The position numbers and the translations under genes are program-made. DNA of 64,000 nt, taken from assembly GCF_017916505.1 (NCBI RefSeq), contig NZ_JAFMSZ010000001.1, positions 1,116,001 to 1,180,000 of the forward strand, in the 5' to 3' direction. Numbering within the stretch: position 1 is the first letter of the stretch; each line of letters starts with the position of its first letter. This document shows, piece by piece, positions 1 through 64,000 of the stretch. Origin of the DNA: Naasia sp. SYSU D00057. Lineage in GTDB: Bacteria; Actinomycetota; Actinomycetes; Actinomycetales; Microbacteriaceae. Under the pieces are notes generated by a model that saw nothing but the letters and a program-made list of their open reading frames with translations, was not told the origin of the DNA and did no database searches.

Positions 1-1847
1 TCCCCGTCGCGGCCGGCACCGGCAAGGCCGGCGACGACCCGGTCGAGGTGCACGCGCGGCAGAGCTACGAGCTGGTCGACTGGCGCCGGGCGGACTACGA
101 CCTCAACTACCGACGGTTCTTCGCGGTCAACACGCTCGCCGCGGTGCGGGTCGAGGTGCCGCGCGTGTTCGCCGAGTCGCACGAGGAGATCGTGCGCTGG
201 GTCCGCGAGGGCCTCGCCGACGGCCTGCGTGTCGACCACCCGGACGGGCTCTTCGATCCAGGCGCCTACCTCGACGACCTCGCCGAGGCGACGGGCGGCG
301 CCTACGTGCTCGTCGAGAAGATCCTCGAGGGCGACGAGCAGCTGCCCTCCTCCTGGGCGACCGCGGGCACCACCGGCTACGACGCCCTCGCCGACATCGA
401 CCGCATCCTCGTCGACCCCGACGGCGAGGCGCCGCTGACCGCGCTCGACACCGAGCTGCGCGGCGGCGAGGCGCTCGACTGGCACCAGCTCATCCACGAC
501 ACGAAGCGCGACGTCGCGGACGGCATCCTGCACTCCGAGGTGCTGCGCCTCGACCGTGAGGTCGCCGATGCGATCGAGCGCGGCGAGGAGCCCGCCGACG
601 AGGTCGCGGACGCGATCGGCGAGCTGCTCGCCTGCTTCCCCGTCTACCGCTCCTACCTGCCGGAGGGTCGCGAGCACCTCGAGGAGGCCGCGGAGCTCGC
701 GAAGCGGCACCGCCCCGATCTCGCCGGCATGATCGACGCCCTGCTGCCGATCCTCGGCGACGTGGAGCAGCCGGCGGCACGCCGCTTCCAGCAGACGTCC
801 GGCATGGTGATGGCGAAGGGGGTGGAGGACTGCGCGTTCTACCGCTACACCCGGCTCACGAGCCTGACGGAGGTCGGGGCCGACCCGGCCGAGTTCGGGA
901 TCGGGCACGACGCCTTCCACGCCCGCCAGCAGCGGCGGCTGGAGACGATCCCCGGCTCGATGACGACCCTGTCGACGCACGACACGAAGCGCGGCGAGGA
1001 CGTGCGCGCGCGCATCAGCGTGCTCGCCGAGATCCCCGGCGAGTGGGCGGACGCCCTCCTCGAGCTGCGCGACATCGTGCCCCTCGGCGACGGTCCGCTC
1101 GCGAACCTGCTGTGGCAGGCGATCCTCGGGGCCTGGCCCGCGAGCCGCGAGCGGCTGCACGCCTACGCCGAGAAGGCGTCCCGGGAGGCCGGCAACTCGA
1201 CGACGTGGACGGCTCCGGACGAGGAGTTCGAGCAGCGGATGCACGCCCTCATCGACGCCGCATTCGACGACGCCCGCGCGTCCGCGATCCTGTCGCGCCT
1301 CGTCCAGCGCGTCGCCGCCCCCGGCTGGTCCAACTCGCTGTCGGCGAAGCTGCTCCAGCTGACCGCGCCCGGCGTCCCCGACGTCTACCAGGGCAGCGAG
1401 CTGTGGGAGATGTCCCTGGTCGACCCGGACAACCGCCGCGCGGTCGACTTCGCCGAGCGGCGCCGCCTGCTCGCCGACATCGACGCCGGCGCTCTGCCGC
1501 CGATCGACGAGACGGGCGCCGCGAAGCTGCTCGTCACCACGCGCGCCCTCCGGATCAAGCGGGACCGGCCGGAGCTGTTCGGCGGCTACACCCCGCTGCG
1601 CGCGGAGGGAAGCGCCGCCGAGCACCTCGTCGCGTTCGACCGGGGCGGCGCCATCACCCTGGCGACCCGGCTCCCGGTCGGCCTGGCCGCCGCCGGCGGC
1701 TGGGGCGACACCACGATCGACGTGGGCTCCGCTCCCGTCGCCGACGTCCTGAGCGGTCGCCGGCACCAGGGCGGCACGCTCCGCGTCGCGGACATCCTCA
1801 CCGACTACCCGGTGGCACTGCTGGTCGAAGAAGGAGGCAAGCCTTGA
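1..1847 (+). CDS. treY: Malto-oligosyltrehalose synthase (5' end missing)
   Basis: TreY isomerises the reducing-end alpha-1,4 bond of a malto-oligosaccharide to alpha,alpha-1,1, giving maltooligosyltrehalose, the substrate of TreZ. The reading frame is open to the left edge, so the N-terminus lies outside the window; codons readable from base 3 already encode mature protein. The visible part has the GH13 blocks expected of Tre[11 protein letters not shown] with the nucleophile Asp (around base 230), [12 protein letters not shown] with the acid/base Glu, and [14 protein letters not shown] near base 970. The C-terminal part [11 protein letters not shown] and the final small beta domain are intact. 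The stop codon TGA at 1845-1847 overlaps the TTG start of treZ, so the two are translationally coupled. In actinobacteria treX/glgX often sits beside treYZ; here a glgX lies 41 kb away. Confidence 0.95.
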
Positions 1848-3601
1848 GCCCCTACGACGTGTGGGCGCCGAGCGCCGGCTCGGTCACCCTGCTCCTGGAC
1901 GGGGAGAAGCACCCGATGACGCCCGCCGGCGACGGCTGGTACACGGTCGACGTCGCCGCGGACGGCGCCCAGCACGACTACGGCTACCTGCTCGGGGAGG
2001 GCGAGACGCCGCGGCCCGACCCGCGCTCCCGCCGCCAGCCGGACGGGGTGCACGGACTGAGCCGCACCTTCGACCCGAACGCGCACGCGTGGGGCGACCG
2101 GTCGTGGACCGGGCGGCAGCTGGCCGGCGGGGTCGTGTACGAGCTGCACATCGGCACCTTCACGCCGGAGGGCACCCTCGACGCGGCGATCGAGCGGCTC
2201 GACCACCTCGTCGACCTCGGCGTGGACTTCGTCGAGGTGCTGCCGGTCAACGGCTTCAACGGCACGCACAACTGGGGCTACGACGGCGTCCTCTGGTACA
2301 CCGTCCAGGAGACGTACGGCGGGCCCGCCGCCTACCAGCGGTTCGTCGACGCCTGCCACCAGCGCGGCCTCGCGGTCATCCAGGACGTGGTCTACAACCA
2401 CCTCGGCCCGAGCGGCAACTACCTGCCCGAGTTCGGCCCCTACCTGCACGAGGCGTCGGCCAACACGTGGGGCGCATCCCTCAACCTCGACGGCGAGCAG
2501 TCCGACGAGGTGCGCGACTACATCATCTCCAACGCACTGATGTGGCTCGACGACTACCACGTCGACGGCCTCCGGCTCGATGCGGTGCACGCGCTCGTCG
2601 ACCACCGCGCCGTGCACATCCTCGAGGAGCTCGCCGAGGAGGTCGACGCGCTCTCCGCGCACGTCGGCCGCCCGCTCACGCTCATCGCCGAGTCGGACAT
2701 GAACGACCCGAAGATGATCCGCCCGCGGGAAGCGCACGGACTCGGCATCACGGCGCAGTGGAGCGACGACTTCCACCACGCGCTGCACGTCAACCTCACC
2801 CGCGAGACCACGGGCTACTACGAGGACTTCGACTCGATCCGGTCGCTCGCGACCGTGCTGGAGGAGGGCTTCTACCACGCGCGCACGCTGTCGAGCTTCC
2901 GCGGCCGCGTGCACGGCCGGCCGATCGACGCCGACCGCACGCCCACCTGGCGGCTCGTGGTCTTCGCGCAGGACCACGACCAGATCGGCAACCGCGCGAC
3001 CGGCGACCGCCTCACCGCGACGCTCGACGAGAAGCAGCTGGCCCTCGCGGCCGTCCTGACGCTGACCGCGCCCTTCACGCCGATGCTGTTCATGGGCGAG
3101 GAGTGGGCCGCGTCGACGCCGTGGCAGTTCTTCACGTCCCACCCGGAGCCGGAGCTCGGCGAGGCGACCGCGAAGGGCCGCATCGCCGAGTTCGCGAAGA
3201 TGGGCTGGGACCCGGCGGTCGTGCCCGACCCGCAGGATCCGGAGACCTTCCAGCGCTCGAAGCTCGACTGGTCGGAGCCGTACCCGGAGAGCGGCGAGGA
3301 CGGTCGTCACACGCGGACCCTCGACCTCTACCGGCGGCTCCTCGCCCTCCGCAAGGAGGTGCCCGAGCTCACCGACCCGCGGTTCAAGGAGACGTTCGTC
3401 GACTACGACGAGGACGAGCGCTGGCTCGTCATGACGCGCGGCGCCGTCAGCGTCGCGGTCAACTTCGGCGACGACGAGGTGGAGCTTGGCCTCGGGGGCG
3501 AACCGCTGCTCGCCACCGACCCGGGTGTCGCGGAGCTCCCCGACGGCGCGATCAGCCTGCCGGGCCGCTCCGCCGTCATCCTGGCCGCCACCGAGGAGTA
3601 G
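1844..3601 (+). CDS. treZ: Malto-oligosyltrehalose trehalohydrolase
   Basis: TreZ is a GH13 enzyme that releases trehalose from maltooligosyltrehalose made by TreY. The start is TTG at 1844, which shares bases with the treY stop and has a strong GGAGG site at 1833-1837; the protein then begins [12 protein letters not shown] (first residue read as Met), the normal N-terminal CBM48-like domain. Catalytic-barrel motifs are clear: [23 protein letters not shown] (nucleophile Asp), [10 protein letters not shown] (acid/base Glu) and [12 protein letters not shown]. At 585 aa it is full length for the family. treY and treZ form one operon; a hairpin at 3619-3660 lies just after the stop. The product trehalose is a stress protectant and a cell-envelope precursor in actinobacteria. 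No truncation or frameshift is seen. Confidence 0.95.
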
Positions 3602-3618
3602 CGACCGGAGAAGGGTTC

Positions 3619-3660
3619 GAACGACGAACGGCAGCCGGAGACGGTTGCCGTTCGTCGTTC
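3619..3660. terminator. Hairpin between convergent treZ and dinB
   Basis: An 18-bp stem (3619-3636 with 3643-3660) with one mismatch encloses a 6-nt loop. It sits between the treZ stop (3601) and the dinB stop (3670), so it can serve as a terminator for both strands. There is no clear T-run, as is usual in high-GC actinobacteria. Confidence 0.65.
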
Positions 3661-3669
3661 CGGTTGCGT

Positions 3670-4920
3670 TCAGGTCTCGCGGTTGAAGCGGGGCTTCTCC
3701 GGCTCGTTGCGCTTCAGCAGGGTTGCGGGACGGATGGCGCCGCGGCCGAAGCGCTCGGTCGCCTTGTCCATCACCTGCTCGGCGTCCTTCCAGGCGTCGT
3801 CCTCGCTCCACAGTGACAGGCTGTCGCCCTCGCCGTCGACGAGCTGCTCGGCCCGGACGCCGATGAGGCGCACCCGGCGGCCGCCGAGGTCCTGCTCCTC
3901 GAGCAGCTCGACCGCCTGCTCGTAGATGCGGCGGGCCACCGACGTCGCCTCGGGCAGAGTCCGCGATCGGCTGATCGTCGTGAAGTCCGCGAAGCGGAGC
4001 TTGAGCGCCACGGTGCGCGCCGAGTGGCCGGCCGCGCGCAGCCGGACCGCGACACGCTCCGACTGGTCGAGCAGCTCCCGGCGCAGCACCGTCAGGTCGT
4101 CGACGTCGACCGCGAAGGTGTTCTCGTGGCCCACGCTCTTCTCCACGCGGTGCGGGTTCACCCGGCGTGGATCCCTCCCCCAGGCCAGGTCGTGAAGGCT
4201 GCCGCCGGCCGCCGGGCCGACCCACTTCTGCAGCACGTCGCGCGGCGTCTGCGCGAGGTCGCCGACCGTGCGCAGGCCGTGCCGCTCGAGCGACGCGGCG
4301 GTCGCCTTGCCGACGCCCCAGAGCGCCGCCACGGGCAGCGGGTGCAGGAACGCGAGCGTGCGGTCCGCGGGCACGACGAGCAGCCCGTCGGGCTTCGAGC
4401 GGGTGGACGCGAGCTTGGCGACGAACTTGGTGGAGGCCGCGCCGATCGAGCAGGTGAGCCCGGTCTCCTCGCGAACCCGCTGCCGGAGCGTGCGGGCGAT
4501 CGTGCCGGGCGAGCCCATCAGGCGCCGCGCGCCGGCGACGTCGAGGAACGCCTCGTCGATGCTGAGCGGCTCGACGAGCGGTGTCACGTCGCGGAACATG
4601 CCCATGACGATGCGCGACCAGTGGCTGTACTTGCCGTACGAACCGGGCAGCACGACGGCGTTCGGGCACAGCCGGCGCGCCTGCGACATCGGCATCGCCG
4701 AGCGGACGCCGTAGGCGCGCGCCTCGTAGGTGGCGCTCGTCACGACCCCCCGGCCGCCCACACCGCCGACGATCACCGGCTTGCCGCGCAGGTCGGGCCG
4801 GTCGAGCAGCTCGACGCTCGCGAAGAAGGCGTCCATGTCGATGTGCAGGATCGTCGCGGTCGAGCTGTCGACGGCGTCGTCCGATACCTGCCGGTCGCCC
4901 TGGCCGCCCTTGACGCTCAC
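3670..4920 (-). CDS. dinB: DNA polymerase IV (Y family)
   Basis: Error-prone translesion polymerase. The palm motif HIDMDAFFASVE follows a roughly 24-residue N-terminal lead, and the second metal site SIDEAFLDVAG lies about 110 residues further on. Helix-hairpin-helix (WGVGKATAASLERHG) and little-finger regions follow; 416 aa is normal for DinB. I chose GTG at 4920: a GACAAT box lies 6 nt upstream, which fits a leaderless message. A longer frame opens to 4986, but its extra residues resemble no family sequence. The gene converges with treZ. Its upstream gap is filled by the first phased repeat array (4990-5239), so anything binding or transcribing that array would sit next to this promoter. 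No LexA box was recognised. Confidence 0.93.
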   Translation of the reverse strand: MSVKGGQGDRQVSDDAVDSSTATILHIDMDAFFASVELLDRPDLRGKPVIVGGVGGRGVVTSATYEARAYGVRSAMPMSQARRLCPNAVVLPGSYGKYSHWSRIVMGMFRDVTPLVEPLSIDEAFLDVAGARRLMGSPGTIARTLRQRVREETGLTCSIGAASTKFVAKLASTRSKPDGLLVVPADRTLAFLHPLPVAALWGVGKATAASLERHGLRTVGDLAQTPRDVLQKWVGPAAGGSLHDLAWGRDPRRVNPHRVEKSVGHENTFAVDVDDLTVLRRELLDQSERVAVRLRAAGHSARTVALKLRFADFTTISRSRTLPEATSVARRIYEQAVELLEEQDLGGRRVRLIGVRAEQLVDGEGDSLSLWSEDDAWKDAEQVMDKATERFGRGAIRPATLLKRNEPEKPRFNRET

Positions 4921-4989
4921 CGGACCATTGTCGCCCGCCCCGCCGACACCGGCGGTCGCGCCGGGCAGGGCCGAGCGGACGACCACCCC

Positions 4990-5239
4990 GTCCAGCAGGC
5001 ACCGCGCCCGGGCTCAGCAGGAACCCGAGGATTTCAGCAGGCGATGACCCGGTCCAGCGGCGCCGACCGCGTCCAGCAGGCACAGCTCCTGGCTTCAGCA
5101 GGCACCGAAGGGGTTCAGCAGGCAGAAGTGGCCTTGTTCTGCCTGCTGAACCCGCTCCGTGCCTGCTGAAGCCGTGACGTGTCGGCTGGACCCGCTGCGT
5201 GCCTGCTGAAGCCGCCGGATGCCTGCTGAATCCCTGCCA
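4990..5239. repeat. Phased inverted array A (CAGCAGG family)
   Basis: Seven forward copies of CAGCAGG or close variants begin at 4993, 5015, 5035, 5055, 5074, 5096 and 5116 (mean pitch 20.5 bp). Five inverted copies (CCTGCTG or variants) begin at 5142, 5162, 5183, 5202 and 5222 (pitch about 20 bp). The innermost pair, 5116 and 5142, forms a perfect 16-bp stem (5112-5127 with 5137-5152) around a 9-nt loop. The array fills most of the 395-nt gap between dinB and the small gene at 5316; I see no gene there. Four other gaps in the window carry the same geometry. Confidence 0.85.
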
Positions 5240-5315
5240 GCGCCGGGCAGGACTCCGCGTCCAGCGGCACCCGGGTGAGGGGGCCGTCCGGCGGCGCAGA
5301 GGTGCGCCGACGGCG

Positions 5316-5528
5316 TCAGGCGGCGCCGGCGAGCTGGGTCACGGCGACCTCGACGCTCTGCGACCAGGCGACGACGGCGCCCGAGGAGTCCTCGACGGCC
5401 CACGAGCCGCAGATGCAGGTGAGCATGAGGGCTCCCTCGCCGAAGTCGAGGGACGCGTCGTCGACGGTGAGCTCGGCGATCTGGTCCAGCGGGGCGCTGC
5501 AGACCTCGGCGATGTGCGGATCGTTCAT
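5316..5528 (-). CDS. Small conserved-looking protein, function unknown
   Basis: A 70-residue acidic protein starting MNDPHIAEVCSAPLDQIAEL, with a good ribosome site (GGAAGGGAG about 6 nt before ATG). It has three cysteines, two of them in a CIC motif near residue 38, and no membrane segment. I do not recognise a family. It lies 86 nt downstream of the FAD oxidoreductase of the polyketide operon on the same strand, so it could be cotranscribed, but it has its own ribosome site and no overlap. Its 3' end faces repeat array A. Codon use (GC-rich third positions) agrees with its being a real gene. Confidence 0.6.
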   Translation of the reverse strand: MNDPHIAEVCSAPLDQIAELTVDDASLDFGEGALMLTCICGSWAVEDSSGAVVAWSQSVEVAVTQLAGAA

Positions 5529-5614
5529 CAGTGCTCCCTTCCTGTTCCATGGTCACCCCGGGCCCGAACGGCTCCGGGATGCCACGCCGACAGGATGGCG
5601 CGAGCCTCCGACAC

Positions 5615-6637
5615 TCAGCGCGCGAGGCGCTCCACGATGCCGCCGTAGACGCCGGGCAGGGCGGCGGCGGTCGGCACGATCGCCCTCCGTGCCGGCGAGG
5701 TGGCGGCAGCGACGAGGCCGCCGGTGATCACCCGGAAGTCGCGGGTCCGCCGGGCCCACTCCCTCTCGTACGCCCGCACGTCGCCGCTCGCCGCCGCCTC
5801 CACGGCCGCGTCGGCCTGGGCGAAGCCGACGCGCATCCCCTCGCCGGTGAGGGCGTCCACGTAGCCGGAGGCGTCGCCGGCGAGCAGCACACGACCTGCC
5901 GATCGGCGCCGGGTGCGCTGCCGCAGCGGACCCGCGCCGCGCACCGGGCCGTCCGGCTCGGCGTCGGCGACCCGATCGGCGAGCCCGGGGACCTGGCGCA
6001 GGGCGTCGTCGAAGCCGGTGCCGCGGGGACCGAGCAGGGCCACTCCGACGAGGTCCTCGGCGACGGGCGTGACGTACGCCTCGACGCTGCGACCCCAGTG
6101 CACCTCGACGAGGTCCGTCCACGGGGCGATCCGGTAGTGCCGGCGCAGCCCGAACCGGTCGCCGGCCGGACGCGGGGACTCGAGTCCCGCGAGGCGCCGG
6201 ACGGTCGAGTGCAGGCCGTCGCAGCCGAGGAGCCAGGATGCCGTCACCCCGGCGGCGGCCACCGTGCAGCCCCGCTCGTCGACCGACTCCACCCGAGCCG
6301 TGACCCGCTGGACGCCGAGCGCCTCCGCCCGCTCGGCGAGCGCAGCCGACAGGACCGTGCGGCGCACACCCCTGCCGGCGGGGCCCCGGAGGCGGTGCAC
6401 GACCTCCCGGCGTCCGTCGGCGTAGCGGAAGCCGCGAAGCGGCATCCCGGCGGGGTCGACTCCCACGGCGGCGAGCGCCACGACGGCGCCCGGCATCAGT
6501 CCCTCCCCGCAGGCCTTGTCGACGGGCCCGGGGCGCGGCTCCACCACCGCGGCGGTGAGTCCGGAGAGCCGGGCGCGGATGGCGGTGTAGAGGCCGACCG
6601 GTCCCCCGCCGACGACGAGGACGTCGACGTCGGTCAC
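5615..6637 (-). CDS. FAD-dependent oxidoreductase/hydroxylase (SrsC-like) of a phenolic-lipid operon
   Basis: A 340-aa flavoprotein of the PHBH/geranylgeranyl-reductase superfamily. The N-terminal Rossmann motif VVGGGPVGLYTAIRA binds FAD, the middle has the GCDGLHSTVRR motif, and the second FAD motif GRVLLAGDASGYVDALTGEG is near the C-terminus. The start GTG at 6637 shares four bases with the stop of the methyltransferase gene (GTGA overlap), marking tight coupling. In Streptomyces griseus the srsABC operon couples a type III polyketide synthase, an ICMT-type methyltransferase and a flavoprotein hydroxylase to make methylated phenolic lipids and quinones; gene order and families here match. 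By analogy it would hydroxylate an alkylresorcinol ring, but it could instead be a reductase acting on a polyprenyl chain. Confidence 0.85.
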   Translation of the reverse strand: MTDVDVLVVGGGPVGLYTAIRARLSGLTAAVVEPRPGPVDKACGEGLMPGAVVALAAVGVDPAGMPLRGFRYADGRREVVHRLRGPAGRGVRRTVLSAALAERAEALGVQRVTARVESVDERGCTVAAAGVTASWLLGCDGLHSTVRRLAGLESPRPAGDRFGLRRHYRIAPWTDLVEVHWGRSVEAYVTPVAEDLVGVALLGPRGTGFDDALRQVPGLADRVADAEPDGPVRGAGPLRQRTRRRSAGRVLLAGDASGYVDALTGEGMRVGFAQADAAVEAAASGDVRAYEREWARRTRDFRVITGGLVAAATSPARRAIVPTAAALPGVYGGIVERLAR

Positions 6638-7170
6638 GGGGCCGCCGAGCGGAGGGCCTGCTCCTCGACCGGGATCCGGAAGCGCAGCAGCAGCACGGCG
6701 TTGAGCACAGTGAAGGCGAGCGCGGTGAGCCAGGCGGTGTGCACGAGCGGCAGCGCGATGCCCTCGACCGCCACGATCACGTAGTTGGGGTGGCGCAGCC
6801 ACTTGTAGAGGCCGCGCTGCACGAGCGGCATCCCGGGCACCACGATCACCCGGGTGTTCCACTGCCGGCCCAGGGTGCCGATCACGACGTACCGCATCGC
6901 CTGCGCGAGCAGCGCGATGGCGAGGGCGGGCCAGCCGAGCCACGGCAGGAACGGGCGCTGCGCGAGCACGACCTCGGCGAAGCTCGCGACGATGAGGCCC
7001 GTGTGCAGAGCCACCATCCAGGGGAAGTGCCCGCGCCCGTACTCGACGCCGCCCCGCTCGAACGCCCACCGGGCGTTGCGGGCCGACACGATGAGCTCGA
7101 CGATGCGCTCGAGGCCCGTCGCGAGCAGCAGCACGCCGAACCAGGCCACTCCCACCCAGTAGTCGCTCAC
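6634..7170 (-). CDS. Isoprenylcysteine carboxyl methyltransferase family protein (SrsB-like)
   Basis: A 178-residue membrane methyltransferase of the ICMT/PEMT fold with about four to five hydrophobic segments. The SAM-site signature of the family is visible late in the protein: GLYKWLRHPNYVIVAVE, followed by a final Glu-containing segment (FRIPVEEQAL). The start GTG at 7170 overlaps the stop of the polyketide synthase by 4 nt, and its own stop overlaps the next start, so three genes form one translationally coupled operon. Bacterial ICMT-like enzymes next to type III polyketide synthases are known to O-methylate alkylresorcinols (SrsB); that is the most likely role here. The substrate is inferred from context only. 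Confidence 0.85.
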   Translation of the reverse strand: MSDYWVGVAWFGVLLLATGLERIVELIVSARNARWAFERGGVEYGRGHFPWMVALHTGLIVASFAEVVLAQRPFLPWLGWPALAIALLAQAMRYVVIGTLGRQWNTRVIVVPGMPLVQRGLYKWLRHPNYVIVAVEGIALPLVHTAWLTALAFTVLNAVLLLRFRIPVEEQALRSAAP

Positions 7171-8249
7171 GCCGCGACCTCCTCGGCCCAGCGGAGCAGC
7201 ACGAGCTCGCCGCTCACGCCGGGACCGAGCGCGAACAGCAGCGCCGCGTCGCCCGGGCTCTGCGGACGGCGGTCGAGGGTGTCGGCGAGGACGTGCAGCA
7301 CGGACGCGGAGGACAGGTTGCCGACGGCGGCCATCGACTCCCAGCTGAGCTCGAGAGCCCCGTCGGGCAGGTCGAGCGCGCGCGAGAAGGCCTCGAGCAC
7401 CCGAGGGCCGCCCGGATGCGCGACCCAGTGATCGATGTCGGCGGGACCGAGTCCGTGCTCGCCGAGGAAGGCGCGCACGTCGCGCCCGAAATGCTCGTCC
7501 ACGACGTCGGCCACGCCCGCCGTGAGCACGATGCGGAAGCCGGTCGAGCCGGGGTTGAAGCCGAGCACGTGCTCGCTGTGCGGGTAGAGGGCACTGCGGG
7601 CATCGACGATGTCCGGGCCGACGACCCCGGTGCGCGCGGCGCGGTCGGCGCCGACCGCCACGACAGCCGCTCCCCCGTCGCCGAACAGGCCGCTCGCGAC
7701 GAGGTTCGCCATCGAGTCGTCGTCGCGCTGGACGGTGAGCGAGCAGAGCTCCACGGCGACGAGGACCGCGACGTCGTCCGGGTGCCCGGCCAGGTAGTCG
7801 TGCACCCGGGCCAGGCCGGCGGCGCCCGCGACGCAGCCGAGGCCGAACATGGGCACCCGCTTGACGTCCGGCCGCAGGCCCAGCCGCGGCACGAGGAGCG
7901 CGTCGACGGACGGTGCGGACACCCCCGTGACCGAGGTGAACATGACGAAGTCCACCTCCTCGGGGCGGATGCCGGCCTGCTCCAGGGCGGTCCGCACGGC
8001 ACGCTCCGCGAGGTCGGTGGCGGCCTCGACGAACCGGCCGTTCGTCTGCGTGAAGGTCTGCGGCTCCCGGTACTCGTCGATCGGCATGATCAGGTGCCGC
8101 CGGTCGACCCGCGCGCCCTCGTGCAGCCGGTGCAGCAGGGCCCGCTTCGACGGGTCGGGCGCGATCATCGGCGCGAGCATCGCGGTGATGTCCGCCTGGG
8201 CGTACGCGTGCTCGGGCAGAGCGGCGGCCACGGCGGCGATTCGGCTCAC
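7167..8249 (-). CDS. Type III polyketide synthase (chalcone/alkylresorcinol synthase family)
   Basis: A 360-aa homodimeric condensing enzyme that extends an acyl-CoA starter with malonyl units. The Cys-His-Asn triad is intact: C139 in FGLGCVAGAAG, H278 in WVAHPGGPR and N311 in AAVGNLSSAS. The GVSAPSVDALL and GDGGAAVVAVG regions are typical. The start is GTG at 8249 with a TACCGT box 7 nt upstream, fitting a leaderless mRNA; the divergent corA begins 87 nt away. It is the first gene of the operon with the ICMT and FAD genes. The long-chain alkylresorcinol or alkylpyrone product is inferred from the SrsABC-like context; the sequence alone does not give chain length. No acyl carrier or fatty-acid synthase gene is adjacent, so starters probably come from the general lipid pool. 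Confidence 0.93.
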   Translation of the reverse strand: MSRIAAVAAALPEHAYAQADITAMLAPMIAPDPSKRALLHRLHEGARVDRRHLIMPIDEYREPQTFTQTNGRFVEAATDLAERAVRTALEQAGIRPEEVDFVMFTSVTGVSAPSVDALLVPRLGLRPDVKRVPMFGLGCVAGAAGLARVHDYLAGHPDDVAVLVAVELCSLTVQRDDDSMANLVASGLFGDGGAAVVAVGADRAARTGVVGPDIVDARSALYPHSEHVLGFNPGSTGFRIVLTAGVADVVDEHFGRDVRAFLGEHGLGPADIDHWVAHPGGPRVLEAFSRALDLPDGALELSWESMAAVGNLSSASVLHVLADTLDRRPQSPGDAALLFALGPGVSGELVLLRWAEEVAA

Positions 8250-8336
8250 GAGCGTGACGGTATCACCGGAAACTGGCGACCGGCCCCGGTCAGGCGGGGG
8301 CGTGGCCGGGGGCTAGGGTGGCGCGGGGAGGTCCGG

Positions 8337-9353
8337 ATGCCGATCGTCGACAACGCCGTCTACGTGAACGGCGTCCGCACCGCGAATCCGCCGAGCCTCG
8401 AGGAGACGTTCGAGACGGTCCGCGCCCGGAAGGGCATGGCGTGGATCGGCATGTACCGGCCCAGCCCTGCTGAGCTGCAGGCGGTCGCGAACGAGTTCGG
8501 CCTGCACCCGCTCGCCGTCGAGGACGCGCTCAAGGGCCATCAGCGCGCCAAGCTCGAGCGCTACGGCGACGTCCTCTTCATCGTGCTGCGCCCGGCGCGC
8601 TACCTCGACGCCGCGGAGCGCGTCGAGTTCGGCGAGGTGCACGTCTTCGTCGGGCCCGACTTCGCGATCACCGTCCGGCACGCCGAGGCACCCGACCTCG
8701 GCCGGGTCCGGAAGCGCCTCGAGCACACGCCGGAGCTGCTCGCGCTGGGTCCGGAGGCCGTGCTCTACGCCGTTCTGGACCAGGTGGTCGACGACTACGC
8801 CCCCGTCATCGCGGGGCTGCAGAACGACATCGACGAGATCGAGGACCAGCTCTTCGCCGGCACCACGGACCTCTCGAAGCGCATCTACGCCCTCGCGCGC
8901 GAGGTGATGAACTTCCAGCGCGCGACCGGCCCGCTGGTCGACATGCTGAGCGCTCTGCAGCGCGGCTTCGAGAAGTACAGCGTGCACGTCGAGCTGCAGC
9001 GCCGGGTGCGGGACGTGCTCGACCACGCCATCCGCTCCTCGGAGCGCGCGGACGCGTTCCGCTCGCTCCTCGACAACGCGCTGCTCACCAACACCACGCT
9101 CGTGACGGAGCAGCAGAACAACGAGATGCGCCGCCTCAGCGAGACGAGCCTCGCCCAGGGCGAGCAGGTGAAGAAGATCTCCTCCTGGGCGGCGATCATC
9201 TTCGCGCCGAGCCTCGTCACCGGCATCTACGGCATGAACTTCGAGCACATGCCGGAGCTCGACTGGCCGGTCGGGTATCCCCTCGCGCTGCTCGCGATGG
9301 CGGTGCTGAGCGGCGGGCTCTACGCGGTGTTCAAGCGGCGGGGCTGGCTGTAG
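8337..9353 (+). CDS. corA: CorA-family magnesium/cobalt transporter
   Basis: A 338-aa pentameric Mg2+ channel. A large soluble N-terminal domain (about 1-270, rich in coiled-coil helices such as LQNDIDEIEDQLF) is followed by two C-terminal membrane helices. The selectivity loop GIYGMNFEHMPEL carries the diagnostic GMN motif, and the C-terminus ends in the usual basic tail (FKRRGWL). The start ATG at 8337 has a GGGGAGG site at 8325-8331, and a TAGGGT box lies at 8314-8319. It is divergent from the polyketide synthase. Its last 23 nt overlap the 3' end of the oppositely oriented MpaB-type gene, so the two transcripts are antisense to each other at their ends. Confidence 0.93.
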   Translation: MPIVDNAVYVNGVRTANPPSLEETFETVRARKGMAWIGMYRPSPAELQAVANEFGLHPLAVEDALKGHQRAKLERYGDVLFIVLRPARYLDAAERVEFGEVHVFVGPDFAITVRHAEAPDLGRVRKRLEHTPELLALGPEAVLYAVLDQVVDDYAPVIAGLQNDIDEIEDQLFAGTTDLSKRIYALAREVMNFQRATGPLVDMLSALQRGFEKYSVHVELQRRVRDVLDHAIRSSERADAFRSLLDNALLTNTTLVTEQQNNEMRRLSETSLAQGEQVKKISSWAAIIFAPSLVTGIYGMNFEHMPELDWPVGYPLALLAMAVLSGGLYAVFKRRGWL

Positions 9354-10236
9354 CGCCGTCCAGGCGCGCGAGCCGGCGCAGCGCGGCCTTCTCGGCGCCC
9401 GGCGGGGTGCCGAGAAGCCGTCCGGTGAGGCCGAGGACGCTCGACGTCGCCGGGACCACCGGACCGCGCGGCTTCGGCAGGCGCAGCAGGGTGCGCAGGT
9501 CGTCGGGCAGCGAGGCGACCGCCCCGTTGAACAGCACCGGGTAGGTGGGGCGCAGCGCGGGTGCCAGAGGCGGACGGCGCAGGAAGCGGACGACGTCGGC
9601 CACCCGGTCGTCGTGCCGCAGGATGCCGACATACGACCGGAGCTGGTCGCTGAGCTCGGCCTGGGTCGTCGGCGGATCGTCGACACCCATCAGCCGGCCG
9701 GCGATCGCCCAGTCCTTCACGTACGCGTCCGGGCCGCCGGGGATCGGCTTGCCGTACACGCTGTGGGCGCCGAGGAAGGCGTCCGTGAAGGCGAGGTGCA
9801 CCCAGCGCAGCAGGTCGGGGTCGTTGGCGGCGTAGGGCACGGCCTCGCCGCGCTCCCCCGGGTAGACGCCCCGCACCTTCTCGTGCAGGCGCAGCACCCA
9901 GCCGGATGCCTTCGCCGCGTCCTCCTTCGACCCGTAGGTGACGGTGAAGATCCAGCGGATCGTGCCGGCGAGGCGGCCGAACGGGTCCTCCCGATAGCGC
10001 GAGTGGTCGTGGACGCCCGCCATCGCGCCCGGGTGAAGGGCCTGCGTCAGGAGCGCCCGGATCCCGGCGACGAGCGTCGGCATGTCGCCGTGCACGGCCC
10101 ACGCGGCGGAGCCGGGGCCGAACCAGCCGCGGTCGGTGCCGAACTCGAGCGCCGTGACCCACGGCGGGTCCCCTGCCGGCTGACCGGAGAGCGTGGTCTG
10201 GATGCGGGCCCGCAGCGGTTCGATCAGCCTCGACAC
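9331..10236 (-). CDS. MpaB-type oxygenase domain protein (DUF2236)
   Basis: A 301-aa protein of the DUF2236/ER-bound oxygenase MpaB family, which includes heme-b oxygenases such as latex-clearing protein. Family features include the N-terminal WFGPGSAAWAVHGD, the ALLTQALHPGAMAGVHDHSRY stretch with His residues expected at the heme pocket, and WVHLAFTDAFLGAHSVYG. The start is GTG at 10236 (protein VSRLIEPLRA); the frame stays open to 10386, but that part reads through repeat array E and looks non-coding. No signal peptide is seen. The substrate is unknown: family members act on fungal polyketides, rubber or unknown lipids. Its stop lies inside corA. Confidence 0.8.
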   Translation of the reverse strand: MSRLIEPLRARIQTTLSGQPAGDPPWVTALEFGTDRGWFGPGSAAWAVHGDMPTLVAGIRALLTQALHPGAMAGVHDHSRYREDPFGRLAGTIRWIFTVTYGSKEDAAKASGWVLRLHEKVRGVYPGERGEAVPYAANDPDLLRWVHLAFTDAFLGAHSVYGKPIPGGPDAYVKDWAIAGRLMGVDDPPTTQAELSDQLRSYVGILRHDDRVADVVRFLRRPPLAPALRPTYPVLFNGAVASLPDDLRTLLRLPKPRGPVVPATSSVLGLTGRLLGTPPGAEKAALRRLARLDGATASPAA

Positions 10237-10281
10237 GGGTACCAGTGTGCCGTGCGGAAGCTGTGCTTCCGCCTGCGGCTT

Positions 10282-10352
10282 CGGCAGGACTTCCTGCACT
10301 CGGCAGGAGGAGATCCGCCGGAAAGTCCTGCCGGATGCGGGAAGTCCTGTCG
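10282..10352. repeat. Phased inverted array E (CGGCAGG variant)
   Basis: Two forward copies of CGGCAGG start at 10282 and 10301 (19-bp pitch). Two inverted copies, CCTGCCG at 10327 and CCTGTCG at 10346 (19 bp), follow. The innermost distance is 26 bp (10301 to 10327), identical to arrays A, B, C and D, although the word is CGGCAGG rather than CAGCAGG. The change is matched on both arms. A separate small hairpin, GCGGAAG...CTTCCGC, lies just before it at 10255-10273. Confidence 0.75.
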
Positions 10353-10395
10353 AGCGCGGGCGCGGTGCGGGTCTGCAGCCCCGCACCGCCGTCCG

Positions 10396-11163
10396 TCACG
10401 ACAGGTGGCGGTCCGCGTAGACGCGCACGGCGTCGCGGATCAGCCCGGCCGTCCCCGCGCCGTGGACGTCGTAGTTCGCGGCGAACCGCTCGTCGGCGGC
10501 GTACATCTCGCCGAGGCCGACGAAGTACTCGCGCGTCGGCCCGCCCTGCGGGCTCTGCGGCGTGCCCGGGATCCCGCTCAGCCACTCGTAGTGGCGCTGC
10601 ACGATCGCCTGCACGTCCGCGTCGTCCGCCGATCTGCCGGCCTGCTTCGCGGCGCCGAAGTCGCGCGCGATGCCGGCCTGCGCCTCCTGGAACGCCCGCT
10701 TCTCGTCGGCGCTCTTCGAGCGCCACCAGCGGTCGCTGTCGGCGTAGGCGGCCTTGCCCCAGCGCTCTTCGACCTCCTCCCGGTACTGGGTGTGGTCGAA
10801 GCCGTCGAAGCTCTCCTCTGCTGTCATCTCCTCTCCTCCTCTCCGTCTCTCGAGCGTGGTGCGCACCGACGCGATCTGCCGGTCGATCCGCTCGCGCTCG
10901 CGGCGCAGCAGCTCGAGGTGGACGGCGAGCGCCTCCTCCGTGTCCTGCTCGCCGGCGAGCACGTCGCCGATCGTCGCGAGGGGCAGGCCGAGCTCGCGCA
11001 GCAGCAGGATGCGCTGCAGGCGGAGGAGGCCGTCCTCGTCGTAGAACCGGTAGCCGTTGCCGGCGGTCCGGGACGGCGGGAGCAGCCCGAGGTCGCCGTA
11101 GTGCCGGAGCGCCCTCGTGGTCGTCCCGGCCGCACGCGCGAGCTCGCTGATGGGCCACTCCAT
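10396..11163 (-). CDS. MerR-family regulator with TipAS-type C-terminal domain
   Basis: A 255-aa drug-sensing activator of the TipAL class. Residues 1-70 are a MerR winged helix (WPISELARAAGTTTRALRHYG, then NGYRFYDEDGLLRLQRI). A coiled dimerisation helix follows to about residue 105. The last 140 residues are a TipAS-like antibiotic-binding domain (YREEVEERWGKAAYADSDRW, AIVQRHYEWLSG, YVGLGEMYAADERF-like block). I chose ATG at 11163 because GGAGG lies 7 nt upstream; an in-frame ATG at 11187 is possible. The promoter at 11200-11230 has the MerR hallmark of a palindrome inside a 19-bp spacer, so it is very likely autoregulated. TipA regulators recognise thiopeptides and similar ligands; no obvious efflux gene lies in the same operon. 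Confidence 0.9.
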   Translation of the reverse strand: MEWPISELARAAGTTTRALRHYGDLGLLPPSRTAGNGYRFYDEDGLLRLQRILLLRELGLPLATIGDVLAGEQDTEEALAVHLELLRRERERIDRQIASVRTTLERRRGGEEMTAEESFDGFDHTQYREEVEERWGKAAYADSDRWWRSKSADEKRAFQEAQAGIARDFGAAKQAGRSADDADVQAIVQRHYEWLSGIPGTPQSPQGGPTREYFVGLGEMYAADERFAANYDVHGAGTAGLIRDAVRVYADRHLS

Positions 11164-11199
11164 GTCGCCGCCTCCGTCCTTCCGCATCGGTCGACGACG

Positions 11200-11230
11200 A
11201 CGATACGAGTTGACGCTGCGTCAACCGCAA
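11200..11230 (-). promoter_or_regulatory. MerR-type promoter with operator in a 19-bp spacer
   Basis: Read on the minus strand: -35 TTGCGG (11230-11225), a 19-nt spacer, then -10 TATCGT (11205-11200). The spacer contains the perfect 15-bp palindrome TTGACGCAGCGTCAA (11224-11210). An overlong spacer filled by a dyad is the classic architecture that MerR activators bind and untwist, and it lies directly upstream of a merR/tipA-like gene, so autoregulation is the natural reading. Repeat array C starts 22 nt upstream of the -35. Confidence 0.85.
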
Positions 11231-11252
11231 GGGATCTGGTGCCGCTGTCTCT

Positions 11253-11342
11253 CGACAGGCATGAATGCCGTCAACAGGCAGAATCAGGGCGTTTCCGCCT
11301 GTTGGCGGGATTCCTGCCTGTTGGCGGGATTCCTGCCTGTTG
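11253..11342. repeat. Phased inverted array C (CAACAGG variant)
   Basis: Forward words CGACAGG (11253) and CAACAGG (11272) are 19 bp apart. Inverted words CCTGTTG begin at 11298, 11317 and 11336, 19 bp apart. The innermost forward-to-reverse distance is 26 bp (11272 to 11298), as in the other arrays. The G-to-A change against CAGCAGG is compensated on the other arm (CCTGCTG becomes CCTGTTG). The array occupies the gap between the merR promoter and the Gly-rich gene that ends at 11365. Confidence 0.8.
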
Positions 11343-11364
11343 AGGGAGAGAAAGGAGTGCCGAC

Positions 11365-12060
11365 CTAGAAGTCGCCGCCCCCGAAGTCGCCTCCGCCGAA
11401 GTCGCCCCCGCCGAAGTCGCCTCCGCCGAAGAAGCCGCCGTCGGAGGTGTCCCAGCCGCCGCCGCCGTCGCCGCCGTAGTCGCCGCCCGCGTCGCCGCCC
11501 TCGGCACCCGCGTCCCCGCCGTCGGCCGCGTCAGCGGCGTCCGCTCCGCCGTAGTCGCCCATGCTCGGGTCCGGCAGGAAGGCGCTCACGAGCGCGGAGC
11601 CGACCACGTAGCCGGCGACCGTGCCGAGCAGCGAGCCGCCCAGGATGGTGCCGAAGCTCGGACCGCCGCCGAACCCGCCGCCGCCGAATCCACCGCCGCC
11701 GGCGCCGCCGCCCGAGAAGCGGCGCTCGAGGAAGCCGGGCTGGCGGAACTCGGACCGGGTCGCCGAGCGGGCGAGGGACGCGGGGTCGTCGCCGGCCGGG
11801 GCCTCGGGGCCGTTGCGGAGCTCCTCGAACACCAGGCGCCGCTGCTCGGGGGTGAGCTGTGCGAACGCCTCGGCGTGCACCTGCTCGATCGTCTCCGGGG
11901 GCGCGGTGCGCAGCAGGTAGCGGTAGCGCTCGATCGCGATCTCGTCCTCGGATCGAACCGGTGGCCGGCCCTGACCGGGAGGGCCGTAGTTCACCGGCCC
12001 CTGCCGGCGGTACTGCTGGGAGCCGTCATCGCGGCCGAACAGGCGGTCCAGGAACCCCAC
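11365..12060 (-). CDS. Gly/Asp-rich membrane-anchored protein with C-terminal tandem repeats
   Basis: A 231-aa protein of unknown function. Residues 1-110 are soluble and charged (MGFLDRLFGRDDG, then SEDEIAIERYRYLLRTAPPE). A Gly-rich linker leads to one hydrophobic segment (TILGGSLLGTVAGYVVGSAL, about residues 138-157). The C-terminal quarter is almost only Gly, Asp, Ala and Phe, ending in four copies of GGGDF encoded by near-identical 15-bp DNA repeats (about 11368-11430). Similar actinobacterial proteins are sometimes labelled cation-transporting ATPase, but no ATPase motif is present. A TAGTGT box at 12096-12091 and an AGGAAGGA ribosome site precede ATG. The repeat tail is likely to vary in copy number between strains. 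Confidence 0.75.
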   Translation of the reverse strand: MGFLDRLFGRDDGSQQYRRQGPVNYGPPGQGRPPVRSEDEIAIERYRYLLRTAPPETIEQVHAEAFAQLTPEQRRLVFEELRNGPEAPAGDDPASLARSATRSEFRQPGFLERRFSGGGAGGGGFGGGGFGGGPSFGTILGGSLLGTVAGYVVGSALVSAFLPDPSMGDYGGADAADAADGGDAGAEGGDAGGDYGGDGGGGWDTSDGGFFGGGDFGGGDFGGGDFGGGDF

Positions 12061-12169
12061 GGTCGTGTCCTTCCTCGTCGAGGACTCCTCACACTAACGG
12101 GGGCGCCTGGACGGCCACTGAGCGCCCCCTCCAAGGGCCCGCCCAGGGGACCCGCCTACCCTGGAGTCG

Positions 12170-13402
12170 GTGAGCGCCGTGCGAACCCCCTCGCCCGTGG
12201 TCCCGACGACTGCTCCCCGCAGCGATCGCCTGGTGGCCCTCGACGGGCTCCGCGGCTGGGCGGCGGTGGTGGTCCTGCTGCATCACACCCTCGAGATCGC
12301 GAAGCCGTACCTCGCTCCCGCATCGGGGCAGCCGGTCGTGCCGGGCACGCTCTGGTGGTGGCTCACCGAGACGCCGCTCAAGCTGCTGACCGCCGGGCAG
12401 GAGGCTGTGGTCGTCTTCTTCGTGCTGAGCGGGCTCGTCGTCGCCCTGCCCGCCCTGAAGTCGACAGGGCGGTACTCATGGGCCGCGTTCCTCGCGTCCC
12501 GCTTCGTGCGGATCTACCTGCCGGTGTGGGGCGCGCTCCTGCTCGCGTCCGCGCTCATCGCCGTCTTCCCCCGCAGCGAATCGCGGGTGACCGCGCACAG
12601 CTGGCTCGCGGACAGCAACGCCACCACGGTGCAGGGGTCCATGCTGTTCGACGAGGCGACCCTCTCGCGGTACTCGTTCGACATCGTCAACACGCTCTGG
12701 TCGCTGCGCTGGGAGATGGTCTTCGCCGTCCTGCTGCCCCTCTACGTGCTCGCGGCACGACGGCTGCGCCGGCTCTGGCTGCCGGTCGGGCTGGCTGCGG
12801 TGGCGGCGACCGTCGCCGGGTTCGTGATCAGGGACGGGACGCTGTCCTACCTGCCCGCGTTCTTCCTCGGCACACTCGTGGCCGCGAATCTCGACGGCCT
12901 CCGCGAATGGGCGCGCGAGCGACGTGGCAGCCGATGGTTCGGGCCCGCGTCCCTCGCGGTGCTCGTCCTGTCCGCCGGCTGCCTCATCGCCACGTGGCTC
13001 GCGCGCCCGGTCGCGCCTGCGGGGACGCCGCTGTCGCTCGCGCTCACCGGCCTCAGCGTGGTGGGCGCGCTCGGGCTCGTGCTGCTCGCGATCGCCCCGT
13101 CCGGCGTCGCCCGCCGGCTGTCCACCCGCCCGTCCCAGTGGCTCGGCCGCATCTCGTTCAGCCTCTACCTCGTGCACGTTCCACTGCTCGCGACCGCCGG
13201 GTTCCTGCTCCGCGACTCGCGGTGGCCGCTCGTGGCGCTCGTCGCGATCCCCGCCTCGCTCGTGGCGGCGGCACTCTTCGCGCGCCTGATCGAGACGCCG
13301 GCGCACCGGCTCGCACGGCGGGTCGGCCGCGAGGTCGCGCGACGGACGGCCCGCCCCGCGCTCACGCCGGTGCCGACTCCCGAGCGAGCAGCGAGCGCTT
13401 GA
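12170..13402 (+). CDS. Membrane acyltransferase (acyltransferase-3 family)
   Basis: A 410-aa polytopic inner-membrane enzyme of the OafA/NodX-like acyltransferase-3 family, which moves acetyl or other acyl groups onto sugars, lipids or antibiotics. The N-terminal block RLVALDGLRGWAAVVVLLHH carries the family's conserved Arg and His, followed by about ten hydrophobic helices. VVFFVLSGLV and ISFSLYLVHVPLL are characteristic. The start GTG at 12170 has a TACCCT box 7 nt upstream, so the mRNA is probably leaderless. The substrate cannot be inferred: the neighbours are DNA-repair and hypothetical genes. Its last 41 nt overlap the 3' end of ogt on the other strand. Confidence 0.88.
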   Translation: MSAVRTPSPVVPTTAPRSDRLVALDGLRGWAAVVVLLHHTLEIAKPYLAPASGQPVVPGTLWWWLTETPLKLLTAGQEAVVVFFVLSGLVVALPALKSTGRYSWAAFLASRFVRIYLPVWGALLLASALIAVFPRSESRVTAHSWLADSNATTVQGSMLFDEATLSRYSFDIVNTLWSLRWEMVFAVLLPLYVLAARRLRRLWLPVGLAAVAATVAGFVIRDGTLSYLPAFFLGTLVAANLDGLREWARERRGSRWFGPASLAVLVLSAGCLIATWLARPVAPAGTPLSLALTGLSVVGALGLVLLAIAPSGVARRLSTRPSQWLGRISFSLYLVHVPLLATAGFLLRDSRWPLVALVAIPASLVAAALFARLIETPAHRLARRVGREVARRTARPALTPVPTPERAASA

Positions 13403-13862
13403 CCTCGGTTCCCCAGGCGAAGCCGCCGAGGGTGCCGTCGGTGCGCAGCACCCGATGGCACGGCACGAACAGGGCCACCGCGTTGGTCGCGCAGGCGGAC
13501 GCCGCAGCGCGAACGGCCGAGGGCCGACCGGCCGCCGCGGCGAACTGCGTGTAGGTGAGCGGCCGCCCCGGTCCGATGCGGCGCAGCGCCTCCCAGGCCT
13601 GGCGTCGGAAAGGGCCGCCCTCCTGCACGACGGGGACCGCGTCGATGGCGCCGTGCTCCCCGGAGTAGTAGGCGTCGACCGCGTCCCGGACGCCGGCCAC
13701 CGAGCCGGCGACGAGCGACAGCGGCCGGCCCTCGGGCCGCAGGCGGGCGAGCAGCGCGTCCTCGCTGTCGGTCCAGCCGGAGGCGAGGACGCGCCCGTCC
13801 TCCGTCGCGAGCACGCCGAACGCGCCGTCGGGAGTGGGCAGGAACTCGATGAGGGTCGTCAT
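13362..13862 (-). CDS. ogt: Methylated-DNA--protein-cysteine methyltransferase
   Basis: A 166-aa suicide repair protein that takes the alkyl group from O6-alkylguanine or O4-alkylthymine. The acceptor Cys is C135 in LFVPCHRVLR, followed by GTLGGFAWGTEVKRSLL, all typical of Ogt/AGT. The start ATG at 13862 forms an ATGA overlap with the stop of ada-alkA, so the two are translated together. The 3' end overlaps the acyltransferase gene by 41 nt in the convergent direction. Pairing Ogt with an Ada-AlkA fusion gives three alkylation-repair activities from one operon, presumably induced when the Ada domain is methylated. Confidence 0.95.
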   Translation of the reverse strand: MTTLIEFLPTPDGAFGVLATEDGRVLASGWTDSEDALLARLRPEGRPLSLVAGSVAGVRDAVDAYYSGEHGAIDAVPVVQEGGPFRRQAWEALRRIGPGRPLTYTQFAAAAGRPSAVRAAASACATNAVALFVPCHRVLRTDGTLGGFAWGTEVKRSLLARESAPA

Positions 13863-15301
13863 GCGGCGTTCTCCTTCTGTGCGCGGGCGGCCGCGGCCGC
13901 CCTCCAGAGGTGCAGGGACGCGTAGGAGCGCCACGGTGCGTACGGGCGCAGGGCCTCGGCGAGAGGCTCCGGCAGCCCCAGCAGGCGGGCGCCCTTCCGG
14001 AGTGCGACGTCGCCTCCGAGCACGACGTCAGGACTGCCGAGCACCCGCATCGCGGTGTAGCCGGCGGTCCAGGGTCCGACGCCGGGCAGGGCAGTCACGC
14101 GGGCCGAGAGCTCGGCCTCCTCGAGGCCCGGATGCAGAGCGAGGCTTCCGTCGGCGAGCCCGAGGGCTGCCGCGCGCAGGGTCAGCAACCGCGCCGCGGG
14201 GCCGCGGTAGATGTCGCCGACGTGCTCGGCGAACGCGGCGAAGGACGGGAAGAGCCGCTCCACGCCCGGGAACCCCGGCTCCACGGGCTCCCCCGCCCGC
14301 TCGGCGACGCGGGCGAGCATCCCGATCGCGGACACGACCGTGACCTGCTGACCCGCGATCGCGCGCAGCAGGATCTCGCCGCCGTCGACCGCACCCGGCA
14401 GCCGGATGCCGGCCACCTCGGGTTGCAGGGGCGCGAGGACGGCGTCGATGCCGACCGGGTCGGCGTCGAGGTCGAACAGGCGGCGGACTCGCGCCAGCAG
14501 CACGGGCAGGTCCCGCAGCTCCTGCACGGACGCCGTGAGCCGCAGCTCCCGCTCCGGCGTCCAGCGCACCTCGAACTGGGCGACACCGCCGGGAAGCGCG
14601 ACGGCGCGCGCGTAGCTCGTCGCGGTCGCGACCTCGACGCCGGCGAGCGCCCTCGCGGCGAGGAACGTGAAGATGCCCTCCGCGTCGAACGGCTCGCGGA
14701 ACGGGAGGCGCAGCTCGACCCGGCCGGGCGTACCCGCGCCCGTCGCCGCCCCGCGCGCCCGCAGCTGCGTCGGCGTCAGGCCGAAGACCTCGCGGAGGGT
14801 GTCGTTGAACTGGCGGACGCTCGCGAAGCCTGCCGCGTAGGCGACGTCGGTGACGGGCAGGGCCGTCGACACGAGCAGCGTGCGCGCGTTCTGCGCCCGG
14901 ACCGCGCGGGCGAGCGCCAGCGGCCCCGCGCCGAGCTCCTCGGTGAGCACCCGGGTGACGTGCCGCGGCGTGTAGCCGAGGCGATCGGCGAGCCCGCCGA
15001 CGCCCGCCCGCTCCACGACGCCGTCGCCGATGAGGCGCATCGCCCGGGCGGCGAGCGTGCCGCGCATGTTCCACTCCGGGCTCCCCGGCACGGCTTCCGG
15101 CAGGCAGCGCTTGCAGGCACGGTACCCGGCGCTGTGCGCCGCGGCGGAGGTGGCGAAGAACGTGACGTTCTTCCGCAGCGGGGTGCGTGCCGGGCAGGAC
15201 GGCCGGCAGTAGATGCCGGTCGAGCGCACGGCTGTGACGAACTGGCCGTCGAAGCGGGTGTCCCGAGCCAAGATGACCCGGTAGCGCTCCTCGAAGTCCA
15301 T
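13859..15301 (-). CDS. alkA: Ada regulatory domain fused to AlkA 3-methyladenine DNA glycosylase
   Basis: A 480-aa fusion. Residues 1-75 are the Ada zinc domain with the four cysteines C32, C36, C63 and C66 (IYCRPSCPART, YRACKRCLPE); in Ada one of these accepts a methyl group from phosphotriesters. Residues 80-185 are an AraC-type DNA-binding domain (TPRHVTRVLTEELG, VTDVAYAAGFASVRQFN). Residues 195-470 are AlkA: an N-terminal domain and an HhH-GPD domain (LPGVGPWTAGYTAMRV) with the likely catalytic Asp at 431 in VVLGGDVALRKG. The O6-guanine domain of classical Ada is absent; that function is supplied by the overlapping ogt. This split is common in actinobacteria. It probably senses methylation and activates its own operon. 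Confidence 0.95.
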   Translation of the reverse strand: MDFEERYRVILARDTRFDGQFVTAVRSTGIYCRPSCPARTPLRKNVTFFATSAAAHSAGYRACKRCLPEAVPGSPEWNMRGTLAARAMRLIGDGVVERAGVGGLADRLGYTPRHVTRVLTEELGAGPLALARAVRAQNARTLLVSTALPVTDVAYAAGFASVRQFNDTLREVFGLTPTQLRARGAATGAGTPGRVELRLPFREPFDAEGIFTFLAARALAGVEVATATSYARAVALPGGVAQFEVRWTPERELRLTASVQELRDLPVLLARVRRLFDLDADPVGIDAVLAPLQPEVAGIRLPGAVDGGEILLRAIAGQQVTVVSAIGMLARVAERAGEPVEPGFPGVERLFPSFAAFAEHVGDIYRGPAARLLTLRAAALGLADGSLALHPGLEEAELSARVTALPGVGPWTAGYTAMRVLGSPDVVLGGDVALRKGARLLGLPEPLAEALRPYAPWRSYASLHLWRAAAAARAQKENAA

Positions 15302-15353
15302 GCTCCGAGTCTCGCAGTGTCGGGCGCCCGCTCCTAGCGGGAAACGGACACGG

Positions 15354-16028
15354 CTACGCGGACGCCTTCGCCTGCCGTCCCCTGCGGATCCGGCGGATGA
15401 CGAGCCAGGCGAGGACGCCTGCCACGGCCGCGTAGATGACGATGTCGAGGATCGACGAGTACCGGTCGATCAGCTCGTACTGGGTGCCGAGCAGTGCGCC
15501 GAGACCGATCAGGAGTCCGTTCCACACGGCGGTCCCCGCGATGGTGAAGATCGAGAAGGTCCACAGGGGCATCCCTGTGGAGCCGGCGGGCAGCGAGATC
15601 AGGCTGCGCACGCCGGGGAGGAGGCGCCCGAAGAACACGGCGCTCCGTCCGTGCCGGTGCAGCCACCCCGCCGACCTGCGGAAGTCCTCCTCGTCGACGA
15701 GCGGGAGCTTCGACAGCACGCGGATCGCCCGCTCCTCGCCGACCTTCCGGCCGATCCAGTAGAGGATGAGGCCCCCGAGATACGCGCCGAGGGTCGCGGT
15801 GGCGAACACCAGGACGAAGTTCATCTCGCCCTGCTGGGCGAGGAACCCGGCGAGCGGCAGGATCACCTCGCTCGGGATCGGCGGGAACACGGTCTCGACG
15901 AGCGTGAGGAGGCCCACGCCGAACTCGCCGAGCGCTTGGATTATGCGAGCGGCGAGGCCGACGATGCCGTGCAGGTCGCCGACGGCGGAGGACGAGGAGG
16001 CGGAGGAGAACGAGGCTGCGACCGTCAC
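15354..16028 (-). CDS. DedA/SNARE-associated family membrane protein
   Basis: A 224-aa polytopic membrane protein of the DedA family, whose members act in undecaprenyl-phosphate or phospholipid recycling. Family signatures are clear: VETVFPPIPSEVILPLAGFLA, GAYLGGLILYWIGRKVGE, and the re-entrant block FFGRLLPGVRSLISLPAG with its conserved Arg residues and Gly-Pro. I chose GTG at 16028, with a TAGCGT box 7 nt upstream (leaderless); GTG at 16037 and longer frames are less likely. It lies alone, 52 nt after the ada-alkA start and divergent from the F420 oxidoreductase gene. Confidence 0.9.
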   Translation of the reverse strand: MTVAASFSSASSSSAVGDLHGIVGLAARIIQALGEFGVGLLTLVETVFPPIPSEVILPLAGFLAQQGEMNFVLVFATATLGAYLGGLILYWIGRKVGEERAIRVLSKLPLVDEEDFRRSAGWLHRHGRSAVFFGRLLPGVRSLISLPAGSTGMPLWTFSIFTIAGTAVWNGLLIGLGALLGTQYELIDRYSSILDIVIYAAVAGVLAWLVIRRIRRGRQAKASA

Positions 16029-16135
16029 GCCGTCCACGCTACGGGTACGACCCCGGGAAGCCCCTGGGCTGCGCCAGGGGTTGATCGCGCTCGACCGACG
16101 CGGCAAGGGTGGGAGGACCGACTGGAGGAGGACGC

Positions 16136-17104
16136 ATGACGAGGTTCGGCTACACCCTGATGACCGAGCAGAGCGGACCGAAGGAGCTCGTCCGCTACGC
16201 GGTGGCCGCCGAGCGGGTGGGCTTCGATTTCGAGGTCTCGAGCGACCACTACTCGCCGTGGCTCGTGTCCCAGGGACACGCGCCGTACGCGTGGACCGTG
16301 CTGGGCGCGGTCGCGAACGCGACCGAGCGGGTGGAGCTCGCGACGTATGTGACGGCGCCCATCCAGCGCTACCATCCGGCCGTCGTCGCTCAGAAGGCCG
16401 CCACGATGCAGCTGCTCTCCGATGGCCGGTTCATCCTCGGCCTCGGGTCGGGCGAGAACCTCAACGAGCACGTCACCGGCGACGGCTGGCCGCCGATCGA
16501 CCAGCGGCAGGACATGCTCGAGGAGGCGGTCCAGATCATCCGCGCGCTGCACACCGGTGAGCTCGTCACGTGGAGCGGCGAGTACTTCCGCGTCGACTCG
16601 GCGCGGATCTGGGACTGCCCCGAGGGCGGTGTGCCGATCGGCATCGCGCTGTCCGGCGAGAAGTCGCTGCAGCGGTTCGGGCCGCTCGCCGACCACCTGA
16701 TCACGACCGAGCCGGACCCCGACCTGCTCGGCGCCTGGTCGAAGGAGCACCCGGAGGGCCGCAAGATCGGCCAGGTGCCGATCAGCTGGGCGCCGGACCG
16801 GGACGACGCGATCGAGCGGGCGCACGACCAGTTCCGCTGGTTCGGCGGCGGCTGGGCCGTCAACGCCGACCTGCCGACCCCCGCCGGCTTCGCCGGTGCC
16901 AGTCAGTTCGTGCGCAAGCAGGACGTGGCCGAGAGCATCCCGTGCGGTCCCGACCTCGAGAAGATCGTGGAGACCGTGAGCACGTTCTGGGAGGCCGGCT
17001 TCACCGACATCGCGCTCGTGCAGGTCGGCGACGACCTCCAGCAGCGGTTCCTCGACGAGGCGGCCGAGCCGCTGCTCGCGCTGCTCCGCGACGCGGCGGC
17101 CTGA
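16136..17104 (+). CDS. LLM-class F420-dependent oxidoreductase (TIGR03557-like)
   Basis: A 322-aa TIM-barrel enzyme of the luciferase-like monooxygenase superfamily, close to F420-dependent glucose-6-phosphate dehydrogenase-like proteins. Characteristic blocks are the N-terminal RFGYTLMTEQSGPKELVRYA, FEVSSDHYSPW, RVELATYVTAPIQRYHPAVV, LGLGSGENLNEHVTGDGWP and the late CGPDLEKIVETVSTFWEAGF. GENLNEH is typical of the F420 subfamily. The start ATG at 16136 has GGAGGAGG just upstream. Substrate specificity cannot be read from sequence. A strong bidirectional hairpin (17108-17152) follows immediately. Its presence implies that the organism makes coenzyme F420. Confidence 0.88.
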   Translation: MTRFGYTLMTEQSGPKELVRYAVAAERVGFDFEVSSDHYSPWLVSQGHAPYAWTVLGAVANATERVELATYVTAPIQRYHPAVVAQKAATMQLLSDGRFILGLGSGENLNEHVTGDGWPPIDQRQDMLEEAVQIIRALHTGELVTWSGEYFRVDSARIWDCPEGGVPIGIALSGEKSLQRFGPLADHLITTEPDPDLLGAWSKEHPEGRKIGQVPISWAPDRDDAIERAHDQFRWFGGGWAVNADLPTPAGFAGASQFVRKQDVAESIPCGPDLEKIVETVSTFWEAGFTDIALVQVGDDLQQRFLDEAAEPLLALLRDAAA

Positions 17105-17107
17105 GCG

Positions 17108-17152
17108 AGCGCGGCGGGGCCGGCGGCTCTCCCCGGCCGGCCCCGCCGCGCT
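17108..17152. terminator. Perfect 16-bp stem between convergent genes
   Basis: Arms 17108-17123 and 17137-17152 are exact inverted copies around a 13-nt loop, four bases after the stop of the F420 oxidoreductase and eight bases before the end of the DUF3072 gene. It is very GC-rich and is placed to end both transcripts. Confidence 0.8.
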
Positions 17153-17159
17153 GGAATTC

Positions 17160-17417
17160 CTACTGGCCGCGGCCGGTCTTGTCCTGGAGGCGGTCGATGT
17201 TCTCGGACGCCTCCGCCTTCGTGAGGTCGGCCGGGAGCTCCTCGCCGGCCTCGCGGGCCAGCGTGTCGAGGTAGCTGCGCTGCGGCCCGGTCATGGGCTC
17301 GTCGCCGGTCACCCAGTCGGACGGGTCCTTCGACGCGCTGGTCGAGGAGTCGTCTCCGCGGGCGCCCAGCGTCTCCTGCTCGGTCTTCTCGCTGCTGCCG
17401 GATGCGTTGTCGCTCAT
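17160..17417 (-). CDS. DUF3072 domain protein
   Basis: An 85-aa hydrophilic protein. The N-terminal half is low-complexity and charged (MSDNASGSSEKTEQ...). The C-terminal half matches the DUF3072 signature: DEPMTGPQRSYLDTLAREAG, then LTKAEASENIDRLQDKTG. The family is small, found mainly in actinobacteria and rhizobia, and its function is unknown; the TGPQ...L...LTKAEAS pattern resembles SAP-like helical motifs. ATG at 17417 was chosen as the only in-frame start that keeps the compact domain; the longer frame runs antisense into non-coding sequence. It is downstream of the HAD gene on the same strand with a 34-nt gap. Confidence 0.82.
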   Translation of the reverse strand: MSDNASGSSEKTEQETLGARGDDSSTSASKDPSDWVTGDEPMTGPQRSYLDTLAREAGEELPADLTKAEASENIDRLQDKTGRGQ

Positions 17418-17451
17418 GCCTGCGAATCTACGCCGGACCTCCGACACGCTC

Positions 17452-18129
17452 TCAGGGCTTGCGCGTCCGCTCCCCGATCGGGCTGTCGTCCAAATGGGCG
17501 AGCAGGTCGGCGACGTCCTCGAACACCGCGATGACGCCGGCGTCCAACAGCTCACGCTCGGAGACGCCGCCCGACAGCACGCCGATCATGTCGACTCCCG
17601 CGCGCCTCGACGCCTCCGCGTCCCACACGGTGTCCCCGACGAAGACGGCGTCCCCGGCGTCGACTCCCGCCTTCTGCAGCGCGACGTTCACGACGTCCGG
17701 CTCGGGCTTCGCCGTCTCGACGTCGCCGGCGGAGGTCGCCTCGGACACCGCGTCGTCCACGTCGAGCACCTTGCGCAGGATCTCCAGCTCGTTCTCCGGT
17801 GCCGAGGTGGCGAGCACCGCCTGCACGTCGAGCGCGGCGACCGCACGGAGCAGGTCGCGGGCACCGTCGAAGGGGCGCAGCCGGTCGGCGGACTGCACGT
17901 AGTAGTCGCTGTGCAGCTCCTTCGCCTTCGACACCGCGTCGTCGCCGGCGCCTCCCGCGAGCGAGTCGAGCAGCTTCTCCGAATCCATGCCGATCGAGCG
18001 GTGGATCCGCCAGAACGGGACGGGGATGCCCGCCTCCGTGAACCCGCGGTCCCACGCGTCGACGTGCAGGTAGTTGGAGTCGACGAGGGTTCCGTCGATG
18101 TCGAACAGAACGGCGCGCAGTCTCGTCAT
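17452..18129 (-). CDS. HAD-superfamily phosphatase (phosphoglycolate-phosphatase-like)
   Basis: A 225-aa HAD hydrolase with an alpha-helical C1 cap. Motif I is VLFDIDGTLVDSN with catalytic D10 and D12, motif II is LATSAPENE, and motif III/IV is AKPEPDV...FVGDTVWDAEASRRAG. The residue pattern (DSN, then HVDAWDRGF) resembles Gph/beta-phosphoglucomutase-type phosphatases; the substrate is not predictable. The start ATG at 18129 has no strong ribosome site. It is divergent from the metallophosphoesterase gene at 18196, with 66 nt between them. Confidence 0.88.
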   Translation of the reverse strand: MTRLRAVLFDIDGTLVDSNYLHVDAWDRGFTEAGIPVPFWRIHRSIGMDSEKLLDSLAGGAGDDAVSKAKELHSDYYVQSADRLRPFDGARDLLRAVAALDVQAVLATSAPENELEILRKVLDVDDAVSEATSAGDVETAKPEPDVVNVALQKAGVDAGDAVFVGDTVWDAEASRRAGVDMIGVLSGGVSERELLDAGVIAVFEDVADLLAHLDDSPIGERTRKP

Positions 18130-18195
18130 CCGGCCAGTCAAGCAGCGGCGCGGACGCCGGGCAGCCGGGTTGACGGCGGGCAGCAGAATGGTCCG

Positions 18196-18720
18196 ATGAC
18201 GACCCGCCTGCTGCTGCTCGCCGACACCCATCTGCCGAGGCGGGCCAAGGACCTGCCGGAGGCGGTGTGGGCCGAGGTGGCGGCCGCGGATGTCGTCGTG
18301 CACGCCGGCGACTGGGTGGACGAGGCCACGCTCGACCGGCTCGAGGCGGCGTCCCGCCGGCTGCTCGCCTGCTGGGGCAACAACGACGGCGCCGGGCTGC
18401 GGGCGCGGCTCCCGGAGGTGGCGAGGGACGTGCTCGACGGCGTCCGGGTCGGCGTCGTCCACGAGACGGGCGCGTCGACGGGACGGGAGGCGCGGATGGA
18501 GGCGGCGTTCCCCGACCTCGACCTGCTCGTGTTCGGCCACTCCCACATCCCGTGGGACACCACGACGCCGCGCGGCCTGCGGCTGCTCAACCCGGGCTCC
18601 CCCACCGACCGGCGCCGGCAGCCCTTCTGCACCTACTCGACGGTCGTCCTCGATGACGGCCGGATCTCGGAAGTGACCCTCCACCGCCTGCTCCCCCGCG
18701 ATGTCGTTGCCTCCGCTTAG
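18196..18720 (+). CDS. YfcE/MJ0936-type metallophosphoesterase
   Basis: A 174-aa calcineurin-like phosphoesterase. Metal ligands are visible: LLLADTHLP (Asp, His), VVHAGDWVD, CWGNNDG, GVVHETGA and VFGHSHIPW. The small size and lack of extra domains fit the YfcE group, which cleaves phosphodiesters in vitro; the physiological substrate is unknown. ATG at 18196 has a CAGAAT box ending 6 nt upstream, suggesting a leaderless transcript. Its TAG stop (18718-18720) forms the first half of the likely -10 box of the following gene. Confidence 0.88.
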   Translation: MTTRLLLLADTHLPRRAKDLPEAVWAEVAAADVVVHAGDWVDEATLDRLEAASRRLLACWGNNDGAGLRARLPEVARDVLDGVRVGVVHETGASTGREARMEAAFPDLDLLVFGHSHIPWDTTTPRGLRLLNPGSPTDRRRQPFCTYSTVVLDDGRISEVTLHRLLPRDVVASA

Positions 18721-18729
18721 GATTCTCCC

Positions 18730-19008
18730 GTGGACGGGTTGATCCTTCTCGCCGTGGGGGTTGCGGCAGTCGTGGCGCTGGGCTTGGCGGCGAGCGGATC
18801 CGCGCGGCGCTCGGGTCGCGGAACGGGCGTCGGCGCCGGAATGCTCGGCGCCGTCGACGAGGTCTTCGCGCCCAACCGCCACGAGACGATGCTCGACCTG
18901 GAGCGCCAGACCGCCCTGCCGGCGCCCGCGCCGGCCCCCGGCGACGGCGACCTCGGCGTGTACGAGGGCCGCATCCGCATCCGGGTCAACCGCGACGACG
19001 CCGCGTAG
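18730..19008 (+). CDS. Small single-pass membrane protein
   Basis: A 92-aa protein starting at GTG 18730. Residues 3-22 form one hydrophobic helix (GLILLAVGVAAVVALGLAAS). A basic cytoplasmic stretch (ARRSGRG) follows, then a conserved-looking GAVDEVFAPNRHETMLDLERQT and a proline-rich linker. The VDEVFAPNRH phrase is, from memory, seen in other actinobacterial small membrane proteins of unknown role. The promoter box TAGGAT (18718-18723) includes the stop codon of the preceding gene and ends 6 nt before GTG, so it is probably transcribed separately as a leaderless mRNA. Confidence 0.75.
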   Translation: MDGLILLAVGVAAVVALGLAASGSARRSGRGTGVGAGMLGAVDEVFAPNRHETMLDLERQTALPAPAPAPGDGDLGVYEGRIRIRVNRDDAA

Positions 19009-19023
19009 GCTCCGGGTTCCGAC

Positions 19024-19081
19024 TGCAACAGGACGACCGTTCTGCAACGGCACGCGGTTGCGAGATGGTCGTGCGGTTGCG
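19024..19081. repeat. 19-bp-phased GCAAC/GTTGC inverted array
   Basis: GCAAC occurs at 19025 and 19044 (19 bp apart) and GTTGC at 19057 and 19076 (19 bp apart). In addition ACGACC near 19033 pairs with GGTCGT near 19067. The whole forms a nested inverted repeat between the small membrane protein and the convergent YjdF-like gene. The pitch matches the CAGCAGG arrays but the central distance (13 bp) does not, so it is listed separately. Confidence 0.6.
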
Positions 19082-19096
19082 AAGCCATGCGAACGG

Positions 19097-19708
19097 CTAG
19101 GCGACCGGGACGGCGGCCCCGGTGTCTGCGCTCTCCGCGGTGCGCCCGCGCCAGCGGGACTCCGCCGCGAACCAGGGCATGACGAGGCCGGCGAAGAGCG
19201 AGCCGAGCCCGCCGACGGTGAGGTCGCCGATCGTGTCGGCGTAGCCGACGTAGATCGACGCGTCGAGGAAGCTGTTGCCGGCCCACTCGCCGATCTCCCA
19301 GAGCACGCCCGCCGTGCAGCCGAGCGCCGTCGTGAGTACCACCGTCGCGGTGCGGGGCAGCGCCGGCACGACGCGCGTGCGCCGCAGGAGCAGCAGGGCG
19401 AGGCCCGCGACCAGGCCGTTGAGCAGGAGGTGCATCGGCACGTCGACGACCGGCACCGAGACGTAGAGGTCGAGCGCGCTCGCCCACGAGGCGAGCAGCA
19501 GCACCACGCCCGTCGCCACGTCGACGGCGGGACGGACGCCGAGGAAGCGCGGCGCGACGAGTCCGAGCAGCGCGAGCGCGAAGACGCCCAGCTGCACGGG
19601 ACCGAACAGCACGGCGGCGAGGACGGTGCTGCCGACGCCGAGCACGCGCAGGACGTCCGCGAGCACCTCTCCGGCGCCTGCGGGCGGCCTCAGGAACGTG
19701 TCGATCAC
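19097..19708 (-). CDS. DUF2238/YjdF-like membrane protein
   Basis: A 203-aa polytopic membrane protein with about six hydrophobic helices. The second half carries the motif of the YjdF/DUF2238 group: GVLWEIGEWAGN, then YVGYADTIGDLTVGGLGSLF, where the acidic WE..E and D-T-x-x-D residues are conserved. Function is unknown. It starts at 19708, 9 nt downstream of the end of the endonuclease-like gene on the same strand, so the two probably form an operon. Confidence 0.78.
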   Translation of the reverse strand: MIDTFLRPPAGAGEVLADVLRVLGVGSTVLAAVLFGPVQLGVFALALLGLVAPRFLGVRPAVDVATGVVLLLASWASALDLYVSVPVVDVPMHLLLNGLVAGLALLLLRRTRVVPALPRTATVVLTTALGCTAGVLWEIGEWAGNSFLDASIYVGYADTIGDLTVGGLGSLFAGLVMPWFAAESRWRGRTAESADTGAAVPVA

Positions 19709-19717
19709 CCGCGCAAC

Positions 19718-20506
19718 CTATCGGGATCGGGCGGGAAGACGCAGGACCGCCTGCACCGGGTCGTGATCCGAGCCGGCGCGCCCGTCGATGCGGACCGCCG
19801 CGATGGCGACGTCGTCGACCGCGATGTCCGGCGAGGCGAGGATCCAGTCGATGCGGCGACCCGGCCGCGGCGGCCGGTACGCGGACCGGGTGCCCCACTC
19901 CGGTGTCGATCGCCTCGCCGCCGCAGTCCAGGCGTCCGCGAGGTCGACGGTCAGGATGCGGAAGGCGACGGACCGCGTGCTCGCGTTGGCGTCCCCGAGC
20001 AGGACGGTGGGCAGCGGATCCCGCCAGGTGCCCCAGCGGGCCCTCGCCACCCGCCGCAGCAGCTCGGCGCTCCTTCGCCGGGCGAGCGGCGACACGTGGT
20101 CGAGGTGGGTGTTGATCACGCGGAAGGCGATCCCGGTCGCCCGGTCGGCGAAGTCGGCGACCACGAACACGCGCGGGAGCGCCGAGCCCCAGCTGCGCGA
20201 TCCCGCCACGGCGGGCGTGCGGCTGAGCGCGTGCTGCTCCCAGCGCAGGACCCGCAGTCGCGACGGGTCGTAGAGGACCGCGCAGTGCTCGCCGCCGCCG
20301 TCGCGGCTGCGGCCGCGTCCGATCCACTCGGCCCCGGTGCTCTCGGCGATCCAGGCGAGCTGCTCGGGCACCGCCTCCTGCACGCCGAGCAGGCTCGGCC
20401 GGGCCTGCTGCAGCACCGCCCGGACGACGGAGCGCCGCCGCTCCCACCTGTCTGGGGAGTTGCGCCGCAGGGTCGGCACGGGCCGCCGCACGTTCCAGGT
20501 CATCAC
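19718..20506 (-). CDS. Endonuclease/exonuclease/phosphatase family hydrolase
   Basis: A 262-aa protein of the EEP superfamily (DNase I/sphingomyelinase fold). Motifs in order: MTWNVRRP (metal-ligand Asn), LLGVQEAVPEQ (Glu), VINTHLDHVS (His/Asp), VLLGDANAS (Asp, Asn), RRIDWILAS and GSDHDPVQAVLRL (terminal Asp-His). All catalytic positions are intact. No signal peptide is visible, so it is probably cytoplasmic. The substrate may be a nucleic acid, a phospholipid or a sugar phosphate; sequence cannot decide. It lies 41 nt after the SDR gene start-to-stop on the same strand. Confidence 0.88.
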   Translation of the reverse strand: MMTWNVRRPVPTLRRNSPDRWERRRSVVRAVLQQARPSLLGVQEAVPEQLAWIAESTGAEWIGRGRSRDGGGEHCAVLYDPSRLRVLRWEQHALSRTPAVAGSRSWGSALPRVFVVADFADRATGIAFRVINTHLDHVSPLARRRSAELLRRVARARWGTWRDPLPTVLLGDANASTRSVAFRILTVDLADAWTAAARRSTPEWGTRSAYRPPRPGRRIDWILASPDIAVDDVAIAAVRIDGRAGSDHDPVQAVLRLPARSR

Positions 20507-20547
20507 CGAGAGCGCGGGCGGCGCTGCCGGCCCGAGAGCCTCCGCGG

Positions 20548-21348
20548 CTATCCCTGCCGCCAGTCGTCGCTCTCGATGTGGGAGCCGCCGTGCGGTCCCA
20601 TCAGCAGCATCCCGCCGTCGGCGACGAAGGACGCGCCGGTGACGTACGCGGAGTTCGGGGAGGCGAGGAACGCGATCACCGCGGCCATCTCATGCGCGTC
20701 GCCCGGGCGGCCGAGCGGGACGCCGGGACGCGACACCTGCCGCGGGTCCTGGTCCTCCTGCCCGGTCATCGGGGTCGCGATCTCACCCGGCGCGACCGCA
20801 TTGGCCGTGATGCCGTGCTGGCCGAGCTCGAGCGCGAACTGCTTCACGAGCCCGCCGAGCCCGTGCTTCGACGAGGTGTAGGCGCCGGAGCCCACGCGAG
20901 GCGCGTGCTCGTGCACGCTGGTCACCGCGATGAGGCGGCCTCCGCGGCCCTGGTCCACCATCCGCCGCGCCGCACGCTGCATGCAGACGAACGCGCCCTC
21001 GAGGTTCGTGGCGAGCGTGTGCCGCCACTGCTCGAGCGTGAGCTCGAGGATCGGCGCGTTGTCGCCGGTGCCCGCGTTGTTGACGAACACGTCGAGGCCG
21101 CCGAGCTCTCCGGCGATGCGGTCGACGACGTCGCCGCACTCCTCGAGCTTGGTGGTGTCGAGCTGGGCGACGACCGCGTTGCGGCCGAGGGCACGGACCT
21201 CCTCCGCGGTGCCCTGGGCACCCTCCTCGTCGTCGAGCCAGGTGATGCCGACGTCCATGCCGGCGGTGGCGAGGGCCACCGCGGTGGCCTTGCCGATGCC
21301 CGAGTCGGAGCCGGTGACGATCGCGTAGCGGGGTTCGTAGTCAGCCAT
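20548..21348 (-). CDS. Short-chain dehydrogenase/reductase
   Basis: A 266-aa classical SDR. The coenzyme motif TGSDSGIG is at residues 12-19, NNAG at 90-93, and the catalytic triad is S144, Y157 and K161 (YTSSK). The C-terminal substrate region includes ADGGMLLMGPHGGS, as in glucose-1-dehydrogenase-like SDRs and the E. coli YhdF/YghA-like group that often ends with a WRQG-type tail. The cofactor and substrate are not clear. ATG at 21348 follows an AAGGATCGGGG stretch. It lies 45 nt downstream of the DUF3097 gene on the same strand. Confidence 0.9.
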   Translation of the reverse strand: MADYEPRYAIVTGSDSGIGKATAVALATAGMDVGITWLDDEEGAQGTAEEVRALGRNAVVAQLDTTKLEECGDVVDRIAGELGGLDVFVNNAGTGDNAPILELTLEQWRHTLATNLEGAFVCMQRAARRMVDQGRGGRLIAVTSVHEHAPRVGSGAYTSSKHGLGGLVKQFALELGQHGITANAVAPGEIATPMTGQEDQDPRQVSRPGVPLGRPGDAHEMAAVIAFLASPNSAYVTGASFVADGGMLLMGPHGGSHIESDDWRQG

Positions 21349-21393
21349 GCCCCGATCCTTCTCGCACCGGGCGCCCGCGTCAGGGGGTTGCGC

Positions 21394-22233
21394 TCAGGCG
21401 GTGACGAAGTCGATGAGCTGCTCGACCCGGCCGAGCAGCTCCGGCTCCAGATCGGCGTAGGTGTCGACGCGGGAGAGGATCCGCTGCCAGGCCCGCGCGA
21501 TGTCCGCCTGGTCCTCGTGCGGCCAGCCGAGCGCCTGGCAGATTCCGTGCTTCCACTCGATGCCGCGGGGGATGTTCGGCCACGCCTTGATGCCGAGGCG
21601 TGCGGGCTTCACCGACTGCCAGATGTCGATGTAGGGGTGACCGACGACGAGGACGTTCCCGCCGTACGGTCCCCGCTGCACCGCGTCGGCGATCCGGCTC
21701 TCCTTCGACCCGGCCACGAGGTGGTCGACGAGCACCCCGACGCGCTTGCCGGGCGCGGGCTTGAACTCGCGGAGCAGCTCCTCCAGGTGGTCGACGCCCT
21801 CGAGGTACTCGACGACGACGCCCTCGACACGGAGGTCGTGGCCCCACACCTTCTCGACGAGCTCCGCGTCGTGGCGGCCCTCGACGAAGATGCGGCTCGC
21901 CCGAGCGACGCGCGCCTTCGCGTCGGTCACCGCGATGGAGCCGGACGCGCTGATCAGCCTGCCGCCCGCCTTCGCGAGCTTCGCGGGCGCCTTGAGCACG
22001 GCCGGCTTGCCCTCGAGCAGGAAGCCGGGACCGAGCGGGAACACGCGCACCTTGCCGCGGCGGTCCTCGAGCTTCACCATCCGGCCCTCGACGCCGACGA
22101 CGGCGCCGACGAAGCCGCTGTCGGGGAGCTCGACGACGAGACCGTCCTGCGCCTCCACAATCGCGGGCGCCGCCGTCTTCGGGCGTCGCCAGTCGGTCTT
22201 CAGAACGTCGGGTCCGTACCGGTCGAAATCCAC
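21394..22233 (-). CDS. DUF3097 family protein
   Basis: A 279-aa actinobacterial protein. The start DFDRYGPDVLKTDWRRPK and the blocks RASRIFVEGRHDAELVEKVWG, VEGVVVEYLEGVDHL and PKPGKRVGVLVDHLVAGSKE-like sequence match DUF3097. The FVEGRHDAELVEKVWG...GVLVDHL arrangement resembles a TOPRIM metal-binding fold (conserved Glu, then Asp), which would suggest nucleic-acid processing; that is inference. The start is GTG at 22233 with a TAGCCT box 6 nt upstream, so it is probably leaderless. Confidence 0.85.
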   Translation of the reverse strand: MDFDRYGPDVLKTDWRRPKTAAPAIVEAQDGLVVELPDSGFVGAVVGVEGRMVKLEDRRGKVRVFPLGPGFLLEGKPAVLKAPAKLAKAGGRLISASGSIAVTDAKARVARASRIFVEGRHDAELVEKVWGHDLRVEGVVVEYLEGVDHLEELLREFKPAPGKRVGVLVDHLVAGSKESRIADAVQRGPYGGNVLVVGHPYIDIWQSVKPARLGIKAWPNIPRGIEWKHGICQALGWPHEDQADIARAWQRILSRVDTYADLEPELLGRVEQLIDFVTA

Positions 22234-22369
22234 CGGTCGAGGCTAACCAGCGCCGCGCGCGCGGCGGACCTGGCACGCCGCCATGGAGGATGACGGCGCT
22301 CTCGGCGCGGGCGACGCGTCGACCGCAACCCCCTGCCGGCCCTCAGGCGCCGCGCCTACCGTTGACGGC

Positions 22370-22618
22370 ATGTCGATCGGCGACGAGCAGCAGACGAAGA
22401 AGGATCGGGCCTACAGCCCGGCCACCGAGCGCGAGCAGGAGGTCCGGAACTCGCCCGGCGGGCAGGACAGCCTCGCCCAGCAGGATCCGGACGTGGACGC
22501 CGACGCCGTGAACCTGCTTCCGGGCACCGGCGGCCCCGACGACCAGGGCGACGTCGACGTGTCGGACGACGAGTTCTCCCTCAACGGCAAGCCCTTCCCG
22601 GGGCACGCCTCCGACTAG
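22370..22618 (+). CDS. Small acidic hydrophilic protein
   Basis: An 82-aa, strongly acidic, probably disordered protein (MSIGDEQQTKKDRAYSPATE...). It has no hydrophobic segment or cysteine. It is supported by a TACCGT box at 22357-22362, 7 nt before the ATG (leaderless), and by an isolated position between divergent and convergent neighbours. The function is unknown; such proteins in Microbacteriaceae are often stress-associated, but nothing here shows that. Array B begins 42 nt after its stop. Confidence 0.7.
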   Translation: MSIGDEQQTKKDRAYSPATEREQEVRNSPGGQDSLAQQDPDVDADAVNLLPGTGGPDDQGDVDVSDDEFSLNGKPFPGHASD

Positions 22619-22662
22619 CCGGGGCGGACGAGCCGGGGCTCGTGCCGCCGACGAACTCGCTT

Positions 22663-22755
22663 CAGCAGGAACGGAACGGCTCGGGCAGGCAGAAGTGACC
22701 CTGTGTCGCCTGCTGAGCGCCCGGAGTGCCTGCTGAGCGTGCGAAGTGCCTGCTG
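22663..22755. repeat. Phased inverted array B (CAGCAGG family)
   Basis: Forward words start at 22663 (CAGCAGG) and 22683 (degenerate, GGGCAGG), 20 bp apart. Inverted CCTGCTG starts at 22709, 22729 and 22749, 20 bp apart. The innermost distance is again 26 bp (22683 to 22709). The core shares GGCAGAAGTG with array A, including part of the loop. It lies between two convergent genes, ending 20 nt before the methyltransferase stop. Confidence 0.8.
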
Positions 22756-22775
22756 AAGGCAGAGAGCGCCGCTCT

Positions 22776-24305
22776 CTAGGCGGCCGGCATCAGGAGACCG
22801 GTCGCGACGAGCTCCCGCGCCACGGGCAGCAGCTCCGCGCGCAGCTCGGCCGGGTCGGACTCGAGCAGGTCGGCGAGCGCGTCCACGATCGCGCCGACCG
22901 TCAGCTCGCCGTCGCACGCGCCCACGAGGCCCGCGGCCGCGGCGTCGACGGGGACCACCCGCGCGAAGCCGCCGCCCTGGCGCAGCTCGATCGCCGCCGG
23001 GTGCTCCTCCCCCGGCCAGTGGTGCCGCTCCTCGGTGACGTCGCCCGCCACCACGAGGCGTGCCGTGAGCAGCGCGTCGTCGTCCGTGGCGGCCAGCCAG
23101 TCCTGCGCCTCGAGGCAGGCGGCGAGATGACCGCCGAGCCCGCCCGCGCCGCCCTGCTCGCGCTCTACCCGCCGGGAGGGGCGCCGCCGCTCCGGGCGCC
23201 GCAGCGTCACGTAGCCGAAGCCGACCGAGCGGACCTCCCGTGCGGCGAAGTCGTCGAGCCACGCGGCGAGCAGCCGGTCGTACTCGGGCGTCCCGGGCCG
23301 GATGCCGCCGTCGCGAATCCAGGTCTCCGCGTAGAGGACGGGGTCCTGCACCTCGCGCTCGACGACCCACGCGTCGAGTCCCTCCTCGAGCGCCCACGCG
23401 GCCACGCGGTCCCGGCCGTCGGCGCCGGCGCGGTCCTCCCAGTTCGCGAGCAGCTGCGCGACGCCGCCCGGCAGGAGGTGGCCCGCGACGCCGCGGACGA
23501 CGGTCTCGACGAGCGCATCGCCCTCCAGTCCGCCGTCGCGGTACTCGTACTCGGGCACGCCGGGCCGGCGGGGCGTGATGACGAACGGCGGGTTGGAGAG
23601 GATGCGGTCGAACCGCTCCCCCGTCACCGGCTCGAAGAGGCTGCCGGCCCGCAGGTCGACGTCGACGTCGTTGAGAGCGGCGTTGAAGCGCGCGTAGGCG
23701 AGCGCTCGCTCGGACACGTCCGTGGCGACCAGCCTTCGGCCGTAGCGCGCGGCGCGGAGGAACTGGATGCCGCTCCCGGTGCCGAGGTCGAGCACCGACT
23801 CCGCCCGGCGCGGCAGCTGCAGCCCGGCGAGGGTGCGCGAGGCTCCGCCCACGCCGAGCACGTGGTCGGCCCGCAGCGGTCCGCCGGTCGCCGCCTCGCC
23901 GAGGTCGGAGGCGACCCACCACTCGCCGACCCCGTCCGGATCCACGAACTGGTGCGGGGCCAGCTCCACGCGGGGCACCGCTGCGTCGCCGTCCAGCGCG
24001 ACGAGGCCCGCCCTGACGGCGCCCTCGACCCCGAGTCGCGGCAGCGCTGCGGCGAGGCGGTCAGCCGGAACGGCCAGGCCCGCGACGAACAGGGCCGTGA
24101 GGTCGGCGACGGCGCCCGCGGCCCGCGCCTCCGGCCGGGCGAGCACGCGTGCGGCGGCGAGGGTCGAGCCACGGCGCAGGGACCCCTCGGCGGCGGACCC
24201 CAGGACGCCGGCGACGGCGGTGCTGCGGAAGCCGGCGGCCGCCAGGTCCTCGCGGAGCGGCCGGGCGGCGGAAGGATCGAGGACGCCGGCGGGGATCGCT
24301 GTCAT
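22776..24305 (-). CDS. Class I SAM-dependent methyltransferase (HemK/RlmG-like)
   Basis: A 509-aa protein. An N-terminal helical domain (about 1-90) and a linker precede a Rossmann methyltransferase core: motif I VLDLGTGSGIQFLRAARYG, VATDVSERALAYARFN, and the catalytic ILSNPPFVITP (NPPF), which is typical of N-methyltransferases acting on planar NH2 groups of bases or glutamine. The C-terminal 130 residues contain a degenerate helical region (VGAIVDALADLLESDPAELR). The domain arrangement is the one seen in a widespread actinobacterial family sometimes called DUF7059/DUF7782. ATG at 24305 has a TAGCGT box 7 nt upstream (leaderless). The target, rRNA or protein, is unknown. Confidence 0.88.
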   Translation of the reverse strand: MTAIPAGVLDPSAARPLREDLAAAGFRSTAVAGVLGSAAEGSLRRGSTLAAARVLARPEARAAGAVADLTALFVAGLAVPADRLAAALPRLGVEGAVRAGLVALDGDAAVPRVELAPHQFVDPDGVGEWWVASDLGEAATGGPLRADHVLGVGGASRTLAGLQLPRRAESVLDLGTGSGIQFLRAARYGRRLVATDVSERALAYARFNAALNDVDVDLRAGSLFEPVTGERFDRILSNPPFVITPRRPGVPEYEYRDGGLEGDALVETVVRGVAGHLLPGGVAQLLANWEDRAGADGRDRVAAWALEEGLDAWVVEREVQDPVLYAETWIRDGGIRPGTPEYDRLLAAWLDDFAAREVRSVGFGYVTLRRPERRRPSRRVEREQGGAGGLGGHLAACLEAQDWLAATDDDALLTARLVVAGDVTEERHHWPGEEHPAAIELRQGGGFARVVPVDAAAAGLVGACDGELTVGAIVDALADLLESDPAELRAELLPVARELVATGLLMPAA

Positions 24306-24397
24306 GCCTCTCACGCTACGGCCCGCAATGGGGGCGTCCGCGTCACCCCGTCCCGAGCCCGAGCGGCCGGCACCGCGGCCGTGGTTGGCTGTCGGCC

Positions 24398-25012
24398 ATG
24401 GCGACGACGACGCGGGGCCTCGAACGGCTCGTCTTCTTCACGGACGCGATCGCCGCGATCGCGATCACCCTGCTGATCCTGCCCCTCGTCGACCTCGTGC
24501 CCGACGTGGCGGCGGAGGGCGGGACGCTCGGCGAGCTCCTCAACGACCACGCCGGCGCCCTGATGGGCTTCGTCATCAGCTTCGCCGTGATCGCCCGCCT
24601 CTGGTACTCCCACCACCAGCTGTTCGAGCACGTCGCCGCGTACACGCCACGGCTCGTGCTGCTGACCGTGATCTGGGCGTTCACCATCGTGCTGCTGCCC
24701 CTGCCGACCTCGATCACCGCGCAGATCGAGCCCAGCCGGGCGACCGTCGCCTTCTACATCGGCACCATGGCGGCGAGCAGCATCGTGATCACCGTCATGA
24801 CCCTGCTCATCCGGCGGGACTCCCGCATCGAGGCGCCGGACAACCGGGTCTCGGACCGCACGGTCGCCGGCAGCGTGTCCATCTCGATCGCGTTCGTCGT
24901 CGCGTTCGTGCTCGGCGTCACGATCCCCCACGTCAACTACTGGGCCCTCTTCGTGCTGTTCCTCAGCGGACCCGTCGAGGCGATCGTCCGCCGACGCCTC
25001 CGGCGCGGTTAG
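24398..25012 (+). CDS. TMEM175/DUF1211-type potassium channel-like membrane protein
   Basis: A 204-aa membrane protein with about six helices. Helix 1 contains FFTDAIAAIAITLLIL, the bacterial TMEM175 signature (F-S/T-D near the pore), followed by VISFAVIARLWYSHHQLF, another conserved block. Bacterial TMEM175 proteins form tetrameric K+ channels with one six-helix repeat per subunit, and the length fits. The start ATG at 24398 was chosen to leave the hydrophobic core intact with a short charged N-terminus (MATTTRGLERL). Its stop TAG (25010-25012) is also the first half of the -10 box of the next gene. Confidence 0.88.
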   Translation: MATTTRGLERLVFFTDAIAAIAITLLILPLVDLVPDVAAEGGTLGELLNDHAGALMGFVISFAVIARLWYSHHQLFEHVAAYTPRLVLLTVIWAFTIVLLPLPTSITAQIEPSRATVAFYIGTMAASSIVITVMTLLIRRDSRIEAPDNRVSDRTVAGSVSISIAFVVAFVLGVTIPHVNYWALFVLFLSGPVEAIVRRRLRRG

Positions 25013-25023
25013 GCTGGGGCCGC

Positions 25024-25512
25024 ATGCAGCCGCTCACCGAATCGGACATCCGCAACTCGCTCGTCAACGCGACCGCGAGTGACAGCGCGCGCATGGGGCT
25101 TCCCGGCCTCCACGAGGTGCTCTGGGACGAGCGGGAGTACCTCGGCTGGCGCGATCCGCGCACCCCGCAGCGCGCGTACATCGTCCTGTGGCGGGACGGC
25201 GAGGCGGTCGGCCTGGTGCTGCGCGCCGCCGACAACCGGATGAAGGCCGGCAACGCGATGTGCTCGCTGTGCCAGACGCCGAGGCCCTCCGGCCAGGTGG
25301 CGCTGTTCTCCGCGCCGCGCGCCGGGGAGGCGGGCCGGGACGGCAACACCGTCGGCACCTACATCTGCTCCGACCTCGCCTGCTCGCTGACCATCCGGAT
25401 CGTGCCGCCCGCCTACGACATGCAGCCCGACCCGGCCGTGATCGTCGAGCGGCGGATCGCCACCCTGCAGACGCGGCTGGGGGCGTTCACGGACACGGTC
25501 CTCGCCGGCTGA
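25024..25512 (+). CDS. FBP-domain zinc protein (EF-G-binding / FusB-like C-terminal fold)
   Basis: A 162-aa protein ending in the treble-clef zinc domain typical of FBP/FusB proteins. Four candidate ligands are visible: CSLCQT near residues 80-83 and CSDLAC near 118-123. The N-terminal part (TESDIRNSLVNATASDSARMGLP) and the basic VLRAADNRMK segment match actinobacterial FBP-domain proteins. FusB binds EF-G and frees stalled ribosomes in staphylococci; whether this homologue does so is inference. A TAGGCT box at 25010-25015, made from the preceding stop codon, ends 8 nt before ATG, indicating a leaderless message. Confidence 0.85.
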   Translation: MQPLTESDIRNSLVNATASDSARMGLPGLHEVLWDEREYLGWRDPRTPQRAYIVLWRDGEAVGLVLRAADNRMKAGNAMCSLCQTPRPSGQVALFSAPRAGEAGRDGNTVGTYICSDLACSLTIRIVPPAYDMQPDPAVIVERRIATLQTRLGAFTDTVLAG

Positions 25513-25560
25513 GCCCCGCGCCCTGTCGGCGGACCGGATCCGCCGCGCGGCCCTCCGTGG

Positions 25561-25998
25561 TCAGCGCGCGCCGCCCTCCGCGAGGTAGGCGAGGCGCTGG
25601 AGCGTCTCCCGGTTGCGGATGTGCAGCCCGATCCGGCGGATCGGCGAGGGAACGAGGCGCCCGGGGCCCTCGGCGGCGTCCTCGAGGATCCGGACGAGGC
25701 TCCCCGTTCCGCTCGGCTTGACCTCGATCGTCACCTGGGCCTCGCCGATCGGCCAGCCGTGTGCGCGGAGCACCGCCCGGCGCGGCGGGTCCCACTCGAG
25801 CATCACCGTCTTGTCGTTGAGAAGGACCGGCCAGACGCCGAACGAGTGGTGGAGCTCGGCACCCTCCCCCGGCCAGGTCTCGTGCACGCCCCGGATCCGC
25901 GACGCGCCGACCACCCAGCTCGGGTAGAGCCAGCCGTCGGCGAGCACGGCGAACACCTGCTCGGGGGTCGCGTCGATCCTGCGGACGTTCTCGGCCAT
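25561..25998 (-). CDS. SRPBCC (START-like) family protein
   Basis: A 145-aa protein with the polyketide-cyclase/START helix-grip fold: MAENVRRIDATPEQVFAVLAD, then SWVVGASRIRGVHETWPGEGA and the C-terminal helix GLHIRNRETLQRLAYLAEGG. Such proteins bind hydrophobic ligands; no catalytic residues can be assigned. The gene starts 4 nt after the stop of the phytoene-desaturase-like gene, so they are one operon and the SRPBCC protein may bind the substrate or product of that enzyme. It converges with the FBP gene across a 48-nt gap. Confidence 0.85.
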   Translation of the reverse strand: MAENVRRIDATPEQVFAVLADGWLYPSWVVGASRIRGVHETWPGEGAELHHSFGVWPVLLNDKTVMLEWDPPRRAVLRAHGWPIGEAQVTIEVKPSGTGSLVRILEDAAEGPGRLVPSPIRRIGLHIRNRETLQRLAYLAEGGAR

Positions 25999-26002
25999 CC
26001 GG

Positions 26003-27457
26003 CTACCCTTCGGTCGGTTGGAGCTCGGGAGCCCGGCGGATGCCGAACTCGTGACGGAGCGCGGAGAGAGCGGCGTTCCAGCCGGCCTGCCCGTGCACTC
26101 CCGGCCCCGGGGCAGCCGAGGCCGAGCAGAGGTAGATCCCCGGCCCTGGCGTCCGCCACGGGTCGGGTGAGAACGTCGGCCGGGCGACCAGCTGCCAGAA
26201 GTGGCCGCTGCCGGACGCGATGTCCCCGCCGACGTAGTTGGGGTCGTGCGCCTCGACCCCGACCGCGGTGCTGCAGAACGACCCCACGATGACGTCGCGG
26301 AACCCCGGCGCGAAGCGCTCGATCTGCCGGATGATCGTCTCGGTCTGGTCGGCGTTCGACTCCTTCGGCACGTGCGTGTAGGTCCACAGCGTGCCGTGCC
26401 CCTCCGGAGCTCGGGTGGGATCGAAGAGGCTCGGCTGCGAGACGAGCACGTACGGGCGGGCCGCGTGCCGGCCGGCCGCGATCTCCCGCTCCGCGTACGC
26501 GATCTCGGCGCGCGTGCCGCCGAGGTGCACGGTCCCCGCGCGGGCGACCTCCGGGTTCGCCCATGGCACCGGGCCGGAGAGCGCGAAGTCGACCTTCGCG
26601 ACCGCGTTGCCGTAGCGGAACCTCGCGAGCCGCGCCTTGTAGCCCTCGGGGAGGCGGTGCCCGGCGATGCGGCTCATGTCGCGTGCGCTCGTGTCGAAGA
26701 GCACGGCGCGCGCGTCGGGCAGGTCGCCGATCGACTCGATCTCGTGCTCGAGCACGATCCGCCCGCCGTGTGCGACCAGGTCGTCCGCGAGCGCCTCGGG
26801 GATGCGCCGGCTGCCGCCGACGGGGATCGGCCAGCCCTGCGCATGCCCCTGCACCGCGAGCGCCAGGCCCGCCGCGGCCGCACCGAGAGAGGGCAGCGGC
26901 TGCACCGCGTGCGCCATGACGCCGGTCAGGAGCGAGGGCGCTTCCTCCTCCCGCCAGCGCAGGTTCCACGCCGGGGAGCCCTGCTCGAACGTCGCGAGGC
27001 CGAACCGGGCCATCGTGATCGGATGGCGCGGAATGCGGACGAGCGTTCCCCCGGTGAAGTCGGACACCGCCCGGGCGTGCTCGACGAGCGGCTCGAGCAG
27101 CCGGCGCCAGCCCGGTCCGTCGCGCCCGAGCTGCTCCACCGTCCGATCGAGGTCGTGGTAGGCGACGCCGGCCCGGCCGCCGTCGAGCGGGTGGGCGAAC
27201 GAGACCTCCGGGGTCACGAAGTCCACCCGGTCCCGGAGCCCGAAGGCGGAGAAGAACGGGGACGCGAACGCCATCGGATGCACCGCGGAGCACGTGTCGT
27301 GCACATACCCCGGCTCTGTGAGCTCCTCGGTGCGAGCGCCGCCGCCGATCCGGTCGGCGCGCTCGTGCACCTCGACCTCGAGGCCGGCGCGAGCGAGCGT
27401 GACCGCGGCGGCGAGGCCGTTGGGCCCGGCCCCCACGATGACGGCGTCGACTGCCAC
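26003..27457 (-). CDS. Phytoene-desaturase-like FAD-dependent oxidoreductase
   Basis: A 484-aa flavoprotein. The dinucleotide motif [20 protein letters not shown] is at residues 6-25, followed by [18 protein letters not shown] and the C-terminal FAD block [24 protein letters not shown]. It belongs to the CrtI/NOX-like superfamily (PYROXD2-like subgroup rather than a true carotenoid desaturase; no crtB or crtE neighbour exists). The start GTG at 27457 was chosen for the Rossmann motif position. It is translated with the SRPBCC protein downstream. The substrate is unknown; proteins of this subgroup are widespread in actinobacteria. Confidence 0.88.
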
Positions 27458-27520
27458 GGGAGCCAGTCTGCCAGCCGGCCCCGCTGCCGGGCCCCGGCTG
27501 GCGCGGCTCCCGCCGGTGCG

Positions 27521-27907
27521 CTAGCCCTCCGCCAGCACCGAGAGCACGTTGCCCGCCGGATCCCGGAACCACGCGATGTCGGGCCCGCCGAACTGCGCTC
27601 CCCGGACGATGCCCTTCTCATCCGAGGGGAAGTCGTCGTCGCTGTAGATCTTCGTCTCGACGCCCTTCGCGCGCAGCTCGTCGACGGCGGCGTCGATGTC
27701 CTGCACCGGGAAGTTGAGCACCGTGAACGAGGCCGGCTCGTGGTTCTCCTTCGGGTAGACGAACACCGAGCCGCCGCCGCCGAGCAGCAGGCGCAGGCCG
27801 CCCATCTCCTCCTGCACCCGCAAGCCGAGCACGTCGCCGTAGAACCGCTTTGACTCCTCGATCGCATTCGACGAGAACCCGCTGAACGCCGCGACCTCCG
27901 TGAACAT
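27521..27907 (-). CDS. VOC-family (glyoxalase/bleomycin-resistance fold) protein
   Basis: A 128-aa protein with two beta-alpha-beta-beta-beta modules: [19 protein letters not shown]...[11 protein letters not shown] and [19 protein letters not shown]...[20 protein letters not shown]. The FRDPAGN motif before the last strand is typical of the fold. ATG at 27907 follows a GAAAGGGGGC ribosome site. It is divergent from the tetR gene, and a 19-bp operator lies 16 nt upstream of its start, so it is very likely repressed by that TetR. It could bind or detoxify the ligand that the MFS pump exports. Confidence 0.88.
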
Positions 27908-27922
27908 GGCCGCCCCCTTTCG

Positions 27923-27941
27923 ATGTGAACGCCGTCCACAA
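27923..27941. promoter_or_regulatory. TetR operator between VOC and tetR genes
   Basis: A 19-bp imperfect palindrome, ATGTGAACGCCGTCCACAA, centred between the VOC start (27907) and the tetR start (27989). The same sequence, differing at three positions, occurs at 29957-29975 in front of the MFS gene and nowhere else that I saw. The half-site is TTGTGGACG. Confidence 0.82.
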
Positions 27942-27988
27942 TGCCACTCCGAGCGGCTATGGTCGAGGAATGCTCGATAGAGGGTGCC

Positions 27989-28618
27989 GTGAGCGCTGAG
28001 CCGAGGGCGACGTACCGCCACGGCGACCTCCGTGCCGCCCTGCTCGCCGCCGGCATGGACCTCGCCCGCGACGGCGGCCCCGACGCCGTCGTGCTCCGCG
28101 AGGCGACCCGCCGGGCGGGCGTCTCCCCGAACGCGGCGTACCGGCACTTCGCGGACCGCGCGGCACTGCTCGCCGCGGTCTCGGACACGGCCCAGGGTCT
28201 CGTCGCCGACCGGATGGAGGACGAGCTCTCCGCCGCGCCCGACCCGCCCGACGCCGGCACGCGTGCCCGGCGGCGGCTGCGGGCCGTGGGGACGGGCTAT
28301 CTCGGCTTCGCCCAGGAACAGCCGGGGCTGTTCCGCGCCGCGTTCTTCGTCCCGGGCGACCTCAGTCAGGCCTTCTCCCCCGCCAAGGCGGGCCGCGCGG
28401 GCCGGAGCCCGTACCAGATCCTCTCCGACGTGCTCGACGAGCTGGTCGCCGCGGGAGCGCTGGCTCCGGAGCGGCGCCCCGGCGGCGAGTTCCTCGCCTG
28501 GTCCGCGGTCCACGGGCTCGCGACGCTCGTGCTCGACGGGCCGCTGCGGGGTCTCACCGACGAGCTGATCGCGGGCGCGCGCGAGCGGCTGCTCGACATG
28601 GTCGACCGCGGCCTCTGA
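27989..28618 (+). CDS. TetR-family repressor with WHG C-terminal domain
   Basis: A 209-aa regulator. The N-terminal helix-turn-helix reads YRHGDLRAALLAAGMDLARD and LREATRRAGVSPNAAYRHFADRAALLAAV. The C-terminal ligand domain contains FLAWSAVHGLATLVLDGPL, the WHG signature of its subgroup. I chose GTG at 27989 (protein VSAEPRATYRHG); an in-frame ATG at 27959 is possible but adds residues unlike the family. A 19-bp dyad lies 48 nt upstream and a matching dyad lies in front of the MFS gene, so its regulon probably comprises itself, the VOC gene and the MFS exporter. The 3' end converges with the MFS gene with only 7 nt between them. Confidence 0.9.
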   Translation: MSAEPRATYRHGDLRAALLAAGMDLARDGGPDAVVLREATRRAGVSPNAAYRHFADRAALLAAVSDTAQGLVADRMEDELSAAPDPPDAGTRARRRLRAVGTGYLGFAQEQPGLFRAAFFVPGDLSQAFSPAKAGRAGRSPYQILSDVLDELVAAGALAPERRPGGEFLAWSAVHGLATLVLDGPLRGLTDELIAGARERLLDMVDRGL

Positions 28619-28625
28619 CCGGCCG

Positions 28626-29942
28626 TCAGACCCTGCCTGCGGGCTCCTCCTCGGGATCGGGTGCCCGATCGAGCGGATGCTCGACCTCGTCGCGGAGCAG
28701 GCCGAAGCCGAGCACGGCGACGAGCGCGAGCACGGTGGGCACGACCCCGGCGACGACGAAGGCGACCGGGATGCCGATCTCCTCGCCGACCGGCCCCGCG
28801 AGCGCCATCGAGATCGGCATGAGGGCGATGGAGACGAAGAAGTCGAGGCTGGAGACGCGGCCGAGCAGCGCGGGCGGCACCCGCCGCTGCAGGAGGGTGC
28901 CCCAGATCACCGCTCCCGCCTGGAAGGTGAAGCCGACGACGAACGTCAGCACGGCGAGCAGCCACACCTGGCTCACGAAGCCGACCGCGGCGAGCGGGAG
29001 GCAGCCCGCTCCCCAGAGCAGGTTCATCAGGGTGAGGTAGCGGCGCGGCAGCCGGCGCGATGCCACGAACAGTGAGCCGACCGCTCCGCCGATGCCGAAC
29101 GCGGCGAGCACGATCGCGAACGAGCCCGCACCGCCGCCCGTCTGGTCCCGGACCGCGAAGGGCAGCAGCACCTCGATCGGCCCCATCACGACGAGGACGA
29201 GGAGGCAGAAGTACAGCAGGGTGACGAGCAGCCAGCGGGTGCGCACCATGTACCGGAAGCCCTCGCCGATGTCCCTCAGCATCGAGGTGACCGGGTTGCC
29301 CGGCGCGATCTCGTCCCGTCGCACCGGCGTCTCCCGCATGAGCGCGAGAACCACCGCCGCGCAGGCCTGCGCGGCCGCGATGACGAGGAGCGCCGGTCCC
29401 GGGGCCCACACGGCGATGATCGCGCCGGCGATCACGGGTCCGGCCGCCTGCATGATGCTCGGCCGCAGCACGCCCTCGACGCCGTTCGCCGCGAGCAGGT
29501 CGTCGGCGGGGATGATCGCGGGCAGCCAGGCGGAGTACGCGGGGTAGACGATGCCCTCGGCGATGCCGAAGAAGAGGGACGCCACCACCAGGTGCCACAG
29601 CTCGAGGTTCCCGGTCACGGCGAGGACGCCCGCGGCGCCGATCGCGAGCGTCTTCAGAACCTCGACCGCGACGAGCAGGCGCTTCTGCGGAACCCGATCG
29701 GCGAGGGCGCCCGCCACCAGGACGGTGAGCAGCATGCCGACCGCACTCGCGGTGGCGACCGCCGACAGCTCGGACGGTCCCCCGCCGAGCTCGATGACCT
29801 GCCAGACGAGGGCGACCACCCAGATGCCGGCGCCGAGCAGCGACAGGGTGAGCGCGACGACCAGCAGCCGGTACTGCGGCAGCCGGAAGGGCCGCAGAGC
29901 GCGCGGCAGCTCCCGCCGCGTCCGCGCCTGTCCGTCCGCCAT
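28626..29942 (-). CDS. MFS transporter, probable multidrug exporter
   Basis: A 438-aa major facilitator with about 12 hydrophobic helices and a charged N-terminus (MADGQARTRRELPRALRPF). The loop GALADRVPQKRLLVAVEVLKT after helix 2 is the MFS motif A region; TFVVGFTFQAGAVIWGTLLQRRVPPALLGRVSS is typical of the MdfA/enterobactin-exporter-like DHA3 group. The start ATG at 29942 lies 15 nt downstream of a 19-bp operator shared with the VOC-tetR gap, so expression is probably induced by the TetR ligand. The three genes form a compact resistance-like unit. The substrate is unknown. Confidence 0.9.
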   Translation of the reverse strand: MADGQARTRRELPRALRPFRLPQYRLLVVALTLSLLGAGIWVVALVWQVIELGGGPSELSAVATASAVGMLLTVLVAGALADRVPQKRLLVAVEVLKTLAIGAAGVLAVTGNLELWHLVVASLFFGIAEGIVYPAYSAWLPAIIPADDLLAANGVEGVLRPSIMQAAGPVIAGAIIAVWAPGPALLVIAAAQACAAVVLALMRETPVRRDEIAPGNPVTSMLRDIGEGFRYMVRTRWLLVTLLYFCLLVLVVMGPIEVLLPFAVRDQTGGGAGSFAIVLAAFGIGGAVGSLFVASRRLPRRYLTLMNLLWGAGCLPLAAVGFVSQVWLLAVLTFVVGFTFQAGAVIWGTLLQRRVPPALLGRVSSLDFFVSIALMPISMALAGPVGEEIGIPVAFVVAGVVPTVLALVAVLGFGLLRDEVEHPLDRAPDPEEEPAGRV

Positions 29943-29956
29943 GTCCGCTCCCGCCG

Positions 29957-29975
29957 TTGTGTACGCCGTCCACAA
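29957..29975. promoter_or_regulatory. Second TetR operator, upstream of the MFS gene
   Basis: TTGTGTACGCCGTCCACAA is a 19-bp palindrome with one mismatched pair around a central base. It matches 16 of 19 positions of the site at 27923-27941 and lies 15-33 nt upstream of the MFS start codon, where a repressor would block the promoter. Confidence 0.82.
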
Positions 29976-30070
29976 TCCTGTCGGATGCCCCCGACGCCAC
30001 GCCAGAGAAGTGGGCCCCCGCCCTACTCCGGCGCACCCCGGGGATCGGCCGGGAGGGCCTCGTGACGCAC

Positions 30071-31570
30071 TCAGGCCTGGGCGCGCTCCAGCACGAGCTC
30101 GCGCACGCGGGCCGCGTCCGCCTGACCGCGCATCGCCTTCATGACCGCGCCGATCACCGCGCCGGCCGCCTGCACCTTGCCGTCACGGATCTTGTCGAGC
30201 ACGTCGGGCTGGGACGCCAGCGCCTCGTCGATGGCGGCGAGGAGGGCCGTGTCGTCCGAGACGACCGCGAGTCCGCGGGCCTTGACGACCTCGTCGGGCG
30301 AGCCCTCGCCCGCGACGACGCCCTCGAGCACCTGCCGGCCGAGCCGGTCGGTGAGCTGCCCGGACTCGACGAGCGCGATGAGCTCGCTGACGTGCAGCGG
30401 CGTGATGAGCGTGCCGGCCTCGACCCCGCGCGCGTTGGCGATGCGCAGGATCTCGCCGAGCCACCACTTGCGGGCCTGCGCGGGTGCCGCGCCGGCGGCG
30501 ACCGTCTGCTCCATCTCCACGAGGAGGTTCGCGTTGATGATGTCGCGGAACTCGCTGTCCGTGAAGCCGTATTCCGCCTGCAGCCGGCGCCGGAACGCGG
30601 CCGGCGACTCGGGCAGCGCGGCGCGCAGCTCGGCAATCAGCTCCTTCGACGGCATCACCGGGAGCAGGTCGGGCTCCGGGAAGTAGCGGTAGTCGTCGGC
30701 GTCCGACTTCGGGCGGCCGGGGCTCGTCGTCCCGGTGTCCTCGTGCCAGTGCCGGGTCTCCTGGATGATCGTGCCGCCGGCGTCGAGGATCGCGGCCTGC
30801 CGCTGGATCTCGTACCGGATGGCGCGCTCGACGCTGCGGAGGCTGTTGACGTTCTTCGTCTCGGTGCGGGTGCCGAGCTTCTCCTGGCCGCGGGGGCGCA
30901 GGGAGATGTTGGCGTCGCAGCGGAGGTTGCCGCGCTCCATGCGCGCCTCGGAGACGCCGAGCGAGCGGACGATGTCGCGGATGGTGGCGACGTACGCCCG
31001 GGCGAGCTCCGGCGCACGGTCCTCTGCGCCGAAGATCGGCTTCGTGACGATCTCGACGAGCGGCACACCCGCTCGGTTGTAGTCGACGAGCGAGTACTCG
31101 GCGCCGTGGATGCGGCCGGTGGCACCGCCCACGTGCGTGAGCTTGCCGGCGTCCTCCTCCATGTGCGCCCGCTCGATCGGCACGCGCACGAGGGTGCCGT
31201 CGTCGAGCTCGACCTCGACCTCGCCCTCGAACGCGATCGGCTCGTCGTACTGGGAGATCTGGTAGTTCTTCGCGAGGTCCGGGTAGAAGTAGTTCTTCCG
31301 CGCGAACCGGCTCGACTCCGCGATCGAGCAGCCGAGCGCGAGGCCGAGCGAGATCGCGTACCGGACCGCCTGCTCGTTGACGACCGGCAGCGAGCCGGGC
31401 AGGCCGAGGTCGACGGGCGCGACGTGGGTGTTCGGGGCGCCGCCGAACTCGTTCGGCGCGCCGGAGAACATCTTCGTCTTCGTCGACAGCTCGACGTGCA
31501 CCTCGAAGCCGAGCACGGGCTCGTACTTCTCGATGGCCTCCTCGAAGGACAGCAGCTTGTCGGCGCCCAT
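30071..31570 (-). CDS. gatB: Asp/Glu-tRNA amidotransferase subunit B
   Basis: A 499-aa subunit of GatCAB that phosphorylates and transamidates misacylated Glu-tRNA(Gln) and Asp-tRNA(Asn). Conserved blocks: [19 protein letters not shown], the metal-site region around [35 protein letters not shown] and [13 protein letters not shown]. The C-terminal helical and YqeY-like tRNA-binding domain ends [23 protein letters not shown] at 31570 shares one base with the gatA stop. The gene is last in the gatC-gatA-gatB operon. Its presence implies that Gln-tRNA is made by the indirect route. Confidence 0.97.
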
Positions 31571-33162
31571 CAGGCGGTTCCTCCGTCGGGTTCGGTGCCC
31601 GGGCCGGGGGCCGGGACGAGGTGGTCGGGCTGTCCGCTCTCGCGGGCGGCGCTGCGGCCGAAGTCGGCGGGGAGCCGGTCGAGGAGCGGCCCTCCCCAGC
31701 TCTCGTGCAGCAGCGCCTCGAGGGTCGCGCCCACGGTGTAGAGGCGGGCGTCCTCGCGGGCGGGCGCCATCAGCTGGATGCCGACGGGCAGGCCGTCCTC
31801 CGGGGCGAGCCCGATGGGCAGTCCCATGCCGGGCACGCCCGCGAGGTTGGCGGGGATCGTCGTGATGTCGTTGAGGTACATCGCGAGCGGGTCGTCGAGC
31901 TTCTCGCCCAGCCGGAACGCCGTCGTGGGAGCCGCGGGCGAGACGAGCACATCGACCTGCGCGAACGCGGCGGCGAAGTCCCGCTGGATGAGCGTGCGCA
32001 CCTTCTGTGCGCTGCCGTAGTAGGCGTCGTAGTAGCCGGCGGACAGGGCGTAGGTGCCGAGGATGATGCGGCGCTTCACCTCGGGGCCGAAGCCCGCGCC
32101 GCGCGACGCGGACATCACCTGCTCGACGGTCGCCGTCTCCCCAGGGGTCACCCGCAGGCCGAAGCGCACCGAGTCGTACTTGGCGAGGTTGCTCGACGCC
32201 TCGGCGGGCAGGATCAGGTAGTAGGCGGCGATCGCGTACTCGAAGTTCGGGGCGCTGATCTCGACGATCTCGGCGCCCGCGTTCTGCATCAGGGCGAGCG
32301 CCTCGTCGAACCGCTGCCGCACGCCGGCCTGGAAGCCCTCGCTGTCGAGCTCGCGGACCACGCCGACGCGGACGCCCGCGAGACTGCCGCTCGCCGCGCC
32401 GGCACGGGCCGCCTCGGCGAAGGACGGCCACGGGTCGCGCAGCGACGTGGAGTCATGCGGGTCGTGCCCGCCGATCACGTCGTGCACGAGCGCGGAGTCG
32501 AGGACGGTGCGGCTCACGGGGCCGACCTGGTCGAGCGACGAGGCGAGCGCGATGGCGCCGTAGCGGGAGACGCCGCCGTAGGTGGGCTTCATGCCGACCG
32601 TGCCGGTGACGGCGGCGGGCTGGCGGATCGAGCCACCGGTGTCGCTGCCGAGGGCGACCGGGGCCTCGAACGCGGCGACCGCGGCCGCCGACCCGCCGCC
32701 GGAGCCGCCGGGGATCCGGTCGAGCGCCCACGGGTTGCGGGTCGGGCCGTACGCGGAGTGCTCGGTGGAGGAGCCCATCGCGAACTCGTCCATGTTGGTC
32801 TTGCCGAGCGGCACCATGCCGGCGGCCCGGAGCCGGGCGACGACCGTCGCGTCGTAGGGCGGGATCCAGCCCTCGAGGATGCGCGACGCCGCCGTGGACG
32901 GCATGTCGTTCGTGCAGAGCACGTCCTTGATGGCGATCGGGACGCCCGCGAGTGGGCCCAGCTCGCGGCCGTCGCGGCGCAGCTGGTCGATCTCGCTCGC
33001 GCGGGCGATCGCCGCGTCGCCCGCGACGTGCAGGAACGCGTGCAGGTCGCCGTCGGCCTCGGCGATGCGGTCGAGGGACGCGCGGGTCGCCTCGACGGAC
33101 GAGACCTCGCCCGTCGACAGCAGGCCGGCGAGCTCGGAGGCGGGAAGCCGGGTGAGATCCAC
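31570..33162 (-). CDS. gatA: Asp/Glu-tRNA amidotransferase subunit A
   Basis: A 530-aa amidase-signature glutaminase that supplies ammonia to GatB. The catalytic triad is K79 ([10 protein letters not shown]), S154 ([11 protein letters not shown]) and S178 ([12 protein letters not shown]). Start GTG at 33162 shares one base with the gatC stop (TAGTG), and its own stop TGA shares one base with the gatB ATG, so the operon is fully coupled. The C-terminus has a short Pro/Gly-rich extension ([13 protein letters not shown]) beyond the usual end, which looks like harmless drift. Full length and intact. Confidence 0.97.
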
Positions 33163-33473
33163 TACTGCTCCTCCCCCAGGATCGCGGCGACGCGGAACCG
33201 GCCGTCGGCGGCGTCCGGTGCGCCGGACAGGGCCTCCTCGTTCGTGAGGACGTCGCCGACCTCGTCGGGGCGGAAGACGTTGCTCAGCGGGATCGGGTGG
33301 CTCGTGGCCGGGACGTCCGGCGTCGCCACCTCCGTCACCTTGCGGACGTTGTCGACGATCGAGCCGAGCTCGACCGCGAGGTGCTCGATCTCGGCCGGCG
33401 TGAGGGCGATTCGGGCGAGGTTCGCGAGGTGCTGGACCTGCTCGGCGGAGATGGGAGTTGGCTCGTCGGGCAT
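33162..33473 (-). CDS. gatC: Asp/Glu-tRNA amidotransferase subunit C
   Basis: A 103-aa belt-like subunit that wraps GatA and GatB. The pattern [32 protein letters not shown] and [26 protein letters not shown] is typical. It is the promoter-proximal gene: a TAGGAT box lies 7 nt before the ATG at 33473, so the gatCAB mRNA probably starts at the start codon. It is divergent from the 2OG-Fe oxygenase gene. Confidence 0.96.
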
Positions 33474-33564
33474 GACCTCAATCCTAGGCCGGGGGCGGGA
33501 ACCGTCTTCCGACGGTAACGCCCGCGAAACAGCCGCCTCCTACCGTCGAGCGCAAGGAGGAGAC

Positions 33565-34605
33565 ATGGGATTCGAAGTACCGGAAGTGGACATCACGGCC
33601 TACGTGCGCGGCGGGTCGGACGAGGAGAAGGCCGCCGTCGCGGCGGCGATCGACCGGGCGTGCCGGGAGGTGGGCTTCATCCAGATCGTCGGGCACGGCA
33701 TCGACGACGGCGTGCTGACCGCCTTCACCGGGGCGCTCGACGAGTTCTTCGGGCTCGAGCTCGAGGCGAAGAAGGCGTACCGGACGCCGCCGAAGGTCAA
33801 CCGCGGCTACGCGCCGCCGAAGACCGAGTCGCTGTCGCTGAGCCTCGGCGTCGAGTCGGCCTCGCGGATGAACGACTTCTTCGAGGCCTTCAACATCGGC
33901 GACGGCTCGTCGATGTACCCGGAGCTCGACCTGCCGGAGGCCGTCTACAACGAGAACGTGTGGCCGGACTCCGTCCCCGCCTTCGAGCCGGCCGTGACCG
34001 CCTACTACGAGGAGGCGCGCCGGGTCGCCCGGACCATGGTGGAGATCTTCGAGGACGCGCTCGGCGTTCCCGAGGGCACGCTCACCGGGCTGACCGGCCA
34101 CTCCCTCGATGTGATGCGGATGAACAACTACGCGCTGCCGCCCGGGACGGTCCGGCTCGACGGCGACCTCACCGGGATGGGCGAGCACACCGACTACGGC
34201 ATCGTCACCGTCCTCTGGGCGGACCGGGTCGCCGGTCTGCAGGTGCTCGACACGTCCGGCCGGTGGCACGACGTGCAGCCGAACCCGGGCGCGCTGCTGA
34301 TCAACCTCGGCGATGTGACGGCGCGGCTCACCAACGAGGTCTGGATGTCGACGCTGCACCGGGTCAAGCCGCCGATCGTCGACGGCACCATCGAGCGGCG
34401 CCGGTCGGCGGCGTTCTTCCACGACGGCGACTACGACGCGGTCATCGCGCCGCTGCCGTCCTGCGTGGCGGAGAGCGGCGGCGGGCCGCTCTACGCGCCG
34501 ATCACGGTCGGCGAGCACATCGCCGCCAAGCTCGCCGGCTCCCGGGCGGGCAAGGCGAACACCGCGGCGACGCGCGAGGCGGCCCGGGTGGTCGCCGCCG
34601 GCTGA
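33565..34605 (+). CDS. Isopenicillin-N-synthase-like 2-oxoglutarate/Fe(II) oxygenase
   Basis: A 346-aa non-heme iron oxygenase of the DIOX_N/2OG-FeII_Oxy family. The N-terminal domain has EVPEVDITAYV and ACREVGFIQIVGHGI. The jelly-roll core carries the iron triad H208 and D210 (GEHTDYG) and H265 (STLHRVKPP), with an Arg about 15 residues later (RRRSAAFF) for 2-oxoglutarate. The start ATG at 33565 has AAGGAGG 4 nt upstream, and TACCGT lies at 33541-33546. It stands alone, with no biosynthetic partner next to it, so its substrate (amino acid, hormone-like acid or other small molecule) is unknown. A 40-bp perfect palindrome follows 26 nt after the stop. Confidence 0.9.
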   Translation: MGFEVPEVDITAYVRGGSDEEKAAVAAAIDRACREVGFIQIVGHGIDDGVLTAFTGALDEFFGLELEAKKAYRTPPKVNRGYAPPKTESLSLSLGVESASRMNDFFEAFNIGDGSSMYPELDLPEAVYNENVWPDSVPAFEPAVTAYYEEARRVARTMVEIFEDALGVPEGTLTGLTGHSLDVMRMNNYALPPGTVRLDGDLTGMGEHTDYGIVTVLWADRVAGLQVLDTSGRWHDVQPNPGALLINLGDVTARLTNEVWMSTLHRVKPPIVDGTIERRRSAAFFHDGDYDAVIAPLPSCVAESGGGPLYAPITVGEHIAAKLAGSRAGKANTAATREAARVVAAG

Positions 34606-34631
34606 CCGAGCGCTCACCGAGCGCTACCCGA

Positions 34632-34671
34632 AACACCGAATGCACCCTGGGCCCAGGGTGCATTCGGTGTT
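34632..34671. terminator. 40-bp perfect palindrome with no spacer
   Basis: Arms 34632-34651 and 34652-34671 are exact inverted copies with no loop bases (left arm begins AACACCGAATGC). It lies between two convergent genes, 26 nt after the oxygenase stop and 24 nt before the end of the lipase-like gene, so a bidirectional terminator is the simplest role. Confidence 0.75.
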
Positions 34672-34695
34672 CCGGGGCGCAGTCGGCGAGGCCGG

Positions 34696-36033
34696 TCAGC
34701 GGGTGGCGGTGTCGGCGTCCGCGCCGAGGGCGAGCGTCTTCTGCGAGTCGCCGGACGAGCCGTCGGTCACCCAGTCGCCCCTGTCGATGCCGATCAGCGA
34801 GAGGTTGCGCAGCGACTCGGTGCCCGGCTCCAGATACCAGTCGTGGCCGACCGAGGCGGTGAGCAGGGCGCCGGTCATCGGGTCCACCGAGCCGGACACG
34901 CTCATCGGCTTCGCACCGAACTCGGGCGAGCCGGGGTCCACCCCGAAGAACGCGGTGTCGACGACCGGGTCCCAGGCCGCCTCGCCCACCCACACGCGCC
35001 CCTCGGGCACGGCGAGCTCGTCGGCGCTGTCGGCGACTCCGCCCGGCGAGCCGATCATCGCGAGCGCGTCGACCGACATGTCGCCGCGATCGAGGGCGAG
35101 CATCACGGCCGTCGCGCCGTAGGAGTGGGCGAACACCGAGATGTACGGCTCGTCCGCCTTCCGCAGGGTCTTCAGCCCGTTGACGGTGCCGGACATGAAG
35201 GAGGCGCCCTCCTCGGCGAGCTCGAGACCCGCGACGTTCGTCACGTCGGGCGTGCGGTAGCCGATCCAGGACACCGTGGCGACGGTGCTGTCGTCTCCGA
35301 ACCGCTCGCCCCAGGCGAGCTGCTCGTCGTAGATGTCCGCGGTGACCTTCGTCCACTCGGTCATGTGCTCGCGCACCGAGAGGAGGGCGCCCGGCACGAG
35401 GAAGCTCACGTAGTCCGCTGTCTCGAGATCGCCGAGTGCGACCGCCGCGCGCCCGGGCATGACGGTGTCGAGCATGATGAGGCTCCGCGCGGGCCCCCCG
35501 TCGGTCGTCTCGAGCGACGCGTCGATCTTCTCGAGCATGCGCAGCCGCTCGACGATCGCGCCCGCGGCGCCCTTGCCGACCCCGGAGGTCAGCTGCTCGC
35601 GCAGCCCGTCCTCGACGTCGCCGAGGTGGGCGCGGTTGGCGCGGTCGCGCACGTCGTAGGGCACGCCGTCGAGGTTGCCGATCAGCTCGGGGGCGTCGCG
35701 CGCGAGCTCCTCCCGGTCCCGGGACGACAGGCCGGCCCACCAGGACGCGACCTCCTGCGATGCGGGCGGCTCCGCGATCAGCTCCCGGATGGCCGACGGG
35801 TTCTCCGCGACGAAGCGCCGGAGGTCCGAGGGCGCGAGGTCGCCGACCCCGCGCAGCAGCTGCTCGGGACGCACCGATGCGGCGACGGAGGTGTCGAGGA
35901 CGGGGCCGCCGAACGGGCCGTGCGACGAAAGGCCTGCCGGCGCGGCGATCACCTCGGGAGCCGCCGCGATCGGCGCCACTCCGGGGCCGACGGCGGCGGC
36001 GAGGACGAGGGCGAGCGCGGTCAGACCGAGCAC
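34696..36033 (-). CDS. Exported alpha/beta hydrolase, DUF1023 family
   Basis: A 445-aa protein. From GTG 36033 the first 25 residues are very hydrophobic and end in an Ala-rich stretch (VAPIAAAPEV), as in a cleavable signal peptide but without the usual basic start. The middle has EVASWWAGLSSRDREELARDAPELIGNLDGVP...RDRANRA, the marker of DUF1023 proteins. The hydrolase core follows: VSWIGYRTPD, then VFAHSYGATAVMLAL with the likely nucleophile Ser in the AHSYG elbow, and a late His in SVGHDWYLE. It is probably secreted or lipid-facing. The codon just before GTG is an in-frame TAG, with a plausible basic N-terminus upstream (see findings). A TACTAT box lies at 36133-36128. Confidence 0.8.
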   Translation of the reverse strand: MLGLTALALVLAAAVGPGVAPIAAAPEVIAAPAGLSSHGPFGGPVLDTSVAASVRPEQLLRGVGDLAPSDLRRFVAENPSAIRELIAEPPASQEVASWWAGLSSRDREELARDAPELIGNLDGVPYDVRDRANRAHLGDVEDGLREQLTSGVGKGAAGAIVERLRMLEKIDASLETTDGGPARSLIMLDTVMPGRAAVALGDLETADYVSFLVPGALLSVREHMTEWTKVTADIYDEQLAWGERFGDDSTVATVSWIGYRTPDVTNVAGLELAEEGASFMSGTVNGLKTLRKADEPYISVFAHSYGATAVMLALDRGDMSVDALAMIGSPGGVADSADELAVPEGRVWVGEAAWDPVVDTAFFGVDPGSPEFGAKPMSVSGSVDPMTGALLTASVGHDWYLEPGTESLRNLSLIGIDRGDWVTDGSSGDSQKTLALGADADTATR

Positions 36034-36127
36034 CTACCCCACCCCCAACGGAACCTGCGCATCCCCCGACACGGCGCCCGCGACCAGCCGGCGGGCTCGG
36101 AACCCTCGGGGGACGGGCGTGTCCCCC

Positions 36128-36133
36128 ATAGTA
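36128..36133 (-). promoter_or_regulatory. Predicted -10 box for the DUF1023 hydrolase gene
   Basis: TACTAT on the minus strand, about 95 nt before the GTG at 36033. It predicts a leader of about 85-90 nt. The rest of 36034-36302 holds a small hairpin after the phospholipase gene and nothing else I could recognise. Confidence 0.45.
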
Positions 36134-36249
36134 GGGAGGCGCGGAGGCCACCTGACAGTCCCCCGAATCCCGCGTGTTACGGCCAGGCAACGGGCCCCGC
36201 GCCCCTTCCCCGGAATCAACCTTCAACGGGGTCCTCAAGGTGAATCTGT

Positions 36250-36267
36250 CGCCCCCTTAGTGGGGCG
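36250..36267. terminator. Short hairpin after the phospholipase C-like gene
   Basis: CGCCCC (36250-36255) pairs with GGGGCG (36262-36267) around six bases. It lies 35 nt beyond the minus-strand stop at 36303. It is short, so confidence is low. Confidence 0.4.
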
Positions 36268-36302
36268 CGCGGAAGCAGGACGGACGCGGTCCCCGCAGGA
36301 CC

Positions 36303-38027
36303 TCAGGCCCTGCCGAAGATGCCCTTGCCGCGCTTCTGGAGCAGCTCGTAGGCCTCCTTGTAGGTGGCCGGGACGGTGTCGCCCGGCGCGCCGTACCGAG
36401 CGATGAGCATCCCGACGAGGCCTACTCCCGGCGGGCTCAGCGGGCGGTCCTCGTCGCCGTCTGCGAAGGGCGGGTCGTCCTCGGGATTGGGCGGAGCGTA
36501 CTGCGGCAGCGTCGAGGGCCAGGTCGACGGGTCCCGGGGCTTCGTGAGCGCGATCGCGCCGTCGAGTGTCGGCGCCCCGTCGTCGCGCGGGGTGAGCGGC
36601 GGCAGCGAGTGCTTGGCGCACAGCGTGCTGATCACGGAGCCGTGGTGCATCGGGTCGGAGAGAACGGCTCCCTTCGGCGTGTAGGCGGAGATCGCGATCG
36701 CCGGCACCCGCACCCCGAGGCGGTCGAACCGGAAGCCCATCTCGGTGTCGGCGGGCAGGGGCGGCGCCACCGCGGCGGGCGGGGGCACGTGGTCGTACGT
36801 GCCGCCGTGCTCGTCGAAGGTCACGAGGAGCATCGTGTTGACCGCGTTCGAGCCCGACGGGCTGGCGCTGTCGCGGATCGCGGAGTAGATCGAGTGCAGC
36901 AGCGCCTCGCCGGCGCGCACGTCGGACACCGCTCCCCCGGTGATCACCCGCCCGTCGACGTCGGTGCGGGTGAGCGGGCCGACCGGCGGGTGCATGTCGT
37001 TGTGGTCGTAGATCATCCGCGGCTCGACGAAGCTGTACGCCGGCAGCGTCCCGTTCCGGACGTCCTCGTAGAAGCGCTTCATGGTGCGGAAGTTGGTGCC
37101 GAAGTACTGCTCGAGCGCCGGGGCGTGGATGAAGCCCGTCATGGAGACGAGCTGCTTCTCGTCGTAGTACACCGCCCAGTCGAGCCCGGCGTCCGAGAGC
37201 CGGTTGAAGATCGTGGGCGCCGCGTTGCCGGGGTCGAACCACTTGCGGTAGCCGCCGTCGCCGCTGTTCGTCACGTAGCCGTGCGAGGTGGACGCGTGGA
37301 AGAACGACCGGTTGCAGAACGTCTGCGACGGCACGGCGCAGTGCCAGGCGTCGTAGACCGCGAAGCTCTTCGCGAGGGTCGAGAAGACGGGAAGCATGGC
37401 GGGGTCGAAGGCGCCCATGACGACCTCGTACTCCTCGGGGGTCGGCTCCGCTCCGGAGTGGTCGGCCCGGTAGCTGCCGATGTAGTCCTCGACGAAGCCG
37501 CTCATCGGCGGGACGGCGGTGTCGTCCGCGGGCGCGTTGAAGGGGGCCTTCATGTCGGGCACCCGCCGGTCGCGGTTCTCCGGCGGGTCGACCGTGCCGA
37601 ACAGCTGGGTGTTGACGTGCGGGTACTCCTCGCCCGGGTCGGGACGCGGGCTGGACATGACCTCGTCGGTGCCGCCGCGGTAGCGGTGCGCGCGGACCAC
37701 CCGCCCGTCGGCGGTCCGGTTCGCGTGCTCGGGAGTCAGGCCGTCGAAGCCGCCGCCGCCCGGCGGCGCGCCGTCCGCGTAGAGGTAGCCGAAGATGTTG
37801 TCGAACGAGCGGTTCTCGAACATGAGGACCACGAGGTGGTCGAAGCCGGGGCCGCCCGCACGTGGGGGCACCGTGGTGGCGGGCTCCGGTGCCGGGGCGG
37901 GCGCACCTCGTCCCGCGATCGACGCGGCCGCGGCCGCCGCGACCCCGGCGGCGCCGATGCCGGCCGCCTGCAGGAAGCCGCGGCGGCTCGGAGCCGGATC
38001 GCCGTCGCTCCGCCGTCCGCCGCGCAT
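36303..38027 (-). CDS. Tat-exported phosphoesterase (phospholipase C / acid phosphatase A family)
   Basis: A 574-aa enzyme. The N-terminus has a twin-arginine signal, SRRGFLQAAGIGAAG, followed by a hydrophobic Ala-rich core, so it is exported folded. The catalytic start of the phosphoesterase family is FDHLVVLMFENRSFDNIFGYL, where Glu-Asn bind metal. Later blocks are SQTFCNRSFFHASTSHG, YDHNDMHPP and LLVTFDEHGGTYDHVPPP, all conserved in non-hemolytic phospholipases C and AcpA. Substrate may be phosphatidylcholine or other phosphoesters; family members also scavenge phosphate. It lies 25 nt downstream of ligA, on the same strand, which looks accidental rather than functional. Confidence 0.92.
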   Translation of the reverse strand: MRGGRRSDGDPAPSRRGFLQAAGIGAAGVAAAAAASIAGRGAPAPAPEPATTVPPRAGGPGFDHLVVLMFENRSFDNIFGYLYADGAPPGGGGFDGLTPEHANRTADGRVVRAHRYRGGTDEVMSSPRPDPGEEYPHVNTQLFGTVDPPENRDRRVPDMKAPFNAPADDTAVPPMSGFVEDYIGSYRADHSGAEPTPEEYEVVMGAFDPAMLPVFSTLAKSFAVYDAWHCAVPSQTFCNRSFFHASTSHGYVTNSGDGGYRKWFDPGNAAPTIFNRLSDAGLDWAVYYDEKQLVSMTGFIHAPALEQYFGTNFRTMKRFYEDVRNGTLPAYSFVEPRMIYDHNDMHPPVGPLTRTDVDGRVITGGAVSDVRAGEALLHSIYSAIRDSASPSGSNAVNTMLLVTFDEHGGTYDHVPPPAAVAPPLPADTEMGFRFDRLGVRVPAIAISAYTPKGAVLSDPMHHGSVISTLCAKHSLPPLTPRDDGAPTLDGAIALTKPRDPSTWPSTLPQYAPPNPEDDPPFADGDEDRPLSPPGVGLVGMLIARYGAPGDTVPATYKEAYELLQKRGKGIFGRA

Positions 38028-38052
38028 CGTCCTGGCCTCGGTCCGCCTCCGG

Positions 38053-41476
<3,424 letters not shown>

Positions 41477-41527
41477 CCTTCGAGTGTAGATCGGGCCGGC
41501 TGAGCCGCCGAGGAGAGGGTCGGCTCC

Positions 41528-41640
41528 CCATCTGCGCGGATCAGGAGCTTTCGCGCCGTTCAGGGGGACCGCCCACTCTCGCACGCCGTTCAGGACGACA
41601 CGCCGGCTCGCGGAGCGGATCTCCTGATCCGCGCAGGTGG
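41528..41640. repeat. Long-loop inverted repeat between iscS-like and mnmA genes
   Basis: 20-bp arms at 41528-41547 and 41621-41640 (one G-T type mismatch; core CTGCGCGGATCAGGAG) enclose 73 bp. Inside are two copies of CGCCGTTCAGG. The element fills most of the 173-nt gap and is not a simple terminator because of the long loop. Confidence 0.65.
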
Positions 41641-41649
41641 AGGGGGACG

Positions 41650-42828
41650 TCAGCCGAGGGCGGGCACCCGGTCGCTGTGCCCCGCGCGCTGGGCCCGCTC
41701 GACAACGCCGGGGAGCACGCGCAGCAGCGCGTCCACGTCGTCGGCGGTGGTGCCGGCGCCGAGGCTGAAGCGCAGCGCGCCCCGCGCCTCGACCTCCGGC
41801 ACGCCCATCGCGAGGAGGACGGTGGAGACCTCGGGCACTCCGGCCTGGCAGGCCGCACCCGTGCTCACCGAGATCCCCGCGAAGTCGAGGAGCAGGAGCA
41901 GGGAGTCCCCGTCGCAGCCGTCGAAGGTGAAGTGGGCGTTGCCGGGGAGCCGGTCGGGGCCGGGAGCGGGACCGCGGAGCCGGGCGCCGGGCACCGTCGC
42001 GAGGACACCGGCGATGAGACGGTCCCGCAGCGCGACGAGCGCCGACGCGTGTGCGTCGAGCCGCTCGGCGGCGAGCGTCGCGGCGATCCCGAAGGCGACG
42101 GCGCCCGCGACGTCCTGGGTGCCGGAGCGGATCCCCCGCTGCTGTCCGCCGCCGTGGACGAGCGGCTCCGCTGCGGTGCCGCGCGCGAGCACGAGCGCCC
42201 CCGTGCCGACCGGCGCGCCCACCTTGTGCCCGGCGACGCTGAGCGCGGACAGTCCCGAGGCGCGGAAGTCGACGGGCACCTGGCCGAAGGCGGCGACCGC
42301 GTCGGCGTGGATCGGCACGCCCGCGCGGAGGGCGACCGCCGCGAGCTCGGCGACCTTCTGCACCGTGCCGACCTCGCTGTTCGCCCAGACGGCGGAGACG
42401 AGCGCCGTGCCGCCCTCGGCGAGCGCGGCCTCGAGCACCGCCGGCGCGAGGCGCCCCTCGGCGTCGACGGGCAGCTCCTCGACCCTCGCCCCCTGCGACG
42501 CCGCCAGCCAGGCCGCGGCGTCCGCAGTCGCGTGATGCTCTCCGCCCGGCAGCAGGATGCGCGCCCCCGCCGCGCGGCGCGCCCAGAAGACGCCCTTCAC
42601 GGCCGTGTTCACGGCCTCCGTGCCGCCCGAGGTGAAGATCACCTCGACCGGGTCGCACCCGAGCGCAGCGGCGACCCGCTCCCGGGCCTCCTCGAGCATC
42701 CGCTTCGCCGCCTGGCCGTGGCTGTGGATCGACGACGCGTTCCCGACCGACTGGAGGGCCACGATGTAGCCCTCGAGGACCTCCGGCAGGAGGGAGGTGG
42801 TGGCGGCGTGATCCAGGTAGATCGCCAT
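41650..42828 (-). CDS. Cysteine desulfurase (NifS/IscS-like)
   Basis: A 392-aa PLP enzyme that takes sulfur from cysteine. [11 protein letters not shown], the [10 protein letters not shown] block, [18 protein letters not shown] and the PLP Lys K202 in [12 protein letters not shown] are all present; the persulfide Cys is C327 in [19 protein letters not shown] replaces the more usual HTDAVQAAG, a modest change. I start at ATG 42828 (4th codon of the longer frame) because TAGAGT lies 9 nt upstream. It precedes mnmA and is therefore the likely sulfur donor for tRNA thiolation; Fe-S cluster assembly is possible but no isc or suf genes are nearby. Its promoter is shared back to back with glgX. Confidence 0.94.
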
Positions 42829-42836
42829 GATCCCCA

Positions 42837-42843
42837 TACTCTA
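42837..42843. promoter_or_regulatory. Overlapping divergent -10 boxes (bidirectional promoter)
   Basis: The 7-bp stretch TACTCTA gives TACTCT on the plus strand (42837-42842), 7 nt before the glgX ATG, and TAGAGT on the minus strand (42843-42838), 9 nt before the cysteine desulfurase ATG. Only one polymerase can melt this site at a time, so the two genes should compete. Confidence 0.75.
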
Positions 42844-42849
42844 GGTGGC

Positions 42850-44889
42850 ATGACGCCGGTGGACCCCCTGCACGACCTGGGGGTCACCCGCACGGGCGAC
42901 CGCGGGACCATCCGCATCTGGAGCGGCACCGCCGACGCGGTGGAGCTCTGCCTCTTCGACTCCGCTGACCCGAACTGGATCACCTCCCGGGTCCCCCTCG
43001 CCCGCGACGAGCACGGCGTGTGGAGCGGCTCGTCGCCGCTGCTCGGGCCCGGCCGCCGCTACGGGGTGCGCGTTGCCGGCCCCTCCGGGCCCGGCAACGT
43101 CTTCGACCCGTCGACCGTCCTGCTCGACCCGTACGCGCGCGGCATCTCGCGCACCGGGCCGAACACCTGGCAGAGCGTCGTCATGGACGACTCGTTCGAC
43201 TGGGGCGACAGCCGCAAGCCGAACATCCCGCTCGAGAGCACCGTGGTGTACGAGGCCCATGTCCGCGGGCTCACCAAGCGGAACCCGAGGGTGCCGGAGC
43301 ACCTCCGCGGCACCTACGCGGGACTCGCGAACGAGCACACCATCCAGCACCTGGTCGACCTCGGGATCACCGCCGTCGAGCTGCTGCCCGTGCACGCGTT
43401 CACGAGCGAGCGCCGCCTCGTCGGGCAGGGGCTGCGCAACTACTGGGGCTACAACACGCTCTCCTACTTCGCCCCGCACCCCGCCTACGCCTCGACCGGC
43501 AACCTGAAGGCCGGGCCGCAGGCGGCGCTGCACGAGTTCAAGGGCATGGTCAAGCTGCTGCACCAGGCGGGCATCGAGGTCATCCTCGACGTCGTCTACA
43601 ACCACACCGCCGAGGAGGGCATCGGCGGACCGCGCAGCAGCTTCCGCGGCATCGACAACGCGTCCTACTACCGGCAGGCGGCCGCCGGCGAGTACGTCGA
43701 CACGACCGGCTGCGGCAACACGCTCGACTACAGCCAGGACGTCCCCATCCGGATGGTGCTCGACTCGGTGCGCTACTGGGCGAACGAGATGCAGGTCGAC
43801 GGCTTCCGGTTCGACCTCGCGGTCGCGCTCGGCCGCGACGCCCGCGGCTTCTACGACCCCGACCACCCGCTCCTCCTCGCGCTGCGCGACGACCCGGCGC
43901 TGCAGGGCGTGAAGCTCATCGCCGAGCCGTGGGACATCGGGCCGGACGGCTGGCAGACGGGCAACTTCCCGTCCGGCTGGAGCGAGTGGAACGACCGCTA
44001 CCGCGACGGCGTGCGCGACTTCTGGCTCTCCGACGTGGCCGCCGCGCGCCGCGGCGAGCAGGCCCCAGGCAGCGCCGGCCGACTCGCCAGCGCCCTCGCC
44101 GGATCCGCCGACGTCTTCGCGAACGAGCGCGGCCCGCTCGCGAGCGTGAACTTCATCACGGCGCACGACGGTTTCACGCTGCACGACCTCACCGCGTACG
44201 ACGCCAAGCACAACACGGGCAACGGCGAGCAGAACCGCGACGGCAGTGACAACAACCACTCCTTCAACTTCGGCGTCGAGGGCGACACCCGGAGTCCGCG
44301 CGTGCTCGCCGACCGCCGTCGGGCCATGCGGAACCTGATGGGCACCCTCCTGCTGTCGGCGGGCGTGCCGATGATCACCGCGGGCGACGAGCACGGGCGA
44401 AGCCAGCGCGGGAACAACAACGCCTACAACCAGGACAGCGAGCTCACCTGGGTCTCCTGGCAGCACTCCGCCTGGCAGCGCGAGCTGCTCGAGGTGACGC
44501 GGCGCCTGCTCCGGCTGCGGCGCGAGAACCCGGCCCTCCGCCCGTCCCGCTACGCCCGGGACGGCGCGCACACGCCGAACGCGGCCGAGATGAGCTGGTA
44601 CTCCCCCGCCGGCGCGTCGATGACCTCACGCGACTGGCACGCGCCGGACACGCGCTGCATCCAGTACATCTCCGCCTCGACCTCGGAGACGGGCGAGCTC
44701 AGCCGCGTGCTGATCGTCGTGAACGGCGGGGAGCAGGACTGCTCGGTCGTCCTTCCCGAGCACGAGGGCGTCTCCGGCTACACCCTGCTCTGGACGAGTG
44801 CGGACGACACCGCCGAGGGCACCGACCACGCGCCGCTCACGGAGTATGCGCTCGCCGGTCCGGCGATCGCCCTCTTCCGCGCCCACTGA
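42850..44889 (+). CDS. glgX: Glycogen debranching enzyme
   Basis: A 679-aa GH13_11 enzyme that hydrolyses alpha-1,6 branches left after phosphorylase action. An N-terminal CBM48 ([19 protein letters not shown]) precedes the barrel: [22 protein letters not shown] (nucleophile Asp), [14 protein letters not shown] (acid/base Glu) and [34 protein letters not shown] is characteristic of GlgX/TreX. ATG at 42850 is 7 nt after a TACTCT box (leaderless). The gene could serve both glycogen breakdown and the TreXYZ route to trehalose, since treY and treZ are at the other end of the window. It converges with glgP across a repeat-filled gap. Confidence 0.96.
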
Positions 44890-44890
44890 C

Positions 44891-45048
44891 CACCCCGGTG
44901 GTCGAGGAGGCGGCGGAGCGGCCGTCTGCGAACCAGCGGAAACACCACCCCGGTGGTTGAGGAGGCCGCGGAGCGGCCGTCTCGAAACCACCAGTCGGAG
45001 GGTCACCGTGTGCTGGTTTCGAGGCTCGCTGCGCTCGCACCTCAACCA
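44891..45048. repeat. 55-bp tandem repeat plus inverted copy
   Basis: Two direct copies beginning CACCCCGGTGGT at 44891 and 44946 (period 55) share the AGGCGGCGGAGCGGCCGTC-like core (second copy has GAGGCCGCGG). A third, inverted, diverged copy reads CTGGTTTCGAGGCTCGC...CTCAACCAGC at about 45013-45049. From memory this GGTTGAGGAGGC...GAAACC motif recurs in intergenic DNA of many Microbacteriaceae. The gap of 208 nt between glgX and glgP holds this and a terminator, no gene. Confidence 0.8.
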
Positions 45049-45049
45049 G

Positions 45050-45086
45050 CGGAAGAGGCCCCCGCTTCGAGCGAGGGCCTCTTCCG
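45050..45086. terminator. Strong hairpin at the glgP 3' end
   Basis: CGGAAGAGGCCC (45050-45061) pairs with its complement at 45075-45086. The stem continues inside as CGCT/AGCG after one C-A mismatch, closed by a 3-nt loop. It ends 12 nt before the glgP stop and faces both glgX and glgP. Confidence 0.82.
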
Positions 45087-45097
45087 AGCGCGATTCG

Positions 45098-47686
45098 TCA
45101 GTGGGCGACCGTGATCAGGCCCAGCTCCGCCGGGCTCGCGAGGTACGGGCTCTTCGGCACGACGCGCACGTTGTAGCCGAACGAGCCGGGACGCGTCAGC
45201 GTCACCGTGCCGGCGAACGTGGTGGAGCCGTCGATCGAGATCGCCCCGGTCGGCGTCTTGCCGTCGCCGTCCTCGACGAGCGGGACGAGCTCGACCGTGG
45301 TCGTGTCGTCGAGCGAGTCGCCCTCGAGGCTCTTGCCGTAGACCACCTCGACGGCGACGTCGTCCGCGCTGAGCCCGCCGAGCTGAACGCGCGCCCGCAC
45401 GTGCAGCTCGTCACCGACACGGGGCACGGCGGCGAGGCCGCCCGACTCCACGTGCAGCACCTGCACGCCGGACCAGTCCTTGCGGACCTCGTCCTTCCAG
45501 CGGGCGAGCTCCCGGCCGGCGGCGTAGTCCTCGGCTCCGATCACGCCGGCCGCCTTGCCGGCGGGCGTGTACAGCTTCCCGACGTACTCCTTGACCATGC
45601 GGTCGGCGCTCAACTCGGGCGAGAGCGTCGCGAGCGTGTGGCGCATCGACTTCACCCAGCGGGTCGGCACGCCGTCCTTGCCCCGGTCGTAGAACCGGGG
45701 CGCGATCTGGTGCTCGATGAGGTCGTACAGCGCTCCGGCCTCGAGGGCGTCGCGCTCGTCCGCATCGCCGGCGGCGTCGGACGACGGGATCGCCCAGCCG
45801 TTCTCGCCGTCGTAGTACTCGGGCCACCAGCCGTCGAGGATCGACAGGTTGAGGGCGCCGTTGAGCGCCGCCTTCATGCCGGAGGTGCCGCAGGCCTCGA
45901 GGGGCCGCAGCGGGTTGTTGAGCCAGACGTCGCAGCCCGGGTAGAGCAGCTGCGCCATCTCGATGTCGTAGTTCGGCAGGAAGACGAGCCGGCGGCGGAT
46001 CTCGGGGTCCTGCGCGAAGGTGACAAGGCGCTGGATGAGTCGCTTGCCCTCGTCGTCGGCCGGGTGCGACTTGCCCGCGATGATGAGCTGCACGGGCCGC
46101 TTGCGCGAGGTGAGGATGGCCCGCAGCCGGTCCTGGTCGTGCAGCATCAGGGTCAGCCGCTTGTAGGTCGGCACGCGACGGGCGAATCCGATGGTGAGCA
46201 CGTTCGGATCGAGGGCGTCGTCGATCCAGGTGGGGACGACGGAGCCGGGGTTCTGCTGCTGCCAGGCCCAGCGGATGCGCTGGCGGGCGTCGGCGACGAG
46301 CTGCTCGCGCATCCCGGTCTTGACCTGCCACAGCTCCTCGTCGCTCACCGCCTTCGAGTTCCAGTCCGCCGCGGTGGTGTCGGTGGTGCCGAGCTTCTGC
46401 TCCGCGAGGTGCAGCAGGGCGGGGTCGGTCCACGTCGGCGCGTGCACGCCGTTCGTCACCGACGCGATGGGCACGTCCGCCTGGTCGAACCCCGGCCAGA
46501 GGCCCGAGAACATGCCGCGGCTGACCTCGCCGTGCAGCTTGGAGACGCCGTTGGCGTGCTGGGCGAGCCGGAGGCCCATGACGGCCATGTTGAAGACGCC
46601 CGGGTTGCCGCCGCTGTAGTCCTCGGTGCCGAGCGCAAGCACGTCGTGCACGTCGACGCCCGGCAGCAGGTCGGTCGAGAAGTAGGTCTCGACCAGCGAG
46701 CGCTCGAACCGGTCGATGCCGGCGGGCACCGGGGTGTGAGTCGTGAACACCGTGCCGGCGCGCACCACCTCGAGCGCCTCCGCGAAGGTGAGCCCCGCCG
46801 CGACGAGGTCGCTGATCCGCTCGAGTCCGAGGAAGCCGGCGTGCCCCTCGTTGGTGTGGAACACCTGGGGGAACTCGGCGCCGGTCAGCTCGCTGTGCAG
46901 CTTGATCGCCCGGACCCCGCCGATGCCGAGCAGCAGCTCCTGGAGGAGGCGGTGCTCCCCGCCGCCGCCGTAGAGGCGGTCGGTGACGCTGCGGAGCGCG
47001 TCCTCGTTCTCGGGGATGTCGGTGTCGAGCAGCAGCAGCTTCACGCGGCCGACGTCGGCCTGCCAGACGCGCGCGAAGAGGGTGCGGCCTCCGGGCAGCG
47101 CGAGCGCGATCTGCGCGGGCGCGCCGTCGGCGCCGCGCAGCAGCGACAGCGGGAGCCCGTCGGGGTCGAGGACCGGGTAGGTCTCCTGCTGCCAGCCGTC
47201 CGGCGAGATCGCCTGCTTGAAGTAGCCGGACCGGTAGAAGAGGCCGACGGCGAGCAGCGGCACGCCGAGGTCGGACGCGCTCTTCAGGTGGTCGCCGGCG
47301 AGGATGCCGAGGCCGCCGGAGTACTGCGGCAGCGCGGCCGCGATGCCGAATTCGGGCGAGAAGTAGGCGATCGACGAGGGCGCATCGGTCTGGCTCTGGT
47401 ACCAGCGGGGCTCGCTGATGTAGGTCCGCAGCGCGTCGCGCAGCCCGTTCGCCCGCTCGACGAAGCCGGCATCCCCCGCCAGCTCCTCGACGCGCTCGGG
47501 CGTCACCATGCCGAGCAGCGACACGGGGTCGTTGTGGCTCGCCTTCCACAGCTCCGGATCGATGAAGGAGAAGAGCTCCCGCGTGGGCTCGTGCCAGGAC
47601 CAGCGCAGGTTCCCGGCGAGCTCATCGAGCGCGGAGAGTGCTTCCGGAAGCACCGTTCGGACGGTGAAACGGCGGATTGCCTTCAT
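45098..47686 (-). CDS. glgP: Alpha-glucan phosphorylase (short GlgP family)
   Basis: An 862-aa GT35 phosphorylase that releases glucose-1-phosphate from linear glucan ends. The first about 110 residues are the DUF3417 domain (MKAIRRFTVRTVLPEAL, NLRWSWHEPTRELF) typical of the actinobacterial/archaeal TIGR02094 type. The PLP-binding region EACGTSGMKAALNGALNLS is intact, as are GLGILAGDHLKSASDLG and FVFT-like VRAGTVFTTHTPVPAG. A C-terminal beta domain of about 130 residues (DVAVEVVYGKSLEG) is usual for this type. A TAGGGT box (47740-47735) gives a leader of about 43 nt carrying two direct CTGTGACGCA copies. In the window it works with glgX on branched glucan; whether the same glucan feeds GlgE products is inferred. 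Confidence 0.95.
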   Translation of the reverse strand: MKAIRRFTVRTVLPEALSALDELAGNLRWSWHEPTRELFSFIDPELWKASHNDPVSLLGMVTPERVEELAGDAGFVERANGLRDALRTYISEPRWYQSQTDAPSSIAYFSPEFGIAAALPQYSGGLGILAGDHLKSASDLGVPLLAVGLFYRSGYFKQAISPDGWQQETYPVLDPDGLPLSLLRGADGAPAQIALALPGGRTLFARVWQADVGRVKLLLLDTDIPENEDALRSVTDRLYGGGGEHRLLQELLLGIGGVRAIKLHSELTGAEFPQVFHTNEGHAGFLGLERISDLVAAGLTFAEALEVVRAGTVFTTHTPVPAGIDRFERSLVETYFSTDLLPGVDVHDVLALGTEDYSGGNPGVFNMAVMGLRLAQHANGVSKLHGEVSRGMFSGLWPGFDQADVPIASVTNGVHAPTWTDPALLHLAEQKLGTTDTTAADWNSKAVSDEELWQVKTGMREQLVADARQRIRWAWQQQNPGSVVPTWIDDALDPNVLTIGFARRVPTYKRLTLMLHDQDRLRAILTSRKRPVQLIIAGKSHPADDEGKRLIQRLVTFAQDPEIRRRLVFLPNYDIEMAQLLYPGCDVWLNNPLRPLEACGTSGMKAALNGALNLSILDGWWPEYYDGENGWAIPSSDAAGDADERDALEAGALYDLIEHQIAPRFYDRGKDGVPTRWVKSMRHTLATLSPELSADRMVKEYVGKLYTPAGKAAGVIGAEDYAAGRELARWKDEVRKDWSGVQVLHVESGGLAAVPRVGDELHVRARVQLGGLSADDVAVEVVYGKSLEGDSLDDTTTVELVPLVEDGDGKTPTGAISIDGSTTFAGTVTLTRPGSFGYNVRVVPKSPYLASPAELGLITVAH

Positions 47687-47701
47687 AGACGGTCCCCTCG
47701 A

Positions 47702-47740
47702 CTGTGACGCATCGGCTGTGACGCAGTGGCACTCACCCTA
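47702..47740 (-). promoter_or_regulatory. glgP promoter with tandem 10-bp repeat in the leader
   Basis: -10 TAGGGT on the minus strand at 47740-47735. Between it and the glgP ATG (47686) lie two exact copies of CTGTGACGCA (plus strand, 47702-47711 and 47716-47725), 14 bp apart. Position just downstream of the start site suits a repressor site. Confidence 0.55.
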
Positions 47741-47872
47741 GGACAGAAGGGAGCCGCTCAAAGCCAAGCGAAGCGCCGGTGTTCGGGCAGCCGTTAGCGG
47801 GCGTCGGGGGCTTCTCGCAAGCCTGCCGGGGCGGAAGGCGGCCCGAAAGTGGCCGGGGCTAAAGTGACTTCC

Positions 47873-50053
47873 GTGGCGACTCCAGGCGACGAAGTCCCGG
47901 CGGGCCGGCAGGCCGCGCGGCGAACCAGCACCCGACGCGCCGTCTCCGACGGCATCGTGACGACCGATCCGGCGGAGGTTCCGCCGGAGGCCGCGAGCGC
48001 GAGCCCGGCCCCCGCGCGGGGCAGGGCGGCGGCGGCCGCCGATTGGACGCCCGTCCTCGGGCGCATCCCGATCCTCGACCTCTCGCCGCAGCAGCCGGAC
48101 GACCTGTGGCCCGCCAAGGCCTTCGTCGGCGAGGTCGTCCCGTTCGCGGCGACCGTCTTCCGCGAGGGGCACGACCTGCTCGGCGCGGACGTCGTCCTCA
48201 CCGACCCGCGGGGCCGCACCACCGAGCACCGGATGACCCTGATCTCGAAGGGCACCGACCGCTGGCGCGCCGACGCGATCGTCGACCGGGCCGGCTTCTG
48301 GACCTACCGCATCAAGGCGTGGGGCGACGACTTCCACACCTGGCTGCACAACGCCGAGGTGAAGATCCCCGCCGGCGTCGACGTAGAGCTGATGTTCACC
48401 ATCGGGCAGCAGCTCTTCGAGCGCGCCGCCCAGGACAAGGCGCGCACGGCGGCGGAGCGGCGGCTCCTCACCGCCACGGCGAAGCGGCTCGCGTCGCAGT
48501 CGCTCTCGGTGAAGGAGCGACTCGAGTCGGCGACCGCGCCGGAGGTGGCCGCGGCACTCGAGCGGGTGCCGGTCGCGAGCCTCGTCACCTACTCCCCCGA
48601 GCGGCGCCTCCGGGTCGAGCGCGAGCGCGCGGGCCGCGGCTCCTGGTACGAGTTCTTCCCCCGCTCCGAGGGCGCGGTGCAGCGCGAGGACGGCTCCTGG
48701 CAGTCGGGCACGTTCCGCACGGCGGCCGAGCGCCTCCCCGCCATCGCGGCCATGGGCTTCGACGTCGTCTACATCCCGCCCGTGCACCCGATCGGCACCA
48801 CGAACCGCAAGGGCCCGAACAACACGCTCACCGCCGGTCCGCACGACCCCGGCTCGCCGTACGGCATCGGCGCCAAGGAGGGCGGCCACGACGCGATCCA
48901 CCCGGAGCTCGGCGACGAGAACGACTTCAAGTTCTTCGTCCAGGCGGTGAAGGACCAGGGGATGGAGCTCGCGCTCGACATCGCCCTGCAGGCCTCCCCC
49001 GACCACCCGTGGGTCGTCAAGCACCCGCAGTTCTTCACGCAGCTGCCGGACGGCAGCATCGCGTACGCGGAGAACCCGCCGAAGAAGTACCAGGACATCT
49101 ACCCCCTCAACTTCGACAACGACCCGGAGGGGATCTACCAGGAGATGCTCCGCATCTTCCGGCGCTGGATCCGGCTCGGCGTCCGGATCTTCCGCGTCGA
49201 CAACCCGCACACCAAGCCGCTGGCGTTCTGGGAGCGGCTGCTCCACGAGGTCAACTCCCAGTACCCGGATGTGATCTTCCTGTCGGAGGCGTTCACGCGT
49301 CCCCCGATGATGCGCGGCCTCGCGAAGGTCGGGTTCCAGCAGAGCTACACCTACTTCACGTGGCGCAACTCGAAGGAGGAGCTCGAGGAGTACCTGACGG
49401 AGCTCTCCCGGGAGACCGCGGACTACCTGCGGCCGAACTTCTTCGTGAACACCCACGACATCCTCACCCCGTACCTGCAGTTCGGCGGCCCGCCCGCCTA
49501 CCGCATCCGCGCGGCGATCGCCGCGACGGCGGTGCCGACCTGGGGCGTGTACTCGGGCTACGAGCTCGTCGAGAACGTGGCGCGGCCGGGGTCCGAGGAG
49601 AACATCGACAACGAGAAGTACGAGTTCAAGCCCCGCGACTGGGCGCGCGCCGAGGAGACCGGGGCGACGCTCGCTCCGTTCCTCACGGAGCTGAACCGGA
49701 TCCGCCGCGAGCACCCGGCGCTCGGGCAGCTGCGCAACATCGACATCCACTGGAGCGACGACAGCGAGATCCTCGTGTACAGCAAGTACATCGAGGGCCG
49801 GTTCACCTCGACGGGCGCGTCCGACGCCGTGATCGTCGTCGCCAACGTCGACCCGCACTCGGTGCGGGAGACGACCGTGCACCTCGACCCGACCCGGTTC
49901 GGGCTCGACGCGGACGCCGCGTTCCAGGTGCGCGACCTCATCACCGACCAGACCTGGACGTGGGGCCAGCACAACTACGTGCGGCTCGACCCGTTCACGC
50001 AGCCCGTGCACATCCTGCACGTCGTGACCGAGGTCCCCCAGCAGTACTACTGA
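47873..50053 (+). CDS. glgE: Alpha-1,4-glucan:maltose-1-phosphate maltosyltransferase
   Basis: A 726-aa GH13_3 enzyme that adds maltosyl units from maltose-1-phosphate to glucan. GTG at 47873 is 7 nt after a TAAAGT box (leaderless). The first about 60 residues are a Thr/Ala/Pro-rich tail outside the core, likely disordered. Then come the N domain ([25 protein letters not shown]), the S-domain helices, and the barrel with [34 protein letters not shown], the nucleophile Asp at about residue 443 in [10 protein letters not shown], and [11 protein letters not shown] (acid/base Glu). glgB follows after 43 nt. treS/pep2, which usually make maltose-1-phosphate and often lie beside glgE, are not here. 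Confidence 0.96.
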
Positions 50054-50096
50054 TCCCTCCCCGGTCGCCCTCACCGTCCCTCGAGAGAAGGAACGC

Positions 50097-52469
50097 ATGG
50101 CCAGCACTACCGTCGACAGCACCCCGGAGCCGAGCTTCGACCTGCCCGTCCTCCCCGAGTCGGAGCTCGAGCGCATCGCCCAGGGCGTGCACTCGGGCCC
50201 GCACGCGGTGCTCGGGCAGCACCCGATCGCTCAGGAGGGGGTCGCCGACCCGGTGGTCGCCATCCGAGCCCTGCGGCCGCTCGCCGACAAGGTGACCGCC
50301 GTGCTCCCCACGGGCGCCCGCGTCGACCTCGCGCACCTCGGCCACGGCGTCTGGCAGGGCGTCAGCATCCTCGGACTCAGCGACTACCTCATCGAGGCGC
50401 GGTACGCGGACGGCACCGAGTGGACCGTCGACGATCCGTACCGCTACCTGCCCTCGATCGGCGACCTGGACCTCTACCTGTTCGGGGAGGGCCGGCACGA
50501 GCGGCTCTGGCACGTGCTCGGGGCGCACCACCGCGAGCACTGGGGCGTCGAGAAGCCGGCCTCCGGCGTCTCCTTCACGGTGTGGGCGCCGCACGCGCGC
50601 GCCGTGCAGGTGATCGGCGACTTCAACGGCTGGGACGGCATCCTGCACGCGATGCGCCGGCTCGACCAGAACGGCGTCTGGGAGCTGTTCGTCCCCGGCC
50701 TCGGGCCCGACACGTCCTACAAGTTCAAGATCCTCACCGCCGACGGCCGCTGGATCGAGAAGGCCGACCCGATGGCCCAGTACGCCGAGGTCCCGCCGGC
50801 GACCGCGTCCGTCGTGGCGTCCAGCTCGTACACCTGGAACGACGACGAGTGGATGACCCGCCGCGCATCCGTCGATCCGCACAATCAGCCCATGAGCGTC
50901 TACGAGCTGCACCTCGGCTCGTGGCGTCCCGGCCTCGGCTACCGCGACGCGGCCGACCAGCTCATCGACTACCTGCGCGAGACGAACTACACGCACGTCG
51001 AGTTCCTGCCGCTCGCCGAGCACCCGTTCGGCGGGTCTTGGGGCTACCAGGTCACGGGCTACTACGCGCCCACCTCCCGCTTCGGCCACCCCGACGACCT
51101 GCGCTACCTGGTCGACCGGCTGCACCAGGCCGGCATCGGCGTGATCATGGACTGGGTCCCCGCCCACTTCCCGAAGGACGAGTTCGCGCTCGCCCGCTTC
51201 GACGGCCAGCCCCTCTACGAGCACTCGGACCCGCGCAAGGGCGAGCACCAGGACTGGGGCACCCTCGTCTTCGACTTCGGCGAGTCGCACGTGCGCAACT
51301 TCCTCGTCGCGAACGCGCTGTTCTGGCTCGAGGAGTTCCACATCGACGGCCTGCGCGTCGACGCCGTCGCGTCGATGCTCTACCTCGACTACTCGCGCAA
51401 CCACGGCGAGTGGGAGCCCAACATCCACGGCGGCCGCGAGAACCTCGAGGCCATCGCGTTCCTGCAGGAGGTCAACGCGACCGCCTACAAGCTCTACCCG
51501 GGCGTCGTGATGATCGCCGAGGAGTCGACGGCGTGGGGCGGCGTCACCTCCCCCACCTCCGCCGGCGGCCTCGGCTTCGGGCTCAAGTGGAACATGGGCT
51601 GGATGAACGACTCGCTCCGGTACATGCACCAGGACCCGATGTACCGCAGCTACCACCACAACGAGATGACGTTCTCGTTCGTGTACTCGTTCACCGAGAG
51701 CTTCCTCCTGCCGATCAGCCACGACGAGGTCGTGCACGGCAAGGGCTCCCTCCTGTCGAAGATGCCGGGCGACCACTGGCAGAAGCTCGCGAACGTTCGC
51801 GCCTTCCTCGCGTTCCAGTGGGCGCATCCGGGCAAGCAGCTGCTGTTCATGGGCTCCGAGTTCGGCCAGATCTCCGAGTGGAGCGAGGAGCGCGGGCTCG
51901 ACTGGTGGATCCTCGACCAGCCGAGCCACCAGGGTCTGCTCCGCTTCGTCGGCCAGCTCAACCGCATCTACCGGGAGACGCCCGCCCTCTGGGAGCAGGA
52001 CAACACCGAGGCGGGCTTCTCCTGGATCGACGGGGGCGACACCGGCAACAGCGTCATCTCGTTCCTGCGGTGGGACAGGCACGGCAGCCCGGTCGCGGCG
52101 ATCTTCAACTTCAGCGGCCGGCCGCTCGGCGGCTACCGCGTCGGGCTGCCGCATGGCGGCGTCTGGGAGGAGCTGCTCAACTCGGACGCCGGCGAGTTCG
52201 GCGGTTCCGGCGTCGGCAACTACGGGTCCGTGACCGCGGAGGACGTGCCCCACCAGGGGCAGCCGGCGTCGGTCGAGCTCACCATCCCGCCGCTCGGCGC
52301 CCTCTTCCTGCGGCCGCGCGCCCGGGCCGAGGCGGCAGCCGTCGGGGCGCCCGCCGAGGCCGCGGCTCCGGCCGGGAGCACTCCTGACGAGGGCTCCCTC
52401 CCGTCCCCGGCGGAGGCGGAGGCGGCACCCGCCCCCAATCCGGGGGCGACACGCGCCGCAGGGGCCTAG
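50097..52469 (+). CDS. glgB: 1,4-alpha-glucan branching enzyme
   Basis: A 790-aa GH13_9 enzyme that forms alpha-1,6 branches in the glucan made by GlgE. N1 domain ([14 protein letters not shown]), CBM48 ([21 protein letters not shown]), barrel with [27 protein letters not shown] (nucleophile Asp), [13 protein letters not shown] (acid/base Glu) and [17 protein letters not shown]. The C-terminus has an Ala/Pro/Glu-rich extension of about 60 residues (from [15 protein letters not shown] onward) beyond the normal end, absent from many GlgBs. ATG at 50097 has AGAAGGA 5 nt upstream. Forms an operon with glgE; a promoter for the next gene lies directly after the stop. Confidence 0.96.
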
Positions 52470-52474
52470 AAATC

Positions 52475-52854
52475 TTGCCGCCCCTCGCCGGACGCCAGTA
52501 CTCTGGGCGAATCGGCGAGGGGACCCGTCACCCGCGAGTTCCCCACCCGAAGCGTCTTTGCCCGAAGGCGCAGCCCCCGCGTTGAGAGCCGGTCCCTAGC
52601 CGGAGCCCTTCGCACTACCCGAAAGAGCCCACCCGATGCTCACCTCGCCTTACCCACCCCCATTCGGAGAGAGACCGTCCCGCCGGCTGCCGGCAGGGAC
52701 CGCGTAGCAGCGCACCGCCTCCGAGCTGAACGGCCGCCCCGCCGTCCGGCTCCGACGCCTTCCCGTGCGCTCGGTCCACCCATCCTGCGCGCGGCCTCCC
52801 CTCTCTTCCGGAGTCCCGACTCCGGTCCTGCCATACCCGAATGGATCAGGTTCC
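52475..52854 (+). promoter_or_regulatory. Promoter and about 345-nt leader of the sugar-transferase gene
   Basis: -35 TTGCCG (52475-52480), 18-bp spacer, -10 TACTCT (52499-52504), then about 345 nt before GTG 52855. Such a long leader is unusual here, where most leaders are near zero. It contains several possible hairpins and a 23-codon reading frame (ATG 52636 to TAG 52707, MLTSPYPPPFGERPSRR...). I see no riboswitch class I can name. The region from 52470 to 52854 has no conventional gene. Confidence 0.55.
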
Positions 52855-54348
52855 GTGACCACCTCTGTACGCGTCGCCACCCTCGACGGCGCAGCACCGC
52901 TCGCCACCCCGATAGCCCTCGACTGGTCGAGGCGCTACGCCCTCCGCGTCGCCTTCGGTGACACCTTCGCCATCCTCGCGGTCGCCGCCCTCGCGCACCT
53001 GGCCGCGTTCGGCGCCGCGAACACCGCCTTCAACTCGCGCAACACGTTCGACGACGTCGTCACCCCGCTGCACGCCGGGCTCGCTCTGGCGGTGGGCTGG
53101 ATGCTGGCGCTGCGCCTGCTCGACACCCGTGCCTCCCGCATCATCGGCAGCGGCGTCACCGAGTACAAGCGCGTGATGCACGCGTCGGTGCTCACCTTCG
53201 GCCTCTTCCTGCTGGGCGCGTTCTTCCTCGATCTCGACATCTCGCGCCTCTACGCGCTCGTCCTCTTCCCGCTCGGCATCGTGGCGATCACCGCCAACCG
53301 GTGGGGATGGCGGCGCTGGCTCCTCTCCCGCCGGGCGAAGGGCGAGTACAGCTCCCGCGTCGTGCTCATCGGGTCGCAGCGCTCGGTGCTGCAGACGGCG
53401 CGCGACCTCATCGCGAACCCCGCCCACGGCTTCCAAGTGGTGGGCGTCGGCCTGACCGACGGCCCCAACGAGGGTCTGCTCGGCGGAACGGGCCTGCCGA
53501 TCATCGGCGGGGTGGAGGACGTCCCCGGGCTCCTCGACTCCTACGGCGCCGACACCGTGATCGCCACCAACTCGGACCACCTCCCCGCGGAGCGGGTCCG
53601 CGAGATCAGCTGGGGCCTCGACCCGCAGCGCCACCAGCTCGTGCTGGCGCCGAGCATCACCGACATCGCCGGCAGCCGGGTGCAGCTGCGGCCGGTCGCC
53701 GGCCTCCCGCTGCTGCACGTCGAGACGCCGCAGTACGAGGGCCCGCAGCGCATGGCGAAGCGGATCTTCGACGTGGTGGTGTCGGGGCTCATCCTGCTCG
53801 CCCTGCTCCCGCTGTTCCTCCTCGTCGCCGTGCTCGTGAAGCGGGTCGACGGCGGACCGGTGTTCTACACGCAGGAGCGCGTGGGCCGCGACGGCGCCAT
53901 CTTCCGCATCCTCAAATTCCGCTCGATGTACACGGATGCGGACGCCCGCCGCGCCGAGCTGCTGGCCGAGATGGCGGCGCGCGGCGAGAAGCGCCTGTTC
54001 AAGATGGCCGACGATCCGCGCGTCACGCCGATCGGCAAGGTGCTGCGCCGGTACTCGATCGACGAGCTGCCCCAGCTCATCAACGTGCTCCGCGGCGACA
54101 TGAGCCTCGTCGGCCCGCGCCCCGCCCTCCCCGAGGAGGTGTCGGACTACAGCTCGAAGGAGCGCCGCCGCCTCGTGGTCACGCCCGGCATGAGCGGCCT
54201 CTGGCAGGTCAGCGGCCGCAGCAACCTCGGCTGGGACGACGGCATCCGCCTCGACCTCTACTACGCCGACAACTGGTCGATGACCGGGGACCTCATCATC
54301 CTCTGGCGCACCGCCAAGGCGGTGCTGATGCCCGAGGGCGCGTACTGA
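52855..54348 (+). CDS. Polyprenyl-phosphate sugar-1-phosphate transferase (initiating exopolysaccharide glycosyltransferase)
   Basis: A 497-aa membrane enzyme of the WcaJ/CpsE/Gum D type. Four or five N-terminal helices, then a CoA-binding-like Rossmann domain (SSRVVLIGSQRSVLQTARDL...VIATNSDHLPAERVRE), one more helix (FDVVVSGLILLALLPLFLL) and the catalytic domain: GGPVFYTQERVGRDGAIF, LKFRSMYTDADARR, RRYSIDELPQLINVLRGDMSLVGPRPALPEEV and GMSGLWQVSGRSNL. It links a hexose-1-phosphate to undecaprenyl phosphate, the first step of a surface polysaccharide. GTG at 52855 has only a weak upstream site. No other polysaccharide genes are in the window; downstream is array D. Confidence 0.93.
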   Translation: MTTSVRVATLDGAAPLATPIALDWSRRYALRVAFGDTFAILAVAALAHLAAFGAANTAFNSRNTFDDVVTPLHAGLALAVGWMLALRLLDTRASRIIGSGVTEYKRVMHASVLTFGLFLLGAFFLDLDISRLYALVLFPLGIVAITANRWGWRRWLLSRRAKGEYSSRVVLIGSQRSVLQTARDLIANPAHGFQVVGVGLTDGPNEGLLGGTGLPIIGGVEDVPGLLDSYGADTVIATNSDHLPAERVREISWGLDPQRHQLVLAPSITDIAGSRVQLRPVAGLPLLHVETPQYEGPQRMAKRIFDVVVSGLILLALLPLFLLVAVLVKRVDGGPVFYTQERVGRDGAIFRILKFRSMYTDADARRAELLAEMAARGEKRLFKMADDPRVTPIGKVLRRYSIDELPQLINVLRGDMSLVGPRPALPEEVSDYSSKERRRLVVTPGMSGLWQVSGRSNLGWDDGIRLDLYYADNWSMTGDLIILWRTAKAVLMPEGAY

Positions 54349-54458
54349 TCCCGCGCCCCCTCGACCTCGACGCCGTCGGCCTACTCCCCCCAGGGCCGGC
54401 GGCGTCGTGCTGTGTGGGGACCCGGCCCCCGGTCACCGTCCCGGTCCGCGGGGATGTC

Positions 54459-54882
54459 CAGCAGGAACGCGGGCGGTTCAGCAGGCAGCAGGGCCGCTCG
54501 GATGCCTGCTGAAGGCGATCCGTGCCTGCTGAAGGAGTCGCCCGCTCCTGCTCACGGCCTCCGGCGCGCCGTAGCGTCTCTTCAGCAGGAACTCCATCAG
54601 CTCAGCAGGAACTCGACGGGGTCCAGCAGGCACGCATGCGATTCAGCAGGCACCAGAGCCTCTCGGATGCCTGCTGAAGCCGTTCCGCGCCTGCTGAAGT
54701 CGCCCCGCATCCTGCTCACGGCCTCCGGCGGGCCGCACTGTCTCTTCAGCAGGAACTCAAGCCGTTCAGCAGAAACTCGGCGTCGTCCAGCAGGCGCGCA
54801 GACGGTTCAGCAGGCACCAGAGCCGCTCGGATGCCTGCTGAAGGCGTTCCGTGCCTGCTGAAGGCGCAGCCGGTTCCTGCTG
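54459..54882. repeat. Phased inverted array D: three tandem modules
   Basis: Three copies of a 164-165 bp module with cores at 54477, 54642 and 54806 (TTCAGCAGGCA). Forward CAGCAGG words start at 54459, 54479; 54583, 54603, 54624, 54644; 54747, 54767, 54788, 54808. Inverted CCTGCTG words start at 54505, 54525, 54547; 54670, 54690, 54711; 54834, 54854, 54876. Pitches are 20-22 bp and the innermost gap is 26 bp in every module. The two module junctions share CCTGCTCACGGCCTCCGGCG. The array fills the 577-nt gap between convergent genes; no gene is visible there. Confidence 0.9.
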
Positions 54883-54925
54883 AGGGCACACTCGGCGGCC
54901 AGCGGCCAGGCGGGCAGCCGCGGCG

Positions 54926-55912
54926 TCAGTACAGGAGGTTGGCGAGCCGGCGGCGTCCGGCGATGACGCGGGGGTCCTCGGCGCCGCCGATCTCGAAGTA
55001 CTCGAGGAGGCGGGCGCGGACCGCGTCCTTGCCGGCGGCGTCGAGCGACGGGAAGAGCGTGAGCAGCCGGTCGAAGGCGTCGTCGAGGTGGCCGCCGGAG
55101 ACGTCGAGGTCGGCGACGTCGAGCTGGGCCTGCACGTCCTTCGGGCTGCCGGCGGCGGCGCTGCGGATGCCGTCCATCGTCTTGCCCTGCAGCCGGGCGA
55201 GGAGGCTCACCTGGGCGAGCCCGGCGACGGCCAGGGAGTCGCGCGGGTCCTGGGCGATCGCCGTCCTGTACTCCGCGATCGCGGCCTCGTAGTCGCCGCG
55301 CTCGATGGCCGCGTAGGCCTCGGCGTGGTGCGGCGGCAGGGGCTCCTCGGCCGGGGCGGCGTCGCCGTCCTGAGGAGCCGCTCCGTCGACGACCGCGACG
55401 CCGGTGACCCCGTTCTGCGCGGCGAGGGCGAGCAGCTGGTCGAAGACATCGCGCAGCTGGTCCTCCGGCACCGCGCCGGCGAACAGGGCGAGGGGCCGGC
55501 CGCCGATCACCGCGGCGACGGTCGGCACCGACTGGGCCTGGAACGCCTGCGTGAGCTGCGGGTTCGCCTCGGCCTCGACGGTGACGAGGAGCAGTCGTCC
55601 TGCGTACTCGGCGACGAGGCGCTCGAGGAGGGGCGAGAGCTCCTTGCTCGGCTCCGCCCAGGACGCCCACAGGTCGATGACGACCGGGAGGACGCGGGAG
55701 AGCTCGAGGACCTGGCCGAAGTTCGCATCCGTGCCCTCGAGCACGAGGCTCGGCACGGGCACGCCGTTCGCGGGCGCCGCACCCGGCGCTCCGCTCGGAG
55801 CGCTGCGCCCGGCCGGCGGGGCCGACGAGGGTGCGGGCGCGGTGCGTCCCCGGTTGACCAGGGGCGACAGGTCGATGGCACCCCGAAGACTGCCGGGCTG
55901 CGGCATGCTCAC
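54926..55912 (-). CDS. YbbN/CnoX-like thioredoxin-fold co-chaperone
   Basis: A 328-aa protein. Residues 1-60 are a Pro/Ala-rich tail, about 60-165 a thioredoxin fold (DANFGQVLELSRVLPVVIDLWASWAEPSKELSPLL) in which the usual CxxC is replaced by SWAEPS, so it has no redox pair. Residues 205-328 are tetratricopeptide-like helices (HAEAYAAIERGDYEAAIAEYR). This is the YbbN arrangement; YbbN helps chaperones under oxidative stress. GTG at 55912 lies 2 nt after the stop of the upstream membrane gene, whose last codons (AAGGAG) supply the ribosome site, so it is coupled. The 3' end converges on array D. Confidence 0.88.
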   Translation of the reverse strand: MSMPQPGSLRGAIDLSPLVNRGRTAPAPSSAPPAGRSAPSGAPGAAPANGVPVPSLVLEGTDANFGQVLELSRVLPVVIDLWASWAEPSKELSPLLERLVAEYAGRLLLVTVEAEANPQLTQAFQAQSVPTVAAVIGGRPLALFAGAVPEDQLRDVFDQLLALAAQNGVTGVAVVDGAAPQDGDAAPAEEPLPPHHAEAYAAIERGDYEAAIAEYRTAIAQDPRDSLAVAGLAQVSLLARLQGKTMDGIRSAAAGSPKDVQAQLDVADLDVSGGHLDDAFDRLLTLFPSLDAAGKDAVRARLLEYFEIGGAEDPRVIAGRRRLANLLY

Positions 55913-55914
55913 GA

Positions 55915-57738
55915 TTACAGCTCCTTCACGCCGATCAGAGCCTGAGCGTACCCGAGCAGCACGACCTTCCCGTTCTCGTCGGTGCCCGGCGGCACGAAGA
56001 ACAGCAGCTGGTAGCCGTAGGTCGACTCCACGCCCTTCGTGGTCGACGCGAGGCCCGACAGCGCCTTCACGCGACCGCTGAGGTTGATCGTGGCGCCCTC
56101 CTCGACGACCTTCGCCGTCTCCCGCTCGACGATGCTCGCCGTGACGAGGGCACCGGAGTCGTTGCTCGCGAGCGCCAGGACGGGACCGGAGCCCTCCCCG
56201 TTGCTGTACTCGAGCGACGCCGTGGCGGGCAGCTCCGACTTCCGCTGGTTCTTGAGGTCGACGCCCACCTGGCTGCGCAGGCCGTCCGGCTCCGACTCGA
56301 ACAGCGGGGCGAACTCGCTCTCGTCGCCCTTCATCAGGATGTCGGCGTACTCGCCGGCGATCTGGTCGGGCTGGACCGCGAGCAGCTTGACGTCGTTCGC
56401 GAGCAGCGGGGCGCCGACGGTGGGCGGCGCGACGGCCGGGAACGGCACGTTGGCCTGCAGCTTCACCGCGTAGTTGACGAGGTAGTTGTCGCGGGGCGTC
56501 TCCTGCACCAGCACGAGGGCGGTGGGCGCGACGGCTGGGTCGTCGCCGCCGACGACGGCGAGCACGGTGCGCGGCCACGTGTCGGTCGCCTGCGGGAGGC
56601 TCAGCGTGACGGGCGTCGCCGGGATCGCGTCGGGTGCCGGGATGCCGCCGTCCGCGCCGCGCATCGTGTAGTTCGCCGTGCGCTCCTCGAGCGCCGGACC
56701 GGCCATGCGGCTCTTCAGAAGGTCCGCGTTGCGCTCGGTGTCGGCCTGCGTGACGGTCGTCGAGACGCGGTCGATGATGCGGCGCAGCTGGCCCTCGGTG
56801 ACGGCGACCGGCTGGACCTCCTCCGCGGGCAGCGCGGTCGAGGTCACCGTCGGCACGGGCGCCGGGTCGTTCTCGAACAGCTGCTCGGTGGCGGTGCACC
56901 CGGTGAGCAGCAGACCGGCGGTCACGGTGAGGCCGAGCGCCGCGAAGGCGTTGCGGCCGGCCGCACGGCGTCCCTTCGCGGTGGTCGTCGGCTCGAGGGC
57001 CGGACCGCGGATGGCGCGAGGACGCGGCGGAGCCGGCAGCTTGGGCGCCTTGGGCGGCGACTTGCGACGCGGACCGCGGGTGCGGCGCATGTGCACGAGG
57101 CCCCAGATGTAGAGGGCGAGCCCGACGAGCAGCAGAACGCCGCCGCCGACGATGAGCGGCCCGGCCCACGGGGTCGAGTGCTGCAGCGGCCAGCTGAGGG
57201 TGACGTTGGCGGGCGCCGGCTCGGTGCCGTCCGACGCGATGATCAGGGACACGTCGTCGGGGACGCTGACGGTCCAGGTGAGCGACCCCTCGCCCGACTT
57301 CTCGTCGAGCCAGAGATCCGACCCGGCCGGGTTCGGCGCCGGCTCGTCCTCGGCGGCGGCGTCGTCAGCCGCGGCGTCATCCGCAGCCGCGGCATCGTCG
57401 CCGGTCGCCTCCGGCTCCACGAGCCGGGCGCCGAGCTCACTGGTCTCCTCGTCGAAGGAGATGGCCGTGTAGGGGTCGTCGCCGATCCAGGCGGTGATGT
57501 CGCTCGTGCGGGCGTACGCGGCCCAGACGGTCTCGCCGCCCGAGAGCTCCACACGCTGCTGCCCCGGGTTGCTCGTGAGCACCCTGCCGGGGATGACGGT
57601 GAAGGCGGTGCCCTCGTCCGCGGTGGAGACCGTGGTGGTCAGCTGGTCCGGCGGCGCCAGCCAGGTGCGCTGCGCGATGCCGAAGACGATCATGGCCGCT
57701 GCGACGACGAAGGCGACGATGGCGGAGACGAACCGCAC
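55915..57738 (-). CDS. Large envelope protein with two membrane segments and an internal lipobox
   Basis: A 607-aa protein of unknown function. TM1 is at residues 3-21; a periplasmic domain follows with an Ala/Asp repeat (DDAAA x3, about 114-130); TM2 is at 193-215; then a basic Pro-rich stretch (RRKSPPKAPKLPAPPRP). Residues 255-281 read as a complete lipoprotein signal: basic KGRRAAGRN, a hydrophobic core, and LLLTGC with Cys 281. A 325-residue extracytoplasmic domain follows. No known catalytic motif was recognised. It is translated with ybbN. It may be a fusion of a small membrane protein and a lipoprotein. Confidence 0.8.
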   Translation of the reverse strand: MRFVSAIVAFVVAAAMIVFGIAQRTWLAPPDQLTTTVSTADEGTAFTVIPGRVLTSNPGQQRVELSGGETVWAAYARTSDITAWIGDDPYTAISFDEETSELGARLVEPEATGDDAAAADDAAADDAAAEDEPAPNPAGSDLWLDEKSGEGSLTWTVSVPDDVSLIIASDGTEPAPANVTLSWPLQHSTPWAGPLIVGGGVLLLVGLALYIWGLVHMRRTRGPRRKSPPKAPKLPAPPRPRAIRGPALEPTTTAKGRRAAGRNAFAALGLTVTAGLLLTGCTATEQLFENDPAPVPTVTSTALPAEEVQPVAVTEGQLRRIIDRVSTTVTQADTERNADLLKSRMAGPALEERTANYTMRGADGGIPAPDAIPATPVTLSLPQATDTWPRTVLAVVGGDDPAVAPTALVLVQETPRDNYLVNYAVKLQANVPFPAVAPPTVGAPLLANDVKLLAVQPDQIAGEYADILMKGDESEFAPLFESEPDGLRSQVGVDLKNQRKSELPATASLEYSNGEGSGPVLALASNDSGALVTASIVERETAKVVEEGATINLSGRVKALSGLASTTKGVESTYGYQLLFFVPPGTDENGKVVLLGYAQALIGVKEL

Positions 57739-57972
57739 GATGCATCACTCCTTACGAGACTGCCGCAGAACGCTTCGATGCTCCGGACCGAACGGTTCAT
57801 CGTAGGTCGAGGGAGGGGCGCAAACCCCGGAGGCGCTCCCGGCACTCACGGGATTTCCGCCATGACGGCAGAAAAAGTCGGTGTCCAGAGTAGTGGGCGA
57901 GCCTGAATGTTGTCCCAGCATCGACCTCGGGCCGCCCCGCCCCGGCTCCCGCCCCCGGCGGAGGCGGCGGTC

Positions 57973-57978
57973 TATGCT
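57973..57978 (+). promoter_or_regulatory. Predicted -10 of the coiled-coil gene
   Basis: TATGCT, with no good -35, predicts transcription from about 57985 and a leader of about 53 nt with an AAGGAG ribosome site (57026 offset: 58026-58031) before the TTG start at 58038. The rest of 57739-58037 shows no gene. Confidence 0.5.
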
Positions 57979-58037
57979 TGCGACGGTCACGGGCGCCCCC
58001 GGCGTCCCCGCGACCCCGACGACGCAAGGAGTGACCA

Positions 58038-59528
58038 TTGGCCACTGACGAAGCCCAGTTCAGCCAGGTGATGCGCGGCTACAACCGCGAAGAGGTCGAC
58101 CGGGCGATCAAGGACATCCGTCGCGAGCTGATCTCCGCCAACAGCGCCAACACCGAGGCTCAGAAGGAGATCAAGCGTCTCTCGGCCCAGGTGGACGAGC
58201 TGAGCGCCGAGCTGGACGAGGTCGGCAGCCCCACGTATTCCGGGCTCGGCCACCGACTCGAGAACACCCTCCGCATCGCCGAGGAGCAGGCGACGCGCCT
58301 CATCGCGCAGGCCGACATCGATGCGGAGCGGCTCCGCGCCGGCGTCCAGGCCGACATCGACCGCCTGAAGCTCGAGGCCGCCGACCACGCCGAGCGCACG
58401 CTGCTCGACGCGCGCAACCGGGCCGCCGACATGCTCGAGTCCGCCCGCGCCGAGGTCGACGACATGACGCTCCGCGCCCAGGATGCCGCGGAGCAGGCAC
58501 TGCAGGACGCGTCCCGCGAGGCCGCCGCCATCCGCGGCAGCGTCGCCACGGAGGCCGCCGAGACGCGCGGCACCGTCAAGCGCGAGGTCGCGGCCATCCG
58601 CGCCACCGCCGAGCGGGAGGCCGCCGAGCTGCGCGTCGTCGCCGATCGGGAGACCGCCGCCGCCCGCGAGGAGGCCGCTCGCCTCGCCCGCGACACCGAG
58701 CTGGGTCGGGCCGCGCTCGTCCGCGAGCTGCAGGAGGCGCGCGTCGAGACCGCCCGCGAGCTGCGTCTGGAGCGCGAGCAGCACGACCGCGCCCTCGCGG
58801 CGGAGCGCGAGGACCTCGAGCGCGAGGTCCGTGCCGCCCGGGAGGCTCTGACCCGCGAGATCGAGCTCGCGCGCGCGGAGCTCGCCACCGAGCTCGCCGA
58901 CGCCCGCGCCGCCCTCGAGACCGAGCTGGCCGGCACGGCCGCCCAGGCGACCCGCGACGCGGAGCGCGAGCGCGCCGCCCTCGCCGCCGAGACCGAGAAG
59001 GCCCGTGCCGAGCTCGCCGCCGAGACGGCCGCCGCTCGCGACGAGCTGGCCCACGAGCTCGCGGAGGCGCGGGCCGAGATCAGCCGGGAGACCGAGCAGG
59101 CGCGCCTCGACCTCGACATCGAGCTCAAGGCCCGCCGCGACGAGGCGGAGAAGGAGTACCTGCAGCGGCATCAGGAGGCCGTGTCGCAGACGCAGAAGTA
59201 CCTCGACGAGGCGAACCTGCAGCTCGCGGACGCCGTCCGGCGCGCGGCGGACAAGCGCCTCGAGGCGGACACCCTCGAGATCGCCTCCGAGCGCGACAGC
59301 CGCATCAAGCGCGAGGAGGCGGCCGAGGCCGCCGCCGCGATGATCGAGGAGGCCGAGGACCGGGCCGCCGCGATCCTCTCCGACGCGGACAGCCGATCCC
59401 GTGCCCTGATCGCGGACGCCGAGCAGCGCCTCGAGGAGATCCGGCACGAGCGCGACGAGGTCGCGGCCTACTTCGAGAGCCTGCGCGGTGTGCTCCAGCA
59501 CGCCGAGCAGGTGAGCGCGGACCGCTGA
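58038..59528 (+). CDS. DivIVA/Scy-like long coiled-coil protein
   Basis: A 496-aa, almost entirely helical protein. The first 30 residues contain FSQVMRGYNREEVDRAI, the N-terminal lipid-binding motif of DivIVA-type proteins. From about 33 to the end runs a heptad coiled coil of Ala, Glu and Arg with little else, as in Scy/FilP/cellulose-binding-like proteins of the actinobacterial polarisome. The start is TTG at 58038: GTG nearby (58031) leads to an early stop, and AAGGAG is at 58026-58031, 6 nt from TTG. It probably scaffolds polar growth or septation. The AI-2E family gene follows after 10 nt. Long frames on the opposite strand are by-products of the repetitive codon use. Confidence 0.87.
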   Translation: MATDEAQFSQVMRGYNREEVDRAIKDIRRELISANSANTEAQKEIKRLSAQVDELSAELDEVGSPTYSGLGHRLENTLRIAEEQATRLIAQADIDAERLRAGVQADIDRLKLEAADHAERTLLDARNRAADMLESARAEVDDMTLRAQDAAEQALQDASREAAAIRGSVATEAAETRGTVKREVAAIRATAEREAAELRVVADRETAAAREEAARLARDTELGRAALVRELQEARVETARELRLEREQHDRALAAEREDLEREVRAAREALTREIELARAELATELADARAALETELAGTAAQATRDAERERAALAAETEKARAELAAETAAARDELAHELAEARAEISRETEQARLDLDIELKARRDEAEKEYLQRHQEAVSQTQKYLDEANLQLADAVRRAADKRLEADTLEIASERDSRIKREEAAEAAAAMIEEAEDRAAAILSDADSRSRALIADAEQRLEEIRHERDEVAAYFESLRGVLQHAEQVSADR

Positions 59529-59538
59529 AGTCCCGCGG

Positions 59539-60588
59539 GTGAAGATCCAGAATCCCTTCCGGGTCGGCCTGCTGGCCGGCCTTGGCGTCCTCCTCGCGGT
59601 GACGATCGGCTCCGCGGTCGATCAGCTCTCGACGATCCTCACCTACGTCGGCGCGGCGATCTTCCTCGCGCTCGGCCTGGACCCGCTCGTCTCGTTCCTC
59701 GAGCGCCGCGGCCTGCCGAGATGGGCGTCCCTGCTCATCACGGTGATCGTGGTGCTCGGGGCGGTGACCGGCGTGATGTTCGCGATCGTGCCGGCGATCG
59801 TCAAGCAGGCGAGCGCGCTGGTCCAGTCGATCCTCGACTACACGAGCGGCGTCACCTGGGGCGACTTCATCTCGACGATCCAGGGCTACGTGGGCGACTC
59901 CGTCAACGTCCAGGAGATCGCCGAGGGCGTGACGGCCTACCTGCAGGACAACTTCGACACGATCACCGGCAACGTCCTGGCCGTGAGCCTCGGCATCGCG
60001 AACGGCCTCTTCGGCGCGTTCATCGTGCTCGTCCTCACCCTCTACTTCACGGCGTCGCTCGACACGCTGAAGTCGGCGCTGTACCAGCTCATCCCCGCCA
60101 CCAAGCGGGCGCGGTTCGCGGACCTCGCCGAGCAGGTGACCGAGTCCGTCGGCCGCTACATCATCGGCCAGGTGTCGCTCGCGCTCTGCAACGGCGTGCT
60201 GACCTTCATCTTCCTGTCGGTGATCGGCGGCGAGCTCCCGGTGGTGTTCGCGTTCCTCGCCTTCCTCGGCTCGCTGATCCCGTTCGTCGGGACGCTGAGC
60301 GCCTCGGTGCTGATCCTGCTCGGCCAGGTGCTGCTGCTGCCGGACTCGATCCCGACCTGGATCACCGTCGGCGTCTACTACCTCGTCTACATGCAGGTCG
60401 AGGCGTACGTGCTGAGCCCCAACATCATGAAGCGGGCGGTCAAGGTGCCGGGCGCCGTCGTCGTCATCGCGGCCCTCGTCGGCGGCACCCTGCTCGGCAT
60501 CCTCGGCGCGCTCATCGCGATCCCGGTGGCGGCGTCGATCCTGCTGATCATGAAGCAGGTCGTCATCCCGCGGCAGAACGAGCTCTAG
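59539..60588 (+). CDS. AI-2E family transporter (TqsA/YdiK-like)
   Basis: A 349-aa polytopic protein with about seven to eight helices. Conserved blocks are FLALGLDPLVSFLERRGLPRWAS, LYFTASLDTLKSALYQLIPATKR and the late GGELPVVFAFLAFLGSLIPFVGTL. Family members export autoinducer-2 or act as Na+/H+ antiporters; which applies here cannot be told. GTG at 59539 follows the coiled-coil gene by 10 nt, so they share a transcript. Confidence 0.9.
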   Translation: MKIQNPFRVGLLAGLGVLLAVTIGSAVDQLSTILTYVGAAIFLALGLDPLVSFLERRGLPRWASLLITVIVVLGAVTGVMFAIVPAIVKQASALVQSILDYTSGVTWGDFISTIQGYVGDSVNVQEIAEGVTAYLQDNFDTITGNVLAVSLGIANGLFGAFIVLVLTLYFTASLDTLKSALYQLIPATKRARFADLAEQVTESVGRYIIGQVSLALCNGVLTFIFLSVIGGELPVVFAFLAFLGSLIPFVGTLSASVLILLGQVLLLPDSIPTWITVGVYYLVYMQVEAYVLSPNIMKRAVKVPGAVVVIAALVGGTLLGILGALIAIPVAASILLIMKQVVIPRQNEL

Positions 60589-60597
60589 CGGAGCACC

Positions 60598-61326
60598 TCA
60601 GGTGGCGGAGACGGGACCGTCCCACTCGCTGGGCAGCGGCGCGGCGGCGGGGTTCACGCGCTGCACGATCTCGTCGAGGACCGTGCGCGTGTAGTTCTCC
60701 CCCACCCAGAGGTGCTTGGCGCCCTCGACGCCGACGACCTCCACGTTCGGCGCGGACGCGAACTTCTCGCGCGCCTCGTCGGGGCGGAGGAAGTCGTCGA
60801 ACTCGGGCACCAGGGCGGTGATCCGCCGCTCGTCTCCGGCCCAGGCCCGCACCTCGTCGGCGCTCGTGCGTCGCAGCGGCGGGGAGAGCAGGATGATGCC
60901 CTCGCTCGGGTGCTCCCTCCCCCACTTCAGGGCGACCTCGGTGCCGAACGACCAGCCGACCAGCCAGGGCGCCGGCAGCCCGCGCTCCGTGACGAAGGCC
61001 ATCGCGGCGGCGAGGTCCTCGCGCTCGTGCACGCCGTCGCCGAACTCGCCCTCGCTCGTGCCGCGCGGCGACGTCGTGCCGCGCGTGTTGAAGCGGAGCA
61101 CGGCGAGGTCCGCCAGCGCGGGCAGTCGTGCCGCGGCCTTCCGCAGCACGTGGGAGTCCATGAAGCCGCCCGCGGTGGGCAGCGGGTGCAGCGTGACGAG
61201 GGTCGCCACCGGCTCCCGGGTCTCGGGCAGCGCGAGCTCGCCGACGAGCGTGAGCCCGTCCGCCGTCTCGAGGGTCACGTCCTCCCGCCGAGCGGGAAGC
61301 TCGATCCCTCCACGGATCTCCACCAC
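60598..61326 (-). CDS. Alpha/beta hydrolase
   Basis: A 242-aa cytoplasmic hydrolase. The nucleophile elbow is GWSFGTEVAL (Ser), the oxyanion-side strand LVTLHPLPTAGGF, the acid TALVPEFDDFLRPDEAR and the His in GAKHLWVGE. HPLPTAGGFMDSHVLRKAAARL...FNTRGTTSPRGTSEG resembles CocE/dienelactone-like serine hydrolases. The start is ambiguous between GTG 61326 and GTG 61323; both are 1-5 nt from the upstream stop (61328), so it is coupled to the small zinc protein. Converges with the AI-2E gene over a 9-nt gap. Substrate unknown. Confidence 0.85.
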   Translation of the reverse strand: MVEIRGGIELPARREDVTLETADGLTLVGELALPETREPVATLVTLHPLPTAGGFMDSHVLRKAAARLPALADLAVLRFNTRGTTSPRGTSEGEFGDGVHEREDLAAAMAFVTERGLPAPWLVGWSFGTEVALKWGREHPSEGIILLSPPLRRTSADEVRAWAGDERRITALVPEFDDFLRPDEAREKFASAPNVEVVGVEGAKHLWVGENYTRTVLDEIVQRVNPAAAPLPSEWDGPVSAT

Positions 61327-61327
61327 C

Positions 61328-61621
61328 TCAGGCCACCTTCCAGCAGTGCGAATGCCAGTGCCGGCGCGCGGCGAGGTCGTTCGCCTCACCGAGCACGCCG
61401 TCCGCGCGCCACACCACCAGGTGCGCGACGCCCGGGTCGATCCCGTTGCCGCAGCCGGGGCAGCGGTACTCCTTCACCGCCTGCACCGCGCTGATCGGCT
61501 GGACGTTGAACGTGCCGCCGCGCCGCACCTCGGTGCGCCGCCAGCCGGTCAGCAGCCGCGACAGGTCGTCGCCGTCGTCCTCGTCCTTGCGCGCGCCGCG
61601 AGGTCGATTGCTGCGCGGCAT
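61328..61621 (-). CDS. Small Cys/His zinc-ribbon-like protein
   Basis: A 97-aa protein with a basic N-terminus (MPRSNRPRGARKDED) and a conserved-looking core: DDLSRLLTGWRRTEVRRGGTFNVQPIS, YRCPGCGNGIDPGVAH and a C-terminal HWHSHCWKVA. CPGC plus the HxHC element could hold one zinc ion. Similar actinobacterial proteins are often labelled ATP/GTP-binding, with no P-loop to support it. It is upstream of and coupled to the alpha/beta hydrolase. Role unknown. Confidence 0.78.
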   Translation of the reverse strand: MPRSNRPRGARKDEDDGDDLSRLLTGWRRTEVRRGGTFNVQPISAVQAVKEYRCPGCGNGIDPGVAHLVVWRADGVLGEANDLAARRHWHSHCWKVA

Positions 61622-61661
61622 GTGCCGATTCTACGGAAGGGCGGAACGACGGGCGCGCCCG

Positions 61662-62375
61662 TCAGTACCAGCCGACGTCGACCGAGTGGCCCCAAGCGCC
61701 GCAGGGGCTGCCGTAGCGGCCCTGGATGTAGCCGAGACCCCAGTGGATCTGCGTGGCGGCGTTCGTCTGCCAGTCGGCGCCGGACGACGCCATCTTGCTG
61801 CCCGGGAGAGCCTGCGGGATGCCGTAGGCACCGCTCGACGGGTTCGCCGCGTTGACGCGCCAGCCGGACTCCTTGTTCCAGAGCGCGACGAGGCAGTCGA
61901 ACTGGTCGCTGCCGAAGCCTCGAGCGGCGAGCATCTCGGCCGCGATCGCCTGCGCCGAGCCGGGGCTGGCGACGGCGACCGGAGCGCTGTAGCCGCCACC
62001 TCCGCCGGAGCTGGAGGAGGACTCCTCCTCGACGGCCGGTGGGGGCGGGGGCGGCGGAGGCTTCGGCTTCTCGGTGACCGTGAAGTTGTCGCGCGTGATC
62101 TGCTCGGCCTCGTACGCGGCCGTCTCGACCTGGAGCAGCTGCTGCGCCTCGACGGACAGGCGGGACGTCGACGTCATGTAGTACGGGGACGCCGTGGCGC
62201 CCGCGTACGGGTCCGTCACGTTGACGAGGAGGATGCCGAAGACGGCGACGAACCCGAAGAGGGAGAGGGCGATCCGCCCGTGCATCGGAGCCTTGCGCGC
62301 GCGCCGCTGCGGGGGTCGCGTCGGGGACGCCCCGGAAGGCCGGATGGCAATCGCCGTGCTCGAATGCTTACCCAC
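61662..62375 (-). CDS. Secreted lytic-transglycosylase-like protein
   Basis: A 237-aa exported protein. A basic N-terminus (RPPQRRARKAPMHGR) precedes a hydrophobic segment at about 33-53 (IALSLFGFVAVFGILLVNV). A Pro-rich/Ser-Gly-rich linker (eight prolines in a row, about 107-114) leads to a C-terminal SLT-like domain: FDCLVALWNKESGWRVNAAN with the catalytic Glu, SSGAYGIPQALPGSKM and a terminal WGHSVDVGWY. The fold matches aggregation-promoting/peptidoglycan lysozyme-like domains of actinobacteria. GTG at 62375 has a TACCAT box 9 nt upstream. It lies between two wall/growth-related genes. Confidence 0.87.
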   Translation of the reverse strand: MGKHSSTAIAIRPSGASPTRPPQRRARKAPMHGRIALSLFGFVAVFGILLVNVTDPYAGATASPYYMTSTSRLSVEAQQLLQVETAAYEAEQITRDNFTVTEKPKPPPPPPPPAVEEESSSSSGGGGGYSAPVAVASPGSAQAIAAEMLAARGFGSDQFDCLVALWNKESGWRVNAANPSSGAYGIPQALPGSKMASSGADWQTNAATQIHWGLGYIQGRYGSPCGAWGHSVDVGWY

Positions 62376-62444
62376 GATGAACCGATGGTAGCAAACGGTC
62401 CCCGCAAGACCCCGGATAGGGGCCCGCCGCCGTGTCCGCGCCGC

Positions 62445-62996
62445 TCACCGGACGGCGAGCATCACGTCGACGACGGCATCGAGCAGCATGTCGACCTGCC
62501 ACTCCTGGTAGCCCCCGCGGCGCGGGCGGAAGGCGACCGTGCGCACCTCGTCGATGCTCATGGGGGTGCCGTCCTTGAAGTACTTCCCCAGCCGCGCGCT
62601 GAACCTGTCGACCTCGTCGATGTCGTAGCCGATCGACATGGCGCCCGCGTGCTCGAACCGCTCGCCGTCGGGGCGGCTGACGCGCTCGAGGATCTCTGCG
62701 GCCGTGGAACGGGCCTCGCTGAACCACGCCTTCTCGCCCTGCGCCTTCACCGCGTGGTTGCGCTCGCGCAGCGCGAACGCGTCCTCGAGCCGCTCGAGCG
62801 CCGCATCCACGTGGGCGGTCGAGTAGCCGCCCTTCTCCATGGGGAAGGCGGTGCGGCGGATCGTGCGGGCGTCGATCCCGGTGATCGTGCCGGCCGGCGA
62901 GTCGTACGCCCGGCGCGCGACGGCGAGGAACCGGTCCACGTCCTCCACCCGGTAGCCGAGCTTCGTGCGCCGGCTCCGGGGGAAGGTGTTCGCCAT
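62445..62996 (-). CDS. Two-repeat DivIVA-domain protein
   Basis: A 183-aa protein made of two similar halves. Each half has a GY...VDRF motif (LGYRVEDVDRFLA; IGYDIDEVDRFSA) followed by a second helix with FPMEKGGYSTAHVDAALE or FRPRRGGYQEWQVDMLLD. These are DivI1A-type repeats as in TIGR03544. ATG at 62996 has a CACAAT box 7 nt upstream (leaderless). It may act with the coiled-coil protein at 58038 in polar growth. It is in the same direction as cdsA and only 41 nt from it. Confidence 0.85.
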   Translation of the reverse strand: MANTFPRSRRTKLGYRVEDVDRFLAVARRAYDSPAGTITGIDARTIRRTAFPMEKGGYSTAHVDAALERLEDAFALRERNHAVKAQGEKAWFSEARSTAAEILERVSRPDGERFEHAGAMSIGYDIDEVDRFSARLGKYFKDGTPMSIDEVRTVAFRPRRGGYQEWQVDMLLDAVVDVMLAVR

Positions 62997-63037
62997 GGCC
63001 ACCATTGTGCCGCTGATCGCGCGGGCGGCCGGGAGGC

Positions 63038-64000
63038 TCAGCGGGCGAGGAGGAAGAGCGCGTACGCGGCCACGGCCGAAGGCAGGATCGAGTCGAGCCG
63101 GTCGAGGAAGCCGCCGTGGCCGGGCAGCCACGAGCTGATGTCCTTGATCTCGAGGTCGCGCTTGATCATCGACTCGGTGAGGTCACCGACCGTCGCGGTG
63201 ACGACGAGCACCCCGCCGAAGAGGAGCCCGAACGCCCACGACTCCCCCAGCATGAAGACGCTGATCAGCACACCGGTGATGAGTGCGGCGGCCGCGCTGC
63301 CGGCGAAGCCCTCCCACGTCTTCTTGGGGCTGATCCTGGGTGCCATGGGGTGCTTGCCGAAGGCGACGCCCGCCGCGTACGCGCCGACGTCGCAGGCCAC
63401 CACCACGATGAGGAAGCCGAGCGTCCACCACTGGCCGCCCTCCTCCGCCGTGAGCACGACCGTGAAGCTGCCGAGGAGGGTGAGGTAGAGCTGGATGAAG
63501 GCACCGGCGCCGAGATCGAGCCGGAGGTCCTCCGCCTTCGTCGAGCCGCGGCCGAAGAGCGCCTCGACGAGGCGCCACGCCGTGACGAAGGCCATCGCGG
63601 CGAGCACGCCGAACCACTGCCCGAGGCCGGGGAAGAAGTACGCGGCCGGCAGCACGACCGCCGCCGCGACGACCGAGGCGACGCGCGGCACGTCCCGTCC
63701 GGACCGGCGGAGCGCCCCGGCGAGCTCGACCACCGCGAACGCGACGAGCACGCCCGCGAGGACGAGGAAGAGCTCCTTCACCACCACCAGGCTGAGGATG
63801 AGGATCGCGCCGAGCAGCAGGCCGACCGCCGCCGCGAACAGCAGGTTGCGGCCGGTGCGCGCGTTGATGCGCGCCTGCGTCTCCTCGAACTGCTCGCGGG
63901 CGGCGCGCACCTGCGCCTCGATGTCGGCGCGCCGCTGCTCGACCTGAGCCTGCAGCTCGCCGCGCTTCAGGAAGGGGCGGCGCCGCGCGGGGCCGTTCGG
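63038..64000 (-). CDS. cdsA: Phosphatidate cytidylyltransferase (5' end outside window)
   Basis: CdsA makes CDP-diacylglycerol from phosphatidate and CTP. The signature is complete: SPKKTWEGFAGS, GDLTESMIKRDLEIKDISSWLPGHGGFLDRLDS near the C-terminus, with about eight hydrophobic helices. The frame is open past 63910 (GTG) to the window edge with a basic, helical N-terminus (RRRPFLKRGELQAQ then a coiled stretch of Glu/Arg/Gln), so the start may lie at or beyond 64000. Other CdsA proteins lack such a long coiled N-terminus. Confidence 0.95.
   Translation of the reverse strand, partial: PNGPARRRPFLKRGELQAQVEQRRADIEAQVRAAREQFEETQARINARTGRNLLFAAAVGLLLGAILILSLVVVKELFLVLAGVLVAFAVVELAGALRRSGRDVPRVASVVAAAVVLPAAYFFPGLGQWFGVLAAMAFVTAWRLVEALFGRGSTKAEDLRLDLGAGAFIQLYLTLLGSFTVVLTAEEGGQWWTLGFLIVVVACDVGAYAAGVAFGKHPMAPRISPKKTWEGFAGSAAAALITGVLISVFMLGESWAFGLLFGGVLVVTATVGDLTESMIKRDLEIKDISSWLPGHGGFLDRLDSILPSAVAAYALFLLAR

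Follow-up and report, generated by a model that had tools for sequence, protein, structure and literature searches.

Five gaps between genes of the window, the 64,000-nucleotide stretch analysed here, contain arrays of a short repeated word (Table 1). The window spans G000:C11:1116001-1180000 of the Naasia sp. SYSU D00057 genome (G000; 3.36 Mb in 21 contigs). In every array, a 7-bp word recurs on one strand and then in inverted orientation, and the commonest unit comprises four words with steps of 20, 26 and 20 bp. A sequence-only reading of this DNA had described these phased inverted arrays, and the observation is real: inspection of all five gaps places the seven pairs of innermost words where they had been reported, exactly 26 bp apart from start to start in 7/7 cores (the core proper measures 33 bp). 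Recurrence and inversion also stand, but the word is not constant, being CAGCAGG, CGGCAGG (at 10282) or CAACAGG (at 11272). The reported pitch of 19-22 bp holds in part: CAGCAGG arrays step mostly by 20 bp, sometimes by 21-22 and also by 39-40 or 57-58, and the pitch is 19 at the arrays starting at 10282 and 11253. Placement of all words on one face of the helix fits the 20-bp pitch (~1.9 turns) but not the 26-bp core, whose ~2.5 turns lead to opposite faces.

Table 1 Phased inverted arrays of the window (positions within the window)
Feature	Position	Strand	Starts of innermost words	Composition and setting
Array 1	4993..5228	.	5116/5142	CAGCAGG words, six forward and four inverted; between two minus-strand genes
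Array 1, complete 20-26-20 four-word unit	5096-5168			core 5116-5148
Array 2	10282..10352	.	10301/10327	CGGCAGGACTT family; pitch 19, core 26; one four-word unit
Array 3	11253..11342	.	11272/11298	CAACAGG family; pitch 19, core 26; one additional inverted word
Array 4	22663..22755	.	22683/22709	CAGCAGG family; inner left word (22683) GGGCAGG; three inverted words; convergent genes either side
Array 5	54459..54882	.	54479/54505, 54644/54670, 54808/54834	three four-word units (54459-54531, 54624-54696, 54788-54860) ~165 bp apart, plus extra words; convergent genes either side

CRISPR arrays consist of direct repeats of some 20-50 bp and unique spacers of similar length. Here the words are only 7 bp, the halves are inverted and the spacers within a half measure 12-13 bp, which rejects a CRISPR array. 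A run of 5 T in 8 bases is absent at 13 of 14 array or unit ends and present at one, and the view that the arrays are unlike CRISPR or ordinary terminators is upheld.

When the window is scanned without a preset word (pattern W, W, W', W'; up to 3 mismatches; pitch 16-26; core 20-35), core 26 at pitch 19-22 yields the seven arrays, counted by core, and one 3-mismatch match at 5325. Other spacings give up to 5 matches each, many of which (pitch 20, cores 20-32) are probably the same arrays with the register shifted, and shuffled sequence gives a mean of 0.07 matches per spacing (27 trials). Chance, which the sequence-only reading had named as the alternative, fails genome-wide as well: CAGCAGG-N19-CCTGCTG has 72 exact cores in G000 against 1 for the reversed pattern, and perfect 20-26-20 four-word units number 49 against 0. 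Over gaps of 6-36, CAGCAGG cores total 82 (control 12), so that nearly nine in ten (~72/82) have a gap of 19; CAACAGG cores have this gap in 16/16 cases (control 0). A core-like match at 18181, within a gene and with one mismatch, was taken as chance and is included in the core alignment below.

Three array families account for this pattern genome-wide, CAGCAGGC (pitch 20), CAGCAGGACTT (pitch 19) and CAACAGGC (pitch 19), with half-site consensus sequences CAGCAGGcaCgga (pitch 20), CaGCAGGACTTtCTGCa (pitch 19) and CAACAGGCAg (pitch 19). The 26-bp core is specific to them, families of the word GATCAGGA having 24 or 34 bp. An alignment of 50 cores, taken from the window and the first fetched G000 stretches, comprises 46 exact cores and 4 that differ at one base, the chance match among them. 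It shows weakly conserved spacers and no conservation beyond the outer words; as the set was fetched through exact core matches, the conservation of the words stems partly from selection.

Placement and turnover of the arrays

The arrays are dispersed mostly to gene 3′ ends. In the fetched G000 stretches and the window, where gene calls come from a custom codon-usage finder that was trained on the window, 48 array loci comprise 24 convergent, 20 codirectional and 2 divergent gaps, one locus within a gene (the chance match) and one at a stretch edge. An enrichment at convergent ends, which had been suggested as a check, is found: 24 of the 46 classed loci are convergent compared with 26 of 155 other gaps (p 4e-6), a count that includes the loci at the nucleases described below and excludes the degenerate array 4 of the window. 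Divergent gaps are correspondingly rare, at 2/46 versus 39/155 (p 0.0014), so few arrays lie where divergent promoters would be expected. Within codirectional gaps, 18 of 27 cores lie closer to the upstream stop. Spacers of tandem units share an identity of 0.73 within a locus and 0.54 between loci, which suggests that arrays probably multiply locally.

The exact four-word unit occurs in 24 stretches of a collection of 84,980 species, a search that may omit records very near the window's own, and the named loci belong solely to Naasia and Amnibacterium: 14 to uncultured Naasia (G008), 6 to Naasia sp. SYSU D00948 (G004), 3 to Amnibacterium flavum (G002) and 1 to N. aerilata (G001), all placed in one genus with G000. 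No perfect unit occurs in 296 further genomes sampled from the order outside this genus. Among nine genus genomes, CAGCAGG cores number 72 in G000, 26 in G008, 18 in G002, 10 in G004, 5 in G001, 1 in G003 and 0 each in G005, G006 and G007, and the reversed pattern gives 0 or 1 per genome. In viral contigs, 126 stretches matched the single pattern tried and 0 were confirmed.

Orthologous junctions show arrays gained and lost, and different array types in different species. The junction at 4950-5315 has no array in G004 and G001, where it spans only ~12 and 30 bp, and carries an array of GATCAGG and GGATCCGG words in G003. The junction at 11187-11365, compared in three relatives, has a CAGCAGG array in G004, a different dyad (GATCACGGAGA) in G001 and none in G006. 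A different inverted repeat, CCGCCCGTTGAGCGAAGCGAAACGAAGG, is seen at the first junction in G002 (L176) and may be another dispersed family.

Nuclease genes bracketed by arrays

Outside the window, an array-rich stretch of G000 encodes a 278-aa DUF559 protein with arrays on both flanks (L021:3385-4164; full length G000:C11:21784-22620). Residues 7-177 resemble AbiEi and are followed, by predicted fold, by a Vsr-type catalytic domain with conserved acidic residues. As this gene is bracketed by one family, we predicted that the second family has a nuclease of its own, and an A1 profile search locates it at G000:C17:61658-62470, flanked by CAGCAGGACTT pitch-19 arrays to which array 2 of the window is similar. 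G000 thus encodes two related proteins that join an AbiEi-like DNA-binding module to a nuclease domain of the Vsr/I-Bth0305I type, and each of the two genes has arrays of one of the two CAGCAGG families on its flanks. Their neighbours encode a Der-like GTPase, a glyoxalase, an SdhB-like Fe-S protein and a BrkB-family protein, and the AbiEii nucleotidyltransferase toxin is not among them. The third family, CAACAGG, resembles the flanks of a G004 nuclease (L120); a G000 search with the L120 protein returned only the two known genes and none bracketed by CAACAGG, so the 16 CAACAGG arrays look orphaned.

G000 also has a class D DUF559 gene (L098, G000:C11:1367672) with dyads of CGGAAAGTGGCAACTCG on both sides; AAAGTGGCAA is absent from the window. 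A 176-aa protein with no Pfam match (L024:2356-2886) adjoins a long array with six exact cores plus a seventh whose gap is 18, and by eye it is perhaps AbiEi-like without the nuclease domain.

We sorted the genus's DUF559 genes into classes on the basis of the N-terminal half. A PF04480 search gave 33 matches, 30 with loci (three of G003 were left out); it missed the second G000 nuclease, so further nucleases of the genus may have escaped it, which makes the co-occurrence counts provisional. On inspection, both flanks carry word arrays or single dyads in 17 of the 18 genes of classes A-C, the exception being L115 (upstream only), and for L093 and L100 the downstream word stands in one orientation only. 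A systematic count excluded L122 and L123 (duplicates of L100 and L106) and L211 (cut by a contig end). By this count, dyads of at least 8 bases bracket 14/18 class A-C genes, 7/12 class D genes, 18/37 other family members and 3/19 genes outside the family, compared with 2/262 other genes, drawn only from the window, L077-L079, L081-L091 and L172-L179. One of these two (L089:14619-15443) is itself a nuclease match (G046:C1:74634-75434), which leaves 1/261. Slightly different flank limits give 13/18, 8/12 and 15/30 for class A-C, class D and other family members, and mismatched flanks pass in 8/192 cases (4/145 in another set). With a dyad on one flank and its word on the other, at least 11 bases long, the fractions are 15/18, 8/12, 19/37 and 6/19 versus 1/261, at a cut-off set after seeing the data because 124/262 other genes pass at 8 bases.

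The fusion family is widespread in Microbacteriaceae, where a profile search detects it in 80/120 genomes and 60/85 genera, scoring the best candidates per genome and with G000 and G004 representing the genus among the genomes listed. The nuclease reading frames of L094 (G002) and L110 (G008) appear broken, and dyads of their word occur at other places in the two genomes.

Related words go with related nucleases. Across 34 genes, protein identity correlates with word similarity (r 0.355; N-terminal half 0.376, C-terminal half 0.267; 0/5000 permutations for each), with the words of L093, L100 and L115 set by eye. Joint inheritance of a gene and its flanks would also yield this correlation. In the tree, with word labels trimmed or set by eye, CARCAGG words mark a clade of five and GATCAGG/GGATCCG words a clade of six (100/99 each), and AAATNNAGGA-kind words mark a clade of six (92/98) and also occur on unresolved branches.

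Dispersed dyads follow the nucleases in a similar manner. GATCAGGA dyads number 21 in G005, 16 in G004, 10 in G002 and 5 in G001, all genomes with a nuclease bracketed by GATCAGGA (the G005 and G002 counts include arrays at the nucleases themselves), and 3 in G000, 2 in G006, 1 in G003 and 0 in G007 and G008 (reversed control 0). The core gap is 16 in 19/21 (G005), 15 or 16 in 8/10 (G002) and 26 in 15/16 (G004), 5/5 (G001) and 3/3 (G000). The fit is looser for CAGCAGG: class A genes are seen in G000, G008, G002, G004 and G007, of which G007 lacks any exact core, and 5 cores occur in G001, where no class A gene was seen. No nuclease bracketed by GATCAGGA was found in G000, whose three gap-26 dyads (G000:C11:424572-424613, G000:C11:428933-428974 and G000:C16:120798-120839) share a common GACACGCCG centre and resemble those dispersed in G004 and G001.

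Possible function and origin of the arrays

We propose, with a probability of roughly 0.6, that a dedicated nuclease docks at the arrays, in a system organised like REP sequences and their transposase but unrelated to it. Each array would offer a double-stranded docking site to an AbiEi-Vsr/I-Bth0305I-type enzyme whose AbiEi-like winged-helix module recognises the 7-bp word, with monomers on words about two helical turns apart meeting head to head at the dyad. The nuclease probably binds the words of its array, given the fixed words and spacing, the free spacers and the bracketing of a candidate binder. The same evidence lends indirect support to the DNA-binding protein of the sequence-only reading, and the mobile element that it also offered is matched in pattern, the arrays being dispersed and lineage-specific, with junction array types that differ between species. 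The nuclease, or the repair of its cuts, may copy and tandemly multiply arrays where harm is small, a nuclease-driven spread to which we give even odds, and each nuclease and its word would diverge together.

AbiEi-style operators offer an alternative in which the nuclease represses its own gene and the dispersed copies are incidental or act as a titrating sink. AbiEi and Rv2827c control their own expression through inverted promoter repeats (PMC7319586), and arrays do lie directly upstream of nuclease genes. Arrays also lie downstream of these genes, however, and 44 of the 46 classed loci are convergent or codirectional, against the quarter of other gaps (39/155) that are divergent. We consider operators unlikely.

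Nested hairpins could also serve as bidirectional terminators or mRNA 3′-end stabilisers, with the nuclease genes as single-gene units needing insulation. This accords with the convergent enrichment, with the position of cores near upstream stops and with strong predicted single-strand folds (z -1.5 to -11.4; 10 sequences), which are expected of any inverted array. Pooled spacers show pairing signals (G000 pitch-19, outer z 3.15 and inner z 2.43; relatives' pitch-20, inner z 3.75 and outer 1.73; relatives' pitch-19, inner z 2.02). When left and right spacers of one array are compared with those of different arrays, array-specific complementarity is absent within 5/5 family or species sets (p 0.13 to 0.98), namely the three G000 families and two relative sets of 16 and 6 pitch-20 arrays; the relatives' 8 pitch-19 arrays and the few Amnibacterium pitch-20 arrays stand outside this by-species test. 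The pooled signals vanish on splitting, both for the G000 pitch-19 set and for the relative sets of 16 and 6. With no covariation within a family, the arrays resemble protein-binding DNA rather than RNA stems, and the structured RNA once suggested for them is rejected, 0 Rfam matches at gathering score being found in the window. The words are kept and the pairing is not, a scan restricted to loops of 3-8 finds no terminator-like match at the five arrays, and nearly all ends lack a T-run. Terminators also leave unexplained why 260/261 other genes have no bracketing and why the words differ with the protein, and we regard them as distinctly unlikely.

Miniature transposon remnants, moved by another transposase and with the nuclease gene as a passenger between copies, would fit the dispersal, lineage specificity, turnover at the same junction and local tandem copies (0.73 vs 0.54). 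They are quite improbable in view of the lack of conserved ends outside the words, the different bracketing word of each of several nuclease classes, which is unexpected for a passenger, and the search for a Y1 HUH tyrosine transposase (PF01797), the one family covered, found in 0/9 genus genomes with the control positive in 5/14 named genomes. REP sequences mobilised by a RAYT are rejected by the same search. MITEs have terminal inverted repeats and a target duplication; nothing is conserved here past the outer words, and the relatives are too distant for a duplication to show. Sites of an unrelated chromosome-organising or nucleoid protein, which could likewise be phased, palindromic, intergenic and dispersed over the chromosome, are very improbable, as the searches find the exact four-word unit in no other genus and the word varies with the bracketed nuclease, both across species and among paralogues.

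The standard case in bacteria of an extragenic repeat linked to a single enzyme is that of REP sequences, which their own transposase presumably spreads. Docking arrays of a nuclease would share with REP/REPIN and TnpA-REP (RAYT), the 'REPtrons', an enzyme gene bracketed by its own repeats, scattered extragenic copies in the tens and co-divergence of repeat and enzyme (REP features in part from PMC8266576). They differ in that the enzyme has another fold and the repeat consists of a fixed word in phased array, without a covarying stem. The antitoxin-repressor AbiEi of the type IV AbiE toxin-antitoxin system, which residues 7-177 resemble, binds inverted repeats whose centres are 26 bp apart (PMC7319586); here the module is fused to a nuclease domain, and arrays flank the gene on either side and recur at many further loci. 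Unlike the I-Bth0305I homing endonuclease and Vsr endonuclease, the enzyme is encoded by a free-standing chromosomal gene with repeat arrays. The DUF559/Vsr-like VsrA of Caulobacter has the DUF559 domain in common and is linked to a cytosine methyltransferase, with no repeat arrays described in the available part of its report (PMC12907096).

A search of the literature outside bioRxiv and most subscription journals returned no earlier description of nuclease-linked phased arrays. Tentatively, at a little under even odds, we suggest a second, independently evolved bacterial repeat-and-nuclease system: an AbiEi-Vsr family, many members of which have their own word in arrays or dyads, dispersed where tested, in which word and DNA-binding domain co-evolve and the arrays of paralogues replace each other at the same intergenic sites. 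If true, partnerships of repeat and nuclease arise repeatedly, in this case by joining a homing-type nuclease domain to a repressor fold of the antitoxin type; DUF559 proteins with an AbiEi-like N terminus, a large family so far unstudied, gain a role; and a class of intergenic repeats in Microbacteriaceae is explained. The many matched word-protein pairs would offer data from which to learn how winged helices select a DNA word. Away from the listed nuclease matches of G046, that genome has two more phased inverted arrays (L088:13627 and L088:15696), with words GAGACTTGG and CGAGAAACCAC and cores of 20 and 22.
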